This document shows positions 1-64,000 of a stretch of DNA of 64,000 nucleotides, one piece after another. Every line of letters begins with the position of its first letter. The first letter of the stretch is position 1. This stretch comes from Gammaproteobacteria bacterium (GTDB lineage Bacteria > Pseudomonadota > Gammaproteobacteria > SZUA-229), in contig JAOULX010000001.1 in the NCBI GenBank assembly GCA_029881795.1, forward strand, positions 1 through 64,000. The letters are read 5' to 3'. The notes beneath the pieces are model-generated. The model made no database searches and was not told where the DNA came from. It saw nothing but the letters and a program-made list of their open reading frames with translations. The position numbers and the translations under genes were made by a program.

Positions 1-96
1 GAGAAATGGACAATGCCGATCCAGAATTGGAGCCAGGCATTGTCTCAGTTAGCTATTTATTTTGAAGGTCGCTTGGATGGCGTGCTGGAAATTTAA
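1..96 (+). CDS. IS256-family (mutator type) transposase, C-terminal 31 residues
   Basis: The window opens inside a reading frame that runs 31 codons to a TAA at 94-96. The peptide has the tryptophan-rich end typical of IS256-family DDE transposases (EKWTMPIQNW, then a segment ending YFEGRLD). In this family that C-terminal helix follows the catalytic domain, so the catalytic residues lie outside the window. An inverted-repeat-like end follows the stop within about 30 bp, as expected for an insertion sequence. Family assignment rests on remembered consensus over a short stretch. Whether the element is intact cannot be judged from here. Confidence 0.72.
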   Translation, partial: EKWTMPIQNWSQALSQLAIYFEGRLDGVLEI

Positions 97-127
97 ATTA
101 ACCTGACACAGAATTTTGAACGCTCTC
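97..127. mobile_element. Right end (terminal inverted repeat) of the IS256-like element
   Basis: Just after the transposase stop, the sequence cctgacacagaattttgaac (from 102) has the form of IS256-family termini, which usually contain a gacac-A/T-rich core ending a few tens of bases past the stop codon. The matching left end and the target duplication lie outside the window, so the exact outer base (placed near 127) is inferred. Confidence 0.5.
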
Positions 128-414
128 GAGTTTGGTTAGATTCTATATGCGCCATTAATTATATTCTTATATTTAGTTGTATTAATTGTTTTCTGGCTGG
201 CTCCTTCCGTTTCCCAATCTTAACTAGCTTTATCGGTTTAGTAAAAGCAAAGTATGAAACTTGTTAGTTGAAATTATTTATCCATTTAATGGAAAATTTT
301 TATCAGCTAACAAATTCAGTGACGTAGCCATCTAAAGTAGATGGCTACGACGAAAGAAAATACCGCTTATATAACGCAGAAAAAAAATAATGGCGCAGTT
401 AAGTATTGTCTTTT
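128..414. other. Non-coding gap with a perfect 12-bp hairpin
   Basis: No convincing gene is seen between the IS end and the tusA-like gene. The region is AT-rich. It contains a perfect inverted repeat, cgtagccatcta (323-334) and its complement (338-349), with a 3-nt loop. This lies downstream of the tusA-like gene on the minus strand, but no T-run follows on either strand, so it is not a classical intrinsic terminator. It may still stabilise the 3' end of the tusA mRNA. Confidence 0.5.
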
Positions 415-642
415 TCAGTGCTTAACTTTTATTTTAATGATGATGTCATCGTCATTTTGTTCGGTGCCGATAATTTCATGGCCGTTAATCCGGCACCAGG
501 CAGGGATGTCGTTGATCACGCCGGGGTCGGTGCAGGTAACGACAAGCGTATCACCGTTAAGCAGTTCATTGACTTTGTTCTGTGTCCGAATCACCGGCAT
601 CGGGCAGAGCAGGCGGCGAGCATCTAGGCTGTGTTCGCTCAT
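415..642 (-). CDS. tusA: TusA-family sulfur carrier protein
   Basis: A small protein of about 75 residues with the TusA/SirA fold signature. The persulfide-carrying cysteine sits in LLCPMPVI near residue 13, followed by the usual small beta-alpha-beta domain. TusA proteins accept sulfane sulfur from cysteine desulfurases or rhodaneses and pass it to tRNA thiolation or, in sulfur oxidisers, to dissimilatory enzymes. The ATG at 642 is chosen because it overlaps the upstream stop as ATGA (TGA at 641-639), implying translational coupling. A GTG at 651 would add three residues and is less likely. The partner encoded upstream is an MnmA-like PP-loop ATPase, which suggests a dedicated donor/acceptor pair. 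Family membership is clear, but which pathway it serves is inferred. Confidence 0.88.
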   Translation of the reverse strand: MSEHSLDARRLLCPMPVIRTQNKVNELLNGDTLVVTCTDPGVINDIPAWCRINGHEIIGTEQNDDDIIIKIKVKH

Positions 643-1682
643 ACGTGCCACTCCTGTTTTACTTCGTCAGCAGTCAGCGGTTTAACGGTGACTTCATACG
701 GTTCTTCACCGACCCGGCTGATGGATAAGGTGACGGCGTCTTGATTTTTTCCTTGGCTATAACGCGCTACGATTTGTGCGGCATATTCAAGATCAGCTTT
801 ATCTGCCGGGCCGTCAATCAAACACAAAGGACCGGCATGACTGACGGTTTTGATATGGCTGTATAGTTTGCTATAGCCTTGCATGAATTTGTTTTCGCCT
901 TCTTCACGGCCAATAATCAGTTTGAAATAGGGTTTTGGACGTAAATGCCGGCCGATTTTAAGCAGCATGATGTCGTCCATCTCATAGTCGCGTGTGCTGC
1001 GTGCCTGCCATAGGTCAACCAGTTTTGTCGCGTAGTTTTCGTCGGTCAGAAAACAACAGCCACCGGCAGGCGCAGCATAATCTTCAAAGCCAAACTCTTT
1101 GGCCAGTGCCATTTGTGGTTTGCGATTGCGACCATGAAATGCCAGTAATTTATCACGGTCAACCCAGCCTTCGATTTCCGGCCGGGTTTTTGGCAGGTTT
1201 TTAGCGCATAGCGGGCGCAGCAGAATATCGCCGGCACCGGATTCGTTAACCACCACCGGCATGACTTCTTTGCGTTGTGACATAGGTCGTTGGCCCATGA
1301 CCTCACCGGTGATAATAAAATCAAAGTCGTTTTCTTCAATCCATTGTTTGGCTTTTTTGACCATGAAGATCTTGCAATCAAGGCACGGGTTCATATTGGC
1401 GCCGTATCCGTGCTTTGGGTTAATCAGGACATCTTTGTATTCTTCGACAATATCGATAATGTGCAATTTGATACCCAGCTGCTCAGCAGACCAGAGAGCA
1501 TTATTGCGTTTAGGTTTGTCCTGATGTTTTTTACGAATCGCGGCGGTATGGCCTTCAACACAAAAGCCGGTAAAAAAGTTAATACCTTCAACGTGAATGC
1601 CTTGTTCCAGCATCACTTTAGCGGCTAATAACGAATCGAGGCCACCTGAAATCAGGGCAGCGGCTTTGTATTGTTTACTCAT
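639..1682 (-). CDS. MnmA/ThiI-like PP-loop ATPase, putative tRNA sulfurtransferase
   Basis: A 347-residue protein with an N-terminal PP-loop (SGGLDS, residues 12-17) that adenylates its substrate. A cysteine pair in NPCLDCK (C100, C103) resembles the MnmA NPC-xx-CN segment, and a second cysteine site lies in GGCCF (C209, C210). MnmA makes 2-thiouridine at position 34 of tRNAs and ThiI makes 4-thiouridine at position 8. This protein lacks the usual MnmA ATGHYAR segment and the ThiI THUMP domain, so it is a divergent relative rather than either standard enzyme. The tusA-like gene overlaps its stop codon, which supports a sulfur-transfer role. It starts at an ATG with no strong Shine-Dalgarno. 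The substrate (tRNA or another sulfur acceptor) cannot be decided from sequence. Confidence 0.75.
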   Translation of the reverse strand: MSKQYKAAALISGGLDSLLAAKVMLEQGIHVEGINFFTGFCVEGHTAAIRKKHQDKPKRNNALWSAEQLGIKLHIIDIVEEYKDVLINPKHGYGANMNPCLDCKIFMVKKAKQWIEENDFDFIITGEVMGQRPMSQRKEVMPVVVNESGAGDILLRPLCAKNLPKTRPEIEGWVDRDKLLAFHGRNRKPQMALAKEFGFEDYAAPAGGCCFLTDENYATKLVDLWQARSTRDYEMDDIMLLKIGRHLRPKPYFKLIIGREEGENKFMQGYSKLYSHIKTVSHAGPLCLIDGPADKADLEYAAQIVARYSQGKNQDAVTLSISRVGEEPYEVTVKPLTADEVKQEWHV

Positions 1683-1939
1683 ATTAACCCACGGGGAAGT
1701 GAAAACAGCTGTTGCCTGCTGTCGGGCTCGGTATTTTAGTACATTAAAAGCAATTAAAGAACAGCGATCTGACGGCCGTTATCTGAAAGGCGGGCTTGCG
1801 GTTTGATTGAGTCACTCATAAGAATATGCTAATATCGCGGGCTAGCTGGCATTAAATCTTTAGCTGTGCCGGTTCCCGTTAATTGCCTGCCTTAAATATA
1901 TTTATTAACGGAATAACGTTCATCTTAACTGGAATTTAA

Positions 1940-3724
1940 ATGTCACAGCCCATAATTAGCAAAACACATCCCGATTGGTTTTATAAACTGTTTCCATTTT
2001 TGCTGTGGTGGCCCAAGGTCACTGGCAAGACGCTCCGAATTGATCTGATGGCTGGCCTGACCGGGGCAGTTGTGGTATTGCCGCAGGGTGTTGCTTTTGC
2101 AACGATTGCCGGAATGCCACCGGAATACGGTCTTTATGCCGGTATGGTGCCAGCTATTATTGCGGCTTTGTGGGGCTCGTCCTGGCATCTGGTGTCGGGA
2201 CCAACCACGGCGGCTTCGGTGGTGCTATTTTCTTCATTGAGTGTTTATGCTGAGCCGGCCTCAATGGATTTTGTGTATCTGGCATTGACGCTGACTTTCA
2301 TGGTCGGTGTGATTCAGCTGGCAATGGGGCTGGCGCGAATGGGTGCGCTGGTTAACTTTATTTCACATTCAGTGATTGTCGGATTTACTGCCGGTGCAGC
2401 GATTCTGATAGCCAGTAAACAATTAAAGAATTTTTTTGGTGTGGAGATGCCACGAGGTGGTCATCTGAATGATGTGCTGGTCAGCTTCTATCAGCAAATT
2501 CCCAATATTAATATGTATGTGACCAGCGTTGCGCTGATCACTTTACTATCCGGTATTGCAATAAAACGTTTTTTTCCGAAATTTCCTTACATGATTATTG
2601 CGATGCTGATTGGCAGCGCGCTGGCTTTTGTGCTGAATCAAATCTACGGTGCTGATGTAACGAAAATTGCGGTGGTCGGTGCCCTGCCGGATACATTGCC
2701 ACCACTTTCATCGCCGGTATTTTCACTTGATGTGATTAAAGATCTGGCACCAGTGGCACTGGCAGTCACGCTTTTCGCATTAACGGAAGCGGTTTCTATA
2801 GGCCGTTCTATTGGTGCCCGTAGTGGTCAGCGGATAGATGGCAATCAGGAATTTATCGGCCAGGGTTTGTCGAATATTGCCGGTAGTTTCTTCTCTGGCT
2901 ATGTCGCCACCGGTTCCTTTAATCGCAGCGGTCTGAATTATCAGTCGGGTGCTAAAACCCCGCTGGCTGCCGTGTTTGCTGGCAGTCTGCTGGTGGTTAT
3001 CGTGGTTCTGGTCGCACCTTATGCCGCCTTTTTGCCGAAAGCGGCGATGGCCGGTATTTTGTTTTTAGTGGCCTGGGGCCTGATCGACTTTAAAGAACTG
3101 GGGCATATCCTGCACAGTAACCGTAGCGAAATCAGCATCATGGCGGTGACCTTATTAGGGGCCTTATTCCTTGAGCTGGAGTTTGCCATTTTTGCCGGCG
3201 TGTTGCTGTCGTTAATGTTGTATCTGATGAAGGTTTCAAAGCCACGGATTGTTACTCGAACGCCAGATCCGAGACAGGAAAAGCATTCGTTTTCCAGTGA
3301 GCCCGGTTTGCAGCAATGCCCGCAGTTACATTTTTTACGAATTGATGGTTCATTGTTTTTTGGTTCGGCCAATCATGTGGCAGATGCGTTTGCAAAAATT
3401 GAAGATCAGTTTTCTGAGCAAAAACATATTGCTATTGATGCTCAGGGTATTAACTTTGCCGATATACAGGGCGGCGCCGCTCTGGTTAAAGAAGCCAGAC
3501 GCCGTCACGCGATTGGTGGCGATATGTATCTGATCCATGTTAAACAGGGTTTGTGGGAATCACTTGAAGCCTGCGGTTGTCTGGATGAGATGGGTGCGCG
3601 TAATGTATTTCAGTCTAAGGAATCTGCGATCAGAGGAATCTACCAGAAACTCGATCGAGAAATTTGTAAGCGCTGTGATAAGCACATTTTTAAAGAGTGC
3701 CAGGAAGACCCGGCATTAAAATAG
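1940..3724 (+). CDS. SulP-family anion transporter with STAS domain and cysteine-rich C-terminal tail
   Basis: A 594-residue SulP (SLC26-type) permease. The N-terminal motif around PQGVAFATIAGMPPEYGLYAG and the SGPTTAAS segment mark the transmembrane core (about residues 30-440). A cytoplasmic STAS domain follows (about 455-565). SulP proteins carry sulfate, bicarbonate or other anions. The sequence is nearer to classical SulP sulfate permeases than to the two BicA-like paralogues in this window, so sulfate is the more likely substrate. The last 25 residues contain ICKRC and a further cysteine in FKEC, an unusual C-x2-C-x7-C tail that might bind metal or sense redox state. The gene is divergent from the tusA-linked operon and precedes the SLC13 gene by about 250 bp. 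Confidence 0.9.
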   Translation: MSQPIISKTHPDWFYKLFPFLLWWPKVTGKTLRIDLMAGLTGAVVVLPQGVAFATIAGMPPEYGLYAGMVPAIIAALWGSSWHLVSGPTTAASVVLFSSLSVYAEPASMDFVYLALTLTFMVGVIQLAMGLARMGALVNFISHSVIVGFTAGAAILIASKQLKNFFGVEMPRGGHLNDVLVSFYQQIPNINMYVTSVALITLLSGIAIKRFFPKFPYMIIAMLIGSALAFVLNQIYGADVTKIAVVGALPDTLPPLSSPVFSLDVIKDLAPVALAVTLFALTEAVSIGRSIGARSGQRIDGNQEFIGQGLSNIAGSFFSGYVATGSFNRSGLNYQSGAKTPLAAVFAGSLLVVIVVLVAPYAAFLPKAAMAGILFLVAWGLIDFKELGHILHSNRSEISIMAVTLLGALFLELEFAIFAGVLLSLMLYLMKVSKPRIVTRTPDPRQEKHSFSSEPGLQQCPQLHFLRIDGSLFFGSANHVADAFAKIEDQFSEQKHIAIDAQGINFADIQGGAALVKEARRRHAIGGDMYLIHVKQGLWESLEACGCLDEMGARNVFQSKESAIRGIYQKLDREICKRCDKHIFKECQEDPALK

Positions 3725-3971
3725 ATCCTTTTTAGTAAAAGCAGCGGTCTTGAACACTGACTTTCTTTTGCAAGACTTCGCGACCTGTCATTCGCAGTTA
3801 AACGCGGGAGCGGGCTGTCTATCTTGAATGTGCCGTCTGGCTAAATCTTCATTTAGTCGGTGTTTTAAGGTATACTCGGCCGCTTCTTTTCCCGGCATTG
3901 CCTTTAAAAAGCCAGTCTAACGAGACTTAACAGGTAGTGTCGGATTCGATTTTTGTTTTTTGGAGGCCGTT

Positions 3972-5921
3972 GTGGCGAATTTGTTAGAGTCAAAAGAGAA
4001 TGTGAAGCGAATAGTGGCGGCGGGTATATTCAGTGCGCTGGCTATATACCTGGCCACAGTGGTTCCAACTGTGCAGGTTGCCTGGGTTAGTGCTATTTTA
4101 CTGCTGACCATCTTTTTGTTTGCGTTTGAAATCGTCGATGTTGATGTGGCGGCAATTACCGTAATGGTCATACTGGGTCTGACCTCTTTATTGTATCCTT
4201 TCATGGGACTTGATAAAGGACTGGTTGATACGTCTATTTTATTTAATGGTTTTTCCAGTAATGCGGTGATGTCGATAGTGGCGGTAATGATAATCGGCGC
4301 GGGTCTGGATAAAACCGGGCTGATGACGAAGGTCGCTGCTTTTATTCTGAAAATCGGCGGTACTACTGAAGGTCGAATCATTCCCATTATCTCTGCGACC
4401 GTGGGTTTTATTTCATCGTTTATGCAAAACGTCGGCGCAGCTGCTTTGTTCCTGCCGGTGGTGTCTCGAATTTCAGCGCGTTCCGGTTTGCCGATGTCGC
4501 GTCTGTTAATGCCAATGGGTTTTACTGCAATACTTGGCGGTACTATGACGATGGTCGGTTCATCGCCATTGATCCTTCTAAATGATCTGATTCTGACATC
4601 AAATACAGCGTTAGCGGCAGATCAGCAAATGGAAACTTGGTCATTGTTTTCGGTTACACCGGTTGGTGTTGTGATGGTGACCGTGGGTATTTTGTACTTT
4701 GTGATAGCCGGTCGTTTCGTATTGCCGGTGGTGAAATCAGATGGTACTGAAGGAGCGAATGCACTGGATTATCTTAAGGATACGTATGGTATTGAATACG
4801 ATATGCATGAGATGACGATTAATCCAAATAGCCCATTACTGGGACGTAATTTGATGACGCTGGAGCGTGCTTATAAAGTACGTATCGTGGCTATTTGTGC
4901 TGGTGAGCGTACGCCGATTTTGCCGAATCGTGACACCGAGCTGGCGGTTGGACAGACTCTGGGTGTGGTGGCAGATGTTTCACATGTCAAGGCGCTGGCA
5001 GAAGCTGCGAACACAGTCGTCACTTCTAAGTTAGATGTTTTCAAAGAACTGCTGGACCCGTCCAAGAGCGGTATCGCAGAAGTGGTTATTCCGCCGGGCT
5101 CAAGCCTGATTGGTAAATCCGCAGCAGATGTCTGGATGCGTAAAACCTATGGCTTGGCAGTGATGGCGATTCACCGTGGTGGTGAAACCATTCGTGAGGG
5201 TGCCGGAGTCCGTGATCAGCCTTTCCAAGCGGGTGATACACTGGTTTGCCATGTCAGCTGGAACACGCTGTCCCATTTAGAAAAAGACACTAACACCTTT
5301 ATTGTTGTGACAACTGAATATCCGCATGAAGAAAGTCGTCCTCAGAAATTGGGTTTTGCATTGTTCTTCTTTTCAGTTGCCTTGTTTATGGTTCTGTTTA
5401 CAGACTTGCGTTTGTCGGTGGCCTTACTGACAGGTGCGATAGGCATGATTTTATCGGGTGTATTAAGTATCGATGAAGCCTATGAAGCGGTCAGCTGGAA
5501 AACGGTTTTCTTGTTGGCAAGTTTGATACCACTGGGATTTGCAGTGGAAAGCACCGGTACGGCGAAATGGATTGCAGACCAGACATTGATCCTGATGGAT
5601 GGTGCAGAAATTTGGCAGCTGCAACTTGCTATTGCGGTTCTGGCTACCTTCTTTACTCTGGTGATGTCGAATGTAGGAGCAACGGTGTTACTGGTGCCAC
5701 TGGCGGTTAATATCGCGATTGGCGCAGGTGCTAATCCGGCGGTATTCGCACTAACGGTTGCACTGGCTACTTCAAACTCGTTCCTGATTCCAACGCATCA
5801 GGTCAATGCATTGATTATGGGCCCTGGTGGTTATCGGGTTGCCGACTTCATGAAGGCCGGTGGCATCATGACGATACTATTTTTGATTGTATTAATGGTG
5901 ACGATGAATTTGTTTTTCTAA
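3972..5921 (+). CDS. SLC13/DASS-type permease with two TrkA-C (RCK_C) domains
   Basis: A membrane protein of about 649 residues with two hydrophobic halves (about 10-255 and 455-649) separated by a soluble region that looks like paired RCK_C domains. The helical hairpins with QNVGAAALFLPV and SNVGATVLLVPL are the duplicated substrate and sodium-binding signatures of the ion transporter superfamily. Members take up sulfate, dicarboxylates or similar anions with Na+. A GTG at 3972 is preferred because GGAGG lies at 3962-3966, five bases upstream; a TTG at 3960 would lie on that site. An extended -10-like TATACT at 3871-3876 may be its promoter. It sits between a SulP gene and nhaD, in a run of anion and sodium transporters. 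Substrate is not determinable here. Confidence 0.87.
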   Translation: MANLLESKENVKRIVAAGIFSALAIYLATVVPTVQVAWVSAILLLTIFLFAFEIVDVDVAAITVMVILGLTSLLYPFMGLDKGLVDTSILFNGFSSNAVMSIVAVMIIGAGLDKTGLMTKVAAFILKIGGTTEGRIIPIISATVGFISSFMQNVGAAALFLPVVSRISARSGLPMSRLLMPMGFTAILGGTMTMVGSSPLILLNDLILTSNTALAADQQMETWSLFSVTPVGVVMVTVGILYFVIAGRFVLPVVKSDGTEGANALDYLKDTYGIEYDMHEMTINPNSPLLGRNLMTLERAYKVRIVAICAGERTPILPNRDTELAVGQTLGVVADVSHVKALAEAANTVVTSKLDVFKELLDPSKSGIAEVVIPPGSSLIGKSAADVWMRKTYGLAVMAIHRGGETIREGAGVRDQPFQAGDTLVCHVSWNTLSHLEKDTNTFIVVTTEYPHEESRPQKLGFALFFFSVALFMVLFTDLRLSVALLTGAIGMILSGVLSIDEAYEAVSWKTVFLLASLIPLGFAVESTGTAKWIADQTLILMDGAEIWQLQLAIAVLATFFTLVMSNVGATVLLVPLAVNIAIGAGANPAVFALTVALATSNSFLIPTHQVNALIMGPGGYRVADFMKAGGIMTILFLIVLMVTMNLFF

Positions 5922-5942
5922 ACAGATCCAGTGATCCAGAAA

Positions 5943-5966
5943 ACGGGGCATGATGCTCCGTTTTTT
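5943..5966 (+). terminator. Intrinsic terminator after the SLC13 permease gene
   Basis: Inverted repeat acggggc...gctccgt (5943-5961, one G:U pair, short loop) followed by a run of six T at 5961-5966, lying 22 bp past the stop codon. This has the form of a Rho-independent terminator separating the permease gene from nhaD. Its T-run also forms one arm of the next hairpin. Confidence 0.75.
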
Positions 5967-5983
5967 CGTACTACGAAAAAACG
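5959..5983. promoter_or_regulatory. Perfect 12-bp inverted repeat overlapping the terminator T-run, upstream of nhaD
   Basis: cgttttttcgta (5959-5970) and its exact complement (5972-5983) are separated by one base. The left arm contains the terminator's T-run and the end of its stem, so RNA could form either this hairpin or the full terminator stem, but not both. The arrangement resembles an attenuator/antiterminator pair in the nhaD leader, though a small loop would force some inner pairs open. Function is inferred. Confidence 0.45.
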
Positions 5984-6017
5984 CTTAACTATACTAATAA
6001 ATCCAGGGGGGAGTGTT

Positions 6018-7400
6018 TTGAAACTTCTATCTATATTGTCGTTATTGTTTATGCCCGTGCTGGCTAATGCTTCTGCTGCAGCAACGGAAACACTGAATTT
6101 AACTAGCAGTGGTGTTGGTTATGCTGCACTGGCGATTTTTGTGCTGGCTTATCTGCTGGTAATGGCAGAAGAGTTTACTCATCTGCGAAAATCCAAGCCG
6201 GTGATTTTAGCTGCCGGTATTATCTGGGCTATGATTGGGATCGTCTATGCTAACAATGGCTTGCCACATGCCGCTGAACAGGCAGTGCGTCATAATTTGT
6301 TAGAGTATTCAGAACTGATGTTGTTTCTTTTGGTTGCGATGACCTATATCAACGCGATGGAAGAGCGACAGGTGTTTGATGCATTACGTTCCTGGTTAAT
6401 TCGTAAGGGTTTCGGATTTCGCCAGCTGTTTTGGTTAACCGGTATTCTGGCTTTCTTTATTTCGCCGGTTGCCGATAACTTGACCACCGCCTTACTGATG
6501 TGTGCGGTAGTGATGGCGGTGGGTGGAACCAATATAAAATTTATTGGGGTCGCCTGTATTAATATTGTTATTGCTGCCAATGCAGGCGGGGCTTTCAGTC
6601 CGTTTGGTGATATCACGACCTTGATGGTGTGGCAAAAAGGCATTGTTGATTTCTGGGGCTTCTTTGCACTGTTTATCCCATCGGCGGTTAATTTTCTGCT
6701 GCCGGCGGCCATCATGCACTTTGCGGTACCTGATGAAAAGCCTGTAGCAAACAGTGAAGTGGTGAATATGAAACGTGGTGCCAAACGTATTATTTTCTTG
6801 TTTCTGTTAACGATTGTTACAGCGGTCAGTTTCCATAACTTTATTCACCTGCCCCCCGTCATTGGTATGTTAACTGGTTTGGCTTATTTGCAATTCTTTG
6901 GCTTTTATATCAAGAAAACTCAACATATTGAGGCCGGTTCGAAAATGGGTGATGTAGTGCCATTTGATATATTTACCAAAATTGCGCGTGCTGAGTGGGA
7001 TACTTTGTTATTTTTCTATGGCGTGGTGCTGTGCGTGGGCGGTCTGGGTTTTATGGGTTATTTATCAATGGCTTCAGAAGTCATGTATAACCAGTGGGGC
7101 GCAACCTCGGCTAATATCGCAGTCGGTGTATTGTCAGCGATTGTTGATAATATCCCGGTGATGTTTGCTGTTTTAACGATGAACCCTGAAATGTCACAAG
7201 GCCAATGGTTACTGGTGACATTGACGGCTGGAGTTGGCGGCAGTTTATTGTCGATTGGTTCGGCTGCCGGAGTTGCACTGATGGGACAGGCTCGTGGTAA
7301 GTACACGTTCTTCGGTCATTTAAAATGGGCACCGGTTATTGCGCTGGGTTATATCGCCAGTATCTGGGTACATATGTGGATCAATAGCGCTATGTTCTGA
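6018..7400 (+). CDS. nhaD: NhaD-type Na+/H+ antiporter
   Basis: A polytopic inner-membrane protein of about 460 residues. The conserved NhaD segment SPVADNLTTALLM and the downstream VDNIPVMFAV are both visible, placing it in the NhaD branch of the ion transporter superfamily, which exchanges Na+ or Li+ for protons and is common in marine and alkaliphilic bacteria. The start is taken as TTG 6018: a strong AGGGGGGAG site (6005-6013) lies just upstream, and translation then begins with a good signal-like sequence ending ANASA. The longer frame back to 5931 would run through the hairpins. It lies after the SLC13 gene and is convergent with ndh across a strong terminator. Its sodium gradient could power the BicA-like transporters nearby, which is inference. 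Confidence 0.9.
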   Translation: MKLLSILSLLFMPVLANASAAATETLNLTSSGVGYAALAIFVLAYLLVMAEEFTHLRKSKPVILAAGIIWAMIGIVYANNGLPHAAEQAVRHNLLEYSELMLFLLVAMTYINAMEERQVFDALRSWLIRKGFGFRQLFWLTGILAFFISPVADNLTTALLMCAVVMAVGGTNIKFIGVACINIVIAANAGGAFSPFGDITTLMVWQKGIVDFWGFFALFIPSAVNFLLPAAIMHFAVPDEKPVANSEVVNMKRGAKRIIFLFLLTIVTAVSFHNFIHLPPVIGMLTGLAYLQFFGFYIKKTQHIEAGSKMGDVVPFDIFTKIARAEWDTLLFFYGVVLCVGGLGFMGYLSMASEVMYNQWGATSANIAVGVLSAIVDNIPVMFAVLTMNPEMSQGQWLLVTLTAGVGGSLLSIGSAAGVALMGQARGKYTFFGHLKWAPVIALGYIASIWVHMWINSAMF

Positions 7401-7430
7401 TCAGCGATTGGTGTCGCTGTGAAACTAAAA

Positions 7431-7465
7431 AGCCGTTAACGATGAAGATCGTTAACGGCTTTTTT
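7431..7465. terminator. Bidirectional intrinsic terminator between nhaD and ndh
   Basis: A perfect 13-bp stem, agccgttaacgat (7431-7443) paired with 7448-7460 around a GAAG loop, with A-run before and T-run after. It therefore reads as a Rho-independent terminator on both strands and serves the convergent nhaD and ndh genes. Confidence 0.92.
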
Positions 7466-7485
7466 AGGGCATAAAAAATATGCCA

Positions 7486-8799
7486 TTAATGCAGTTTTAT
7501 TTCCGGGTGAACGCTGGCACGGAACAAGTGAGCAATACTCAGAAACATGGTGCGATAAAACCCGAACAGAGCAAACTGATGAAGTTTGTACAAGGATAAA
7601 TACACCATACGCGCCATAAAGCCTTCGACCATGACGCTACCGGTTAAGTTACCCATCAGGTTGCCCACGGTGCTGTATTTTCCCAGCGACACCAGCGAAC
7701 CGTAATCGTAATATTTGAAGTTGGGTAGTTTTTTACCGGCGAGGCGTTTCTTCATACTTTTTGCCAGCAGCGAGGCCTGTTGGTGTGCCGACTGTGCTCT
7801 GGGTGGTACATTAGTACCCATTTTTGGCCAGGGGCAAGCGGCGCAATCACCCATGGCAAAGATATTTTCATCGACAGTGGTCTGCAGGTTTTGCTGCACC
7901 ACCAGTTGATTGATGTGGTTGGTTTCCAGACCGGCAATTTGTTTAAGAAAATCAGGCGCCTTAATGCCTGCTGCCCATACTTTTATACAGGCCGGTATGA
8001 TGCGTCCGGTATGGGTATGCAGTTCAGTTTTGGTGACTTTGACGACCCGCTCATTTTTAAGAATATTGATATTGAGTTTGTTCAGTTCGTCTTCGGTGGC
8101 TTGCGACAGTCGGGGTGGCAGGCCGGGTAAAATTCGGTCGGCAGCTTCGACGATATTGATATTGATATCACTGGGATTGATCTGATCAAGGCCATAGGTT
8201 GTGAATAAGCGCGAGACTTTATGTAACTGAGCTGACAGTTCAATTCCGGTCGCGCCTGCACCGGCAATCACCACGTCAAGTTGTCCGGCTTTTAATGGTG
8301 AGTTCTGGCTGTTGGCACGGATATAGGCTTCCAGTAGTTTATTCTGAAATGATTCGGCTTCCTGATTGGTATCGAGAAACATACAGTGGTCTTTTACACC
8401 GTCAATACCAAAGTCATTGCTGACACTGCCAACGGCCATGATCAGCGTGTCATAGTTGAATTCGCGTTGCGGGATGATTTCTTCACCTTTTGCATTGCTG
8501 GTGGCGGCAACGATCACGGTTTTTGTGGAACGGTCGAGACTTTCCATTCTGCCGAGACGAAAATGGAAATGATTTTTTTTGGCCTGTGCCATGTATTCAA
8601 TCTGATTTTCGTAGGCATCAAATGTGCCGGCAGCGACCTCATGTAGCAGCGGCTTCCAGATATGGGTGCGATTGGCATCTATCAGTGTGATTTGGGCTTT
8701 TTTCTTTTTGCCCAGCGATTTACCTAAGCGCGTGGCAAGCTCAATGCCACTGGCGCCGCCGCCAACAATAACAATATGGTGAAGTGATTGATTTGGCAT
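7486..8799 (-). CDS. ndh: Type II NADH:quinone oxidoreductase (NDH-2)
   Basis: A 437-residue single-subunit flavoprotein. It has an N-terminal FAD-binding dinucleotide fold (IVIVGGGASGIELA, about residues 8-21), a second NAD(P)H-binding fold (VVIAGAGATGIELS, about 180-193), and an AMGDCAA segment near residue 320 contacting FAD. The amphipathic C-terminal helices that anchor NDH-2 to the inner membrane follow. It oxidises NADH and reduces quinone without pumping protons. Length and motif order match the family. The start ATG at 8799 places the gene divergent from the BicA-like gene, with a shared 269-bp intergenic region. In an autotroph, NDH-2 may help balance NADH. That role is inferred. 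Confidence 0.93.
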   Translation of the reverse strand: MPNQSLHHIVIVGGGASGIELATRLGKSLGKKKKAQITLIDANRTHIWKPLLHEVAAGTFDAYENQIEYMAQAKKNHFHFRLGRMESLDRSTKTVIVAATSNAKGEEIIPQREFNYDTLIMAVGSVSNDFGIDGVKDHCMFLDTNQEAESFQNKLLEAYIRANSQNSPLKAGQLDVVIAGAGATGIELSAQLHKVSRLFTTYGLDQINPSDININIVEAADRILPGLPPRLSQATEDELNKLNINILKNERVVKVTKTELHTHTGRIIPACIKVWAAGIKAPDFLKQIAGLETNHINQLVVQQNLQTTVDENIFAMGDCAACPWPKMGTNVPPRAQSAHQQASLLAKSMKKRLAGKKLPNFKYYDYGSLVSLGKYSTVGNLMGNLTGSVMVEGFMARMVYLSLYKLHQFALFGFYRTMFLSIAHLFRASVHPEIKLH

Positions 8800-8852
8800 A
8801 CTCGCATCCTATTAATATTAGCATTCGATTATATACAAATACTATTTCCGAT

Positions 8853-8874
8853 ACAGCCTATTATAGGTTGCTGT
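8853..8874. promoter_or_regulatory. Dyad-symmetric site in the ndh/bicA divergent intergenic region
   Basis: Within acagcctattataggttgct the core CCTAT-T-ATAGG is a perfect inverted repeat. It is flanked by ACAG on the left and CTGT on the right (8853-8874). A 22-bp dyad between divergent genes is a reasonable operator candidate. No adjacent regulator gene identifies the binding protein. Confidence 0.3.
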
Positions 8875-9068
8875 CTTAAATTTAGTGTTTGTTAGGTCAT
8901 CCATTTAAGAATAAGTGCGCCGTGTTGGCTGTGCTTTGAAGGCCTAAGTTGATAATTTTTAGTTATAAATCAAGTGGTTTGGATTGATGGCATAGTGTAA
9001 AGTAGCATTTTTCCGAAACACCACGTTGTTTCATAACTTATCGTCTGGGCGGGTATTCAGGGTTAACT

Positions 9069-10742
9069 ATGCAGTATATCAATGGTCTTCATTTCAAGAA
9101 TATCCGGGGAGATATTTATGGTGGTGTAACTGCAGCAGTGGTGGCATTACCACTGGCTCTGGCGATGGGGGTAGCCTCGGGTGCCGGCCCTATTGCCGGC
9201 ATGTATGGCGCTATTTTCGTTGGTTTTTTTGCCGCTATTCTGGGTGGAACGCCGACTCAGGTTTCCGGGCCTACCGGGCCAATGACGGTGGTCATGGCGC
9301 TTATTTTTACCGAATACACCGCGATGTTCCCGGATAACCCTGAGCTTGGGGCTGCACTGGCTTTTACTATCGTTATTATGGGTGGTCTGTTTCAGATTCT
9401 GTTTGGTGTGCTGAAAGTCGGTAAATACATTGAGCTGGTACCGCATCCGGTTGTCTCAGGCTTTATGAGCGGTATTGGGGTCATTATTATCCTGATTCAA
9501 ATAGGACCGTTGTTTGGGCATGCGGTATCGGCCAAAACCATGGATGCGGTTAGAGGGATGTCGGAGGTGATGATGCATCCGCATAATGCGGCATTATTAC
9601 TCGGTGTACTGACGCTGCTAGTCGTTTATGGCGTGCCGAAATATTTACCCAGACTTAATCGATTGCTGCCTTCACCGTTACTGGCGCTGATCATTGGCAC
9701 GCTGAGTTATATTCTGTTTATGTCTGAAACTGGCGCGCCGGTACTGGGCACGATTCCGACCGGTTTGCCGGCGCCGGTGATGCCGGTCATGAGTCTGGAC
9801 TTATTGCCGGGCATGATTTCTTCGGCGCTGATTCTTGCTGCGCTGGGTTCGATAGATTCATTGCTGACCTCGCTGGTGGCAGATAACGTCACCAAAACCT
9901 ATCATAAATCAGACCGTGAACTGATCGGTCAGGGTGTCGGTAATACGCTGGCCGGTTTGTTTGGGGGATTACCGGGTGCTGGTGCCACGATGCGTACCGT
10001 GGTGAATATTAAAGCGGGTGGGCAGACACCCATTTCGGGTGCTTTACATGCTCTGGTTTTGCTGGCTATCGTACTTGGTGCCGGTGCTCTGGCATCGGAT
10101 ATTCCGAACGCGGTACTGGCCGCTATTCTGGTTAAAGTGGGTACCGATATTATTGACTGGGAGTATCTCGGTCGCTTGCGACAGGTACCAAAAGCCGGTG
10201 TTATTTTGATGCTGACGGTTTTATTGATGACCGTTTTTGTTGATCTGATTATGGCGGTGGCAACCGGCATGATCATGGCGAGCCTGATCTTTTTACAGCG
10301 GATCACCGATATGCAGTTGTCGAGTATGCAAATTGCGAATACGGCGATCGATGAACTGAATCTGACGGCTGAAGAGGCAAAAATTCTGGCGGATGCAGAA
10401 CGGCGCATCGTGATGTTTCATATAGGTAGCGCAGTCAGCTTTGGTGCGGCTAAAGGTATGCTCAGAAAGGTCTCAGCTTTTGACCAGTATGACGTACTGG
10501 TGATGGACATGACCGAAGTGCCAGTGATTGATTTTACTGCCAGTCGTGCGCTGGATACGATTATTTCAGATGCGATTGAGAGCGGCAGAGAAGTGATGCT
10601 GATTGGGGTGCGATCGAGTCTCAATAAAATTCTTAAAAAACAAAATATTCTTGACCGGGTGCATTCAGATTTTCTGTTTGTAAAACGCATTGGCGCATTA
10701 CGGCAAGCGCTGCAATTTGTAAACAAGCAACGCGCTGCCTAA
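9069..10742 (+). CDS. BicA-like SulP-family transporter, probable Na+-dependent bicarbonate uptake
   Basis: A 557-residue SulP transporter with a C-terminal STAS domain (about residues 440-545). Its N-terminus (LHFKNIRGDIYGG, then ASGAGPIAG and SGPTGPMTVVM) closely follows remembered cyanobacterial BicA, the low-affinity, high-flux sodium/bicarbonate symporter, and differs from the SulP gene at 1940. The mid-protein LVADNVTKT and GAGATMRTVVNI segments also match that branch. An AGGG Shine-Dalgarno lies six bases before the ATG. A second paralogue lies beside phosphoribulokinase at 18690-20339. Nearby nhaD fits a sodium-coupled system. Bicarbonate is inferred from similarity and context; sulfate remains possible. 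Confidence 0.85.
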   Translation: MQYINGLHFKNIRGDIYGGVTAAVVALPLALAMGVASGAGPIAGMYGAIFVGFFAAILGGTPTQVSGPTGPMTVVMALIFTEYTAMFPDNPELGAALAFTIVIMGGLFQILFGVLKVGKYIELVPHPVVSGFMSGIGVIIILIQIGPLFGHAVSAKTMDAVRGMSEVMMHPHNAALLLGVLTLLVVYGVPKYLPRLNRLLPSPLLALIIGTLSYILFMSETGAPVLGTIPTGLPAPVMPVMSLDLLPGMISSALILAALGSIDSLLTSLVADNVTKTYHKSDRELIGQGVGNTLAGLFGGLPGAGATMRTVVNIKAGGQTPISGALHALVLLAIVLGAGALASDIPNAVLAAILVKVGTDIIDWEYLGRLRQVPKAGVILMLTVLLMTVFVDLIMAVATGMIMASLIFLQRITDMQLSSMQIANTAIDELNLTAEEAKILADAERRIVMFHIGSAVSFGAAKGMLRKVSAFDQYDVLVMDMTEVPVIDFTASRALDTIISDAIESGREVMLIGVRSSLNKILKKQNILDRVHSDFLFVKRIGALRQALQFVNKQRAA

Positions 10743-11311
10743 TGTTTATAGGTTGAATCGATAAGTGCCTCGTTTAACGGGATGCTCTGACGGTTTGAGG
10801 TCAGAATCTGATAGGCCGTTTTGCTACCGGTGTCTGACCACAACTCCATGGCCTGAATCAGTGGCATTGCCGGCGATCCGTTAAAGCAGCGAATGATGTG
10901 TAATATATCGACCAATTCAACGAAGGTGTCGGCCAGCTGTTGATAGATGATGCGTTCATTACCATCCATTAAGTCACTTAATGTTTGATAATTTTTTGCA
11001 CCCAGCTTGATATAGTGACTAATACGGTAAGACTGGCGCGCAACATGAGACGGAAACAAGCCGGCCAGAATCAGGCAATGGTCTGCCTGAGCTTTTAATT
11101 GCAACTGATAATTGGGTTCTTCCGGTGCGCTTTCAAATCGTAAATCCAGAGCAATGGCTTTTTCGGCTAATGACTCATTCTGAATGTAACTAACCAGTGT
11201 CAGTAGCAAATAGCCCTGAGTTTCTGTTTTCAGCTCAATATTGGCGTAATCACAGGCATCCTGTATCAGTTGGTTCCAGTGGTAAAGCGTTAGTTTTGTA
11301 TGTGCCTGCAT
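10739..11311 (-). CDS. Conserved-looking hypothetical protein, 190 residues
   Basis: No family is recognised. The protein is soluble, without signal peptide or membrane segment, and appears mainly helical, with many Leu, Ile and Gln residues. The middle holds LILAGLFPSHVARQSY, and a second helical stretch lies around residues 125-160. The frame is long and has an ATG start, and its base composition matches neighbouring genes, so it is probably real. Its stop codon overlaps that of the convergent BicA-like gene by three bases (TAG at 10741-10739 against TAA at 10740-10742). No terminator lies between them. It is followed on the other strand by glyQ. Function unknown. Confidence 0.7.
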   Translation of the reverse strand: MQAHTKLTLYHWNQLIQDACDYANIELKTETQGYLLLTLVSYIQNESLAEKAIALDLRFESAPEEPNYQLQLKAQADHCLILAGLFPSHVARQSYRISHYIKLGAKNYQTLSDLMDGNERIIYQQLADTFVELVDILHIIRCFNGSPAMPLIQAMELWSDTGSKTAYQILTSNRQSIPLNEALIDSTYKH

Positions 11312-11409
11312 GAAAGTAAGCGTTTTTAGCCTGCGATAAAAAGGTTAGCGGCCGGTAGTCAAAAATATTGAAGATTATTCGATGTTTTCTGTGAATTAGC
11401 GGGATTGTG

Positions 11410-11438
11410 CTGCAACCGGCAGTTCAAAAGTTTATAAT
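11410..11438 (+). promoter_or_regulatory. Candidate sigma-70 promoter for glyQS
   Basis: A perfect TATAAT at 11433-11438 with a weak -35 (ctgcaa, 11410-11415) at 17-bp spacing, about 37 bp before the glyQ start codon. The -10 is strong and the -35 poor. Confidence 0.4.
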
Positions 11439-11474
11439 TGCGCGTGATTTTTGTGGAATTGACTGAATAACACT

Positions 11475-12395
11475 ATGGCTTACGATGTAACGACGTTTCA
11501 GGGGCTGATTCATGCCCTGCAGGATTACTGGGCACAGCATGGCTGTGCGGTTTTACAACCTCTGGATATGGAGGTCGGTGCCGGTACCTTTCATCCTGCA
11601 ACGTTTCTGAGGGCTATTGGCCCCGAGCCCTGGCGCGCCGCTTATGTGCAGCCATCGCGCCGACCTACCGATGGCCGCTATGGTGAAAACCCCAACCGGC
11701 TTCAGCATTATTATCAATTCCAGGTGATGCTTAAACCGTCGCCGGATAATATTCAGGAACTGTATCTGGATTCGCTGAAAATGCTCGGTTTTGATCCGCT
11801 GGTACATGACATCCGCTTTGTCGAAGATAACTGGGAATCACCGACGTTAGGGGCCTGGGGGCTGGGCTGGGAAGTCTGGTTAAATGGTATGGAAGTGACC
11901 CAGTTCACCTATTTTCAGCAAGTGGGCGGACTCGAATGCCGGCCGGTTACCGGTGAGATAACTTATGGTCTGGAGCGTCTGGCCATGTACCTGCAGGAAG
12001 TCGATAGTGTGTATGAGCTGATCTGGACACGCGGGCCGCAGGGTGACGTGACCTATGGTGATGTATTCCATCAGAATGAAGTCGAAATGTCGGCATACAA
12101 TTTTGAGCACGCCGATACCGAATCTTTGTTTAACTGGTTTGATACCTGCGAAAAAGAAAGTCAGCGCATGATAGAAGCAGGGCTAGCGCTGCCGGCTTAC
12201 GAGCAGGTACTGAAAGCCTCTCACACCTTTAACCTGCTGGATGCACGGCATGCGATATCGGTGACTGAGCGCCAGCGGTTCATACTTCGTATTCGCACCC
12301 TGTCGCGTGCGGTTGCCGAATCCTATTATGCAGCCCGTGAAAAACTGGGTTTCCCCATTGGCAAGGCAGATAACGCAGCCGGGGAGGCAAAATAA
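11475..12395 (+). CDS. glyQ: Glycine--tRNA ligase alpha subunit
   Basis: A 306-residue class II aminoacyl-tRNA synthetase subunit that forms an alpha2-beta2 enzyme with GlyS and charges tRNA-Gly. The start [12 protein letters not shown], the motif-2 region around [17 protein letters not shown] and the ERLAMYLQ segment are diagnostic, and length equals the usual size. It overlaps glyS by one base (TAATG at 12393-12397), typical translational coupling. A TATAAT-bearing promoter candidate lies just upstream. No leader regulatory structure was recognised. Confidence 0.97.
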
Positions 12396-14464
12396 TGACA
12401 ACACAGAATTTACTGATTGAACTGGGCACCGAAGAACTTCCACCAAAGGCATTAATGCGTTTATCGACAGCCTTTGGTCAGGGCATCGAAGACGGTTTGT
12501 CGCAGGCCAATATCGACTTTGAAAAAGTTGAGGTGTATTCGGCCCCCCGTCGTCTGGCAGTGCGGGTAACCGCGCTGGCTGAATCACAGCCTGATCAGGC
12601 GGTTGAGAAAAGAGGCCCTGCTGTTGCGTCAGCATTTGCCGAAGATGGCACACCCAGTAAAGCGGCACAGGGTTTTGCTAAAGGCTGTGGCGTTAAGGTT
12701 GAAGAACTGGAAACCATGGATACCGATAAAGGCGCGTGGCTGGTCTTCAGGCAGCAACAAAAAGGTCAGTCGGTATCGGCCCTGATCGGTGACATCATCA
12801 ATCAAAGCCTGAACCGGTTGCCGATTCCCAAGCGCATGCGCTGGGGCAGCAGCGAGGTTGAATTTGTGCGCCCGGTGCATTGGCTGGTGGTGTTATATGG
12901 TGCACAGGTTATTGATGTGAATGTGCTGGCTCAGCAAGCCGCTAATAAAACCTACGGTCACCGTTTTCATCATCCAGCAGCGATTGAATTAAGTCATGCC
13001 GATGACTACTTAACGCTGCTCAGAGAGCAGGGGTTTGTGATCGCCGATCCGGCTGAGCGGCGTGATATTATCAAGCAGCAGGCAATTAAAGCCGCTGCTG
13101 CTCTGGGTGGTTTTGCCTTAATCGATGACGAACTGTTAAATGAGGTTACCTCACTGGTTGAGTGGCCGCTGGCGGTAGCCGGTGATTTTGATCCGCAGTT
13201 TCTGGATGTACCAGCCGAAGCTTTGATCAGTTCAATGCAGGACCATCAGAAATACTTTCCGGTGATCGATAACAAAGAAGAATTGCTGCCGCATTTCATT
13301 ACCATCAGTAATATCGATAGTCTTGATATCAGTCAGGTGAAAGCCGGTAATGAACGGGTGATTTCACCACGCCTGTCAGACGCGGTGTTTTTCTGGACGC
13401 AGGACCGTAAAAAGAAACTGCAAGATCATATCAGCAGTCTGCAAACGGTGGTTTTTCAGAAGAAACTTGGTACCCTGGCCGAAAAATCAAATCGCGTTGC
13501 CATTATTGCCAGCGCGATAGCCGAAAAACTCGGTGCGGATGTAAATAATGCCAGTCGTGCTGCGATCCTGTCTAAGTGTGATCTGATGACCGAAATGGTT
13601 TTCGAGTTCACCGATTTACAAGGCATTATGGGGCGTTATTATGCCACTCACGATGGTGAACATGCTGATGTGGCAGCGGCACTGGACGAGCAGTATATGC
13701 CGCGTTTTGCCGGAGATGAATTACCGCGCTCAGTCACCGGACAAATATTATCGGTGAGTGACAAACTGGATACCTTGCTGGGTATTTTTGCTATTGGCCA
13801 GAAACCGACCGGAGAAAAAGATCCGTTCGCACTGCGTCGTGCCACGCTGGGCGTGTTGCGTATTCTGATAGAAAAGCAGCTGGATCTCGATCTGCGTGAG
13901 CTGCTTGAAATTGCAGCCAATGCACTCAGCGATAAAGCCGATGCCAGCGCAGTGACTGATGAGGTGCTGACCTTTATGCTGGAACGACTGCGAGGTTTTT
14001 TTGCGGATAAAAATATTTCTGCGGATATCTTTGATGCGGTGCTGGTATGCCAGCCGACCCGGCCGATAGATTTCAGTCAGCGGATAGAAGCGGTAAATGT
14101 TTTCAAAAGCCTGCCAGAAGCAGAGAGTCTGGCCGCTGCCAATAAACGCATTCGCAATATCCTGAAAAAAGTTGAATCGCCAGTTGCCGCTGAGGTGACA
14201 GAATCGCTGCTCAAAGAACCAGCAGAGCAAGCATTATTTAAGCATCTCAGTGCGCTGAGAGATGAGGCCAATAGTTTATTTGCAGCCGGTGATTATCAGT
14301 CGGCTTTAACAAAACTGGCAGCGTTAAAAGATCCGGTTGATCAGTTTTTTGATGATGTCATGGTAATGGCTGAGGATGAGGCCTTAAAAAATAATCGTAT
14401 TGCCTTATTAAACCAGATCAGTGAGTTGTTTTTACAGGCTGCTGATCTGTCCCGATTACAGTAA
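12395..14464 (+). CDS. glyS: Glycine--tRNA ligase beta subunit
   Basis: A 689-residue beta subunit of the heterotetrameric glycyl-tRNA synthetase. It starts LLIELGTEELPPKAL, contains the conserved SMQDHQKYFPV region and an HD-type segment, and ends in an anticodon-binding domain (roughly the last 110 residues). It binds the tRNA and completes the enzyme with GlyQ. The ATG shares a base with the glyQ stop. gmhB begins two bases after its stop, so glyQ-glyS-gmhB-plsC read as one transcript. Confidence 0.97.
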   Translation: MTTQNLLIELGTEELPPKALMRLSTAFGQGIEDGLSQANIDFEKVEVYSAPRRLAVRVTALAESQPDQAVEKRGPAVASAFAEDGTPSKAAQGFAKGCGVKVEELETMDTDKGAWLVFRQQQKGQSVSALIGDIINQSLNRLPIPKRMRWGSSEVEFVRPVHWLVVLYGAQVIDVNVLAQQAANKTYGHRFHHPAAIELSHADDYLTLLREQGFVIADPAERRDIIKQQAIKAAAALGGFALIDDELLNEVTSLVEWPLAVAGDFDPQFLDVPAEALISSMQDHQKYFPVIDNKEELLPHFITISNIDSLDISQVKAGNERVISPRLSDAVFFWTQDRKKKLQDHISSLQTVVFQKKLGTLAEKSNRVAIIASAIAEKLGADVNNASRAAILSKCDLMTEMVFEFTDLQGIMGRYYATHDGEHADVAAALDEQYMPRFAGDELPRSVTGQILSVSDKLDTLLGIFAIGQKPTGEKDPFALRRATLGVLRILIEKQLDLDLRELLEIAANALSDKADASAVTDEVLTFMLERLRGFFADKNISADIFDAVLVCQPTRPIDFSQRIEAVNVFKSLPEAESLAAANKRIRNILKKVESPVAAEVTESLLKEPAEQALFKHLSALRDEANSLFAAGDYQSALTKLAALKDPVDQFFDDVMVMAEDEALKNNRIALLNQISELFLQAADLSRLQ

Positions 14465-14466
14465 CG

Positions 14467-15015
14467 ATGAGTCTTATTATTCTGGACAGGGACGGCGTCA
14501 TCAATCATGACTCCGATGACTTTATAAAGAGTGCTGATGAGTGGATACCCATCGATGGTAGTCTTGAGGCGATTGCGCAGTTCAAACATGCCGGATATAG
14601 CGTTGCTGTTGCTACTAATCAGTCCGGGATTGCGCGCGGCTTATACGATCTAGAAACCTTGCACAGTATGCATAAAAAAATGGCAGAGATGCTGGAAAGT
14701 ATCGGTGGTGCGGTGGATGCCATTTTTTACTGCCCACACTTGCCGGCAGCGCGTTGTTCATGCCGTAAACCCAAGCCGGGTATGTTGCTGGAAATAGCGA
14801 AGCGCTTTAAGTGTGACAGTCTGGCCGGTGTTTATTACGTTGGTGACAGTTATCGAGATATAGAAGCGGCCCGCGCGGCCGGAGCGGTTCCGGTGTTGGT
14901 AAAAACAGGAAAAGGTCAGCGAACCCTCGATGAGTATGACGCGAAGGTACTGGCGGATGTTCTGGTTTTTGATGATTTAATTGCAGTTGCAAATAATTTA
15001 CTGGTTACAAAATAA
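14467..15015 (+). CDS. gmhB: D-glycero-beta-D-manno-heptose-1,7-bisphosphate 7-phosphatase
   Basis: A 182-residue HAD-superfamily phosphatase. The nucleophile motif LDRDGVIN lies at residues 6-13, ATNQSGIARG supplies the second motif, and GDSYRDIEAA the acidic motif. The zinc-binding loop CPHLPAARCSCRKPKPG (about residues 89-105) distinguishes GmhB from the related histidinol phosphatase. It removes the 7-phosphate in ADP-heptose synthesis for the lipopolysaccharide core. The gene is two bases past glyS, and its last base overlaps the plsC start (TAATG). This glyS-gmhB-plsC order is common in Gammaproteobacteria. Confidence 0.95.
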   Translation: MSLIILDRDGVINHDSDDFIKSADEWIPIDGSLEAIAQFKHAGYSVAVATNQSGIARGLYDLETLHSMHKKMAEMLESIGGAVDAIFYCPHLPAARCSCRKPKPGMLLEIAKRFKCDSLAGVYYVGDSYRDIEAARAAGAVPVLVKTGKGQRTLDEYDAKVLADVLVFDDLIAVANNLLVTK

Positions 15016-15752
15016 TGCGTAAAAGTTTACAGTTTTTCAGGTCTTGCCTGTTCTGGGTTGTGTTTCTCTTTTCAACGATCATATTCGCACCGCTTTCGAT
15101 GTTTACGTTTCCGCTGAGTGTTTTAAACCGATACCGTTTTATCAGATTATGGGCTCGTTTTAATATCTGGTGGCTGAAAATAACCTGTGGTGTGAAATAC
15201 CAGGTCATTGGTAAAGAGAATCTGCCGGCAGGAGGCATGTTGTTTTTATCCAAGCACCAGTCGACCTGGGAAACCATGGCGTTCCAACAAATTTTGCCGC
15301 CGCATGTCTGGGTACTGAAGCGTGAACTGTTTAAAGTTCCTTTCTTTGGCTGGGGTTTGAAAATGCTCAGGCCAATCGCGATTGACCGCAGTGCGGGTCG
15401 CCGGGCTGTAGAGCAGCTGGTTGATCAGGGTATAAAAAAACTGACATCAGGTTGGTCGGTGATGATCTTCCCGGAAGGTACCCGGGTGCTGCCTGGCAAG
15501 CAAGTGCGTTATAAGCTGGGCGGCGCGATTCTGGCATCGCAAGCCAATTATCCATTGGTGCCGGTAGCGCATAATGCCGGTGAATTCTGGCCTAAGCACA
15601 GCTTCATCAAATGGCCGGGAACCATCACGGTAGTGATCGGTAAGCCGATTAATGCGTTTGGCCGTCAGCCTGACGAGATTATTAAAGAAACGCATCAATG
15701 GATCGAAGCCCAGATGACGGCTATCAGTGATTCCTCGCGCTGGAACCGGTAA
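15015..15752 (+). CDS. plsC: 1-acyl-sn-glycerol-3-phosphate acyltransferase
   Basis: A 245-residue membrane acyltransferase that converts lysophosphatidic acid to phosphatidic acid. An N-terminal hydrophobic helix (about residues 10-32) precedes the catalytic motif KHQSTWET, an H-x4-E variant of the usual H-x4-D that is common in proteobacterial PlsC, and the FPEGTR motif that binds the glycerol phosphate. It is the last gene of the glyQ-glyS-gmhB-plsC run. Its 3' end faces the convergent aldo/keto reductase gene, 17 bp away, without an obvious terminator. Confidence 0.93.
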   Translation: MRKSLQFFRSCLFWVVFLFSTIIFAPLSMFTFPLSVLNRYRFIRLWARFNIWWLKITCGVKYQVIGKENLPAGGMLFLSKHQSTWETMAFQQILPPHVWVLKRELFKVPFFGWGLKMLRPIAIDRSAGRRAVEQLVDQGIKKLTSGWSVMIFPEGTRVLPGKQVRYKLGGAILASQANYPLVPVAHNAGEFWPKHSFIKWPGTITVVIGKPINAFGRQPDEIIKETHQWIEAQMTAISDSSRWNR

Positions 15753-15769
15753 TTTACCAGTCGCTCGCT

Positions 15770-16810
15770 TTACGGGCAGGGAATGGTGTAACGGTTATGA
15801 ATAGCGTCTATCTGCGTTAAAATCTGCTCGGATAACACCAGCTCAATACTTTCAATATTTTCTTTTAACTGCCCGAGCGTGGTTGCGCCGATAATATTAG
15901 CGCTGGTGAATCTTTGCTGGTTAACAAAGGCCAGCGCCAGCTGAGTCGGACTGATGCCGTGCTCTCGAGCCAATTCTGCATAAGCACGGGTGGCAGCCAC
16001 GCCATTGTCATTGCTGTAGCGCGTGTAATCCGGAAACAGCGTTAAACGGGCATTTGGCGGCGGCTCTGGCTGCAGATATTTAGCGCTGAGTACGCCGAAT
16101 CCGAGCGGTGAATAGGCCAGTAAGCCGACATCTTCACGAATTGCCATCTCGGCCAAACCCACTTCAAAACTGCGATTTAATAAATTATAGGGGTTTTGAA
16201 TGCTGACTATCCGTGGCCAGTTATACTTGTCTGCATATCTGAGGTATTGCATGACACCCCATGGCGTTTCATTTGAGACCCCAATCTGGCGGACCTTACC
16301 GGATTTCACAAAGTCATTTAAAACTTCCAGGGTTTGTTCGATCGCAATGACATCTTCGTCGTCATCATGGTGGTAGCCCAGTTTGCCGAAAAAATTAGTG
16401 CTGCGCTCCGGCCAGTGAATCTGATAAAGGTCAATATAATCGGTTTGCAGGCGCTTTAAACTGGCCTCCAGTGCCCGTGTCATATGCTCGCGGTTTAGGC
16501 GCGGGCCGCCGCGAATATGATCGACCCAGCCGGCACCCGGCCCAGCTACTTTGGATGCCAGAATGATCTGATCGCGTCTTCCCCGGCTTTTAAACCAGTT
16601 GCCGATATATTGTTCAGTCAGACCATGTGTTTCTGCTTTGGGCGGTATTGCATAAAGTTCGGCAGTATCAAAAAAGTTGATGCCAAAATCGCAAGCCATA
16701 TCCATTTGCTGGTATGCCTCAGGCTCACTATTTTGCTCACCAAAAGTCATCGTACCCAGTGCAATCAGGCTGGTTTTTATCTCGGAGTTACCCAGTTGCT
16801 TAAATTTCAT
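15770..16810 (-). CDS. Aldo/keto reductase, Tas-like
   Basis: A 346-residue NADP(H)-dependent aldo/keto reductase. It has the family N-terminus (LGTMTFGEQNSEPEAYQQMD), the catalytic Asp/Tyr region NFFDTAELYAIPPK, the catalytic Lys in ILASKVAG, and the His in YQIHWPER. The insertion and overall sequence resemble E. coli Tas, a broad-specificity reductase. The physiological substrate is unknown. The gene stands alone on the minus strand, convergent with plsC and divergent from the MerR/receiver regulator. Start ATG at 16810. Confidence 0.88.
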   Translation of the reverse strand: MKFKQLGNSEIKTSLIALGTMTFGEQNSEPEAYQQMDMACDFGINFFDTAELYAIPPKAETHGLTEQYIGNWFKSRGRRDQIILASKVAGPGAGWVDHIRGGPRLNREHMTRALEASLKRLQTDYIDLYQIHWPERSTNFFGKLGYHHDDDEDVIAIEQTLEVLNDFVKSGKVRQIGVSNETPWGVMQYLRYADKYNWPRIVSIQNPYNLLNRSFEVGLAEMAIREDVGLLAYSPLGFGVLSAKYLQPEPPPNARLTLFPDYTRYSNDNGVAATRAYAELAREHGISPTQLALAFVNQQRFTSANIIGATTLGQLKENIESIELVLSEQILTQIDAIHNRYTIPCP

Positions 16811-16913
16811 ATCGATTTGTAAACATTTTGTTTCTATTCATTGGATTCGCTAAATTTTATAGATAACTAATATAGACTCAGTGTAAATGAATTAACAACA
16901 GGTGGATAGCACT

Positions 16914-17507
16914 GTGAAAGAGGATGTTTCAAAAAAATTACTAACACCGAATGATGTGGCAGAATTGTTATTGGTGTCACCGACAACAGTAAGATTCTGG
17001 GCGCATAAAGGTGCTTTAAAAGCCTTAACGACGCCGGGCGGTCATCGACGGTTTAACTATGAGGATGTTGAGGCATTTGCTAATTCACGGGGTATGGATT
17101 TACAGCGTGACAGCGATAAAACCCGGATACTGATTGTTGATGATGAAGAGGTGCTTGGTGAATTTCTGGTTGAGTTTTTTAAGTCTGTTGAAGGCGTGGA
17201 GACCGAGGTTGCGAACTACAGTTTTGAAGCCGGTCTCAAATATAAGAGCTTTAAACCACAGATTGTGCTGCTGGATATTATGATGCCGGGACTGAATGGA
17301 TTTCAGGTCTGTAAAATGATGAAAGCCGACCCGTTATCTAAAGATGTCCGAATCATAGCGATGACCGGTTACCCAAGTAATGAAAATGTTGAAAAAATTC
17401 TTTCTGCTGGGGCCGAAGCCTGCTTGCAAAAACCAATAGATACAACACAGTTATTGGATTTGCTCGATCTTAAGTTGAAGCAACCGCCTAATGTGGCCAG
17501 CGCTTAA
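16914..17507 (+). CDS. MerR-like winged-helix DNA-binding domain fused to a response-regulator receiver domain
   Basis: About 197 residues. The N-terminus (about residues 8-60) is a MerR/excisionase-type helix-turn-helix: TPNDVAELLLVSPTTVRFWA, then a TPGGHRRFNYEDVEAF wing. The C-terminus (about 68-190) is a receiver domain with acidic pocket DDEE, phospho-acceptor Asp in LLDIMMPG, Thr in MTGYP and Lys in LQKPI. This order, DNA-binding first and receiver last, is the reverse of most response regulators. No histidine kinase is adjacent. A GTG at 16914 is preferred because AGGTGG (16900-16905) sits eight bases before it; an in-frame GTG at 16902 falls on that site. A strong terminator follows. 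The target genes are unknown; phosphoribulokinase is the convergent neighbour. Confidence 0.85.
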   Translation: MKEDVSKKLLTPNDVAELLLVSPTTVRFWAHKGALKALTTPGGHRRFNYEDVEAFANSRGMDLQRDSDKTRILIVDDEEVLGEFLVEFFKSVEGVETEVANYSFEAGLKYKSFKPQIVLLDIMMPGLNGFQVCKMMKADPLSKDVRIIAMTGYPSNENVEKILSAGAEACLQKPIDTTQLLDLLDLKLKQPPNVASA

Positions 17508-17518
17508 GCAATAAAAAA

Positions 17519-17542
17519 GCCGGTAATATTACCGGCTTTTTT
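17519..17542. terminator. Bidirectional terminator between the MerR/receiver gene and phosphoribulokinase
   Basis: A perfect palindrome, gccggtaatattaccggc (17519-17536), flanked by an A-run before and six T after (17537-17542). It works as an intrinsic terminator in both directions for the two convergent genes. Confidence 0.92.
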
Positions 17543-17590
17543 ATTAGCTGAAATAACCCGACGAAGCGGATTATTATGCTAAAGAATCGC

Positions 17591-18472
17591 TTAGCGTGAT
17601 TTTTTAGATTTTTCCAGCATGTCATGGATGATCGGTGTCAGGATGATTTCCATCGCGAAAGACATCTTTCCACCCGGTACAACCAGAGTGTTGGCACGTG
17701 ACATAAAGGAACCGGTGATCATGCTTTGCAGAGCCGGGAAATCGATATTGAATTTCTTAGGGTCACGGAAACGGATAACGATCATGCTTTCATCAGGTGT
17801 TGGTATATCACGCGCAATGAAAGGGTTTGATGTATCAACCGTTGGCACACGCTGGAAATTGATATCCGTGCGAGAGAATTGCGGTGTGATGTACTTAATA
17901 TAGTCATGCATGCGTCGCATGATAGTGTCGACGATCACATCTTCTGAATAACCGCGCTCGGCATTGTCACGGTGAATCTTCTGGATCCACTCAAGGTTAA
18001 CAATCGGCACCACACCGACCAGCAAATCAACCGCAGACGCGACATCCGCATCATCAGTTTTAACGCCACCGTGCAAACCTTCATAGAACATTAGATCAGT
18101 ACCTGTTGGCACATCATCCCAAGGTGTGAACTGTCCCGGTGTCAGCGGTGCAAAAGGCTCTGCCTCTTCGTCGCTGTGCAGGTACAGACGTTTTTTACCG
18201 GTACCGCTTTCGCCGTATGATTTAAATAATTCTTCGAGTTTATCGAACAGATTACCGTTTTCACCGAAGTGACTGAGAATGGTGCCATCTTTTTCAGCTT
18301 TTGCTAACGCATCTTTCATTTCAGCGCGATCATAACGATGAAAACTATCACCTTCGATAATGACAGGAGTGATAGATTGGCGGCGGAAAATTTGCTCAAA
18401 GGCTTTTTTTACGGTTGAAGTACCAGCACCAGATGAACCGGTGACAGCAACAATAGGATGTTTAACAGACAT
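17591..18472 (-). CDS. prkB: Phosphoribulokinase
   Basis: A 293-residue proteobacterial (class I) phosphoribulokinase, the Calvin-cycle enzyme that makes ribulose-1,5-bisphosphate from ribulose-5-phosphate and ATP. The P-loop GSSGAGTST (residues 12-20) and the catalytic region EGDSFHRYDR are clear. Length matches the octameric bacterial form rather than the longer plant/cyanobacterial form. A GGAG Shine-Dalgarno precedes the ATG. The gene lies about 220 bp downstream of a BicA-like transporter on the same strand and is closed by a strong terminator. No RuBisCO gene is in the window. Together these are the main evidence that the organism fixes CO2. Confidence 0.96.
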   Translation of the reverse strand: MSVKHPIVAVTGSSGAGTSTVKKAFEQIFRRQSITPVIIEGDSFHRYDRAEMKDALAKAEKDGTILSHFGENGNLFDKLEELFKSYGESGTGKKRLYLHSDEEAEPFAPLTPGQFTPWDDVPTGTDLMFYEGLHGGVKTDDADVASAVDLLVGVVPIVNLEWIQKIHRDNAERGYSEDVIVDTIMRRMHDYIKYITPQFSRTDINFQRVPTVDTSNPFIARDIPTPDESMIVIRFRDPKKFNIDFPALQSMITGSFMSRANTLVVPGGKMSFAMEIILTPIIHDMLEKSKKSR

Positions 18473-18625
18473 CTAGGTCTCCAAAAATGATTAAATCTTA
18501 TAAATCTTTACAATTTATTTTATTAGGCCCTGTTCTGGCGATAGCTTGCTCTGACAAGGTCTGGAAGTTATTTACCAGAAACTTGTAAAGGCTTTTTTTG
18601 CCATTTTCTGGTTGCTGTAGCGTGT

Positions 18626-18651
18626 CTCAAGGGGCGACATTATCCCTTGAG
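18626..18651. repeat. Inverted repeat between the second BicA-like gene and prkB
   Basis: ctcaaggg (18626-18633) and cccttgag (18644-18651) form an 8-bp stem with a 10-nt loop. It lies just after the BicA-like stop on the minus strand. No T-run follows, so it may be an mRNA processing or pausing structure rather than a full terminator. Confidence 0.45.
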
Positions 18652-18689
18652 GGAGCATTCTCTGCAAGCCAAAACGTCGTAGAGTATTT

Positions 18690-20339
18690 TCAGAGTGACG
18701 GTTGCAGTAGTTCGCAAGCCTGTTTTAATGCGTCCAGGCGGGTCTCGTATTGATGGTGTTCGAGTAAAAGGTCGATGATTCCGTGTTTTGCGAGCAGGTT
18801 TTTTATGGGTTCGCTGGCGCCACAGATAAAAATGTGGTGACCGGCCTCCTGAGCATCAAGAATAATATCTTCTATCGCAATCGATGATGAGAAATCGATT
18901 AGCGGAACATCGCTCAGGTCCAGTACCAGTGCTTCGTAGTTATCGACCGAAGCCACCCGCTTAACCATGGATTTAGCCGCACCAAAACTCATCGGGCCAC
19001 TGACATGGAACAATAAAATGCGCCCGGCGGCATCGCGCAGATAGGTCAGCTCCGCTTCCGACAGCGGTAGTTCGTCCTCTGGTGTGGTGCTGGCAGTGGT
19101 TCGCTGAAGTTGTAACTCCGACATGCTTTTCATAAACATCAGGCTGGCCAGTGTGATACCGGCAGCGATGGCAATCATCAGCTCAGCAAAAAGGGTTAAC
19201 AATAAGACGCTGAACATGATAAATATGGCCGCTTTTGGGGCTTTATGCAGGCGCTTCATATAATCCCAGTCAACCAAGTCACTGGCCACTTTGATAAGAA
19301 TGGCGGCGAGAACGGCGTGTGGTATTAATTCGATAAACTGGCCAAAAAGCAGTGCCAAGCTGAGCACAATCAAGGCATGAAAGAGGCCGGATAAGGCGGT
19401 CTGACCGCCATGGCGGACGTTTATTACGGTGCGCATACTGGCGCCGGCACCGGCCAGGCCGCCGAATAAGCCGGAGACTATGTTAGCGATACCCTGACCG
19501 AACAGCTCACGGTCCGAGTCGTGGCGGTCACGGCTGACGTTATCAGCCACTAATGATGTCATCAGAGTATCAATCGTGCCCAGTACTGCCAGCGCCAGAG
19601 CGGATGCCAGCATATCGATGATCAGTTCGGCTTTGAATGTTGGCCATTGTGGCAAAGGCAGGCTGAGGCTGGTTGCGCCGATGGTTTTGATCATGCCGTC
19701 TGGAAAAAGTAGCAGGTATGTGGCGGTGCCAATCAGTAAAGCTGTTAACGGCGAGGGAATGTATTTACCGATGCTCTTGGGTTGAAAATACATTAGCACC
19801 AGCGCCAGAATGCCGACGATGGCGGTATTGCTAGCCGGGTGACTCAATACCGTAGGTAGTTGCAGCAGTGATTGCCAGGTTGAGGTGATACTGGCGTGAC
19901 CGAGCAGCGGCCCCAGTTGTAATAAAATAATACTTAAACCCAGTCCGCTCATTAATCCCGATATCACCGAATGCGGAATCATATTGATGTACTGACTGAC
20001 TTTAAGGGCGCTAAACAAAAGCAGTAAAATACCGGCCAGCATGACCACAGTAAAACCGATAGCAAGGCCATGTACCGGGTCTGCACTGGTATATTGCAGC
20101 AGAATCAGCGTCATCAGTATGCTCATTGGGCCGGTCGGTCCAGATATCTGGCTGGCAGTGCTGCCTGTTAGTGAGGCAAAAAAGCCAACCAGCACTGCGG
20201 CGGTGATACCCGACACAGGGCCGGCTCCGGATAAAACACCAAACGCGATGGCCAGTGGCAGCGCGACCAGGGCAGCGGCCAGTCCGCCGCTAAAATCACC
20301 TTTGAGATTATTGAAGTGCAGGCTGTTGAAAAGCGTCAT
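18690..20339 (-). CDS. Second BicA-like SulP-family transporter, adjacent to phosphoribulokinase
   Basis: A 549-residue SulP transporter with STAS domain (about residues 430-540), paralogous to the protein at 9069-10742. It shares the LHFNNLKGDFSGG start, LSGAGPVSG, SGPTGPMSILM, LVADNVSRD and GAGASMRTVINV blocks. Na+-dependent bicarbonate import is the likely function from BicA similarity and from lying just upstream of phosphoribulokinase on the same strand. An operon is possible, but the 217-bp gap with a hairpin suggests prkB may have its own promoter. Substrate assignment is inference. Confidence 0.85.
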   Translation of the reverse strand: MTLFNSLHFNNLKGDFSGGLAAALVALPLAIAFGVLSGAGPVSGITAAVLVGFFASLTGSTASQISGPTGPMSILMTLILLQYTSADPVHGLAIGFTVVMLAGILLLLFSALKVSQYINMIPHSVISGLMSGLGLSIILLQLGPLLGHASITSTWQSLLQLPTVLSHPASNTAIVGILALVLMYFQPKSIGKYIPSPLTALLIGTATYLLLFPDGMIKTIGATSLSLPLPQWPTFKAELIIDMLASALALAVLGTIDTLMTSLVADNVSRDRHDSDRELFGQGIANIVSGLFGGLAGAGASMRTVINVRHGGQTALSGLFHALIVLSLALLFGQFIELIPHAVLAAILIKVASDLVDWDYMKRLHKAPKAAIFIMFSVLLLTLFAELMIAIAAGITLASLMFMKSMSELQLQRTTASTTPEDELPLSEAELTYLRDAAGRILLFHVSGPMSFGAAKSMVKRVASVDNYEALVLDLSDVPLIDFSSSIAIEDIILDAQEAGHHIFICGASEPIKNLLAKHGIIDLLLEHHQYETRLDALKQACELLQPSL

Positions 20340-20463
20340 AAACAGTGAGTTCCGATTATCGTTTTGTCCATGATGGTATCACTTAGAACTGTGGCAGGGA
20401 ATCTATGCTCTTTTCAACAGATTCAGGCCAAATCGGTATTGGGTCAGAGGATTGTGTAGTCAG

Positions 20464-21159
20464 TCAGTCTTTGTTGACTGAAAAAATAAGATCCCATACA
20501 CCATGCCCGAGCTTTTGTCCGCGACGCTCAAATTTGGTTGTGGGGCGGTAATCCGGCTTAGGGCTGAACTCAAAATTGCCGGCCTGATTTGAAAACTGAG
20601 GGTGATTTTCCAGGGTTTTCATCATATGTTTGGCGTAGTCGTGCCAGTCGGTGGCGAAGTGGATCTGGCCGTCCTTGTTAAGCAGCTGTGCCAGCCGGTC
20701 GAGAAACGCTGGCTGAACGATGCGGCGCTTATTGTGTTTGGTTTTATGCCAGGGGTCCGGAAAATATAGCTGCACCCGGCTCAGGCTGTTTTCCGCTATC
20801 TGCTGATGCAGAATATCAATCGCATCGTGATTCATGACACGAAGGTTTGTAATCTCATATTGCTGAATCAAATGCAATAAATGGCCGACGCCGGGGCGGT
20901 GAACTTCTATACCGATAAAATTTTGCTGAGGGTTTTCTCTGGCCATTTGTGCCAGCGAGTCGCCATTGCCAAAACCAATCTCAAGAATCACGGGCTGTTG
21001 ATTGCCAAACAGGCTGTTGAAATCGAGCGGCTGGGGTGTAAAGTCAATGCCAAATAGCGGCCATTGTTGCGCCAGAGCGCGCTGCTGGCCTTGCGTCAGG
21101 CGGCCCTGACGCAAGATGAAGCTTTTAACGGTGCGGCGAATTATATCGGACATGGACAA
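20464..21159 (-). CDS. trmB: tRNA (guanine-N7-)-methyltransferase
   Basis: A 231-residue SAM-dependent methyltransferase that makes m7G46 in tRNA. It has the SAM-binding motif EIGFGNGDSLAQMA (about residues 76-89) and the TrmB-specific FPDPWHKTKHNKRRI segment. Length is standard. It lies 23 bp downstream of thiG, giving the thiS-thiG-trmB order common in Gammaproteobacteria. Confidence 0.96.
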   Translation of the reverse strand: MSMSDIIRRTVKSFILRQGRLTQGQQRALAQQWPLFGIDFTPQPLDFNSLFGNQQPVILEIGFGNGDSLAQMARENPQQNFIGIEVHRPGVGHLLHLIQQYEITNLRVMNHDAIDILHQQIAENSLSRVQLYFPDPWHKTKHNKRRIVQPAFLDRLAQLLNKDGQIHFATDWHDYAKHMMKTLENHPQFSNQAGNFEFSPKPDYRPTTKFERRGQKLGHGVWDLIFSVNKD

Positions 21160-21182
21160 TAACAGTGCTTGAGGTGACGGGG

Positions 21183-21962
21183 TTAGAAAAAAGTCCCGTC
21201 GATAGGTGAAGAGGCAGAGGCATAACGTTTACGCGGCATGCGACCGGCTTTAAAGGCTTGGCGTCCGGCAATGGTGGCATTTTTCATGGCATGGGCCATT
21301 AGCACTGGGTCCTGTGCTGCGGCGATAGCGGTATTCATTAAGATCCCGTCTACGCCCAGTTCCATTGCCATAGCGGCATCAGAAGCGGTGCCGACTCCGG
21401 CATCAACCAACACCGGTACGGTTGCATTGTCGACAATTTCTAAAATATTGTAGGGGTTGCGAATACCCAGCCCGGAACCAATCGGCGCTGCCAGAGGCAT
21501 CACAGCAACACAGCCTACTTCTTCAAGTCGTTTTGCCATGATCGGGTCGTCATTGGTATAAACCATGATTTTAAAGCCGTCTTTGACTAGAATCTTGGCG
21601 GCTTCAAGCGTTGCGGTGACATCCGGGAACAGAGTTTTTTCATCACCCAACACTTCAAGTTTGACCAGGTCATGGCCATCGAGTAATTCACGCGCCAGAC
21701 GGCAGGTGCGCACCGCATCTTCAACGTTATAGCAGCCTGCGGTATTCGGTAATAAGGTGTATTTGTCGAGCGGTAAAATATCCAGTAAATTAGGCTCATC
21801 CGGATTCTGGCCTATATTGCTGCGACGAATGGCTATCGTGACAATCTCAGCGCCGCTGGCTTCGGTGGCCAGTTTGCTTTCCTGCATGTCTTTGTATTTG
21901 CCAGTACCGACCAGCAGACGGCTATGGTATTCAACACCGGCGATGATTAATGGATCATTCAT
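21183..21962 (-). CDS. thiG: Thiazole synthase
   Basis: A 259-residue TIM-barrel enzyme that assembles the thiazole phosphate ring of thiamine. It uses deoxyxylulose phosphate, dehydroglycine (from ThiO in this genome) and sulfur from ThiS thiocarboxylate. The Schiff-base lysine lies in VKLEVLGD, and the phosphate-binding loop in [18 protein letters not shown]. It follows thiS by 21 bp and precedes trmB. Divergent thiO nearby supplies the glycine-derived substrate. No TPP riboswitch was recognised upstream. Confidence 0.97.
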
Positions 21963-21983
21963 TACTGTCTGTCTCTTATCTGT

Positions 21984-22214
21984 TTAATCTATGTTGGCAT
22001 CGCCATGCAGTTTGCAGCCGCCACCTATAGCATGCACGATTTCGACTTTGTCATCAGCCGAGAGCTGATGTTGAGGGTGTTCACTGCGCGGAATGATATC
22101 GAGATTAACCTCAACGGCCAGTCGCTTGTCGGCCAGTCCAAGCTGGCTGATAAGATCACTGATAGTGCATTGATCTGCTACCGATTGTTGTTTGCCATTG
22201 AGAACGATATTCAT
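21984..22214 (-). CDS. thiS: ThiS sulfur-carrier protein with a 10-residue tail after the Gly-Gly motif
   Basis: A 76-residue ubiquitin-like protein that carries sulfur as a C-terminal thiocarboxylate to ThiG. The fold signature (start MNIVLNGK, then VEVNLDIIPRS and VEIVHAIGGG) is clear. Normally the di-glycine is at or within a residue or so of the end. Here the frame continues ten more residues (CKLHGDANID) before TAA. The usual chemistry needs a free terminal glycine, so the tail would have to be removed, as the JAMM protease QbsD does for QbsE, or the protein works differently. No protease gene is nearby. The tail is directly readable from the codons, but a sequencing error cannot be excluded. 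Confidence 0.9.
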   Translation of the reverse strand: MNIVLNGKQQSVADQCTISDLISQLGLADKRLAVEVNLDIIPRSEHPQHQLSADDKVEIVHAIGGGCKLHGDANID

Positions 22215-22310
22215 AAGGTGCCCGCTTTATTAAGGCAGGCATTGTACACAAAGTAACAGCGGGGGGCTATATCTGCAGGGGCGTGAGCCGCAACATCAGG
22301 CTGATTTTTG

Positions 22311-22658
22311 TTAGGATTCGTTGTCGGTAAATTTTCTTAACATACGGTGCTGAAAATTAGTGATAGCGTAGCTGTCGGTATTTTCTTGTATTAAATTATC
22401 TACCAGCGGCGCTAACTCGGCACTAAAAAAACGACAAAACTTGTCACTTAACTGAGATGATTTAATGCGTTCAGCAATCAGCAGGTATTCATCAAAACAG
22501 TCATTGTTCTGTTCCATTTTTTGAATAAGTCGATAATTCAGTATTTGACTGATCTGCTCCTGACTAAGTTTTAGGGTTATTTCATAGCGCTTGTCTGCAA
22601 AGACCTGAGTAACAGAATCTGAGCTATTCACCTGACTGAGTATCGCGTTTTGCTTCAT
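22311..22658 (-). CDS. Hypothetical protein, about 115 residues
   Basis: No family is recognised. It is a soluble, helical, charged protein without signal peptide. A TTG at 22685 gives 124 residues; the ATG at 22658 (MKQNAILSQ) gives 115 and is preferred only because ATG is stronger, since neither has a clear Shine-Dalgarno. It lies upstream of thiS on the same strand, about 100 bp away, and is divergent from thiO. Base composition is more AT-rich than its neighbours. It may be lineage-specific. Confidence 0.5.
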   Translation of the reverse strand: MKQNAILSQVNSSDSVTQVFADKRYEITLKLSQEQISQILNYRLIQKMEQNNDCFDEYLLIAERIKSSQLSDKFCRFFSAELAPLVDNLIQENTDSYAITNFQHRMLRKFTDNES

Positions 22659-22915
22659 TGTAATAACACCGTTACCGGTCCTCAAAAATTATCCTTGGTA
22701 ATGCGTTAAGCTTAACGCTAATTGGTGACTTGAGTGTTGACGTTATATGGCAAAAATGTAGCGATTTTGTAAAACAAATACGCAACGAAAAACCTTATGT
22801 TATGTGCATATTCACAGCTGGCTTTATCTCTGCCGTGTTTTTAGCAATAATGCTTTTTTAAATGAATTGAAGTGCGTTGTCGTTTTTCGGCGTATTTAAG
22901 GTGAAAGTCAAAACG

Positions 22916-24004
22916 ATGGCAGACTGTATTGTAGTCGGTGCGGGAATAAGTGGTGTTCTGAGTGCGCTGGAACTGGAGCAGGCTGGAGCCGATGTTATCT
23001 TGTTGGAGCGTGACAGGCTTGGGGCAGAGTCGTCGTGGGCTGGTGGTGGCATTATCTCCCCGCTTTATCCCTGGCGTTATCCCGATGCGGTATCACAACT
23101 TGCGCGTTACGGGCAGCAGCATTACCCGGCATTACTGGATAAATTGCAGCTCGAATCCGGCATAGACCCACAGTATCAAAAAAATGGTTTGCTGGTGCTG
23201 GATCTGGATGAGCAGCAACAGGCGAATGAGTGGGCCAGAAATTGGCAACAGGATTTACAGCTTCTGGATGCGGCACAAACGCTTGCCTGTGAGCCGGCAT
23301 TGAGCAGCCAGCATCAGGCATCGCTCTGGCTGCCAGAGGTTGCGCAGCTGCGAAATCCGCGGCTGGTAAAAGCGATGAGTGCGGTTGTACAACGCCGTAA
23401 AATTCGATTACATGAACATTCTGTTGTCAGTTCTATCCGGATAAAAAATAACAAAGTTCAAGGCGTGAATGTTGCTGATCAGCAATATAATGCTGATCAG
23501 GTATTAATAGCGGGTGGCGCCTGGAGCGGTCAAATACTTAAACAGTTAAAACTCGATACCACGATTGAGCCGGTAAAAGGCCAGATGATTTTATTAAAAG
23601 GAGAGCCGGATCTGCTCAAGCGCATCGTGTTGTCGGATGGAAAATACATTATTCCACGCCGTGATGGCCGGATTTTGGTGGGCAGCACCCTGGAGCATAC
23701 CGAGTTTAAAAAAGAGCTGACGGCAGAGGCAAAGCAGGGGCTGTACCATGCGGCGACTGATATGATGCCGGTTTTGGCGGGGCTAGAAGTTGAGCATCAC
23801 TGGGCCGGTTTACGACCGGGCTCGGGTAATGGTGTGCCATATATTGGCGAGCATCCGTCGGTGCAGGGCTTGTTTTTTAATGCCGGGCATTTCCGCAATG
23901 GAGTTGTGCTGGGTCTGGCGAGTGCAAGACTGACGGCAGATATCATACTGGGTCGTTCGCCGATATTTGATCCGGCCGTGTATGGTATTGCGGCAGAGCA
24001 TTAA
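22916..24004 (+). CDS. thiO: Glycine oxidase ThiO
   Basis: A FAD-dependent oxidase of about 362 residues in the DAO family. It has an N-terminal FAD-binding motif (VVGAGISGVLSALELE), the GAESSWAGGGIISPLYPW segment typical of ThiO, and a C-terminal GLRPGSGNGVPYIGEH region contacting flavin and substrate. It oxidises glycine to the imine that ThiG uses. The ATG at 22916 is chosen because the fold begins there; longer in-frame starts at 22877 (TTG) and 22901 (GTG) would add an unrelated leader. It is divergent from thiS-thiG-trmB and precedes the pilin cluster, an order I recall from Pseudomonas aeruginosa. Confidence 0.92.
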   Translation: MADCIVVGAGISGVLSALELEQAGADVILLERDRLGAESSWAGGGIISPLYPWRYPDAVSQLARYGQQHYPALLDKLQLESGIDPQYQKNGLLVLDLDEQQQANEWARNWQQDLQLLDAAQTLACEPALSSQHQASLWLPEVAQLRNPRLVKAMSAVVQRRKIRLHEHSVVSSIRIKNNKVQGVNVADQQYNADQVLIAGGAWSGQILKQLKLDTTIEPVKGQMILLKGEPDLLKRIVLSDGKYIIPRRDGRILVGSTLEHTEFKKELTAEAKQGLYHAATDMMPVLAGLEVEHHWAGLRPGSGNGVPYIGEHPSVQGLFFNAGHFRNGVVLGLASARLTADIILGRSPIFDPAVYGIAAEH

Positions 24005-24185
24005 ACCGGCTATGTTTTTCTCATCGTATTTTAGTTGCGCCAATATCTCGAATATCTCTGGCTAGCAAGGCTAACAGTCAGACACTTGTAAAATTATCTG
24101 ACAGGTCGTTACCGTTTATCTCTGCTTGCTTGTCGTTTGCTGCTACTGAGCATGAGATTGTCACAGGGTGTGTTATAAGTTATCC

Positions 24186-24794
24186 ATGAAAAATAAAATT
24201 CAAGCGTTTACTTTAATTGAGCTCCTCATCACGTTAGCTATCTTTAGCGTATTGATGACTATCGGTGTTCCCGGCATGAACAGTTTCATGGTGAATAATG
24301 AATTAACATCGAGGAACAATAATCTGGTGACGGCTATGCAGTATGCACGCAGTGAGTCGATTAAACTGTCGGATCGTGTTGTTTTGTGCGCCAGTAAAAA
24401 TTCACAGACAGCTGTGCCGGCATGTGCCACGGATGCCGACTGGATAGATGGCTGGGTGGTATTCCATGACACCAATAATGACGCTGTATTTTCTCCAGGC
24501 ACCGATACCCTGCTAAAACAATTTCCGTCATTAGCAGGAAACAACCTGACACTGACGACGCATGTTTTGCGTAACGGTGATCCAAAAACCATTCTCGGTT
24601 ATATCTCATTTGGCCGTCCCAGAGGCGAACCGATGGATATCAATGGTAATAATCAATCAGGCGTATTTGTGTTTTGTATTCCCGGTGATAGCAGTCGTAT
24701 CCGCGGCATAATGGTGCACACATCTGGTCGCATCTACTCCAGCCGAGATAAGGATACGCTTGGCAGTCATATTTCCTGTCCAGGTCCAGCCTAG
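24186..24794 (+). CDS. fimT: FimT/FimU-type minor pilin (GspH family)
   Basis: A type IV minor pilin of about 202 residues. The prepilin leader is MKNKIQA, followed by the cleavage region A|FTLIELL and the hydrophobic N-terminal helix. The globular part is GspH/FimT-like, with paired cysteines. PilD would cut after Ala at -1 instead of the usual Gly. The ATG at 24186 gives the normal short leader; a GTG at 24168 would add six residues. It is first in a cluster of minor pilin genes ending with pilE. These proteins form the initiating tip complex of the pilus with PilY1. Confidence 0.9.
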   Translation: MKNKIQAFTLIELLITLAIFSVLMTIGVPGMNSFMVNNELTSRNNNLVTAMQYARSESIKLSDRVVLCASKNSQTAVPACATDADWIDGWVVFHDTNNDAVFSPGTDTLLKQFPSLAGNNLTLTTHVLRNGDPKTILGYISFGRPRGEPMDINGNNQSGVFVFCIPGDSSRIRGIMVHTSGRIYSSRDKDTLGSHISCPGPA

Positions 24795-24839
24795 AGCTTT
24801 GCTACTTAATCTCTAACTTTAAGAATGAGAAAAGATTTG

Positions 24840-25310
24840 ATGACTATCAAAAAACAATCTGGTTTTAGTTTGATCGAAGTATTGCTGGCTTTCCTGATTC
24901 TATCTATCGGATTGCTGGGTGTAGCAGGCTTGCAAACGACATCGGTTAAGGCCAGTCATACGGCGATGTTAAGAACTATTGCGATTACCAAGGTGCAGGA
25001 GTTAATCGAACGGATGCGTTCAAACTCGACTGCCGTGCCTACCGATTATGCACAGGCAAGAGGCGCTGCGCTGACACTGGGAATCAATAGTAATTGTGAT
25101 GGTACAGCAGCGGTTTCTTGCGCGCCGGCGGTACTTGCTGCTAATGATATTTACACTTGGGGCTGGTCGTTAATTAATGCCGGATTACCAGCGACCGCTA
25201 CCGAAGCTGCTGTTACTGTCGATGTTACGGTAACGCCTCCAGTGACGACCGTTTCTGTTTACTGGAACGAGCGCGGTCAAAATATGTTTTATGAATCCAC
25301 GATTCAATGA
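24840..25310 (+). CDS. pilV: Minor pilin PilV
   Basis: A minor pilin of about 156 residues with leader MTIKKQSG cut before FSLIEVLLAFLILSIGLLGV, the typical PilV helix, and a small C-terminal domain with two cysteines (about residues 83 and 92). Two ATGs are possible (24825, 24840); the second gives the shorter leader and has GAGA upstream. The TGA overlaps the first ATG of pilW (ATGATGA), indicating coupling. Confidence 0.92.
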   Translation: MTIKKQSGFSLIEVLLAFLILSIGLLGVAGLQTTSVKASHTAMLRTIAITKVQELIERMRSNSTAVPTDYAQARGAALTLGINSNCDGTAAVSCAPAVLAANDIYTWGWSLINAGLPATATEAAVTVDVTVTPPVTTVSVYWNERGQNMFYESTIQ

Positions 25311-25324
25311 TGAGAGATTTGCAG

Positions 25325-26347
25325 ATGCAAAAACAGAGCGCATACATGATCACTGCTAAAGGCTTTACATTAATCGAGCTGTTGATTTCAGTGGTTATCG
25401 GCATGTTTCTGATGGCTGGAGTATTTACTGTCTATGTAAATGGCCGGGTTGTACAGGACAAAACAGAAGTGCAGACGCGCTTGATTGATGATGCTCGCTT
25501 TGCAATTGATACTATCAGTTACGATTTGCGTCATGCCGGGCTTTGGGGTGAGATGAATGCACATCATTTAATCCGCGGTGCGTTGGGTGTCTCAACCACG
25601 ATACTGCCAAAAACAGTTGGCTCAAACCCGATGGATCCGATTACTGATCTTGAAGCGCCGGACTGCGGGCCATCCTGGTACACCGATCTTGCGGTATCGT
25701 TAAATGCCTCTGACAATAGCAATATATTTAGCTCGACTTGTGTTGGTGCCGGTTACGTTGCAGGTAGCGATATTCTGGTAACAAAGTATGCCAGCCCGAC
25801 TCGCTTACCGGCAGCATCACTAGCCGATAATGTCGTGTATGTTTACTCAAATTCGTTTCAGGGTGAGTTATTTACCGGCAAAACAGCACCGACTTTTCTG
25901 GATGCGGCGACGGTGGGTGCTAACCAACAGGGATTTATCCATCTGTTAAATACCCGTGTTTATTTTGTTAATCCCGATACTGAAACTGGCGATGGTTACC
26001 CTTCATTACACCGGCTGAACCTTGCAGCAGGACCAAGACTGGCAGATGTTATGTTATTGCCCGGGGTGGCTGATTTACAAATTCAGTACGGGGTGGATAC
26101 TACGGGTGATGGCTCGGTTAATACCTATCTTGATCCGGCTCCCGGGCTGCTATCAACCACCAAGGCGATTCAGTTCTGGGTGATGTTACGAACTAAAGAT
26201 GATGAGCTGCTAGCCGGTGAAACACAGACTATCAGCATGGCGGGTCAGCCTGCGATAACTTACAACGGTGGCCCTCGCCGGGTTGTCATGTCGACCGTGG
26301 TCAAACTGCGTAACAGACAGACCTTTTCAACGCAAAGCGGTGGTTAA
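25325..26347 (+). CDS. pilW: Minor pilin PilW
   Basis: A minor pilin of about 340 residues with prepilin site AKG|FTLIELLISVVIGMFL and a long beta-rich globular domain, the usual PilW size. Several starts are possible. ATG 25307 overlaps the pilV stop, and ATG 25325 has GAGAG eight bases upstream and gives a shorter leader. It interacts with PilV, PilX and FimU in the priming complex. The pilX start follows three bases after its stop. Confidence 0.9.
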   Translation: MQKQSAYMITAKGFTLIELLISVVIGMFLMAGVFTVYVNGRVVQDKTEVQTRLIDDARFAIDTISYDLRHAGLWGEMNAHHLIRGALGVSTTILPKTVGSNPMDPITDLEAPDCGPSWYTDLAVSLNASDNSNIFSSTCVGAGYVAGSDILVTKYASPTRLPAASLADNVVYVYSNSFQGELFTGKTAPTFLDAATVGANQQGFIHLLNTRVYFVNPDTETGDGYPSLHRLNLAAGPRLADVMLLPGVADLQIQYGVDTTGDGSVNTYLDPAPGLLSTTKAIQFWVMLRTKDDELLAGETQTISMAGQPAITYNGGPRRVVMSTVVKLRNRQTFSTQSGG

Positions 26348-26350
26348 TAA

Positions 26351-26776
26351 ATGAAAATGCAAAAACAAAGAGGTATCGCGTTGGTTATCGGTCTGGTGAT
26401 GCTTATGATACTGACTATTATGGGTGTTTCTAGCATGAGCAATACAACCTTACAGTTGAAGATTGCAAGAAATACACAGGAACAAAATATTGCCTTTCAA
26501 ACAGCGCTGGCAGGTATCGATTTTGCAATCAGTAATGCCGACTTAACTAATCAGGATACACCACAGGCCTTTAATTATGTGATGCCGGTGTCCGCGTTAA
26601 CAGCCAGCGGTACGACCACCTATCTCGGCTGCACCCGGGTGTTTGGTGGCAGTATTGACCGTGCCGGCAGCCAGAATGTCTTCCAAACCATTTCAACCGG
26701 CTTGTCACCTAGTGGCTCACGAAGTGTCATCGTATCAGCAGTGGGTAAACCGACTCCTGCTGCCTGTCAGAATTAA
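26351..26776 (+). CDS. pilX: Minor pilin PilX
   Basis: A 141-residue minor pilin. It starts MKMQKQRGIALVIGLVMLMI, where the cleavage site RG|IALV and the helix are characteristic of PilX, which lacks the usual FTLIE. Residues 100-141 contain a cysteine near the end that may pair with one near residue 94. This is the tip-proximal member of the complex, with pilV and pilW encoded just upstream. It precedes a small secreted-protein gene and pilY1. Confidence 0.88.
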   Translation: MKMQKQRGIALVIGLVMLMILTIMGVSSMSNTTLQLKIARNTQEQNIAFQTALAGIDFAISNADLTNQDTPQAFNYVMPVSALTASGTTTYLGCTRVFGGSIDRAGSQNVFQTISTGLSPSGSRSVIVSAVGKPTPAACQN

Positions 26777-26802
26777 TTTAACATGCTGCATAAGGTAATA
26801 AA

Positions 26803-27132
26803 ATGAAGAACAAACTATTAACAGCGCTGATTATGATAAGCAGTTTAATGACGGTTAACAGTTTTGCAGCAAACCGAATGGTGATGGCAGAAGAGGCGAT
26901 TGAAAGCGGTGCTTTGCAAATTAAAATGTCGAACGATTTAACCGGCGTGATCAGTGGAAAACGCTGTGATGACTGTGAGCTGGTGTTGGTGAAAATAACC
27001 CCGAACACAAAACTTGAAATAAACGGCAAGCCGACGGCATTGAAACGGGCGAAAAGCTGTGCGGGAAAGCCCGGTTTGGTGTTGTACAAAATTAAATCAC
27101 AGGAAATAAGCCTGATTAGTTGTAACCGGTAA
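26803..27132 (+). CDS. Small secreted protein with CxxC, inserted between pilX and pilY1
   Basis: A 109-residue protein with an N-terminal signal peptide (about residues 1-23, ending NSFAA). The mature part is compact and Lys-rich and holds four cysteines: KRCDDCE (C-x2-C), KSCAGK and a final SCNR. AAGG seven bases before the ATG supports the start. Its place inside the pilin operon suggests a pilus-related periplasmic role, for instance assisting disulfide formation or folding of PilY1. In Pseudomonas a small gene, pilY2, lies on the other side of pilY1, and I cannot tell whether this is its counterpart. Function unknown. Confidence 0.72.
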   Translation: MKNKLLTALIMISSLMTVNSFAANRMVMAEEAIESGALQIKMSNDLTGVISGKRCDDCELVLVKITPNTKLEINGKPTALKRAKSCAGKPGLVLYKIKSQEISLISCNR

Positions 27133-27165
27133 GTGACTGTGAAAAGTCCAGGATTTGAGGTTGTT

Positions 27166-30100
27166 ATGAAAACATTGATGCAAAAAATAAGCGCGCAGTT
27201 AATCGGTTCGGGACTGGCTGTCTTATTTATGATGCCGGCTTTTGCCGACGATATAGAAATATATGTTGGTAATGCACTGGTTTCAGGCGAAGTAAAACCC
27301 AACCTCATGTTTATCATCGATACATCCGGCAGCATGCGGGCCAAAGTTAATACGCCACTGCCTTATGATATTAATGTGGACTATTCACAAAGCCCCTATA
27401 GTGGCGGCTGTTTCGACCCGGATAAAATATATTTTTCAACCGGTACCACACCGGTAGATTGCGCTACCGATGACTGGTTTAATCGTTCAGCCTTGAAATG
27501 TGATGCGGCGACTCAGCCAATGTTTAATACCACGCCGCCAACCGTTGTCACCGATCCTCCAATCGAACAGTCGGATTCTGGTCAGGTGCCTAAAGGCCCG
27601 GATGATATCGCTTACACTGAAACGGTCGATATATCATCTAGCTATGACGAAACAAACGATACTACAACCACTGTGTCAGAGACTACAACGGTAACTATTA
27701 GTGGTGGTAACAAACGTACCGTAGTTAGCCAGACTACTAGCAGATCAACCGGCCCTGCCTTAGGTCATGGTTGGTATCAGGATCGCATTGCGCAATGGAA
27801 GGTGAATGCCGATCCAAATCGTGAAGCCTGGGAAATGATTAATAATGGCCAGAAAAACTGGTTCATTGAATGTAAAGTTGATTCGGCAGTTCATGGCGTT
27901 GATGCCAGCAGCCCAGCAAAATACATCGCCAACCTGACACCCGGCCCTTACACCACGACGACAACGAACGCTGCTGACTGGAATGCCACAGGCCGTGGTT
28001 ACGTTCTATATACCGGTAATTACCTGAACTGGGCCAAGGTAGCCCCGGTGTTAGATGATGCTAATAGTCCTAATCGTTTAGATGTGGTTAAAGACGTGAC
28101 CTATAGCGTGGTTGATAGCACCAATAATATCAATATCGGTTTAATGCGCTTTGATTCGCGTGATGCAGCGCAGGGTGGACCGGTGCGTTATCCGGTGCTG
28201 GATGTAACCCAGAGCAGAAACGATTTTAAAGCACGCCTGCGAACCATGAAGCATGGCGGTTATACGCCTTTATCAGAGACCTTGTATGAAAGTTATTTAT
28301 ATTGGGCAGGTAAAGATGTTAAATACGGTAACAGCAGTAACCCCTCGAATTCTACTGGCGTTACCCTGACCGGCTCAGGTAATAAAACCTATGATTCACC
28401 AATAGACTATACCTGCCAGAAAAACTTTAATATATTTCTGTCGGATGGTGATCCATCGAGAGATGGTGATGCCAACTCTGAAATAAAGACATTGATTGGT
28501 AAGAATTGTGTCGATAACTGCATGGATGAGCTGGCTCAGTACATGCATGAAAATGATATTTACGACGGTTTGGCAGACAAGCAAAGTGTGACTACCTATA
28601 CTGTTGGTTTTGCATCGGATCATCCGCTGTTAAGAGCGACAGCAGAAAAGAGTGGCGGTAAATATTATCAGGCCAATAATGCTGCTGAATTAACAGAAAT
28701 CTTTAACAAGATTATTGCTGAGATTCTTTCCGTTAACACTACATTCTCTTCGCCCGCTGTTTCTATCAATGCCTTCAATCGAAGCACACACCGTAATGAG
28801 TTGTATTTTACGCTGTTTAAACCGGGTATTGGGCCGCATTGGAACGGCAACCTGAAGCGTTTTAAGTTGGTATTTGATGCGGATGGTTTACCGGTGATTA
28901 AAGATTATGCTAACCGGGATGCGATCAATGCTAAAACCGGTTTCTTCGATGCAGAAGCTCACAGTTGGTGGACAGATGTTGCCGGTGAAGCCGATGGTGG
29001 TGAGGTGGTAAAAGGCGGAGCAGCAGCGCATATTGCCGCGCGTACTGTTTACACCTACACTGCTTCTACGGACCCTGTTATGGTTGATTTAACGCTGTCG
29101 AATCACAGGTTTCATGAAGATAATACCAATATAACCGATGCGATGATGGCTGTTAAACCATCCGATCCGATTGGCTTTCGTAATAAAGTGATTCAATGGG
29201 CGCGTGGTCTCGATGCCTACGATGACAATGGTGATGGCAGTACCAGTGATGCCCGCAAAATCATGGGTGACCCGCTGCATTCTGAGCCGGCATTAATTCA
29301 GTACGACGCCAGTTATATTACCGATCCATCAAGTGGGTTATCCGTCATTGATCCAAATTCTGATCCTGATATCACCGCTTATGTCGCTACCAATGACGGT
29401 ATTCTGCATGCAATAGACACCCGCACTGGAGAAGAGATATTTTCCTTTATTCCGCAGGAAACCTTAGCCATGCAGCGTACGGTTGCGGAGAATCTGGCCG
29501 GTAATGGTAAAGCCTATGGTATCGATGGCTCGATTAACTCATTGGTGATCGATGTTAATCAAAATGGCATTATCGAAGCATCGACCGATAAGGTATACAT
29601 TTTCTTCGGTCAGCGTCGTGGTGGTGATCATTATTACGCAATGGATGTGACCAATCGTGAGAAACCGATCCTGATGTGGAAGATAAAGGGCGGTGTGGGT
29701 GACTTTAAATACCTGAGTCAGACTTGGTCTAATATCCAGGTTAAAAAAATCAAGCTGCAGAATAAAGACAAGTATGTGCTGGTGTTTGGTGGTGGTTATG
29801 ACCTGGATCAGGATGCCGTCACCAGCCGAACAGCTGATAATATTGGTAACGCGGTATATATAGTTGACGCCTTGGGCGAGGGTGGCTTCGGCGGCGGATC
29901 TCGACTTTGGTGGGCGAGCGCAGCAGCAACGGCTGATCTGGTGCTTGCCGACATGAAGTACAGTATTCCGGCCCGGCTAAAAGCGGTGGATGTGCGCGGG
30001 GATGGTTATCTTGATCGTATCTATGTCGGAGATATGGGTGGTCAGATCTGGCGTTTTGATATTCAAAAAGGTGAAACCACCGGTGCGACACTGAGTTCTC

Positions 30101-30837
30101 TGGTGAGCGGCGGCCGCATCGCTGATCTGGGCGCTGATGGCTCAAAAGCTAACAACCGACGCTTTTATTATCCTCCTGATGTGGCGTTCATTGCAGAACC
30201 GGATAAAGCGCCATACCTAGCACTGGCGATAGCTTCCGGTTATCGGGCGCATCCACTTGAGCGTGGTAACCATGACAGAATTTATATGCTGCGTGATAAT
30301 TATCTGTTTGATCCGCCACCGGCCACGGTTTTTTCTGCCCCAATTACTGAAGCGGGCTTATACGATGCCACGGCTAATACGATTGGACAGGGTGCTACGG
30401 ATGCAATAAAAGCTGCTGAAATCACTAACCTGAATGCCGCCCAGGGCTGGTACGTGACGCTGGATGAATTGGATGGTAGTTTTATTGGTGAGAAAGGCTT
30501 GTCGGAAGTGTTGATTATAGAAGGTCTGGTGGTCGCTTCGACCTATATACCACAGGACAGCGCGACCGCGAAAATATGCGAACCTGTCGATGGTAAAGGT
30601 CGGGTTTACTTTATGAACCTGGGTGATGCGACACCGGTCTATAATTTTGATAAGTCTGTCGACTCAACGGAAAACCTGACGCGTGAAGATCGTTATCAGC
30701 AACAGGTAGGTGGTGGTATTCCTCCGGGTGCGACACCGATTTTTACAGAAGATGGCAGCGCTGTTTTGGTGGGTACTGAAACGGTGACTAATCCGATAGA
30801 TAATACGCCAAAGCCATTGTTTTGGTATGAACAATAA
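27166..30837 (+). CDS. pilY1: PilY1 type IV pilus tip-associated adhesin
   Basis: A large protein of about 1223 residues. A signal peptide (ending PAFA, about residue 27) is followed by a von Willebrand A region with a MIDAS-type DTSGSM at residue 52. The C-terminal half is a PilY1 beta-propeller (about 640-1150), with the DPLHSEPALIQY and EIFSFIPQE segments. An EF-hand-like calcium loop, D-x-N-x-N-G-I-I-E, starts near residue 796, matching the site that controls pilus extension and retraction in Pseudomonas PilY1. The ATG at 27166 is chosen because GAGG lies five bases upstream and the signal peptide begins there; the longer frame at 27133 does not fit. The insert around residues 90-200 is rich in Ser, Thr and Asp. 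Confidence 0.95.
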   Translation: MKTLMQKISAQLIGSGLAVLFMMPAFADDIEIYVGNALVSGEVKPNLMFIIDTSGSMRAKVNTPLPYDINVDYSQSPYSGGCFDPDKIYFSTGTTPVDCATDDWFNRSALKCDAATQPMFNTTPPTVVTDPPIEQSDSGQVPKGPDDIAYTETVDISSSYDETNDTTTTVSETTTVTISGGNKRTVVSQTTSRSTGPALGHGWYQDRIAQWKVNADPNREAWEMINNGQKNWFIECKVDSAVHGVDASSPAKYIANLTPGPYTTTTTNAADWNATGRGYVLYTGNYLNWAKVAPVLDDANSPNRLDVVKDVTYSVVDSTNNINIGLMRFDSRDAAQGGPVRYPVLDVTQSRNDFKARLRTMKHGGYTPLSETLYESYLYWAGKDVKYGNSSNPSNSTGVTLTGSGNKTYDSPIDYTCQKNFNIFLSDGDPSRDGDANSEIKTLIGKNCVDNCMDELAQYMHENDIYDGLADKQSVTTYTVGFASDHPLLRATAEKSGGKYYQANNAAELTEIFNKIIAEILSVNTTFSSPAVSINAFNRSTHRNELYFTLFKPGIGPHWNGNLKRFKLVFDADGLPVIKDYANRDAINAKTGFFDAEAHSWWTDVAGEADGGEVVKGGAAAHIAARTVYTYTASTDPVMVDLTLSNHRFHEDNTNITDAMMAVKPSDPIGFRNKVIQWARGLDAYDDNGDGSTSDARKIMGDPLHSEPALIQYDASYITDPSSGLSVIDPNSDPDITAYVATNDGILHAIDTRTGEEIFSFIPQETLAMQRTVAENLAGNGKAYGIDGSINSLVIDVNQNGIIEASTDKVYIFFGQRRGGDHYYAMDVTNREKPILMWKIKGGVGDFKYLSQTWSNIQVKKIKLQNKDKYVLVFGGGYDLDQDAVTSRTADNIGNAVYIVDALGEGGFGGGSRLWWASAAATADLVLADMKYSIPARLKAVDVRGDGYLDRIYVGDMGGQIWRFDIQKGETTGATLSSLVSGGRIADLGADGSKANNRRFYYPPDVAFIAEPDKAPYLALAIASGYRAHPLERGNHDRIYMLRDNYLFDPPPATVFSAPITEAGLYDATANTIGQGATDAIKAAEITNLNAAQGWYVTLDELDGSFIGEKGLSEVLIIEGLVVASTYIPQDSATAKICEPVDGKGRVYFMNLGDATPVYNFDKSVDSTENLTREDRYQQQVGGGIPPGATPIFTEDGSAVLVGTETVTNPIDNTPKPLFWYEQ

Positions 30838-30867
30838 TTTTAAGACTGACAAGAACAGGTATTAAGT

Positions 30868-31263
30868 ATGAAAGTAACGAAGGGTTTTTCATTGATTGAA
30901 CTGATGGTAGTGGTCGCTATTATCGGTATTTTAGCGACAATCGCGGTACCAATGTACAGCAACTACATCGAATCCACTTCGCGCAGTGATGCGACAGCTG
31001 GTTTATTACGAATGGCTGATTGTCAGGAGCAGTATGTATTGAGAACCAATGCCGCGAGCTATACAACGAATGTAGCCAGTATTTGTGGTGAAGATACTAA
31101 ACAGGGTTATTATAAACTGTCGGTTGTCAGTGCCGATGCATCAAGCTATGTACTGCAGGCAGTAGCTGTCAATACAGGCCCGCAGGCGGGTGATGTCGGC
31201 TGCAATACACTAAAGCTGAGTTCAACCGGTTTGAAAACACCGGCTGAGTGCTGGGTTGAATAA
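30868..31263 (+). CDS. pilE: Type IV pilin PilE-like
   Basis: A 131-residue pilin. The short leader MKVTKG is cut before [20 protein letters not shown], the canonical N-methylated helix. The C-terminal domain has cysteines near residues 50, 70, 112 and 129 that can form disulfides. It is 30 bp after pilY1 and closes the cluster, ahead of a terminator. By gene order it corresponds to PilE of Pseudomonas, a minor pilin, rather than the major pilin PilA. Confidence 0.93.
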
Positions 31264-31299
31264 AAGCTGTTGAATTGAACAAATAGAGCGATCAGCGAG

Positions 31300-31332
31300 A
31301 AAAGACGATCAAGCTCAAACGATCGTCTTTTT
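31300..31332. terminator. Terminator between pilE and ispH
   Basis: An 11-bp stem, aaaagacgatc (31300-31310) with gatcgtctttt (31321-31331), 10-nt loop and a T-run. It is symmetric enough to serve both convergent genes, and its end touches the ispH stop codon. Confidence 0.85.
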
Positions 31333-32279
31333 CAATCACGCAACGCTTTAGGTAAAGAAAAAACAACGTTCTCATTGAATGTTTGTTGTTTGTCTAAACA
31401 ATGCCCACCGTGTGCTTCGAGCCATTCCACCACTTCTTCGACCAGTATTTCAGGCGCTGATGCCCCGGCAGAAACGCCAATATTACTGACGCCCTGAATC
31501 CAGTTTTCATCGATATCTTTAGCATCATTGATTAAGTATGCAGTAGTACCGAGTTTTTCTGCCAGTTCTTTTAAGCGGTTTGAGTTTGAGCTGTTGGGTG
31601 AGCCGACAACCAGAATGAGATCGGTTTCTTTGGCGAGAGTTTTGATTGCATCCTGGCGGTTTTGCGTGGCGTAGCAAATATCATCTTTTCTGGGTTCAAC
31701 AATGTCCGGAAAATATTTTTTCAATTGTTTGATAATGTCGATGGTTTCATCAACCGACAACGTGGTCTGGGTTACGTAAGCTAGCGTTTTGCCAGATGCA
31801 ATATTAAGTGTTGCAACATCGTCGATGGATTCGATCAGATGAATCTTGCCGCCGTATTGTTCATCAAACCGGCCCAGTGTGCCTTCGACTTCGGGGTGGC
31901 CTTTATGGCCAATCAGGACTACGTCATGCGAGGCTTTGGCATGTCTGACAACTTCCATATGCACTTTAATGACCAGTGGACAGGTGGCATCAAAGATCTG
32001 CAGCCTGCGTGCATTTGCCTGGTCTTCTATTTTTTTTGAAATACCATGGGCGCTGAAGATAACCGTTGCATCGTCGGGAATTTCGTCAAGCTCTTCAACG
32101 AATATGGCACCTTTTCTGCGTAGATTATTGACCACGTGAGCGTTGTGTACGATTTCATGGCGAACATAAATCGGTGCGCCGAAGTTCGAAATTGCGCGTT
32201 CTACAATTTCGATGGCACGGTCAACGCCGGCACAAAATCCGCGTGGTGAAGCGAGCTTAATATGAACGGGATTAGTCAT
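31332..32279 (-). CDS. ispH: 4-hydroxy-3-methylbut-2-enyl diphosphate reductase
   Basis: A [4Fe-4S] enzyme of about 315 residues that completes the MEP isoprenoid pathway, making IPP and DMAPP. The three cluster cysteines lie in [19 protein letters not shown] and [10 protein letters not shown]. The catalytic EIVHN-type region is also present. The open frame extends to 32411, but the family N-terminus is [15 protein letters not shown], so ATG 32279 is the start. It overlaps the fkpB end by eight bases, indicating coupling. Confidence 0.97.
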
Positions 32280-32709
32280 TGTCGACCTGTAAAATTTCGA
32301 CTTCAAAGACCAGCGTGTTGCCGGCCAGTGGGTGGTTGAAATCAACCGCAACTTTGTCGGCGCTGACCGCAACGACAACGCCGTTGATGTCATCGCCGGC
32401 AGGCGTGTCAAAGGCGATAACCTGACCTTTTTCAGGTTTCATATCAGCCGGAAAATCAGCCGGATTCAGGTCGTGGATATTGTCGGGGTCGCGCGGGCCA
32501 TAAGTTTGATCAGGACTCAGAGTAATACTTTGTTTGTCACCGCTGGCTAAATTGAGTAATGAGAGTTCCATGCCTTCGGTAAGAATGTTTTGGCCCATAG
32601 TAAACTCAAGTTCCTCATCACCAAAACTGCTTTCCAGTTCGGTGCCGTCTTCGAGCGAAATACGATAGTGCAGTCGGACATGACTGCTTTGATTAATACG
32701 TAGTGACAT
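32272..32709 (-). CDS. fkpB: FKBP-type peptidyl-prolyl isomerase, SlpA/FkpB-like
   Basis: About 145 residues, with the SlpA/SlyD-like arrangement in which an insert-in-flap chaperone domain interrupts the FKBP fold: [18 protein letters not shown], then the [19 protein letters not shown] insert, ending with [17 protein letters not shown]. It assists proline isomerisation and folding in the cytoplasm. The ATG at 32709 lies one base after the lspA stop; a longer frame overlaps lspA and is unlikely. The lspA-fkpB-ispH order is conserved in Gammaproteobacteria. Confidence 0.94.
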
Positions 32710-32710
32710 T

Positions 32711-33208
32711 TTAGGCCTTCCTGCTGCTGACCGATTTATCGGTAAGACTGACATAGATTAATAACATAACACCGGCGCTGATAGCCATGTCTGCGATATT
32801 AAAGGCGGGCCAGTGGTGTGATTCGTAGTAAACATCAATGAAATCGATAACGTGTCCGAATAGCGGTCGGTCGATTAAATTATTTCCGATGGCACCGGCC
32901 AGTACAAAACTTATCGCCAGTTGTTCAATTTTATTGTCAGATTTTTTTAGCCAGATGATCAGCACGCTGCTGATAACCAGTGTCAGGCCAACAAAAAACC
33001 AGCGTTGCCAGCCGCCGGCATCGGCCAGAAAACTGAATGCCGCGCCTTCGTTATAAGCCAGAGTGAAATTGAAAAACGGCATAACAGCGACTCGCTCATA
33101 TAAGCTCAAACTGTTTTCTGCAATCTGCTTTGTTATCTGATCGAGTATGACCACAATCGTTGTCAGCAGATACCATTTAGCCAGCGGGTGTTTAAAAAGT
33201 GTGATCAT
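32711..33208 (-). CDS. lspA: Lipoprotein signal peptidase II
   Basis: A 165-residue inner-membrane aspartyl protease with four transmembrane segments that cleaves prolipoproteins. The two catalytic aspartates lie in GNNLIDR and FNIADMAIS, and the conserved NEGAAFSFL loop is present. Start ATG 33208 is two bases from the ileS stop, so the genes are co-transcribed. Confidence 0.96.
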   Translation of the reverse strand: MITLFKHPLAKWYLLTTIVVILDQITKQIAENSLSLYERVAVMPFFNFTLAYNEGAAFSFLADAGGWQRWFFVGLTLVISSVLIIWLKKSDNKIEQLAISFVLAGAIGNNLIDRPLFGHVIDFIDVYYESHHWPAFNIADMAISAGVMLLIYVSLTDKSVSSRKA

Positions 33209-33210
33209 GA

Positions 33211-36033
33211 TCAGGCGTACTCTCTCTGTTCACCGTCGTGTTCAACATTTTCAACGCAGCGTCCGCACAGTTCAGGGTGATCGGAATGGCTTCCAACATC
33301 TTCGCGGTGGTGCCAGCAGCGATCGCATTTTTGATGGGCAGAGGCACTGGCTTTGACCCATAGTTTCTGATCGCCGATAGTCGTCACTTCACTGTCAGGT
33401 TGCGATTCGGCCAGATGCAAGCGTGCAGCAGAGGTGATCAGCACAAAGCGCAGTTCATCACCGAGCAGTTCAAGTTGTGCTTTTAAATTTTCACTCAGGT
33501 ACAAATCAACTTCGGCATCAAGAGATGAACCGATTGTTTTGGAAACACGTAAGCTTTCCAGCTGTTTGCTGACGGCGGTGCGGACCTGGATAACCGTGTC
33601 CCAGTAGTCATGCCCTAGCGAGTCTTCAGGTGTTAATTCAAAGAGCTGCGGATACCAGTTTTGAAGATGAACGGATGTGCCGTCACTGCCCGGAATAGAA
33701 GCGGCAATGTCTTCGGCCGTAAAACTTAAAATCGGTGCTAACCAGCGACTCATGGCCTGAATGATATGATAAAGCGCGGTCTGAGCAGAGCGTCGCGCAG
33801 TACTGTCTGTCTGGGAGGTGTACTGACGGTCTTTAATAATATCGAGGTAAAAGCCACCGAGTTCATTGGCGCAAAAGTTATGCAGCTTCTGATATATGAG
33901 ATGGAAATTATAAGAATGGTAGGCTTGCAGAATTTCATTTTGTAATTTTGCGGTATGTGAAACAGCCCAGCGATCCAGAGCCAGCATTTCGCTGGGTTTT
34001 AATAGATCGCTTTGCGGATTAAAGCCGTTCAGGTTTGCCAATAAAAATCGCGCGGTGTTACGAATCCTGCGGTATGAATCAGCGGTGCGTTTAAAAATTT
34101 CATCCGACACGCTCATTTCAGCCGAGTAATCACTGGAGGCAACCCATAAGCGTAGAATATCAGCACCCAGAGCATTACAAACTTTTTGTGGCTCAACCGT
34201 GTTACCAATAGACTTAGACATTTTTTTGCCCTTAGCATCAACGGTAAAACCATGAGTCAGGGCGGTTTTGTAAGGCGCTGTGCCATTGATAGCAACCCCG
34301 GTTAATAATGAAGACTGAAACCAGCCGCGATGCTGGTCAGAGCCTTCCAGATACAAATCAGCCGGAGACTGCAGATAATCACGTGCTTCTAACACGGCCT
34401 GATGAGTCACGCCTGAGTCAAACCAGACGTCCAGTGTATCGACAACCTTGTCATAGTTATCCGCTTCATCGCCTAGCAGCTCCGAAGGCTGCAGATTAAA
34501 CCAGCCATCAACGCCTTGTTGTTCTATTTTCAGGGCGGCCTGTTCAATCAGTTCGGCGGTTTGAGGGTGTAGCTCTGCCGTCTCTTTATGAACGAATAAT
34601 GTAATCGGTACACCCCAGGTGCGCTGGCGTGAAATACACCAGTCCGGGCGGTTGTTAACCATGCTTTCGATACGCGCCTGTCCCCAGTCGGGTAACCAGT
34701 TAGTTTCTTTAATGGCTTTGTTGGCGGCATCACGTAAACCATTTTGCGTCATGCTGACAAACCATTGTGGCGTGGCGCGGAAAATGATCGGCGTTTTATG
34801 TCGCCAACAATGCGGGTAGCTGTGATTGAGCTTGGTGTGACTTAATAAGACACCATTCTCTTTAAGTTTTTCCAGAACGATAGGGTTGGCTTTATTGACG
34901 TGCTGGCCACCTACCAGTTCAGTCTCAGCGAGAAATACGCCGTTACTTGCGACCGGGTTATAAACCTCCAGTCCATATTTTAAGCCAACGCTGTAATCGT
35001 CCTGTCCATGGCCGGGAGCTGTATGCACAGCACCGGTGCCGGCATCAGTGGTGACATGATCGCCCAAAATTAACGGTACCTGACGATCATAAAACGGATG
35101 CTGTAGCAGCATGTTTTCAAGTTTTTCACCGTCACAGCGTGCTAGCACGGTAGCTGCCGAATCACTATAGCGTGCCGTGGCCGATTCATATAAAGCCTCG
35201 GCTAAAATCAAACGCATGCTGCCGAATTCTGTCTTGGCCTGAACCAGCACATAGCTTAGTTCCGGGTGCAGCGAAACCGCCATGTTAGCCGGCAGTGTCC
35301 ATGGCGTGGTGGTCCAGATGACAACGGCAATATCGCCCTCGCCCTGATCGGTATTAAAGGCCTTTAATACCTCAGCCGCATCGGCCACTTTAAAGGCCAC
35401 ATCGATTGCTGGTGAGACTTTGTCCTGATGTTCAACCTCGGCTTCTGCCAGTGCAGAACCACAATCAAGACACCAGTGCACTGGTTTTGAACCCTTGTGC
35501 AAATGGCCGTTCTCGACAATCTTGCCAAGTGAGCGAACAATATCGGCTTCGAATTTGTAATCCATCGTCAGGTAGGGATTGTTCCATTCGCCCTGAACAC
35601 CTAAACGGATAAAGTCTTTACGCTGGCCATCGACTTGCTTGCTGGCATACTCGCGACACTTTTTGCGGAAAGTAGTAGCATCAATTTTTGCGCCAGCTTT
35701 ACCGACTTTTTTCTCAACCTGTAACTCAATCGGTAAACCGTGGCAGTCCCAGCCCGGCACATAAGGAGCATTTTTAGCCGACATAGTCTGGCTTTTGATA
35801 ATGATATCTTTGAGAATTTTATTGACCGCATGACCGATGTGAATATCGCCGTTGGCATACGGCGGGCCGTCGTGCAAAATAAATGGCTCACAACCTTCGC
35901 TTTTTTTGCGAATCTGGCCGTACAAATCATCTTCTTTCCATTTGGCAAGAATCTGAGGTTCACGATTAGGCAAATTGCCGCGCATCGGGAAGTCTGTATC
36001 GGGGAGATTGAGGGTGTGTTTATAGTCAGCCAC
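33211..36033 (-). CDS. ileS: Isoleucine--tRNA ligase
   Basis: A 940-residue class I aminoacyl-tRNA synthetase. HIGH-type motif GDIHIGHA lies near residue 65, KMSKS near 605. An editing domain (CP1) lies between them, and a C-terminal zinc site with [10 protein letters not shown] and CGRC lies near residue 900. It starts with GTG at 36033 ([11 protein letters not shown], read as Met), preceded by an AGGA site seven bases upstream. It is flanked by ribF and lspA in the conserved order. Confidence 0.97.
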
Positions 36034-36048
36034 TGGGGTTTCCTGAAT

Positions 36049-36984
36049 TTAAGAATTAGTCGGTTTAGTAAAATACGCTTTAGCACGATCACAGTCTTTA
36101 TGAATCTGCGATTGTAACGCATCCAGCGAGTCAAATTTCCTTTCTTCACGAATTTTATGTTTAAAATTTACACAAACGTGACGGCCGTAAATGTCTTCTG
36201 AAAAATCAAACAAATGCACTTCAAGTTGCACATTGATGCCGTCAACAGTAGGACGTTTGCCAATATTGGCAACCCCGTTGATGGTGCGTTCAGCGAGCTC
36301 CAGCGTCACGGCATAAACGCCACTGAGCGGAATGTTTCGGTGAAATAGTTTCAGGTTTGCCGTCGGAAAGCCGATCGTGCGACCGCGTTTGTCGCCATGC
36401 GCGACCCGACCGCAGATGTTATAGGCATGTCCAAGCATCTGAGCTGCCAGTTCAAGCTGACCGATTTTTAAGGCATCACGAATCCGGGTACTGCTGATGC
36501 GTTCATCGTGGTGAAGTCGGGTGGCGCTGTCCTCGACCTCAAAACCGAATTGCTGACCTGCCTGCTGAAGTGTTTTGAAATCACCGCTGCGGCCCTGACC
36601 GAATCTGAAGTCATCACCGATCAGTAAATATTTAATTTTTAGCTGCTTGACCAGAATTTCTTCGACAAATTCAGCCGCAGGCATCTCGGCCAGTTGCTGA
36701 TTGAATTTTAAACAAAGTAGAAAATCAGTGCGACAGGCCCGCAAAGCGAAAAATTTTTCTCGTAGTCGATTAAGCCGGGAAGAGCTTTGTTGGTGGCTGA
36801 AATATTCGTGCGGTAATGGCTCAAAGCTCATGACGCCGGCTGGGCAAGCTAATTCAGCGGCTTTATTTTGCAGGTGCTGAATAATGGCCTGATGGCCCAG
36901 ATGCACACCGTCAAAGTTGCCGATGGTTAATGCACAACCCTGGTGCTGGGGGCGTAAATTTTGAAGACCACGGATAAGATGCAT
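36049..36984 (-). CDS. ribF: Bifunctional riboflavin kinase/FAD synthetase
   Basis: A 311-residue enzyme that converts riboflavin to FMN and then FAD. The N-terminal nucleotidyltransferase domain has TIGNFDGVHLGHQ (about residues 20-32) and the ISSTRIRDAL segment. The C-terminal flavokinase domain has GRTIGFPTANL and the GVANIGKRPT motif. It lies about 110 bp downstream of murJ and 15 bp upstream of ileS. Confidence 0.96.
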   Translation of the reverse strand: MHLIRGLQNLRPQHQGCALTIGNFDGVHLGHQAIIQHLQNKAAELACPAGVMSFEPLPHEYFSHQQSSSRLNRLREKFFALRACRTDFLLCLKFNQQLAEMPAAEFVEEILVKQLKIKYLLIGDDFRFGQGRSGDFKTLQQAGQQFGFEVEDSATRLHHDERISSTRIRDALKIGQLELAAQMLGHAYNICGRVAHGDKRGRTIGFPTANLKLFHRNIPLSGVYAVTLELAERTINGVANIGKRPTVDGINVQLEVHLFDFSEDIYGRHVCVNFKHKIREERKFDSLDALQSQIHKDCDRAKAYFTKPTNS

Positions 36985-37091
36985 AGGTGTAGCGTTCGGT
37001 TCAGTAAGCTGGCTAAAAGAGCTGATTATACGGCTTTTTATCGGTAATGGCGCGGCTGCTAGGGCAGAAAGCAGGCTTTTTCACGGCTTTT

Positions 37092-38639
37092 TCAGCGTTT
37101 TAACTGATGTGGTCGCATACCGCACAGCAACAGGCTGAGCAGATAAATCAGCGCGGCCAGCGCTATCAGCGCCAGCAGGTTGAGGATGCGCGCTGACAGC
37201 GACCAGTTTGACCAGCTTTCAAGCGCCGGCAGCCAGTACAGAATTGATAAGGCGAGACTGCTATTGGCGATAATGATTTGACTGCTAAAGCGCAGCCAGC
37301 CAGCTTGTGGCTGATAGATTTGCTGTTGCTTTAACGCAGAAAGTAACAGTGCTGCGTTCAGATAGGCCGATGCAGAGGTCGCCAGCGCGAGACCGACATG
37401 CGGCGCCTGATACTGCAGCAACACCATCGGTAAAACGAAAGCGATGTTTAAAAACATATTGGCAGTCATTGCTTTAACGGCAATCTTCATTGGTGTCTTG
37501 GTATCCTGGCGGGCGTAAAAAGCCGGTGCCAGTACCTTGATAAAAATGAAAGCCGGCAGTCCGAGTGCATAGGCCATCAGACTCAGTGAGGACATATAAC
37601 TGTCATGCTGGCTGAATTCGCCATACTGAAACAAGGTGGTCAGTATCGGAGCCGATAACAGTAATAAACCGAGTGCCGCAGGTACCGCAATCAGCATAAC
37701 CAGTCGTAATGCCCAGTCGAGAGTGTGATTAAAATCATCAGCCGATTTGTTGGCATGCTGCTTTGACAGGTTTGGCAAAATCACGGTGGCCAGCGCAATA
37801 CCAAAAACGCCGAGTGGAAACTCGACCAGTCGGTCAGAAAAATAAAGCCAGCTGACACTGCCTGCAATCAGAAAAGAGGCGATCACGGTATCCAGTAAAA
37901 GATTGATCTGAGCCACTGAAGAACCAATGATTGCCGGAATCATCAACTGGCTGATTTTTTTAACACCAGCATGATTGCGCTTAAATCGGGGTCGTGGCAT
38001 CAGACCAAGGCGGATTAAAAACGGTATTTGAAAGGCCAACTGAGTAAAACCGGCTAAAGCCACGCCCCAGGCTAACGCGATCACCGGTTGCTCAAATAAC
38101 GGTGACAGCCACAACGCTGCGCCAATCAGACAGATATTCAGAAAAACCGGGGTGAAGGCCGGCACCGCAAATTGATTGAAACTGTTTAAAATGCCACCGG
38201 AAAATGCCACTAAAGAAATGAAGAAAATATAGGGAAAGGTGATGCGTAGCATCTCGCTGGTGAGCGCAAAGCGATCGACATCATCGTAAAAACCGGGAGC
38301 AAAGAGCATCACCACCAGCGGCGCGGCGGCGATACAAAGCGTGGTGATAAACAGCAAAACAGCGCCTAAACTGCCGGCCACATGATCCAGTAGATCAATT
38401 AAGGCTTCGCGTGAGCGGGTTTCTTTATATTCTGAAAAAACCGGCACGAAGGACTGAGCAAAAGCACCTTCAGCAAACAGACGGCGAAGAAAGTTGGGAA
38501 TCTTGAAGGCCACGAAAAAAGCATCGGTGCCGGCATTAGCGCCAAAGATATGGGCAAAAATAATATCACGAGCCAGACCCATAAAACGGGAAATGGTGGT
38601 CATGATGCTGACAATGGCGGTAGATTGAAGCAGTTTCAC
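37092..38639 (-). CDS. murJ: Lipid II flippase MurJ
   Basis: A 515-residue polytopic membrane protein (14 helices expected) that flips the peptidoglycan precursor lipid II. It has the MurJ start (TTISRFMGLARDIIFAHIFG) and the NFLRRLFAEGAFAQSFVPVF segment with conserved arginines, plus FYARQDTKTPMKIA. The GTG start at 38639 aligns with the family N-terminus. It is divergent from rpsT across 278 bp. Confidence 0.96.
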   Translation of the reverse strand: MKLLQSTAIVSIMTTISRFMGLARDIIFAHIFGANAGTDAFFVAFKIPNFLRRLFAEGAFAQSFVPVFSEYKETRSREALIDLLDHVAGSLGAVLLFITTLCIAAAPLVVMLFAPGFYDDVDRFALTSEMLRITFPYIFFISLVAFSGGILNSFNQFAVPAFTPVFLNICLIGAALWLSPLFEQPVIALAWGVALAGFTQLAFQIPFLIRLGLMPRPRFKRNHAGVKKISQLMIPAIIGSSVAQINLLLDTVIASFLIAGSVSWLYFSDRLVEFPLGVFGIALATVILPNLSKQHANKSADDFNHTLDWALRLVMLIAVPAALGLLLLSAPILTTLFQYGEFSQHDSYMSSLSLMAYALGLPAFIFIKVLAPAFYARQDTKTPMKIAVKAMTANMFLNIAFVLPMVLLQYQAPHVGLALATSASAYLNAALLLSALKQQQIYQPQAGWLRFSSQIIIANSSLALSILYWLPALESWSNWSLSARILNLLALIALAALIYLLSLLLCGMRPHQLKR

Positions 38640-38903
38640 GTAATTTAAGTGGGATTCAGAGTTTGTTATCGATAATTGCTATTTTATGCCAGCAAAGCTC
38701 ACAGGCACAGAGATTGTTTGTATATTTATTTTCAAAATTAAAACGGTTACTTAGTGGTTGTTTTTAAAGGCTATTATTTTAATATCCCTGGATCTGTGAG
38801 GTGCTGTCAGCAACACAGCCGGGTTAAACCAGTAATTCTTGCCGGCTGCTATTGATATATAGGCATAAAGCTGGCAGAATACGCGATCTTTAAATTTGAT
38901 GTG

Positions 38904-38919
38904 AATGGAGATTTCCATT
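38904..38919 (+). promoter_or_regulatory. Hairpin covering the rpsT ribosome-binding site and start codon
   Basis: aatgga (38904-38909) pairs with tccatt (38914-38919) around a GATT loop. The stem and loop contain the GGAG Shine-Dalgarno (38907-38910) and the first two bases of the UUG start codon. Pairing would block initiation, fitting the known translational autoregulation of S20, though the short stem is modest in strength. Confidence 0.5.
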
Positions 38920-39178
38920 GGCTAATTCTGCACAGGCGAGAAAACGTGCTCGTCAGGCTGAAACAAGACGTCAGCATAATGCTGGTATGCGTTCAATGTT
39001 TCGTACCTATGTAAAAAAAGTTGTATATGCTGTTGAAGCAGGCGAAAAAGCTCAGGCTGAAGACGCTTATAAAGCAGCAATTCCTGTTATTGACGGCATG
39101 GTTTCAAAAGGCCTGATTCACAAGAACAAAGCAGCGCGCCATAAAAGTCGCCTGAATGCTACAGTTCGTGCAATGTAA
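38918..39178 (+). CDS. rpsT: 30S ribosomal protein S20
   Basis: An 86-residue basic ribosomal protein (start [14 protein letters not shown]), of standard length. It binds 16S rRNA early in assembly. The start codon is TTG with GGAG eight bases upstream; a UUG start is also used by E. coli rpsT, where S20 represses its own translation. A small hairpin overlaps this start here. A terminator follows. murJ is divergent. Confidence 0.97.
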
Positions 39179-39200
39179 TTGCGGCGTTTAGTGTTGATGT

Positions 39201-39228
39201 AAAAAAGCCGGTTAAAACCGGCTTTTTT
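39201..39228. terminator. Terminator after rpsT
   Basis: aaaaaagccggtt (39201-39213) pairs with aaccggctttttt (39216-39228) around two bases. It is a strong intrinsic terminator just after rpsT, and near-symmetric. Confidence 0.92.
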
Positions 39229-39294
39229 ATTGTCTGTGAATTGACCTATAGTGTTTGAAACAGAATCAGTACGGTTTGTGTTGCGGAGAGCTCA

Positions 39295-40674
39295 ATGAAT
39301 TCCAATCAATATGATCTGCTAATTGTTGGCGGCGGTGTATCCGGTACAGCCTTGCTCTACATGGCGGCCAAGTACACCGATATTCAGCGCATTGGTCTGT
39401 TAGAAAAATACGCTGCTCCGGCGCGGGTAAATTCATTATCGAGTAATAACAGCCAGACCCTGCATTGCGGTGATATAGAAACCAATTACACGCTCGAAAA
39501 AGCGCTCAAGGTAAAACGCGCTGCCAGCATGTTGCGAAACTATGCGACCGCGTTGCCAGACAGTGATCATGTTATTTTCAAATTCCCGAAAATGGTGCTG
39601 GGCGTAGGTGAGCAGGAATGCGCGCAACTGCGTGAGCGCTATAAAGTGTTTTCGCCGCATTACCCCCATTTAAAACTGCTGGATAAAAAAGCCATCGCCA
39701 AAATAGAGCCAACAGTGGCAATGACTAATGGTGGCTTTCGTGAAGATGAGGTGTTGGCTCTGGGTTCGACCGACGAATATACTGCGGTCAATTTTGAAGC
39801 CTTGTCACGATCTTTCATCAGGCAGGCACAGAAAACAGACAATAAAGAAATTGATATTCATTTTAATGAAACCGTAATGCATATCAAAATCGAACAGGAT
39901 CGTTTCCTGGTTGAAACCAAAGGCACCTGCTATCAAACAAAATCACTGGTGGTTTGTGCCGGTGGTCACAGTTTGAAACTGGCGCACGATCTGGGCTATG
40001 GTTTGCATTACTCCTGTCTGCCGGTGGCCGGCAGCTATTATTTTGCCCCGTATTGTTTGAACGGCAAAGTCTATACAGTGCAGAACGATGCGCTGCCGTT
40101 TGCAGCCATTCATGGTGATCCGGATGTGCTGGTGCCAGGAGAAACACGCTTTGGGCCAACAGCCTTGGTGCTACCGATTCTTGAGCGTTATAACCTGCGT
40201 ACCTTACCGGATTTTCTGCAAGTGTTTCGGTTTGACCGCAAGGTCGGCAAAGTGTTGTGGGATTTGCTGCGGGTAAGAGACATCAGAAACTACATGTTTA
40301 AAAATATGTTGTTTGAGATCCCGTTGATTCGAAAAATATTATTCTTAAAAGATGTGCGTAAAATTGTGCCATCACTACGCTTTAAAGATCTAAAGTTTGC
40401 GCGTCGAGTAGGTGGTATTCGTCCTCAACTTATCGACAAAATCAATGCAAAGCTATTGATGGGAGAGGCCAAGATTGATACCGACATCGGTGCGATATTT
40501 AATATGACGCCATCACCCGGTGGCACATCCTGTCTCGAAAATGCCGAAATTGATATGCGAAGCATTGCCGCTTTTCTGAAACTTAAAGTAGATGATGAGG
40601 CGATTAAGCGCGACCTGTTAGGTGATGACCATCAACATGGCAATGAAGATTTTACCGGACGAGTTATTTCATAG
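39295..40674 (+). CDS. Malate:quinone oxidoreductase-like FAD-dependent dehydrogenase
   Basis: A 459-residue flavoprotein. The N-terminal FAD fold (LLIVGGGVSGTALLYMAAKY), the SNNSQTLHCGDIETNY segment, the FGPTALVLPILERY region and the C-terminal MTPSPGGTSCLENAE resemble Mqo, which oxidises malate to oxaloacetate with quinone reduction. It is shorter than typical Mqo (about 490-550), and some stretches are divergent, so another hydroxyacid or quinone role is possible. GGAG precedes the ATG. It is the first gene of the segment between rpsT and proB. Confidence 0.75.
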   Translation: MNSNQYDLLIVGGGVSGTALLYMAAKYTDIQRIGLLEKYAAPARVNSLSSNNSQTLHCGDIETNYTLEKALKVKRAASMLRNYATALPDSDHVIFKFPKMVLGVGEQECAQLRERYKVFSPHYPHLKLLDKKAIAKIEPTVAMTNGGFREDEVLALGSTDEYTAVNFEALSRSFIRQAQKTDNKEIDIHFNETVMHIKIEQDRFLVETKGTCYQTKSLVVCAGGHSLKLAHDLGYGLHYSCLPVAGSYYFAPYCLNGKVYTVQNDALPFAAIHGDPDVLVPGETRFGPTALVLPILERYNLRTLPDFLQVFRFDRKVGKVLWDLLRVRDIRNYMFKNMLFEIPLIRKILFLKDVRKIVPSLRFKDLKFARRVGGIRPQLIDKINAKLLMGEAKIDTDIGAIFNMTPSPGGTSCLENAEIDMRSIAAFLKLKVDDEAIKRDLLGDDHQHGNEDFTGRVIS

Positions 40675-40689
40675 CCCTGTTGACAGGCT

Positions 40690-41975
40690 TTATGCGTAAA
40701 TTCGATGCGTCCATGTGGTCAGGCCAGAGGCAACGCTGCCGGATGCGTCACCAACCACGATATCAATGTCGCCATAGTGAGAGCGAATTCAGTCCTCAAT
40801 GATCGGCGATTTAACAGTGCCGCCGGTAACATAAATAAGATCGGGTTTTCCCTCGGCCAGAACTTCTACTTCTTTCATTAAGGAGACGAACACATTAAGT
40901 TCCACGCTCGATAGACTCGCGTAAATCATCGCGAGAGACTGGAATAATAAAATCGTCTTCAATATATTCAAGCGGCAGCATCACGCTATCGTGTTCGGAT
41001 AAACTGATTTTCGCCAGCTCGACACTACGGTTGAGCTGAAGTATTAAGCGTTCCTGTTGAAGTATCTGCAAGCGTTTAAATTTATCCTTGTCGACGGCCT
41101 GAGCAAGATAAGAGGCAATTACGCGCCGGATTTGTGCAGATAAAAATTGCGCCTGAATATTCACATCATTAATAGTGACAGCACCCCAGAACAGTGTCAC
41201 CGGTATTGGCATCCCGCTTTTCATAAGAGAGTCTTTACCAAAATGGGGCATAATATTTTTTAAGGCTAATTTTATATCGAGATCAGTACCACCAATGCGG
41301 TCACCGCTATGGCCAAGTATCGAATCGGTTCTGTCACTGTTCTCAATATAAGATAGCCCCAGCTTAACCATTGAGCAGTCGGTGGTACCACCACCGGCAT
41401 CCAGCACAAGCACCAGTTTGTCATCGGTCAGGCTGCGCTCAAAATCAAGTGCCGCTGCCATCGGCTCCATCTGAAACTCAATGTTTTTAAATCCTGCCGC
41501 CATAGCGGAGCGCTCAATAATCTCAAGCGCTTGTGCATTACCGGCTTCGCCACGCGTGCCATGAAAATTTACTGGCCGACCCAGCACAATGTCCTGAATT
41601 TCTGATTGTGTATTGTTCTCGGCATTATTTATTATATGTGCCAGCATTCGGCGAGTGATGTCCGAGAACAAATAGATTTGTTGTTGGCTAATATCCACAC
41701 CGAGAAAAGATTTGGGTGACTTAATCAAGTAACCGCTTTGCGAGTCTTCAATATGACGAAGAATCGCGGCTTCACCGAAAAGGGTTTCCTTGTCTGCGTG
41801 TAATGTGTTGCTGATAGACTGGTTGGCTTGTCTGCTTTGTATATAGTTTAGTGGGATGTATACAAGGCAGAGGGTAGCTGGTTGCTGTGTCCTTCAAGAG
41901 CAAGAAGAGTCGGTCGATTGTTTTTCCATATACCGATTAAGCAATTAGAAGTGCAATGTCGAGGCCTGCGTACAT
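40690..41975 (-). pseudogene. Degenerate YegD-type Hsp70-family chaperone gene
   Basis: Fragments match YegD, a DnaK-like ATPase, in order. The start is MYAGLD at 41975. Then come LPSALYTS in another frame, SPKSFLG, GRPVNF and DAGGGTTDCS in a third (41728-40895), and PDLIYVTGGT after another shift. The tail ends GDASGSVASG before TAA at 40692-40690. At least three frameshifts are needed (about 41950, 41830 and 40903) plus an in-frame TGA at 40791-40789 after SPIIED, perhaps from CGA. The N-terminal adenosine-phosphate loop lies in the damaged part. The longest intact frame (277 residues) lacks both ends, so the gene is probably non-functional. Sequencing errors could explain one shift but hardly all. 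Confidence 0.85.
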
Positions 41976-42066
41976 TTTTCACCTGTTTTTTTGGCTGTGG
42001 AAATTTAGAGGGCAGATTATATCATTTTATATATTTGGGGTATGAAGGTGGTGTTATTTTTAAGAT

Positions 42067-42303
42067 AAAGTCAAAAGCGTCGGTGGCTGACCGACAGCAG
42101 GTCACTTTTCTGTCTACAGCAACAGCAAAGTAACCAAAAGAATGCTGCCCCTTAATCAAGCTCTCATTAAAAGGCAATGAGAGTACCCTCGACAGTAGTA
42201 ATATCGACGGCTGCTGCGGAACTCGCACAAAGAGCGTGCTCAGACATCCTCGCAGAAAGCCCCGTCTATATTACGTCTTTCTCGGCATGGTTAAATGGGT
42301 AAA
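42067..42303 (+). repeat. Dispersed structured repeat, copy A
   Basis: About 237 bp, closely matching the reverse complement of copy B (44155-44412) and more distantly copy C (43793-44103). Landmarks in order are a GTCGGT...ACCGAC hairpin, a TTACTTTTCTG-type stem (damaged here), a ctctcatt/aatgagag hairpin, the conserved CGGCTGCTGCGGAACTCG, and CCTCGCAGAAAGCC. It is flanked by a 12-bp direct repeat, aagtcaaaagcg (42068-42079 and 42308-42319). The short frames it contains look conserved only because the DNA repeats. It fills most of the gene-free stretch 41976-42390. Confidence 0.85.
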
Positions 42304-42390
42304 TGGTAAGTCAAAAGCGATTAAAAAAGCTGGAAAGAAAACTTAAATAACATAGATCAATTAATTGTGGTTAGTGTCCGATTGTGCCAA

Positions 42391-42757
42391 CTATTGCTGA
42401 TGCGTTATTTTCCTGGCAATCAGCGTATATTCCGAATTGGAATTACTGAATTTGGTTTTCTGTATAAGGAGAAATCCCGCCTTCTCAAGTGCCTGCTCCA
42501 GTTGCCGGTGGGTCAGAATGTTAATTAATGGCGTGAAACCTATCAAACCTAAGAGTCGAAATAGGCCTGTCACAATTTTATTGTGTTCACCCAGGCAAGC
42601 TGTTTCCAGAATAAACAGACCATCAGAATTCAATAACTCATGAACGCGTTTGAATACGGCCTCAATATCTTCAAAAAAATGCAGCACATAAAATGCCATC
42701 ACAAGATCAAAGATTTCTGTTTTTAAACAAGATGTTTGCATAGACACCCATCTTAAC
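42391..42757 (-). pseudogene. Truncated class I SAM-dependent methyltransferase, C-terminal part
   Basis: The frame encodes the second half of a methyltransferase: FDLVMAFYVLHFFED (motif IV to post-IV), LLNSDGLFILETACLG (motif VI), and a C-terminal helix pair with HRQLEQALEKAGF. The SAM-binding glycine-rich motif I, which should lie about 60 residues upstream, is missing. The frame starts inside the left end of the MITE-like element at 42743-42756, so truncation by that insertion is likely. An ATG at 42741 could still start a 116-residue peptide, but it could not bind SAM as a normal enzyme. Confidence 0.7.
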
Positions 42758-42894
42758 AAAATATGTCCGGCACCTTTAACTAATGATTCTCATTTGTCAC
42801 CGACCTCTTTTGTTTTAGGTATTTGTTATTTACTAATTGATGTGGCAAGGCTCTGTTTTTATTGGTTTTTTACGAAAGTCTTAAGATGGGTGTC
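42743..42894. mobile_element. MITE-like element with perfect 14-bp terminal inverted repeats
   Basis: gacacccatcttaa (42743-42756) and its exact complement ttaagatgggtgtc (42881-42894) bound 152 bp without a coding frame. The inside is AT-rich and holds one REP-like word, tgtcaccgacctc (42795-42807). TTGCAT appears on both outer sides (42737-42742 and 42903-42908) but not directly adjacent on the right, so a target duplication is uncertain. It abuts the methyltransferase fragment. The mobilising transposase is not in the window. Confidence 0.65.
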
Positions 42895-43062
42895 CAGGTA
42901 GGTTGCATCCAATAAATATAACTATTAGTATTATATATATGTTTTTTATAAATTTAATACTCATTCTATTCCCATATTATTGGTTGATGCTTGAATTGAG
43001 AGACTAGGCGAGTTTTATTGCCTGTCCCGGCTTATTTTTTATGTGGTGAGCTTGGGATTTAC

Positions 43063-43106
43063 GGGGTCGGTGACAGCGCTAATGCTTCTTATTTGTCACT
43101 GACCCC
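43063..43106. repeat. REP-like palindrome
   Basis: ggggtcggtgaca (43063-43075) and tgtcactgacccc (43094-43106) form a 13-bp stem with one G:U pair and an 18-nt loop, ten bases past the stop of the lipoprotein gene on its minus strand. The same word occurs in the MITE-like element at 42795. Short palindromes of this kind are mobilised by REP-associated Y1 transposases in other genomes. The rest of 42895-43062 is AT-rich with no gene. Confidence 0.6.
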
Positions 43107-43116
43107 TTATTGTTTG

Positions 43117-43494
43117 TTAGGTTTTTTTGTTTATTTTCACTAAGTCACCCTCTACAATAACGCAATCTTGTCCATAAATAATAGCTGACCAAGCATTGTG
43201 ATTTATTCTTACATTTACCAATAAATCTCCATCTAAGCCTTCTTTCTGTCCATTAGAAATAGCGTCATCCATTGCTCTTTGAAGCCTGTCATCAGAGTGG
43301 CCCATTGGTAAAAAGAAAACACTATGAATACACGAATTACCTTCAACTTTTTGTTTAGATGAATCTCCAATACTATAGTTTAAGTTTCTTACATTTTGTG
43401 TTGATGCTGCTGTAAAGTTACCAAGCCTAGTTGAGCAACCAGTTATAAGTACGGCTGATGCAATTAAACCAACATAAGATAATTTTTTAATCAT
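43117..43494 (-). CDS. Putative lipoprotein, about 125 residues
   Basis: The frame starts best at ATG 43494 (MIKKLSYVGLIASAVL), followed by the lipobox ITGC, so Cys at about residue 20 would be lipidated. The mature part has two more cysteines (in NSCIHSV and GQDCVIV) and the segment FFLPMGHSDDRLQRAMDDA. No family is assigned. The gene is clearly more AT-rich than the core genes and sits among repeats, suggesting horizontal origin. A longer frame back to 43557 would destroy the signal peptide. A REP-like palindrome follows its stop. Confidence 0.7.
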   Translation of the reverse strand: MIKKLSYVGLIASAVLITGCSTRLGNFTAASTQNVRNLNYSIGDSSKQKVEGNSCIHSVFFLPMGHSDDRLQRAMDDAISNGQKEGLDGDLLVNVRINHNAWSAIIYGQDCVIVEGDLVKINKKT

Positions 43495-43590
43495 ATTTAA
43501 CATCCACGTCTTTATTAGAATTTCATACTTCACTTGTGACGCATTCAAATAAAGCATGATTGGTTATTATTAACCTAACTAAAAGTAGAA

Positions 43591-43627
43591 GCCCTAAAAA
43601 GCCATTTTAAAAAGGGCTTTTTAGGGC
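43591..43627. repeat. 13-bp inverted repeat hairpin upstream of the lipoprotein gene
   Basis: gccctaaaaagcc and its complement ggctttttagggc are separated by an A/T-rich 11-nt loop. The stem contains A- and T-runs, so the structure resembles a terminator, but no gene clearly ends here. It may be a relic of a lost neighbour. Confidence 0.5.
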
Positions 43628-43792
43628 CAAGAAAATTTCTATCTTCAACTTAATCATTTACTTATTGATTTTTATGTGGCCTATCCATGATTACTAAAGG
43701 CGCTTTATTGTTGAGATGTTCTATATTGGCAGTGAATCTAGTAAATCGCAATAGTGGATGTTGTCCGATTGGTGGCCGAAGAGGTGTTTTTT

Positions 43793-44103
43793 AAAGTCAA
43801 AGGCTGTGGGTTTCCCGCACCAACGGGCGTGTTACCTTTGTAAAACACGTCCCTGTGTTTTTCCCTTCGGGCTTGCGCTTAAATTCATTCCTGATGAATT
43901 TATCTTGCTCGTACAAGAAACGTAACCCAAAGAATACGCCCCATTTCACAAGCCCGCATAAACAACATGCGGGTGCCCTCATTACTCGTAATTTCTGTGG
44001 CTGCTGTGAAACTCGCATATAAAACATGCTCAAACAGTCACAGCAGAAAGCTCCACAGAAATCAATCGCGCTTCGGCTTGATCAGACGGGGAGGGTGGAT
44101 CAA
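43793..44103 (+). repeat. Dispersed structured repeat, divergent copy C
   Basis: It begins aaagtcaaaggc like A and B and keeps the same order of landmarks with different bases. These are a GTGGG...CCCGCAC hairpin, cgtaacccaaagaa, a segment ending GCCCTC, then CTGTGGCTGCTGTGAAACTCG, GCTCAAACA, GCAGAAAGC and a final GGGGAGGGTGG. Length differs by an internal insertion. Compensating changes in the hairpin arms suggest the structure, not a protein, is conserved. Confidence 0.65.
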
Positions 44104-44154
44104 AAGAAAAAACCTTTTGTTTAACAATTTTTTAGACTTTGAAGTAGATGTTGA

Positions 44155-44412
44155 TTTCACCTCCCCATTTAACCAAGCCGAGGAAGGCGTAATATCGACG
44201 GTGTTTTCTGCGAGGATGTTTGAGTGAATGATGTTTTTTATCATTTACGAGTTCCGCAGCAGCCGTCGATATTGCGGCTGACGAGGGTACTTTCATTGCC
44301 TTTTAATGAGAGCTTGATTAAGGGGCGGCATTCTTTTGGTTACTTTTCTGTTGCTGTAGACAGAAAAGTAACCTGCTGTCGGTCAGCCACCGACGCCTTT
44401 GATTTTGACTTT
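44155..44412 (-). repeat. Dispersed structured repeat, copy B (inverted relative to A)
   Basis: The reverse complement matches copy A over its whole length at high identity by eye. The hairpin ggttacttttctgt / acagaaaagtaacc (44338-44373) is a perfect 14-bp stem here, whereas copy A carries substitutions in both arms. The tail faces copy C. A and B bracket the 2-kb stretch with the methyltransferase fragment, MITE and lipoprotein. Confidence 0.85.
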
Positions 44413-44436
44413 GCTATAAAACAAAAAAAATACAGC

Positions 44437-45297
44437 CTATTTTTTCTGGCCACTACTAACCGTCTCAAACACCGCTGTCCCCACCACAATCGCACCACCT
44501 ATAATCGTCGTCCACTCCGGCATTTCCGCTAAAAAGATAGCCGCAAAAAGCGTACCGTAAACAACCTGCATGCAACCGACCAAACCAGCTGTTTTGGCTT
44601 TTAAATGCAACAGACTATGCGCAAATAATGTGTGTGGTACGGCGGTAAAAAAGACACCGAGTATCAATAACTGTAACCACTGCGTTTGAGAAACATCAAC
44701 AATAACCTGACCTGAAAAAGGCAATAACATCACAAACACAATGATGGTCTGATAAAACAAAGCGTGTCTGGCCGGATAGGCTTTGAAATAACGACCATGA
44801 ATGATATTGCGCAATGCAAATAAAAACGCCGAGAAGACACCCCAGAAAACGCCCTGTGCTGTTTCATTGTCGATCGAAAATTCCGGTACCAGCAGGTAGA
44901 TCCCAAACAGCACTAAAAAGGCACTGATGATGTCTTTGATATGCGGCTTCTCGCCATGAAAAAACGGCTCAAGGAACACCGTGATAACCGGGTATGTATA
45001 GAGCGAGATGATACCTACCGCGATGGATGAGACCTGCATCGCGTGAAAGTAGGTGACCCAGTGGGTGCCGAGCAAAACACCGAGAATAGCGGCTGTGATG
45101 TAATCACGCGGATTTTTAAGCAGTAAAGATTCTTGCAGAAATTTTATATAAATAGCGATGGCAAAAATGGCAAATAGACTGCGCAGCAGTGTGATCTCAA
45201 TCGCGCTAAGGCTGATAAGTTTTGAAAAAAGAGCGGTCAGGCCGAAGATGAGAACGGCGCTGTGGACTGAGAGTAGCCCCTCATTGTGTTTATTCAT
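44437..45297 (-). CDS. EamA-family (DMT superfamily) transporter
   Basis: A 286-residue membrane protein with ten predicted helices in two five-helix repeats (about residues 8-140 and 148-280), the EamA arrangement. Features include the RSLFAIFAIAIY and PVITVFLEPFF segments. The family exports amino acids, sugars or other metabolites; the substrate cannot be told. It ends 25 bp from repeat copy B and is divergent from the YhiN-type gene. Confidence 0.88.
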   Translation of the reverse strand: MNKHNEGLLSVHSAVLIFGLTALFSKLISLSAIEITLLRSLFAIFAIAIYIKFLQESLLLKNPRDYITAAILGVLLGTHWVTYFHAMQVSSIAVGIISLYTYPVITVFLEPFFHGEKPHIKDIISAFLVLFGIYLLVPEFSIDNETAQGVFWGVFSAFLFALRNIIHGRYFKAYPARHALFYQTIIVFVMLLPFSGQVIVDVSQTQWLQLLILGVFFTAVPHTLFAHSLLHLKAKTAGLVGCMQVVYGTLFAAIFLAEMPEWTTIIGGAIVVGTAVFETVSSGQKK

Positions 45298-45389
45298 AAT
45301 GATATCCGATGAAACAGCGTGATATTTTAACCTGTGTGTATGACGGATTGATATAATTGATTAAATTCTGTATTTGATGGCAGGCTCTG

Positions 45390-46586
45390 TTGCAAAAATT
45401 TGATGTGATTATTATAGGTGCCGGTGCATCGGGCTTGATGTGTGCCATGACAGCAGCGCAACGCGGCCGTAAAGTGCTGGTGCTTGAGCGCAGTAACAAA
45501 ATGGGCAAGAAAATTCTGATGTCCGGTGGCGGGCGCTGTAATTTTACTAACTACAGCATCGAAGCCGAAAACTATATCTGTCAGAATCCGCATTTTGTTA
45601 AATCGGCTTTGCATCAGTACACCCAGTGGGATTTTATCGCGCTGGTAGAAAGCTATGGAATTGCCTATCACGAACGCGATCATGGTCAGTTGTTTTGCGA
45701 TGAGAGTGCTAAAGATATATTAAGTATGCTTAAAAGTGAGTGCGATAAGGCTGCGGTTGAGTTTAGAACGCGCTGTGAATGTGAAAAGGTAACGCATAAT
45801 AAAACGGATCAGTATCGCTATGTTTTAACAACCAATCAGTCAGAGTTCTGTTGTGAGTCTCTGGTTGTTGCCAGTGGTGGCTTGTCAATTCCGACGCTGG
45901 GTTCGTCGTCTTATGGTTATCAGCTGGCGCAGCAGTTTGGTCACCATGTGCTGGATCTAAGAGCCGGGCTGGTGCCGTTTACCTTCAGTGACTGGTTTAA
46001 GGCGTTGGCTGAGAATAATGCCGGTACCGCGCTGAAAGTTAGTATGGAAACCAATGGTCACAGTTTTACTGAAAATATGCTGCTGACGCATCGCGGCCTG
46101 AGTGGCCCGGTGGTGTTGCAGATTTCGAATTATTGGCATCCGGGCGACCTGATCAGGGTTAATTTGTTGCCGGATACTGATGTGTATCAACTGTTGGTTG
46201 ATTATAAAAAACAACGGCCTAAATCGATGTTAAAAAAGGTTTTATCGGAGTGTTTGCCGCAAAAGTTAATCGTTGATCTGGGGGCAAAATTCTGGCCGTC
46301 TGTCGCAGATAAGCCGCTGGCTGAGATAGCGGACGCTGTGTTGGGGCAGGTAGCGGCTGTGCTTTCGGCTCTGCAGTTAAAGCCGTCTGGCACCGAAGGT
46401 TACCGCACTGCTGAGGTCACATTGTCTGGGATTGATAGCGATGAGGTCTCGTCTAAAACTATGCAGTCGATGCGCTGTCCGGGCTTGTACTTTGTTGGCG
46501 AGGTGCTTGATGTGACGGGGCATCTCGGTGGATATAATTTTCAGTGGGCCTGGTCATCTGGCTATGTGGCGGGTCAGTCAGTTTAG
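45390..46586 (+). CDS. YhiN/HI0933-type flavoprotein (BaiN-like)
   Basis: A 398-residue FAD-binding protein with VIIIGAGASGLMCAMTAAQRG at the N-terminus, the diagnostic MGKKILMSGGGRCNFTN (about residues 38-54), and the C-terminal YFVGEVLDVTGHLGGYNFQWAWSSG. The family has a characterised member reported to reduce double bonds in bile-acid intermediates, but the general role is unknown. The TTG start at 45390 has AGG five bases upstream; a GTG 15 bases later would cut into the FAD fold. Confidence 0.9.
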   Translation: MQKFDVIIIGAGASGLMCAMTAAQRGRKVLVLERSNKMGKKILMSGGGRCNFTNYSIEAENYICQNPHFVKSALHQYTQWDFIALVESYGIAYHERDHGQLFCDESAKDILSMLKSECDKAAVEFRTRCECEKVTHNKTDQYRYVLTTNQSEFCCESLVVASGGLSIPTLGSSSYGYQLAQQFGHHVLDLRAGLVPFTFSDWFKALAENNAGTALKVSMETNGHSFTENMLLTHRGLSGPVVLQISNYWHPGDLIRVNLLPDTDVYQLLVDYKKQRPKSMLKKVLSECLPQKLIVDLGAKFWPSVADKPLAEIADAVLGQVAAVLSALQLKPSGTEGYRTAEVTLSGIDSDEVSSKTMQSMRCPGLYFVGEVLDVTGHLGGYNFQWAWSSGYVAGQSV

Positions 46587-46718
46587 GTTGTTCGGGTGGC
46601 CAACAAATATTAGATTTAGCTAATGTGTGTCCGCTGGGTGTCCTTAGCTTGATATGTATCGATGTAGTTAATAAAGTGGCGTGTTGATCGTGACAAAACA
46701 TACAAAGAGAGATTTATT

Positions 46719-47177
46719 TTGCAGAAGCTAGTGCGTGACAGAAAGCCGCAAAAGGCCATGATCTGGCAGCGGGTAACAATACTGTGTATGTTTCTGACTA
46801 CATTCAATTCAATAGCAGATGAAATAACGCCTGAGTATATTGACGATGTGATTATGGTCGGTGCTGAAGGTGTTATTGAGCTGATCGGTAAAAAACAGCA
46901 GCTGGTGCTGGTTGATTCTCGCATCAAAGGCGATCGTAAGAAGGGCTTTATTGAGTCCTCGGTTAGTCTTCCGGATACCGAAACCAATTGTCATACACTG
47001 TTAAAAATCATCCCCGATAAAACCATGCCGGCGCTGTTTTATTGTAATGGCGTGAAATGCGGCAGAAGTGCAGTCGCTATTAAAGTTGCCAAAGCCTGTG
47101 GCTATAAAGAACTGTACTGGTTCAGAGGTGGTTTTGAGGTCTGGCTGGAGAAAGGTTTTCCTTTTATTAAGGATTAA
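46719..47177 (+). CDS. Exported rhodanese-like protein, C-x4-C active loop
   Basis: About 152 residues. An N-terminal hydrophobic segment (about 17-33, ending NSIA) suggests export, preceded by a long basic n-region. The rhodanese domain (about 45-150) has VDSRIKGDR and the active loop YCNGVKCGRSAV, with the likely catalytic cysteine first and a second cysteine five residues on. The domain closes with the usual W-F-R-GG-F-E-V-W ending. Rhodaneses move sulfane sulfur. TTG 46719 follows GAGAG; an ATG at 46758 would give a shorter signal. It lies 11 bp before the diguanylate cyclase gene, so the two are probably one operon. Confidence 0.82.
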   Translation: MQKLVRDRKPQKAMIWQRVTILCMFLTTFNSIADEITPEYIDDVIMVGAEGVIELIGKKQQLVLVDSRIKGDRKKGFIESSVSLPDTETNCHTLLKIIPDKTMPALFYCNGVKCGRSAVAIKVAKACGYKELYWFRGGFEVWLEKGFPFIKD

Positions 47178-47188
47178 AGACTCGTTTT

Positions 47189-48721
47189 ATGAAACCGTAT
47201 TCTATGCGCTCAAGTTTATTGCTTACCATTATTATGATGGGAATGTTGACCGTTGGTTTTACCATCTTTACCGGCGAAATATATTTGCAGCAGACGCTTG
47301 ATAACCGCTTGCAGGCATTCACAGAGCTGGTGGAGTTAGAGGTTCATAACCGTTGGGATGAACTTAAAGAAGAAACTCGGAGTCTGGGTTTGTCGGTGCA
47401 GTCAAGTCGGGCTTTCAAACAGGCGCTAGAAAAACAAGACAAGAAGCTGGTGGAGCGGGCGCTTAATCAGCATTTTCATCGTGCCTATGTCACATTGGGT
47501 ATCGTCAATCTGAGAAAACTCATTGTTTATAATCCGGCGCTGGAGAAAGTTTATCAGTCATCGGACGGTGACAGTATGGAAGGTGATGTCTGCGCTGACA
47601 TCATGCCCAAAGCCAGGCAGCGCACGGGTGCGTCGCGTTATAAAACGCTGCATCAGGTTTGTAGCTATGGCGATGATCTCCGGCTGGTGACGCTGGTGCC
47701 GGTTGGTGGCTTGCGTTTAACCGGTTATCTATTGGTTGTAACAGACCCGCTGCCTAATCTGTCGAAAGCAGAAGCAGGCGTCGGTATTCCAGTCATGATC
47801 AAAAATGCGCAGCAACAGGTATTGTTTAAGTCGGATAACTGGCCATTGCCACAAAATATGAAAAACGTGATGCTGGTGACTTATGGAAACCGGGCCGGCA
47901 ATCAGCAAGCGATAGCCTATTTTTATTTTGCATCCGATGTGACCGCGCTTAATAACAAGTTGTTTAAAACACGAATCACGCTGGTCAGTATTGTGCTGGT
48001 GACAACACTGGTCGCGATCATTATTGCACTGGCTATGTTCAGGCGGATGATTTTGACGCCGTTGAAAAAAATTACGCGATATCTGCATCGCATTCGTCTC
48101 GATAAAACTCATCTAAATGACAAGCTGGAGGTTACAGGCAGTAAGGAGCTGGTCGGTCTGGCTCAAGAAATGTGCAGCATGAGTCGGGAGCTGAGCCGCT
48201 TGTATCATCAGTTTGAGGAGATGGCGTTTACCGATTCGTTAACCGGTATTCCTAACCGGGCGTTGTTGTTTGACCGGCTTGAGCAAATGACCTTGTCGGC
48301 TAAACGAAATGCTAATCAGCCCGAGTTTATGTTGTTGATGATGGATCTGAACCGCTTTAAGGCGGTGAATGATGAACTGGGTCATCATGTCGGCGATGAG
48401 TTGCTGGTGGCTGTCGCCAGTCGCTTAAAATTAGCGCTGCGTGAAACGGATACTGTTGCGCGGATTGGTGGTGATGAATTTGCCATTATTCTTCACGCGG
48501 TCAGTGATAAACAGGTCGCTGTTGCGGTGGCGGACAAAATCACCGCGCTGATGAATGATTTGTTTTTGATTGATGGCTATGAGCTGGATGTTGGAATGAG
48601 TATTGGTATTGCGCGTTTCCCATATCACGGTGACAGCGGTGAAGACTTAATGCATAGTGCCGATATGGCGATGTATCATGCGAAAAGAAACAACCTACCT
48701 TATGTTTTTTTCAGTCAGGGC

Positions 48722-48733
<12 letters not shown>
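47189..48733 (+). CDS. Membrane-bound diguanylate cyclase (GGDEF) with periplasmic sensor and HAMP
   Basis: A 514-residue protein with transmembrane helices near residues 8-28 and 268-290 enclosing a periplasmic sensor of about 235 residues. A HAMP-like linker (about 290-345) and a C-terminal GGDEF domain (about 350-510) follow. The catalytic motif GGDEF is intact at residues 427-431, and an inhibitory I-site RETD sits at 418-421, five residues upstream, so it should make c-di-GMP with product inhibition. The sensor holds two cysteines (in DVCADI and HQVCSYG). The exported rhodanese gene precedes it. Its 3' end overlaps proB by 12 bp on the opposite strand. Confidence 0.93.
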
Positions 48734-51038
<2,305 letters not shown>

Positions 51039-51042
51039 TCAT

Positions 51043-51300
51043 TTAGTTAGCGACAACGCTTACAAATTTGCGGTTTTTAGGGCCTTTTACTTCGAAAAGT
51101 ATTTTGCCGTCAGTTTTCGCAAATAACGTGTGGTCACGTCCCAGGCCTACATTGTCACCCGCGTGAAACTTAGTGCCACGTTGACGAATAATGATATTAC
51201 CAGCAATAACTTCCTGGCCGCCGAATAACTTAACGCCTAAGCGTTTAGAATTAGAATCGCGACCATTCTTAGTACTACCGGCAGCTTTCTTATGTGCCAT
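51043..51300 (-). CDS. rpmA: 50S ribosomal protein L27
   Basis: An 85-residue protein ([20 protein letters not shown]), with the conserved N-terminal tail that reaches the peptidyl-transferase centre. No N-terminal extension of the type cleaved in Firmicutes is present. It follows rplU by 18 bp. Confidence 0.98.
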
Positions 51301-51318
51301 TAGCTTATGCCTCTTTTA

Positions 51319-51630
51319 TTAACCAGCAATGCTGGCAATTTCAATTTCAGTGTAATACTGGCGGTGTCCAGTACGTTTCTGGCTGTGCTTACGACGACGG
51401 AACTTCATAATCTCAACTTTCTTAGCACGGCCCTGCGATTTAATCGTCGCAGTCACTTTGCTACCGTCAAGGTATGGAGTGCCAATTTTAACGTCGCTGC
51501 CATCAGCAATCATTAACACTTTATCTAGGTCAACCGAAGCACCTGCTTCGCCTTCGAGTTTTTCAACGCGAAGAACAAGGCCTTCAGTTACTTTATATTG
51601 TTTGCCACCGGTAGCTACTACAGCGTACAT
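51319..51630 (-). CDS. rplU: 50S ribosomal protein L21
   Basis: A 103-residue protein ([14 protein letters not shown]...), with the [16 protein letters not shown] segment that binds 23S rRNA. ATG 51630 is the family start; a longer frame to 51699 would run through the promoter. First gene of rplU-rpmA. Confidence 0.98.
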
Positions 51631-51671
51631 GGACGGTAACTCCAAAAATCTGTTCAAGGAAAGGGCGGGAA

Positions 51672-51700
51672 TTTTACTGGCAGATCGGCCCGCGGTCAAT
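51672..51700 (-). promoter_or_regulatory. Sigma-70 promoter for rplU-rpmA
   Basis: On the minus strand, TTGACC (51700-51695) and TAAAAT (51677-51672) are separated by exactly 17 bp, about 42 bp ahead of the rplU ATG. Five of six bases match the consensus in each box. Confidence 0.75.
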
Positions 51701-51826
51701 GTTTGTTCAGACTTTTTATTGTAATTAGTCGGTAATTAATTCAAATATAAGCAAATTTAGGCTGGCATTTAGCCATCAGGCTGATTATTATCCGGCTTTT
51801 CGCGATAAATTATTGTAACCGATTTG

Positions 51827-52795
51827 ATGAATATTAATGACATTAAAGAGTTAACTGCAGCCGATATGACGGCGGTGGATGAATTAATCAAGCAGCGTTT
51901 GTATTCTGAAGTGGTTCTGGTGAACCAGGTTAGTCAATATATCGTAAACTCTGGCGGTAAGCGCTTACGGCCACTGTTAGCTTTATTATCGGCGCAGGCC
52001 TATGGATATCAGGGGGAGGGGCATTTCGCGCTGGCCGCTATTGTGGAGTTTATTCATACCGCGACCTTATTACATGATGACGTGGTCGATGAATCCGCAT
52101 TGCGTCGTGGATCTGAAACTGCCAATGCTCTGTTTGGTAATGCCGCCAGCGTGCTGGTCGGTGACTTTCTTTATTCCCGTTCATTTCAGATGATGGTCGA
52201 ACTGAATAATTTTAAAATCATGGCCATTTTGTCAGAAAGTACCAATATCATCGCCGAAGGCGAGGTCTTGCAGCTGATGAATTGTCATGATGCGGACACG
52301 ACAGAAGCCCGCTATATTGAAGTTATTCATTTCAAAACCGCCAAATTATTTGAAGCTGCGACGCGTTTGGGCGCGGTGATTTGTGAGCGTCCTGAGGCCG
52401 AAGAAAGCGCCATGGCTTCTTACGGTATGCATCTGGGTACGGCTTTTCAGTTAATCGATGATGTGCTTGATTACAGCTCTTCCAGTGATGAAATGGGTAA
52501 AAATGTCGGTGATGATCTGGCGGAGGGCAAACCGACACTGCCACTGATTTATGCCATGCGTAACGGTGATGCCGATGAAGCGGCGCTGGTGCGTAAGGCG
52601 ATTGAAGAAGGCGGGCTGGATTATATCGACGAAATTATGGCGATTATTAAAAAGACCGGTGCGATTGAGTACACAGAAAAGGCAGCTAAACGCGAAGCAA
52701 AACTGGCGATTGAGCAGCTCGCACATTTACCCGAGTCGGCCTATAAAGAAGCTCTGATCACACTGGCGGAATATTCAGTTAACCGTTCATTCTGA
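51827..52795 (+). CDS. ispB: Octaprenyl diphosphate synthase
   Basis: A 322-residue trans-prenyltransferase that builds the quinone side chain. The two aspartate-rich motifs are LLHDDVVDES (about residues 82-91) and LIDDVLDY (about 208-215), with GGKRLRP near residue 44. It is divergent from rplU, the usual gammaproteobacterial arrangement. Chain length (probably C40) is inferred from the ispB context. It is convergent with the permease gene, two bases apart. Confidence 0.95.
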   Translation: MNINDIKELTAADMTAVDELIKQRLYSEVVLVNQVSQYIVNSGGKRLRPLLALLSAQAYGYQGEGHFALAAIVEFIHTATLLHDDVVDESALRRGSETANALFGNAASVLVGDFLYSRSFQMMVELNNFKIMAILSESTNIIAEGEVLQLMNCHDADTTEARYIEVIHFKTAKLFEAATRLGAVICERPEAEESAMASYGMHLGTAFQLIDDVLDYSSSSDEMGKNVGDDLAEGKPTLPLIYAMRNGDADEAALVRKAIEEGGLDYIDEIMAIIKKTGAIEYTEKAAKREAKLAIEQLAHLPESAYKEALITLAEYSVNRSF

Positions 52796-52797
52796 GC

Positions 52798-54018
52798 TTA
52801 TCCGCCCAGCCTGAAAAGCTGGCTTATTAAAAACACTGAACTAACCAGAAAACCACTTACCGGTAACCAGAGAGGGAAAACAATCACCCCTTCTGGTTTT
52901 GGCTGCCGACGTTTTACCCGCCACAGCGCCAGATTCACCAGAGAAAAAATACCCAGCATAATTAATGAGGTGGCAGCAGCCAGCGTCGACAGCTGGGCAA
53001 TCAGCGCGAATACAAAGACACAGCTGATTGCCAGCGCGGTCGCCATTAACGGTGTTCTGGTATAAGGATGCACCCGGCTCAGTGAGGCGTGTAGCTGACC
53101 GCGTGAACTTAAACCGTATAATACGCGTGAGGCCATAATGGTCTGAATTAATGCGCCGTTAATAATCGCAAACATGGCGATCAGGTTTAATAGCGAAGTG
53201 TATTGACCAGAAAAATGTTGGTACAAGGCAATTAACGGGGCTTTTTCTTTGGCCAGTTGTTCCGGTGTAATAGCCAGCACCGCCGCCAGCATGATCAGCA
53301 TATACAGCAGTGTCGTGACCGCTAGTGTTATGATGATGGCTAACGGTAAATTGCGCCTGACCTGCTGAATTTCTTCGGCCACATCGACCATATCTTCAAA
53401 ACCTATAAAAGCATAAAAGGCCAGCAGTGCGCCGCTATAAATAGCCCACCAGTGGCTGCTGTCAGAGCCCGGTAGCAGTTGTGGTAGTTGTAATGGCAGT
53501 TCTGAATATACCGGGTAGCTGTTGATGATAATCAGCACTAAGCCTGCTATTTCAAGCAGTGTAATGACAGTGGCAATAAACACCGATTCAGCGATTCCCC
53601 AGGCCGCGAGTGCGCCGATAATCAGTGCAATAAGGAGAATGTTGATAAAACGTGGGCTGTCAAAAAACTGCGTCAGATAAGCCAAAAACGCATTGATTAA
53701 TGCGGCAGAAGAAACCACGCCGGCCAGAAATACCAGCAGGCCGACAAACAGCGCCAGCGTATCTGAACCAAAGCCCTGCTTGATATACAGTGAGGCACCG
53801 GCAGCTTGTGGGTATCTTGATGAGAGTTCGGCAAACGACAGTGCCGTCAATCCGGCCATGATTGAGGCAAGCAGAAAGGCGGCAGGAGCCATATAGCCAG
53901 AGATGGCCGCTAATTCCCCGATCAGTGCATAGATACCAGCACCGATCGTCGTGCCAAGGCCATACAGCACCATCTGGCTTAAACTCAGGCTGCGCTTTAA
54001 GTGCACGGTTTCTTTCAT
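52798..54018 (-). CDS. APC-family amino-acid permease
   Basis: A 406-residue membrane protein of the amino acid/polyamine/organocation superfamily with about 12 helices. The first unwound helix GTTIGAGIYALIGE and the sixth-helix region FYAFIGFEDMVDVAEEIQ match the substrate site. Its substrate cannot be told. Stop codons of ispB and this gene are two bases apart. A short gap of about 100 bp with two small hairpins separates it from the regulator gene upstream on the same strand. Confidence 0.88.
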   Translation of the reverse strand: MKETVHLKRSLSLSQMVLYGLGTTIGAGIYALIGELAAISGYMAPAAFLLASIMAGLTALSFAELSSRYPQAAGASLYIKQGFGSDTLALFVGLLVFLAGVVSSAALINAFLAYLTQFFDSPRFINILLIALIIGALAAWGIAESVFIATVITLLEIAGLVLIIINSYPVYSELPLQLPQLLPGSDSSHWWAIYSGALLAFYAFIGFEDMVDVAEEIQQVRRNLPLAIIITLAVTTLLYMLIMLAAVLAITPEQLAKEKAPLIALYQHFSGQYTSLLNLIAMFAIINGALIQTIMASRVLYGLSSRGQLHASLSRVHPYTRTPLMATALAISCVFVFALIAQLSTLAAATSLIMLGIFSLVNLALWRVKRRQPKPEGVIVFPLWLPVSGFLVSSVFLISQLFRLGG

Positions 54019-54118
54019 AAGCGTAAGTTGCTGGCGAACAGGTGCTTTTATCCTAGCTTATTTGTACCGGCTTTGTTAAGCCGAAACTACGCAGTGAAAT
54101 TGCGCAGTACCAAGTTGC

Positions 54119-55117
54119 CTAGCGCAGCGTGTCGATGATGGACAGCAGCTGGTTAGACTTAATTGGTTTTTGCAGGCAGTAGGAGACGCCGTATTGTTCC
54201 GCCGTGGTTTTATTCAAATGCTCATGGTAACCGGTGTATAAGATCACCGGCAGTTCAGGCTTTATCTGGCGGCATTGGTCGGCCAGTTTATCGCCACTCA
54301 ATTCGGGCATAATAATATCGGACATCAGCACGTCATAGCGTTCAGGGTTACGCTTAAATTCATTGAAGGCTTGCGGGCTGTCGATAAATGTCTTGATGCT
54401 GCAGTTATGAATCGACAGCAGACGGGTATAAAGCTGGCAATAAGCCGGGTCATCATCAACCAACAGAACGTTTAAGCTGGTAGTGTTACCATCCTGATCG
54501 GTTGTGTTATCGGCTGCAGTCGTATCGATGTCCTCTGCAGAGTCGTTAACCAGACCCTTATCAAACAGAATCTTAAGGATTCTGCCATTGCTTATATTTA
54601 ATGTGGTGGTCTCAATGTGGTGTTCTTTTTGATCACCGAGCAGCATCACCAGCTGGTCAATATGGATGCCATCTGTGAAGGCAATATGGTTGCTTTCGTT
54701 ACATTGTTTGATTGTGGCGGATGACTGAAGTTGTAATATGTCGTCACATATATCTTGCTGAGTGGCGTAGCTGGTAGAGAGTTTCATCATTTCGGTGAAT
54801 TTGAAATTGACCTCTTCAACTTTATTGTCTTTGAGTATAACTACCGCAAATTGATCAGAGCTCATAATCTGGTCAATTGGCGTTAACGTCGCATTTCTGT
54901 TGCCATAGCGCAGCCAGTGTATGTGTTTGCCGAAAAATTTAGCGATCAGTTCGATGTCGTTATCATGTATTCTGCTTTCAAACGAATACCAGCGTCTGAC
55001 TGTACGTGAAGTTTTACCTGTGATGCTGGCTAAAATGTCTTTAAATACTTTATCGCTGTGGCCGGATTCAATTTTGAGTTGATCGAGTCGATCAATCATT
55101 GATTTTTTATTATTCAC
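54119..55117 (-). CDS. Regulator with N-terminal repressor-like HTH, middle sensory region and C-terminal receiver domain
   Basis: A 332-residue protein. The N-terminus (about residues 5-72) looks like a phage-repressor-type helix-turn-helix, with TGKTSRTVRRWY and IELIAKFFGKHIHWLRYG. The middle (about 85-190) resembles a PAS-like fold, weakly. A Thr/Asp-rich linker leads to a receiver domain (about 215-332) with VDDDP, phospho-acceptor Asp in MSDIIMPELSG, Thr in YTGYH and Lys in LQKPIK. Putting the receiver after the DNA-binding part is uncommon. No histidine kinase gene is adjacent. Target genes unknown. Confidence 0.75.
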   Translation of the reverse strand: MNNKKSMIDRLDQLKIESGHSDKVFKDILASITGKTSRTVRRWYSFESRIHDNDIELIAKFFGKHIHWLRYGNRNATLTPIDQIMSSDQFAVVILKDNKVEEVNFKFTEMMKLSTSYATQQDICDDILQLQSSATIKQCNESNHIAFTDGIHIDQLVMLLGDQKEHHIETTTLNISNGRILKILFDKGLVNDSAEDIDTTAADNTTDQDGNTTSLNVLLVDDDPAYCQLYTRLLSIHNCSIKTFIDSPQAFNEFKRNPERYDVLMSDIIMPELSGDKLADQCRQIKPELPVILYTGYHEHLNKTTAEQYGVSYCLQKPIKSNQLLSIIDTLR

Positions 55118-55614
55118 GAATAACCCGTTATTTGTTTTATCTTTTAAGAATAGAAGAATACTGCCACTTTACAACTAATAATGAGCCAATTTAAGACTAA
55201 ATAGCGCTTTTTATGGAACCTGTTTTTTATCATTAATTTCAATGACATAGACAGGACGCGCAACGGACACTTAAAGGACAAGCTGAGGCTTTAAAGGGCG
55301 TAAAAAATGTATAAAAACTAACATTTATTAGAACCTTTCGAGGTAGCCGTGCAGAGATGAAAAAATGGCCATATTTGAATTTTTACTGCAGATAGCAACC
55401 GTTTCTTGGGTGTTCGGGGCGGTGTTGTCCTGAATTTTAGACCGGTTATCAGGCTTTGGTTGTTGTTTTGTGGTCTCAGCCTAGAATTCAGAGGCTAAAC
55501 CACATTGCTTTTTAAAGAATCAGTTATGGGTTATGTGCCAGGAGTTTGGCCTGCTGTTGTTATGCAACTGCCATACTGTTTCTAAAACCGTTCTTTCAAT
55601 AGAGGGAGTCTGTT
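55118..55614. other. 497-bp intergenic region with a terminator-like hairpin
   Basis: No protein-coding gene is supported. It separates the divergent regulator and rhodanese genes, so both promoters should lie here. A hairpin at 55470-55503 (gtggt / accac and agcct / aggct arms) followed by five T at 55509-55513 would end a plus-strand transcript before the rhodanese gene. Confidence 0.5.
55470..55513 (+). terminator. Possible intrinsic terminator of an unannotated transcript
   Basis: Bipartite stem GTGGT/ACCAC (55470-55474, 55499-55503) enclosing AGCCT/AGGCT (55478-55482, 55492-55496), with TTTTT at 55509-55513. No coding sequence precedes it, so it may end a small RNA or a leader transcript. 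The stem has mismatched inner bases, so confidence is low. Confidence 0.35.
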
Positions 55615-56067
55615 ATGAACCGTTTGTTTGTTAATACCGTGCCATTTTTATTGTCCTTTATCGTATCAGCGCCGGCTTTCAGTGCCGACAAGCCGTATTC
55701 ATGGAAAAACATTTTCCCAACGCTGCCGCAAATCACAGCCGCCGAGCTGAAACAGCAACAGGAAACTGTGGTACTGGTGGATGTGCGACCAAAGTTTGAA
55801 TATGAGCAACATCATAAAGCCGGCGTTAAACATATTTCATTTTCGTCACGTATGTTTATGCTGCAAATGGAAAATCTGGTTAATTCGAATCAGGGAAAAA
55901 CCATTGTGGTTTATTGCGAGTCGACAAACTGTGTTAAATCATATCGTGCGGTGGATAAGTGTCACAAAGCGCAGCTCAAAAATGTTGTGTTGTTTGATTT
56001 GCAGGAAGAGCTGGCAGCAGCAAAGCAGGATGCGATCTACAGTCAGCTGAATGCGAGTCAGTTTTAA
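55615..56067 (+). CDS. Exported rhodanese-like protein
   Basis: A 150-residue protein with a good signal peptide (residues 1-24, ending PAFSA) and a rhodanese domain (about 38-140). VDVRPKFEYEQHHKAG is the typical first half, and YCESTNCVKSYRAV is the active loop, with cysteines five apart as in the rhodanese at 46719. The DLQEELAAAK ending is shorter and lacks the usual GG-x-x-W. GAGGGAG lies about eight bases before the ATG. It is convergent with gspF. It is probably periplasmic; substrate unknown. Confidence 0.85.
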   Translation: MNRLFVNTVPFLLSFIVSAPAFSADKPYSWKNIFPTLPQITAAELKQQQETVVLVDVRPKFEYEQHHKAGVKHISFSSRMFMLQMENLVNSNQGKTIVVYCESTNCVKSYRAVDKCHKAQLKNVVLFDLQEELAAAKQDAIYSQLNASQF

Positions 56068-56115
56068 AAAACACCGGTGCTGAATCAGTCTCTGGCAGTC
56101 TCTGGCAGGGGCGAT

Positions 56116-57345
56116 TCAGGAAACCAGCTGGTTTAATTCAAAGATCGGCAGCAGTATCGCCAGCACAATGATCAGTACGACTACCCCCATCACCAGTATC
56201 AGTACTGGCTCAAAAATACCGAGGATGAGTGAAATCATCGACTCCAGCTCACGTTCTTGCTGAACCGCAGCGCGCTCCAGCATATCTTCCATTTTTCCGC
56301 TGCTCTCACCACTGGAAATAAGCCGTATCGTCATTGGTGGAAAAAGCCCACTTTGTTCCAGTGCATCACTGACATTACTGCCTTCGCGTACTTTATCAGA
56401 AGCCGATAACACGGCTTTGCGCATTGGCAGGTTTGAGACCACCTCGGCAGCTATTCTCAAAGCATCCAGTATCGGCACACCAGCGGAGCTTAAAATACTC
56501 AGCGTTCTGGCAAAACGGGCGGTATTCATGCTGCGTGAAAGCTTGCCAATCAGTGTCATTTTTAAAATAAACTGATGATAACGAAAGCGATTTTTTTCGT
56601 TTTTTTGCCAGCCTTTAAAAGCGCTGATGGCCAGACCGAGTAAGATAATCAAGTAAAAACCATTGCTGCGCAGAAAGTCACTGGTAGCGATCATACCGGT
56701 GGTTAACGCCGGTAGTTCCTGATTGATATTATCAAAGACTGAAACCACCTGTGGTACCACATAGGTCATCAGACCAAGTACCACAACAACGGCCATAATG
56801 GTTAAGATGGCTGGATAAAGCAGAGCCATGCTGACTTTTTGTCGCATTAGCTGACGATTTTCGGTGTAGTCAGCCAGCCGTTCCAGAATATCCTCAAGGT
56901 AACCGGTTTCCTCGCCGGCCGATACGGTGGCGATATAAAGTTCCGGGAAAGCTCTGGGGAAGTCGGACAGGCCACTGGCCAGAGTATGGCCTTCAAGTAC
57001 TTTGGAGCGGATAGAAAATATCATGCTTTTGATGCGCGGGTTTTCAGTCTGCTGGGCTACCGCCGCTAATGATTCTTCCAGTGGCAGAGAGGCGCTGAGT
57101 AATGTTGCCAGCTGGCGGGTAAACAGGGCTAGGTCGGTGGCGCTGATACCGCGCTGAAAGCGGAAGGCGGATTTTTTTTCGTCTGTAGATTGCTTCTTAT
57201 CCTTAATCGCCGCTTCGCTGATGCTAAGTGGCATCAGGCCCTGGTTGCGCAGCTGCTGGCGAACCTGGCGTGGCGTCTCGCCTTCGGTAACGCCTTTTTT
57301 TTCACGACCTTTGGCATCGAGTACCACATATTCAAACGCAGCCAT
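56116..57345 (-). CDS. gspF: Type II secretion inner-membrane platform protein GspF
   Basis: A 409-residue protein with two cytoplasmic GspF domains (about 70-195 and 275-395) and three transmembrane helices. It starts AAFEYVVLDAKGREKKG, and the GYLEDILERLADYTE and SGESSGKMEDML segments are typical. It is the membrane platform for the GspE ATPase. Its gene is last of the C-D-E-F run; the pseudopilin genes gspG-K do not follow. Confidence 0.95.
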   Translation of the reverse strand: MAAFEYVVLDAKGREKKGVTEGETPRQVRQQLRNQGLMPLSISEAAIKDKKQSTDEKKSAFRFQRGISATDLALFTRQLATLLSASLPLEESLAAVAQQTENPRIKSMIFSIRSKVLEGHTLASGLSDFPRAFPELYIATVSAGEETGYLEDILERLADYTENRQLMRQKVSMALLYPAILTIMAVVVVLGLMTYVVPQVVSVFDNINQELPALTTGMIATSDFLRSNGFYLIILLGLAISAFKGWQKNEKNRFRYHQFILKMTLIGKLSRSMNTARFARTLSILSSAGVPILDALRIAAEVVSNLPMRKAVLSASDKVREGSNVSDALEQSGLFPPMTIRLISSGESSGKMEDMLERAAVQQERELESMISLILGIFEPVLILVMGVVVLIIVLAILLPIFELNQLVS

Positions 57346-57347
57346 GC

Positions 57348-58832
57348 TTATTCCTCGCGACTTACACGCAATACTTCTTCAAGTGAAGTACGGCCTTCAA
57401 GAATCAAACGCTGGCCATCTTGTTTCAGACTGCGGGAGGATTGTCGGGCATATTTTTCCATGGCCTGTTCGCCAGCGCCATCGTGTATCATCTGCCGCAG
57501 TGTTTCATCCAGTGTGATGACTTCATAAACACCACTGCGACCGACATAGCCGTTTTGGTTGCATTTATCACAACCCTCGGCTTTGTATATTTGAGGCGGC
57601 TTGTTGACATCCACCTGTAACCAGGTGCACTCTGTTTCGGTGGCCGGATGAGGCTGTTTGCAGTCGGGGCAGAGGTTGCGTACCAGTCGCTGTGCAATTA
57701 CGCCAATTAAGCTGGAGGATAATAAAAACGGTTCAATACCCATGTCACGCAATCGGGTGATTGAGCCAATGGCGCTGTTTGTATGCAGGGTAGAGAGCAC
57801 TAAGTGACCGGTTAAACTGGCCTGAACGGCAATTTGCGCGGTTTCCAGATCACGTATTTCACCGATCATCACCACATCGGGGTCCTGTCGCAAAATAGAG
57901 CGCAGACCTTTGGCAAAAGTCATGCTTACTTTACTGTTGACCTGAGTCTGGCCAATCCCATCGATGTAATATTCAATCGGGTCTTCAACCGTCATGATAT
58001 TTCTGGATTTATCATTGAGTTGGGTTAAGGCAGCATAAAGGCTGGTGGTTTTACCGGAACCGGTTGGCCCGGTCACCAGAATAATACCGTGCGGGCGTTT
58101 AATCAGTTCACTAACCTGGTCGCGACTTTGTTCGGACATGCCAAGGTGTTTTAATTGCAGGCGGCCGGCTGTTTTATCCAGCAGTCGCAGCACAACGCGT
58201 TCACCGTGGCCTGCCGGTAAGGTTGAGACCCGCACATCAACCGCGCGCCCGGCAACCTTTAATGAAATTCGACCGTCTTGTGGCAGGCGTTTTTCGGCGA
58301 TATCAAGTTTGGCCATGACCTTGATCCGAGAGATAACCAGCGGCGCAATATTTTTCGGTGGCTGCAAGATTTCCTGCAGTACGCCATCGACGCGAAACCT
58401 GACCCGCATCCTGTTTTCATAAGATTCGATGTGAATATCGGATGCGTTAACCTTGATTGACTCGGTTAGAATGGCATTGATCAGCCGAATAATCGGCGCG
58501 TCGTCTTCGGCTTCGAGCAAATCTTCCGGCTCAAGGCTATCAGCCAGCTGGCCAAGATCCAGCTCGTCACCAACACCTTCCATCATCGCCATGGCCTGAT
58601 CAGAATCCTGTTCATAGCGCTGGGTCAGTAGAACATCGAATTCCTGATCGCTGGTTTGACTGAGTTTGAGGGGTTTGCCGACCGCACGTTTTACTTCGGT
58701 TAACGATTGTGGCGAGGTATCGGCTTTGTAGATCACATCCGCGTGGTCATCACTGATCGCGGAAATCAAGACGCCGTGACGTTTCGCAAACGCATAGGAA
58801 ATAACAGGCAGCTGATGGCTGGGTTCGGTCAT
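57348..58832 (-). CDS. gspE: Type II secretion ATPase GspE
   Basis: A 494-residue hexameric ATPase. An N-terminal domain binds GspL. The nucleotide-binding domain has Walker A GPTGSGKTTSLYAAL (about residues 258-272), the Asp box and Walker B region (QDPDVVMIGEIRD). A C-terminal zinc site formed by CPDC and CDKC is also present (about residues 393-440). It powers pseudopilus assembly. It lies two bases upstream of gspF and three downstream of gspD. Confidence 0.96.
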   Translation of the reverse strand: MTEPSHQLPVISYAFAKRHGVLISAISDDHADVIYKADTSPQSLTEVKRAVGKPLKLSQTSDQEFDVLLTQRYEQDSDQAMAMMEGVGDELDLGQLADSLEPEDLLEAEDDAPIIRLINAILTESIKVNASDIHIESYENRMRVRFRVDGVLQEILQPPKNIAPLVISRIKVMAKLDIAEKRLPQDGRISLKVAGRAVDVRVSTLPAGHGERVVLRLLDKTAGRLQLKHLGMSEQSRDQVSELIKRPHGIILVTGPTGSGKTTSLYAALTQLNDKSRNIMTVEDPIEYYIDGIGQTQVNSKVSMTFAKGLRSILRQDPDVVMIGEIRDLETAQIAVQASLTGHLVLSTLHTNSAIGSITRLRDMGIEPFLLSSSLIGVIAQRLVRNLCPDCKQPHPATETECTWLQVDVNKPPQIYKAEGCDKCNQNGYVGRSGVYEVITLDETLRQMIHDGAGEQAMEKYARQSSRSLKQDGQRLILEGRTSLEEVLRVSREE

Positions 58833-58835
58833 CTG

Positions 58836-60869
58836 TTATTCTCCGACAGATGAGCTGTCATCTTGTGTCTTGCTATCTGGCTTGATGGGCTGCTCAGTCG
58901 GCGCTGGTGCGATAGCATTATCGTCAGTCATGACCTCGGCCTGTTTGTTGTTGGTTGGCGTTGCCAGCTCTTGCAGTAACGGGTTAGCGTTTTCGAGCAG
59001 ACCGAAGCCTTTATCTCTGGCCTGAATTTGCTGCGCGCGAATGTAATTGTATTTACGGTTGGTGACCAGACTGGACGATGCAATATCTCTGAGGATACTC
59101 GGGCGCATAAACACCATTAGGTTTTGTTTAACTTTGCTGCTGGTTTGTGACTGGAATAGGCGGCCTAATAGCGGGATATCGCCCAGTACCGGAACACTGT
59201 CAAAGTTATCAAGTACGCGATCCTGAACCAAGCCACCGAGTACCAGAATTTCTTCATTCTCAACCAGCACCGCAGTTTTGATGGTGCGCTTGTTGGTTAC
59301 CGGGCCGGCTTCTGTGGTTTCTGAGAGACTGGATACTTCCTGTTCCAGCTCCAGTCTGATGGTGTTGCCTTCGTTTATTTGTGGTTTGACCTTGAGAGTG
59401 ATACCAACGTCTTTACGTTCAATGGTCTGAAAAGGATTGGTTGGCGTTGAACTGCTACCGGTTGACGAATAAGAACCGGTTAAAACCGGGATCTCATCAC
59501 CGATCAGAATTTCGGCCGCTTCATTGTCCAGTGTCACAATGCTAGGAGTCGATAACACATTGGTGGCAGCGTTTGAGCCTAAAGCGGTCAGTAATAAACC
59601 AAAACGGTTGCCTGAAGCGGTCTCCGAGCCAACCCCGACGGTAAGGCCTTCACCAATTGCAGATGCAGCCGTCGCGCCGCCTGCCAGCAGGCCACCGATG
59701 CCGGCGAAATTACTGAGTAAGACAGGCGAATCCGGGTTATCCGAACCGCTGGTGTCATTGACCAGGCCGACACCGACACCTTCGGTCTGGCCATAAGAGA
59801 TTTCAGCAATAATGGATTCGATTAATACCTGCGCCCGGCGGATATCGAGTTGCCGGATAATGGATTTAATATTGCGCATTTCATCAGGAGACGCGGTGAC
59901 GATAATCGCGTTGGTGGCTTCGTCGTATTGAATATTGGTTTTTACAGCCACGCTGGATTTAGCCGCGCCTTTTTTAGTGCTGACTTTGCCAGCTGAATCT
60001 GAGCTTTTATCCAGACCGGTAAGAATTTTTACCAGATCTTCGGCTTTGGCATAATGCAAATAAATAACCAGTGTGTTGCCACCGTCTTCTAATGGCGTAT
60101 CCAGATGTGCAATGGTGGTGCGAATTCTAATTCGCTCGCTGCGATCACCGCTGATTAAGATGCTGTTGGTACGCTCATCAGCTGCAAATTTAATGTCGGC
60201 AGACGGGTCCTTGGGATTAGCTTTGGTTTGCAGTGCGTTAAGAATGCGCACCATTTCGGTAGCCGATGCGTTTTCCAGTTTAATGATTTCCAGTTCATTG
60301 TTATTGGCCTGATCGACTTCATTAATAATTTTTAATAAGCGATGAATATTTGCTGCATGGTCGGTGATAATCAGCGCATTGGTCGGGTTATAGGCGGCAA
60401 GGTGACCCTGTTGCGGGATTAAGGGTCTTAGAATAGGGACTAATTGCGCAGCTGGAACATGATTTAACTGAATGATCTGAGTCACCAGCTCATCACCTGT
60501 ACCCGGTGAGTCGTCGCTGGTAATTTTTAAGGCGCCTTGTTTTGCATTCACCTCAGGAACAATTTTTGTAATTGATCCGAGCTCAACGGCAGCAAAACCG
60601 TGTACCTGTAAGATGGATAAAAAGACCTGATAAACCTGCTTTTTATTCATTGATTTATTGGAAACGACGGTGACTTTGGCTTTAATGCGCGGATCGATAA
60701 CAAAGTTCTTACCGGTGAATTTCGACACTGTCGTAATCAGTGCGCGGATATCAGCATCCTGCAAATTGAGTGTGATTTTTTCAGCCGCGTGGGCTGATAA
60801 GCCGGTAAAGCTTAAGACCAGATAAAGCAGGATCTGTTTTGAATGGTGAGTTATCTGTTTAAACAACAT
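58836..60869 (-). CDS. gspD: Type II secretion outer-membrane secretin GspD
   Basis: A 677-residue secretin. A signal peptide (to about residue 28) is followed by N0 (KITLNLQDADIRALITTVS), N1-N3 repeats and the secretin core with the VPVLGDIPLLGRLFQS region (about residues 555-570). The C-terminal 60 residues are Ser/Pro/Thr-rich and could hold the S-domain for a pilotin. It forms the 15-subunit gate in the outer membrane. gspC is 37 bp upstream. Confidence 0.96.
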   Translation of the reverse strand: MLFKQITHHSKQILLYLVLSFTGLSAHAAEKITLNLQDADIRALITTVSKFTGKNFVIDPRIKAKVTVVSNKSMNKKQVYQVFLSILQVHGFAAVELGSITKIVPEVNAKQGALKITSDDSPGTGDELVTQIIQLNHVPAAQLVPILRPLIPQQGHLAAYNPTNALIITDHAANIHRLLKIINEVDQANNNELEIIKLENASATEMVRILNALQTKANPKDPSADIKFAADERTNSILISGDRSERIRIRTTIAHLDTPLEDGGNTLVIYLHYAKAEDLVKILTGLDKSSDSAGKVSTKKGAAKSSVAVKTNIQYDEATNAIIVTASPDEMRNIKSIIRQLDIRRAQVLIESIIAEISYGQTEGVGVGLVNDTSGSDNPDSPVLLSNFAGIGGLLAGGATAASAIGEGLTVGVGSETASGNRFGLLLTALGSNAATNVLSTPSIVTLDNEAAEILIGDEIPVLTGSYSSTGSSSTPTNPFQTIERKDVGITLKVKPQINEGNTIRLELEQEVSSLSETTEAGPVTNKRTIKTAVLVENEEILVLGGLVQDRVLDNFDSVPVLGDIPLLGRLFQSQTSSKVKQNLMVFMRPSILRDIASSSLVTNRKYNYIRAQQIQARDKGFGLLENANPLLQELATPTNNKQAEVMTDDNAIAPAPTEQPIKPDSKTQDDSSSVGE

Positions 60870-60906
60870 ATAAAGTCCTGTGATTCCATTTAAGGCTGAA
60901 AAAAGT

Positions 60907-61797
60907 TCAGCGAATACTAAATTGTAAAGGTGTTTCTGCGCCGTTACGCAAAACAGTCAGGTTGATATCGGTGGCGCTGCTGAGTTTCTTTAAGGCTGAA
61001 ATACCCTGAACCGGATCATTGAGCTGGATACCATTGATACTGGTAACGATATCGTTACGTTGCAGACCGAATTGCTCGAACAGTTCTTTGCCTTTTTTCT
61101 GTGGTCGTAAACGGTAACCCTGCAACTTGCCGTTTTTAGAAACCGGAACAGGAATGGCGTATTCGCCAAAAGAGGTCGGGTTTTTCAGAATGTCACGGCG
61201 AATATCCCCGAGCACCTGACCAGGGGCCTGATTTAAATTCAGCCCGGATGAGTCGGTTTGAGTGCTTTCGATATCACCGACACTTTCTTCAGGCAGCTTC
61301 AGCGTCTCCAGTTTTCCGTTGCGCATTAAAATTACCCGGGTCGGGTAAATTTCTTCAATCGTGGCATTGCCCGGCACGCTATCACCGATTCCATAAGACA
61401 ACTCTTGGGCATTTTTACCGGCCGAGATAATAGCCGTCGCCAGTTTCATAGGTTGGGTTGCCAAAACACCGCGTAACAGCAAGTTTAAGGTAGTCTCTGG
61501 GGCGTCTTTAGTGGCGTGTTTATTTAGCGGGGCGTCAGCCTGACCAAATAAATGGGCATTATTGAGCTGAATCAGTTTTTTCTGAAACTGGTTGTTATTA
61601 TTTTTTGCAGGCTGTTTACCAGACGTGTTTTTTTTAGCGGTTTGAATGCTCGCAGCCGGCTCAAGTAATTGCCAGGTTATTTCTGCCAGTGTGTAACAGG
61701 CTATAAACAACAGAAGAATACTCAGTACCGGGGGTGAGAAATGCTGAAGTAATTTCAGTGATTCATTGGATTGGAAAGTGAAAGCCGGTAATTTCAT
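60907..61797 (-). CDS. gspC: Type II secretion protein GspC, with PDZ domain
   Basis: A 296-residue bitopic protein. It has one transmembrane helix (about residues 27-45), a periplasmic homology region that contacts GspD (about 85-175), and a C-terminal PDZ domain (about 205-296, with DIVTSINGIQLNDP). It links the inner platform to the secretin. First gene of the gspC-D-E-F operon, divergent from sucA. Confidence 0.92.
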   Translation of the reverse strand: MKLPAFTFQSNESLKLLQHFSPPVLSILLLFIACYTLAEITWQLLEPAASIQTAKKNTSGKQPAKNNNNQFQKKLIQLNNAHLFGQADAPLNKHATKDAPETTLNLLLRGVLATQPMKLATAIISAGKNAQELSYGIGDSVPGNATIEEIYPTRVILMRNGKLETLKLPEESVGDIESTQTDSSGLNLNQAPGQVLGDIRRDILKNPTSFGEYAIPVPVSKNGKLQGYRLRPQKKGKELFEQFGLQRNDIVTSINGIQLNDPVQGISALKKLSSATDINLTVLRNGAETPLQFSIR

Positions 61798-62119
61798 TAG
61801 CAGTATCAGTTCGTGAGACGGAATAATTAAGTAATTTCTAGGCTTCTTTTTGTAAAAAGCACTTCGGTAATAATATTTAACGTTTTATATCTGGAAAAGG
61901 TTTAATCAATACCAGATTGGGTAATGAAAGTTACGTTTTGCAGCTGATGATACTCTGATGCGGTGTGATATATAAGTGTAGAAATAGTGATTTTTATTGT
62001 TTTACTCAGTAATAGTTTAAAAATAGGATTTTTAGCTTCTAATAATGAGCGGAATGGCTGGCAGATTGAGGTTCTGACGCCTACAATCAGTGATATCGGT
62101 TCAATAATAAGTACAGGCA
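61798..62119. other. 322-bp divergent intergenic region between gspC and sucA
   Basis: AT-rich DNA with no convincing gene. Promoters for gspC and sucA should lie here. No unambiguous -35/-10 pair is assigned. Confidence 0.5.
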
Positions 62120-64000
62120 ATGTCCAGGGATAAAATCATCAATAATATGCTACAGAAATGGCAGTCGTCATTTCTCGATGCGGGCAGTGCCGCCTGGGTT
62201 GAAGGTGTCTATGAAGACTACCTGCGTGACCCGAATGCCGTTGACAGTAAATGGCGTGAATTTTTTGATACCTTGCCTGCAGTAAATGCTCAGCATCAGT
62301 CAGATATCCCGCATTCCGAGATCAGACAATCCTTTATTGAGTTGGCTCGACAAAGCAGTCATGCCAAAAGCAGCCAGCAAAATCAAGTTAGCCTGGAGTA
62401 CGAGCGCAAACAAGTGCGGGTATTGCAGCTGATTAATGCCTATCGTTTCAGAGGTCATCAGTGGGCGGCATTAAATCCGCTAAGGCCACCGCAAAGAACG
62501 GATATTGCAGAACTGGATCTGCAGCATCACCAGCTGACAGCAGCTGATATGGAGATTGAGTTTGAGACCGGTTCATTAGTAGGTGTCGATAACGCCAGTT
62601 TAAAAACCATTCTGGATATTCTGCAACGGACCTATTGTGGCTCGATTGGTGCGGAATATATGCACAGCATGGAAACCGAAGAAAAAAGATGGATCCAGCA
62701 GCGTCTGGAAAGCGTCTGTAGTACTCCGGCCTTCAGTCAGGAAGAACGGGTCAGGCTGTATCAGCGGCTGAGTGCAGCTGAAGGTCTGGAAAAATACCTG
62801 CACACCAAATATGTCGGGCAAAAACGTTTTTCACTTGAAGGCGGTGAAAGCCTGATACCGTTACTCGATACATTAATAGACAGAGCCGGTGTTCACGGGG
62901 TTTCGGAAATGGTGATCGGCATGGCCCACCGTGGCCGTCTTAATGTGCTGGTTAATATCATGGGTAAGACGCCGGCAGAATTGTTTCAGGAGTTTGAAGG
63001 CAAAAAATCTCATGGCGACAGTTCAGGTGACGTTAAATACCACCAGGGTTTTTCTTCCGATGTAGAAACATCCGGCGGCAGTATGCATCTGGCGCTGGCA
63101 TTTAATCCTTCGCATTTAGAAATCGTAGCACCGGTGGTCGAAGGTGCGGTACGGGCGCGTCAGGAGCGCAATAATGATCTGAGCGGGAATAAAATCATCC
63201 CGATACAAATCCACGGTGATGCGGCATTTTCAGGTCAGGGTGTGGTGATGGAGACGCTGCAAATGTCGCAGTCTCGGGGTTACTCGACCAAAGGCACAGT
63301 GCATATCATCATTAACAATCAGATTGGTTTTACTACCAGTAATTTACAGGATGCCCGTTCCACCCATTACTGCACCGATATTGCAAAAATGGTCAATGCA
63401 CCGATTTTCCACGTTAATGGTGATGACCCGGAAGCGGTGTTGCTGGTGACGCAGATTGCATTAGATTACCGCATGACATTTAACAAAGATGTGGTGATCG
63501 ATATGATGTGCTATCGCCGGCATGGTCACAATGAAGCTGATGAGCCGGCGGCAACACAACCGGTGATGTATAAGACCATACGCAAACTTGAAACCACACC
63601 GGCCTTATATGTTAAAAAGCTGATTGCCGAGGGTGTGCTGACAGCAGACGCTGCCGAGAAAATTGTTCATGCCTACCGCGATGACCTCGATGCTGGTTTT
63701 TGCGTTGTGCCTAATATGCTCGATAACACCTCGCATTCCTATTTTCACGGTGTTGAATGGGATTCGTTTGATAAAACCTTCAGCCGCACATACTTCCAGA
63801 CCAATATTTCTGCACAAACGATACGTCAATTGGCAGAAAACATGGACCAGTTGCCCGAGCAGTTTGAACTGCATTCGCGGGTTGCCAAAATAAAAGCAGA
63901 CCGGCTGAAAATGAGCGTTGGTGGAAAACCGATAGACTGGGGTTTTGCTGAAATCATGGCGTATGCATCGCTGGTGAATGAAGGTTATAACGTGCGACTG
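62120..64000 (+). CDS. sucA: 2-oxoglutarate dehydrogenase E1 component, N-terminal 627 codons
   Basis: The frame opens at ATG 62120 and is still open at the window edge (627 codons, of about 930-950 expected). The start matches SucA (a WVEGVYEDYLRDP helix near residue 30), and the thiamine-diphosphate domain is present: MAHRGRLNVLVNIMGK, HLALAFNPSHLEIVAPVVEG, then HGDAAFSGQGVVMETLQMS, with Asp and Asn that bind Mg-ThDP. It decarboxylates 2-oxoglutarate in the TCA cycle with SucB and Lpd. Obligate autotrophs often lack this step, so its presence hints at a functional oxidative cycle. AGG lies close (two bases) before the ATG; an in-frame ATG at 62147 is an alternative. Confidence 0.95.
   Translation, partial: MSRDKIINNMLQKWQSSFLDAGSAAWVEGVYEDYLRDPNAVDSKWREFFDTLPAVNAQHQSDIPHSEIRQSFIELARQSSHAKSSQQNQVSLEYERKQVRVLQLINAYRFRGHQWAALNPLRPPQRTDIAELDLQHHQLTAADMEIEFETGSLVGVDNASLKTILDILQRTYCGSIGAEYMHSMETEEKRWIQQRLESVCSTPAFSQEERVRLYQRLSAAEGLEKYLHTKYVGQKRFSLEGGESLIPLLDTLIDRAGVHGVSEMVIGMAHRGRLNVLVNIMGKTPAELFQEFEGKKSHGDSSGDVKYHQGFSSDVETSGGSMHLALAFNPSHLEIVAPVVEGAVRARQERNNDLSGNKIIPIQIHGDAAFSGQGVVMETLQMSQSRGYSTKGTVHIIINNQIGFTTSNLQDARSTHYCTDIAKMVNAPIFHVNGDDPEAVLLVTQIALDYRMTFNKDVVIDMMCYRRHGHNEADEPAATQPVMYKTIRKLETTPALYVKKLIAEGVLTADAAEKIVHAYRDDLDAGFCVVPNMLDNTSHSYFHGVEWDSFDKTFSRTYFQTNISAQTIRQLAENMDQLPEQFELHSRVAKIKADRLKMSVGGKPIDWGFAEIMAYASLVNEGYNVRL

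Follow-up and report, generated by a model that had tools for sequence, protein, structure and literature searches.

Three copies of a structured repeat in one window

The window, by which we mean the whole 64-kb stretch of gammaproteobacterial DNA analysed here, contains three copies (A, B and C) of a repeat of ~240 nt, each of which we refer to as an arm, together with a truncated methyltransferase-like open reading frame (ORF) and a second ORF of 146 aa (Table 1). A and B are inverted copies of one another (175 nt at 90% and 61 nt at 89% identity). C, the same-strand neighbour of A, has the same order of stems built from other bases, and its long hairpin is split by ~60 nt that are absent from its relative L008. 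When the window was searched to E 5 with a covariance model trained on 16 copies, which included B but neither A nor C, the only matches were B, A and C. The earlier note, made from the letters of this DNA, had held that the three copies share ordered stems, and both the inverted match and the model agree with it; the perfect 14-bp long stem it gave for B and the drifted one it gave for A were found as described. Local GC around the 146-aa ORF is 0.31–0.39. The window genome as a whole contains 11 distinct arm places, ten found by BLAST and ten by the model, with one (C7) found by BLAST only and copy C missed by BLAST.

The 12-bp direct repeats reported earlier beside A are real. Because C has the motif TCAAA at each end and B has it at its outer end (but not at the inner one), they look like arm-terminal motifs belonging to the arm itself, and not like a target-site duplication.

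Table 1 Features of the three arms and of the DNA between them (window positions; strand as annotated)
Feature	Position	Strand	Description
Copy A	42051..42319	+	One arm, type 1; outer end 42051, inner end 42319
Outer direct repeat of A	42068..42079	+	AAGTCAAAAGCG, seen in the sequence
H1 of A	42078..42096	-	Terminator-like hairpin, with CTTTTGACTT after it on the outward-reading strand
H2 of A	42100..42135	+	Long hairpin of 14 positions, two of them mispaired as judged by eye
Body of A	42141..42302	+	Closing helix, H3, H4 and tip; covariance model E 6.2e-33
Tip of A	42214..42255	+	CTGCGGAACTCGC..loop..GCTCAGACATCCTCGCAG
Inner direct repeat of A	42308..42319	+	AAGTCAAAAGCG, seen in the sequence
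Possible cargo remnant	42391..42759	-	Methyltransferase-like ORF, 122 aa, first part missing; Pfam Methyltransf_23, E 5.6e-10, from profile position 80
Possible cargo	43117..43557	-	146-aa ORF, lipoprotein-like start (by reading); Pfam TRL, E 0.008, below cut-off
Unit C+B	43793..44422	.	Complete, short middle; C (+) and B (-) tail to tail, model matches 67 bp apart
Copy C	about 43793..44105	+	One arm, type 2; H2 hairpin interrupted by ~60 nt (roughly 43840-43900)
Body of C	43932..44093	+	Covariance model E 3.7e-29
Copy B	44160..44422	-	One arm, type 1; outer end 44422
Body of B	44161..44332	-	Covariance model E 1.2e-39; B among the training copies
Tip of B	44208..44259	-	Seen in the sequence
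H2 of B	44338..44373	-	Perfect 14-bp stem (44338-44351/44360-44373), 8-nt loop
H1 of B	44377..44395	+	Terminator-like hairpin, with CCTTTGATTT after it on the outward-reading strand

The arm keeps its fold by compensatory change

We named the structure by hand on one copy and then counted it on 16 copies. The arm consists of a closing helix (P3), a side hairpin (H3), a long stem (H4), an inner stem (P5) and a tip hairpin (H5), while two further hairpins, H1 and H2, lie outside this body toward the outer end of the arm. Pairing is kept in 88.5% of cells across the 16 copies, and both sides have changed in 29 of the 43 pairs, compared with a mean of 14.0 in shuffled and 9–11 in slid controls; the covariation score was 0.362 versus 0.128. 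In a set of 35 copies, mostly from other genera, both-sided changes were seen at 36 of the 43 pairs and the score was 0.435 versus 0.110, with an alignment that was fitted to the structure. The earlier proposal that C keeps its hairpins with different bases through compensatory change was borne out by this covariation, which also supports the proposed selection on DNA or RNA structure, with the folded nucleic acid and not a protein as its object. With 40 arms aligned by plain MAFFT, RNAalifold returned one 4-bp helix only, an outcome that we take as misalignment. The most conserved sequence of the arm is its tip, CTGCGGAACTCGC-loop-GCTCARACA-TCCTCG.

A strand folded as written should show more G-U than A-C among its departures from Watson–Crick pairing. 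Counted by cells, departures in H2 comprised 74 A-C versus 7 G-U (125 arms), and among 95 distinct rows A-C also exceeded G-U in H3 (35/12), H4 (43/12) and H5 (35/3), with the opposite balance in P3 (64/105) and P5 (7/13); H1 had 21 A-C versus 24 G-U by cells. After H3, H4, P5 and H5 were collapsed to distinct combinations of column, type and genus, 60 A-C versus 29 G-U were left (p = 0.0013), an excess carried by H4 and H5; genus-collapsed P3 had 35 A-C versus 44 G-U, and no A-C excess was present in P3, H3 or P5. Since A-C exceeds G-U on the written strand in several stems, the folded strand is probably its complement, reading from the middle outward, as RNA or as single-stranded DNA, with a base-pair signal that is uneven across helices. 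On this outward strand H1 of A and of B was called terminator-like; the window holds four such sites versus 2.6 in shuffles (sd 1.9), which is little above chance.

Arms stand tail to tail in units

In 12 named genomes reached via a pattern scan, a second model (R2) identified 129 arms. They formed 45 neighbour pairs within 3 kb, 42 of them tail to tail (p about 3e-22 against one in four), and 40 of the 129 arms had no partner within that distance. Gaps between the 42 tail-to-tail pairs fell into two classes, 14 of 81–239 bp and 28 of 598–2167 bp. The same arrangement was seen in the window's own family, where model R1 found 93 arms in 14 genomes and 19 neighbour pairs within 3 kb, 15 of them tail to tail (p = 1.2e-6) and 13 of these 15 short-gapped (39–156 bp), as well as among tip pairs across 119 stretches (16 of 16 neighbours). 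Each pair in the window genome (C/B, C4:36687-37296 and C18:47540-48185) joins a type-2 with a type-1 arm; two arm types per unit were found there in C/B, L009/L005 and L006/L008 and, read by eye, in G014 and in the seven G318 units printed. A single copy is only one half of the unit, a tail-to-tail pair of arms; C+B in the window is such a unit with a short middle.

Long-gap units enclose AT-rich accessory genes

All 28 long-gap pairs came from genomes G308–G313, which were picked since such a pair had been seen there; G314–G319 had none. The enclosed DNA was AT-rich, with GC below that of the flank in 28/28 (median GC 0.445 for cargo, 0.58 for flank and 0.68 for the arm). An ORF scan of the 28 long gaps gave one ORF of ≥75 aa in 22 and two in six, the main ORF lying one way in 13 and the other way in 15. 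Pfam matches over cut-off were obtained for 10 of the 28 cassettes (32 of 34 ORFs submitted): CAP12-PCTIR_TIR (1e-38), RelA_SpoT (7e-13), GmrSD_N with HNH, Pkinase, AAA_21 with RloB, DUF4238, 8xMP, HSDR_N_2, CoiA_N and HTH. None of these 32 ORFs matched a transposase or recombinase family in Pfam. PADLOC was given 30 of the 34 cargo ORFs and 20 controls drawn from 31; at E 1e-5 it matched 7/28 cassettes versus 2/20 control ORFs, a difference that was not significant (p = 0.27), with PDC-S33 (3e-104) and AbiLi (1e-94) among the cargo matches, and at E <1e-20, a cut picked after the data were seen, 5/28 versus 0/20. The accessory character of the cargo is clear, and its defence character only suggestive. 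The tail-to-tail pair as the unit, the gene cargo in some genomes and the probable outward folded strand had all been missed by the earlier note.

Common borders and presence or absence at orthologous sites

Borders common to the copies in one genome, which the earlier note had raised, are seen in G148, where ten additional places match the unit of L136, starting at query position 1215/1216, ending at 1740–1754 and 88–93% identical. The flanks of the places printed are unlike one another, and inverted ends with common borders at unlike sites, as described for miniature inverted-repeat elements (MITEs) and mobile insertion cassettes, are thus found in this genome. Inspection by eye of the G148 units printed revealed no target-site duplication.

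In three congeners of the window genome, the stretches that flank the A–B segment (ending at 40607–40671 and restarting at 44446–44519) lie 93–204 bp apart with no arm between them. Two of the three also have an Hsp70-like locus whose homology breaks off at 42036 or 42031, just before A, and on the EamA side homology restarts at 44446 or later, just after B; a model search of these loci (L341–L345) found no arms. The A–B segment is absent from both places, within a rearrangement that is larger than the segment because the Hsp70-like gene beside A has moved too.

A second comparison concerned an orthologous site behind a tyrosine-recombinase gene (labelled xerC-like by us) and the gene next to it in seven genomes; the comparison genomes are mostly fragmented drafts. 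G310 and G311 have arm pairs there with different cargo (a 241-aa HTH protein and a 301-aa protein, respectively), G314 has one arm plus a transposase of the IS110 family, to which ISPpu9 belongs, G317 has a single arm, and G308, G313 and G315 have no arm. G316 was left out of this comparison, the neighbouring gene being missing there as well.

Distribution of the arm and its tip

By BLAST, the repeat was present in 30 of the 58 genomes searched as relatives, and model R1, with ten candidates scored per genome, had matches in 14 of 274 genomes drawn from the class, including the window's own and one of its family. A cultured arm-bearing isolate, Sulfuricella sp. T08 (the genome of L212), has 16 arms. 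The tip pattern occurred in at least 119 stretches of named genomes, where about one would be expected by chance (our own arithmetic), and the matches listed include Gallionellaceae, Burkholderiales, Nitrospira, Lachnospiraceae, Bacteroidaceae, Eggerthellaceae, Omnitrophota, Uhrbacteria and Saccharibacteria. Outside Proteobacteria, the stems flanking the tip were locus-specific in most groups, as judged by the duplex energy with their own partner versus that of another locus. Median energies (own/other) and the loci whose own partner beat all 20 shuffles were -33.1/-15.8 and 7/7 in Lachnospiraceae, -43.5/-27.8 and 7/7 in Coriobacteriia, -31.2/-11.2 and 4/5 in CPR/Saccharibacteria, -34.7/-25.7 and 2/5 in Bacteroidota, and -46.4/-42.1 and 6/7 in Nitrospirota; in five others the own partner was no better (-13.6/-14.3 and 2/5).

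No arm in the window, in eight distant loci or in eight loci of other phyla had an Rfam match reaching the gathering score, and HgcF matched only weakly next to the L143 arm (E 0.06, below the cut-off). Six Burkholderia plasmid records matched the long-hairpin stretch only, a search of a phage collection for the arm and one of plasmids for one cassette gave no match, and two stretches in viral contigs matched, one of which looks like a real arm. We found no description of the arms in the literature, with subscription journals mostly beyond the search, and the matches listed for the letters of the tip and long hairpin look unrelated.

A probable folded-arm mobile unit and the alternatives

We consider it fairly probable that the copies belong to a non-autonomous mobile element, each of them forming one of its arms, with the pair moving as a unit and the arm being kept as a folded single strand. 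Movement of the pair as a unit is argued for by the shared borders, the presence and absence, the consistent pairing of two arm types and the different contents at one orthologous site; our confidence in the folded-arm element is tempered by the uneven strand signal and by G316, which does not count as a comparable empty site. In such an element, two arms would stand tail to tail with H1 and H2 outermost and a short middle or one to two cargo genes between them, and the folded outward strand would present the closing helix, H3, the long stem with its conserved tip, then the long hairpin and the terminator-like hairpin. A recombinase or transposase supplied in trans would read this fold and mobilise unit and cargo together; transcription might be halted at both ends by the outer hairpins, leaving the cargo insulated. 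The trans-acting enzyme is one that we only infer, because no candidate remains after the RAYT transposase and the integron integrase, neither of which gained support in our search for a mobilising enzyme. In the window, A...B may represent a decayed 2.4-kb cargo-bearing unit, a suggestion on which we are evenly balanced; as A and C are neighbours on the same strand, such a cassette would need a later entry of C+B.

More tentatively, and in our view with the balance tilted against it, the arm might be a pan-bacterial folded recombination site whose tip is read on one strand, forming a second gene-cassette system beside integrons that shuffles single accessory and defence genes from one chromosomal site to another. 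Arms are met with repeatedly in Proteobacteria, and the tip from Bacteroidota to candidate phyla, yet no Rfam family matches them. Should the arms prove to bound mobile cassettes, these ends could serve to search for accessory genes, perhaps including defence genes, and the question would arise which enzyme reads the fold; the strand asymmetry leads to a direct experimental prediction.

Several other readings were weighed against the folded-arm mobile element. Short ORFs cross the arms in the window, as would suit a decayed protein-coding gene or spurious ORFs without function, and arms of this kind presumably also appear as spurious ORFs in beta- and gammaproteobacterial annotation; with no Pfam or NCBIfam match for three ORFs over arms, and stem covariation above that of shuffled and slid controls, we regard this explanation as highly improbable. 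A structured RNA or 3'-end element (terminator, sRNA or mRNA stabiliser) that is not mobile would account for the covariation at stems, the one-strand wobble excess in H2, H4 and H5 and the terminator-like H1. It is nevertheless unlikely, as it predicts neither tail-to-tail pairing around AT-rich genes nor common borders with unlike flanks and presence or absence at orthologous sites, although the two readings could be combined in a mobile unit whose ends act as RNA. The one-gene cassettes, a structure kept with little sequence and a single folded strand recall integrons, with the arms as unusual attC sites moved by the integron integrase, and an integrase was over cut-off in 12/20 arm-bearing genomes. 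It was, however, also found in 8/20 genomes without a BLAST arm match (p = 0.34), so that the integrase, not significantly enriched, gained no support as the mover; it was not over cut-off in G308, G310, G311 and G312, the holders of 14 of the 28 cargo pairs, and four integrase loci examined contained no arm. attC sites stand on one strand, whereas the arms occur in inverted pairs and not as a same-strand array beside intI, and an integron origin appears very unlikely. The units are like integron gene cassettes with attC sites in carrying single accessory genes and a site kept as a folded strand, and unlike them in having two inverted arms; PMC8618304 is one source on such cassettes.

Among mobile elements without their own enzyme, the unit that we favour resembles MITEs and mobile insertion cassettes (PMC5444012, PMC6542083) in having inverted ends around nothing or around passenger genes and in being presumably mobilised in trans; it differs in that its ends are long folded structures not as yet tied to a known IS, with no target duplication seen by eye in G148. 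ISPpu9, in the accessible portion of PMC8450116 an IS inserted into REPs, may be compared with the IS110-family gene beside the arm in G314; the palindrome is the target there, and nothing shows that such an IS moves the arm unit. The earlier note had likened the repeat to REP-type mobile DNA; a mobile nature of that sort is supported (inverted pairs, shared borders, presence and absence), and membership of the RAYT/REP system is not. A REP/REPIN- or TIRtron-type element, in which palindromes, tagged in REPs by GTAG or CGTC at one end, are mobilised by a RAYT (Y1 HUH) transposase, is suggested by the inverted pairs of folded repeats without coding capacity and by a RAYT domain in 29/40 relatives and 11/14 arm-bearing genomes. 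Against this, the domain was not found in the copy-rich G001, G002 (68% complete) and G014 or in G264, G316 and G317, none of 30 RAYT loci matched eight arm forms by BLAST, and the tip was found in none of 12 further RAYT loci (loci reaching ≤1.5 kb each side). With no arm linkage in the 42 loci examined, RAYT was rejected as the mover, and we think this origin quite unlikely. Long TIRs around RAYT genes have been described (PMC3733652, section 16) and are, within the part of that source available, the nearest published idea that we found. REPINs, REPs and RAYT TIRtrons, to the extent covered in the accessible parts of PMC3733652 and PMC3116915, share with the arms dispersed palindromes in inverted pairs and the lack of their own transposase; REPs are palindromes of 20–40 bp, whereas an arm of ~240 nt has several helices in a multibranch fold with a tip, can enclose genes and has no linked RAYT found. 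A looser tip expression matched one of the 30 RAYT loci, L102, in apparent coding sequence.

Possibly modular arms and their surroundings

At loci L060–L069 and L054–L058, all from other genera, the H1–H2 header (the terminator-like and long hairpins at the outer end of the arm) is present as in the arm itself, but the folded body joined to it is of another kind and has CGTCC-loop hairpins. Because a common header thus carries different bodies, arm bodies may be exchangeable. Short palindromes make up small inserts in arms, in the window (~43840–43900), the right arm of L155, L006, and L010, with an identical insert junction in the latter two.

The Hsp70/MreB-like gene sits at a different locus in two congeners (relatives in which the A–B segment is missing from its place) and belongs to the larger rearrangement that also takes in this absence. 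The methyltransferase-like ORF lacks its beginning, and the inverted repeat listed below is located at the point of this loss; the segment that the repeat encloses may be a separate MITE-like insertion.

Features adjoining arms or lying between arms A and C
Feature	Location	Strand	Remark
Hsp70/MreB-like gene	window 40898-41728	-	adjoins A
IS110-family transposase	L371 2730-3749		immediately adjoins arm in genome G314
Perfect 14-bp inverted repeat GACACCCATCTTAA	window 42743-42894		encloses ~150 bp
37-nt direct repeat, 81%	window 42780-42816 and 43079-43115		between A and C

Since several draft-genome contigs stop inside or near an arm (e.g. L047, L048, L061, L120, and L129), arm copy and pair counts in those genomes are probably lower bounds.
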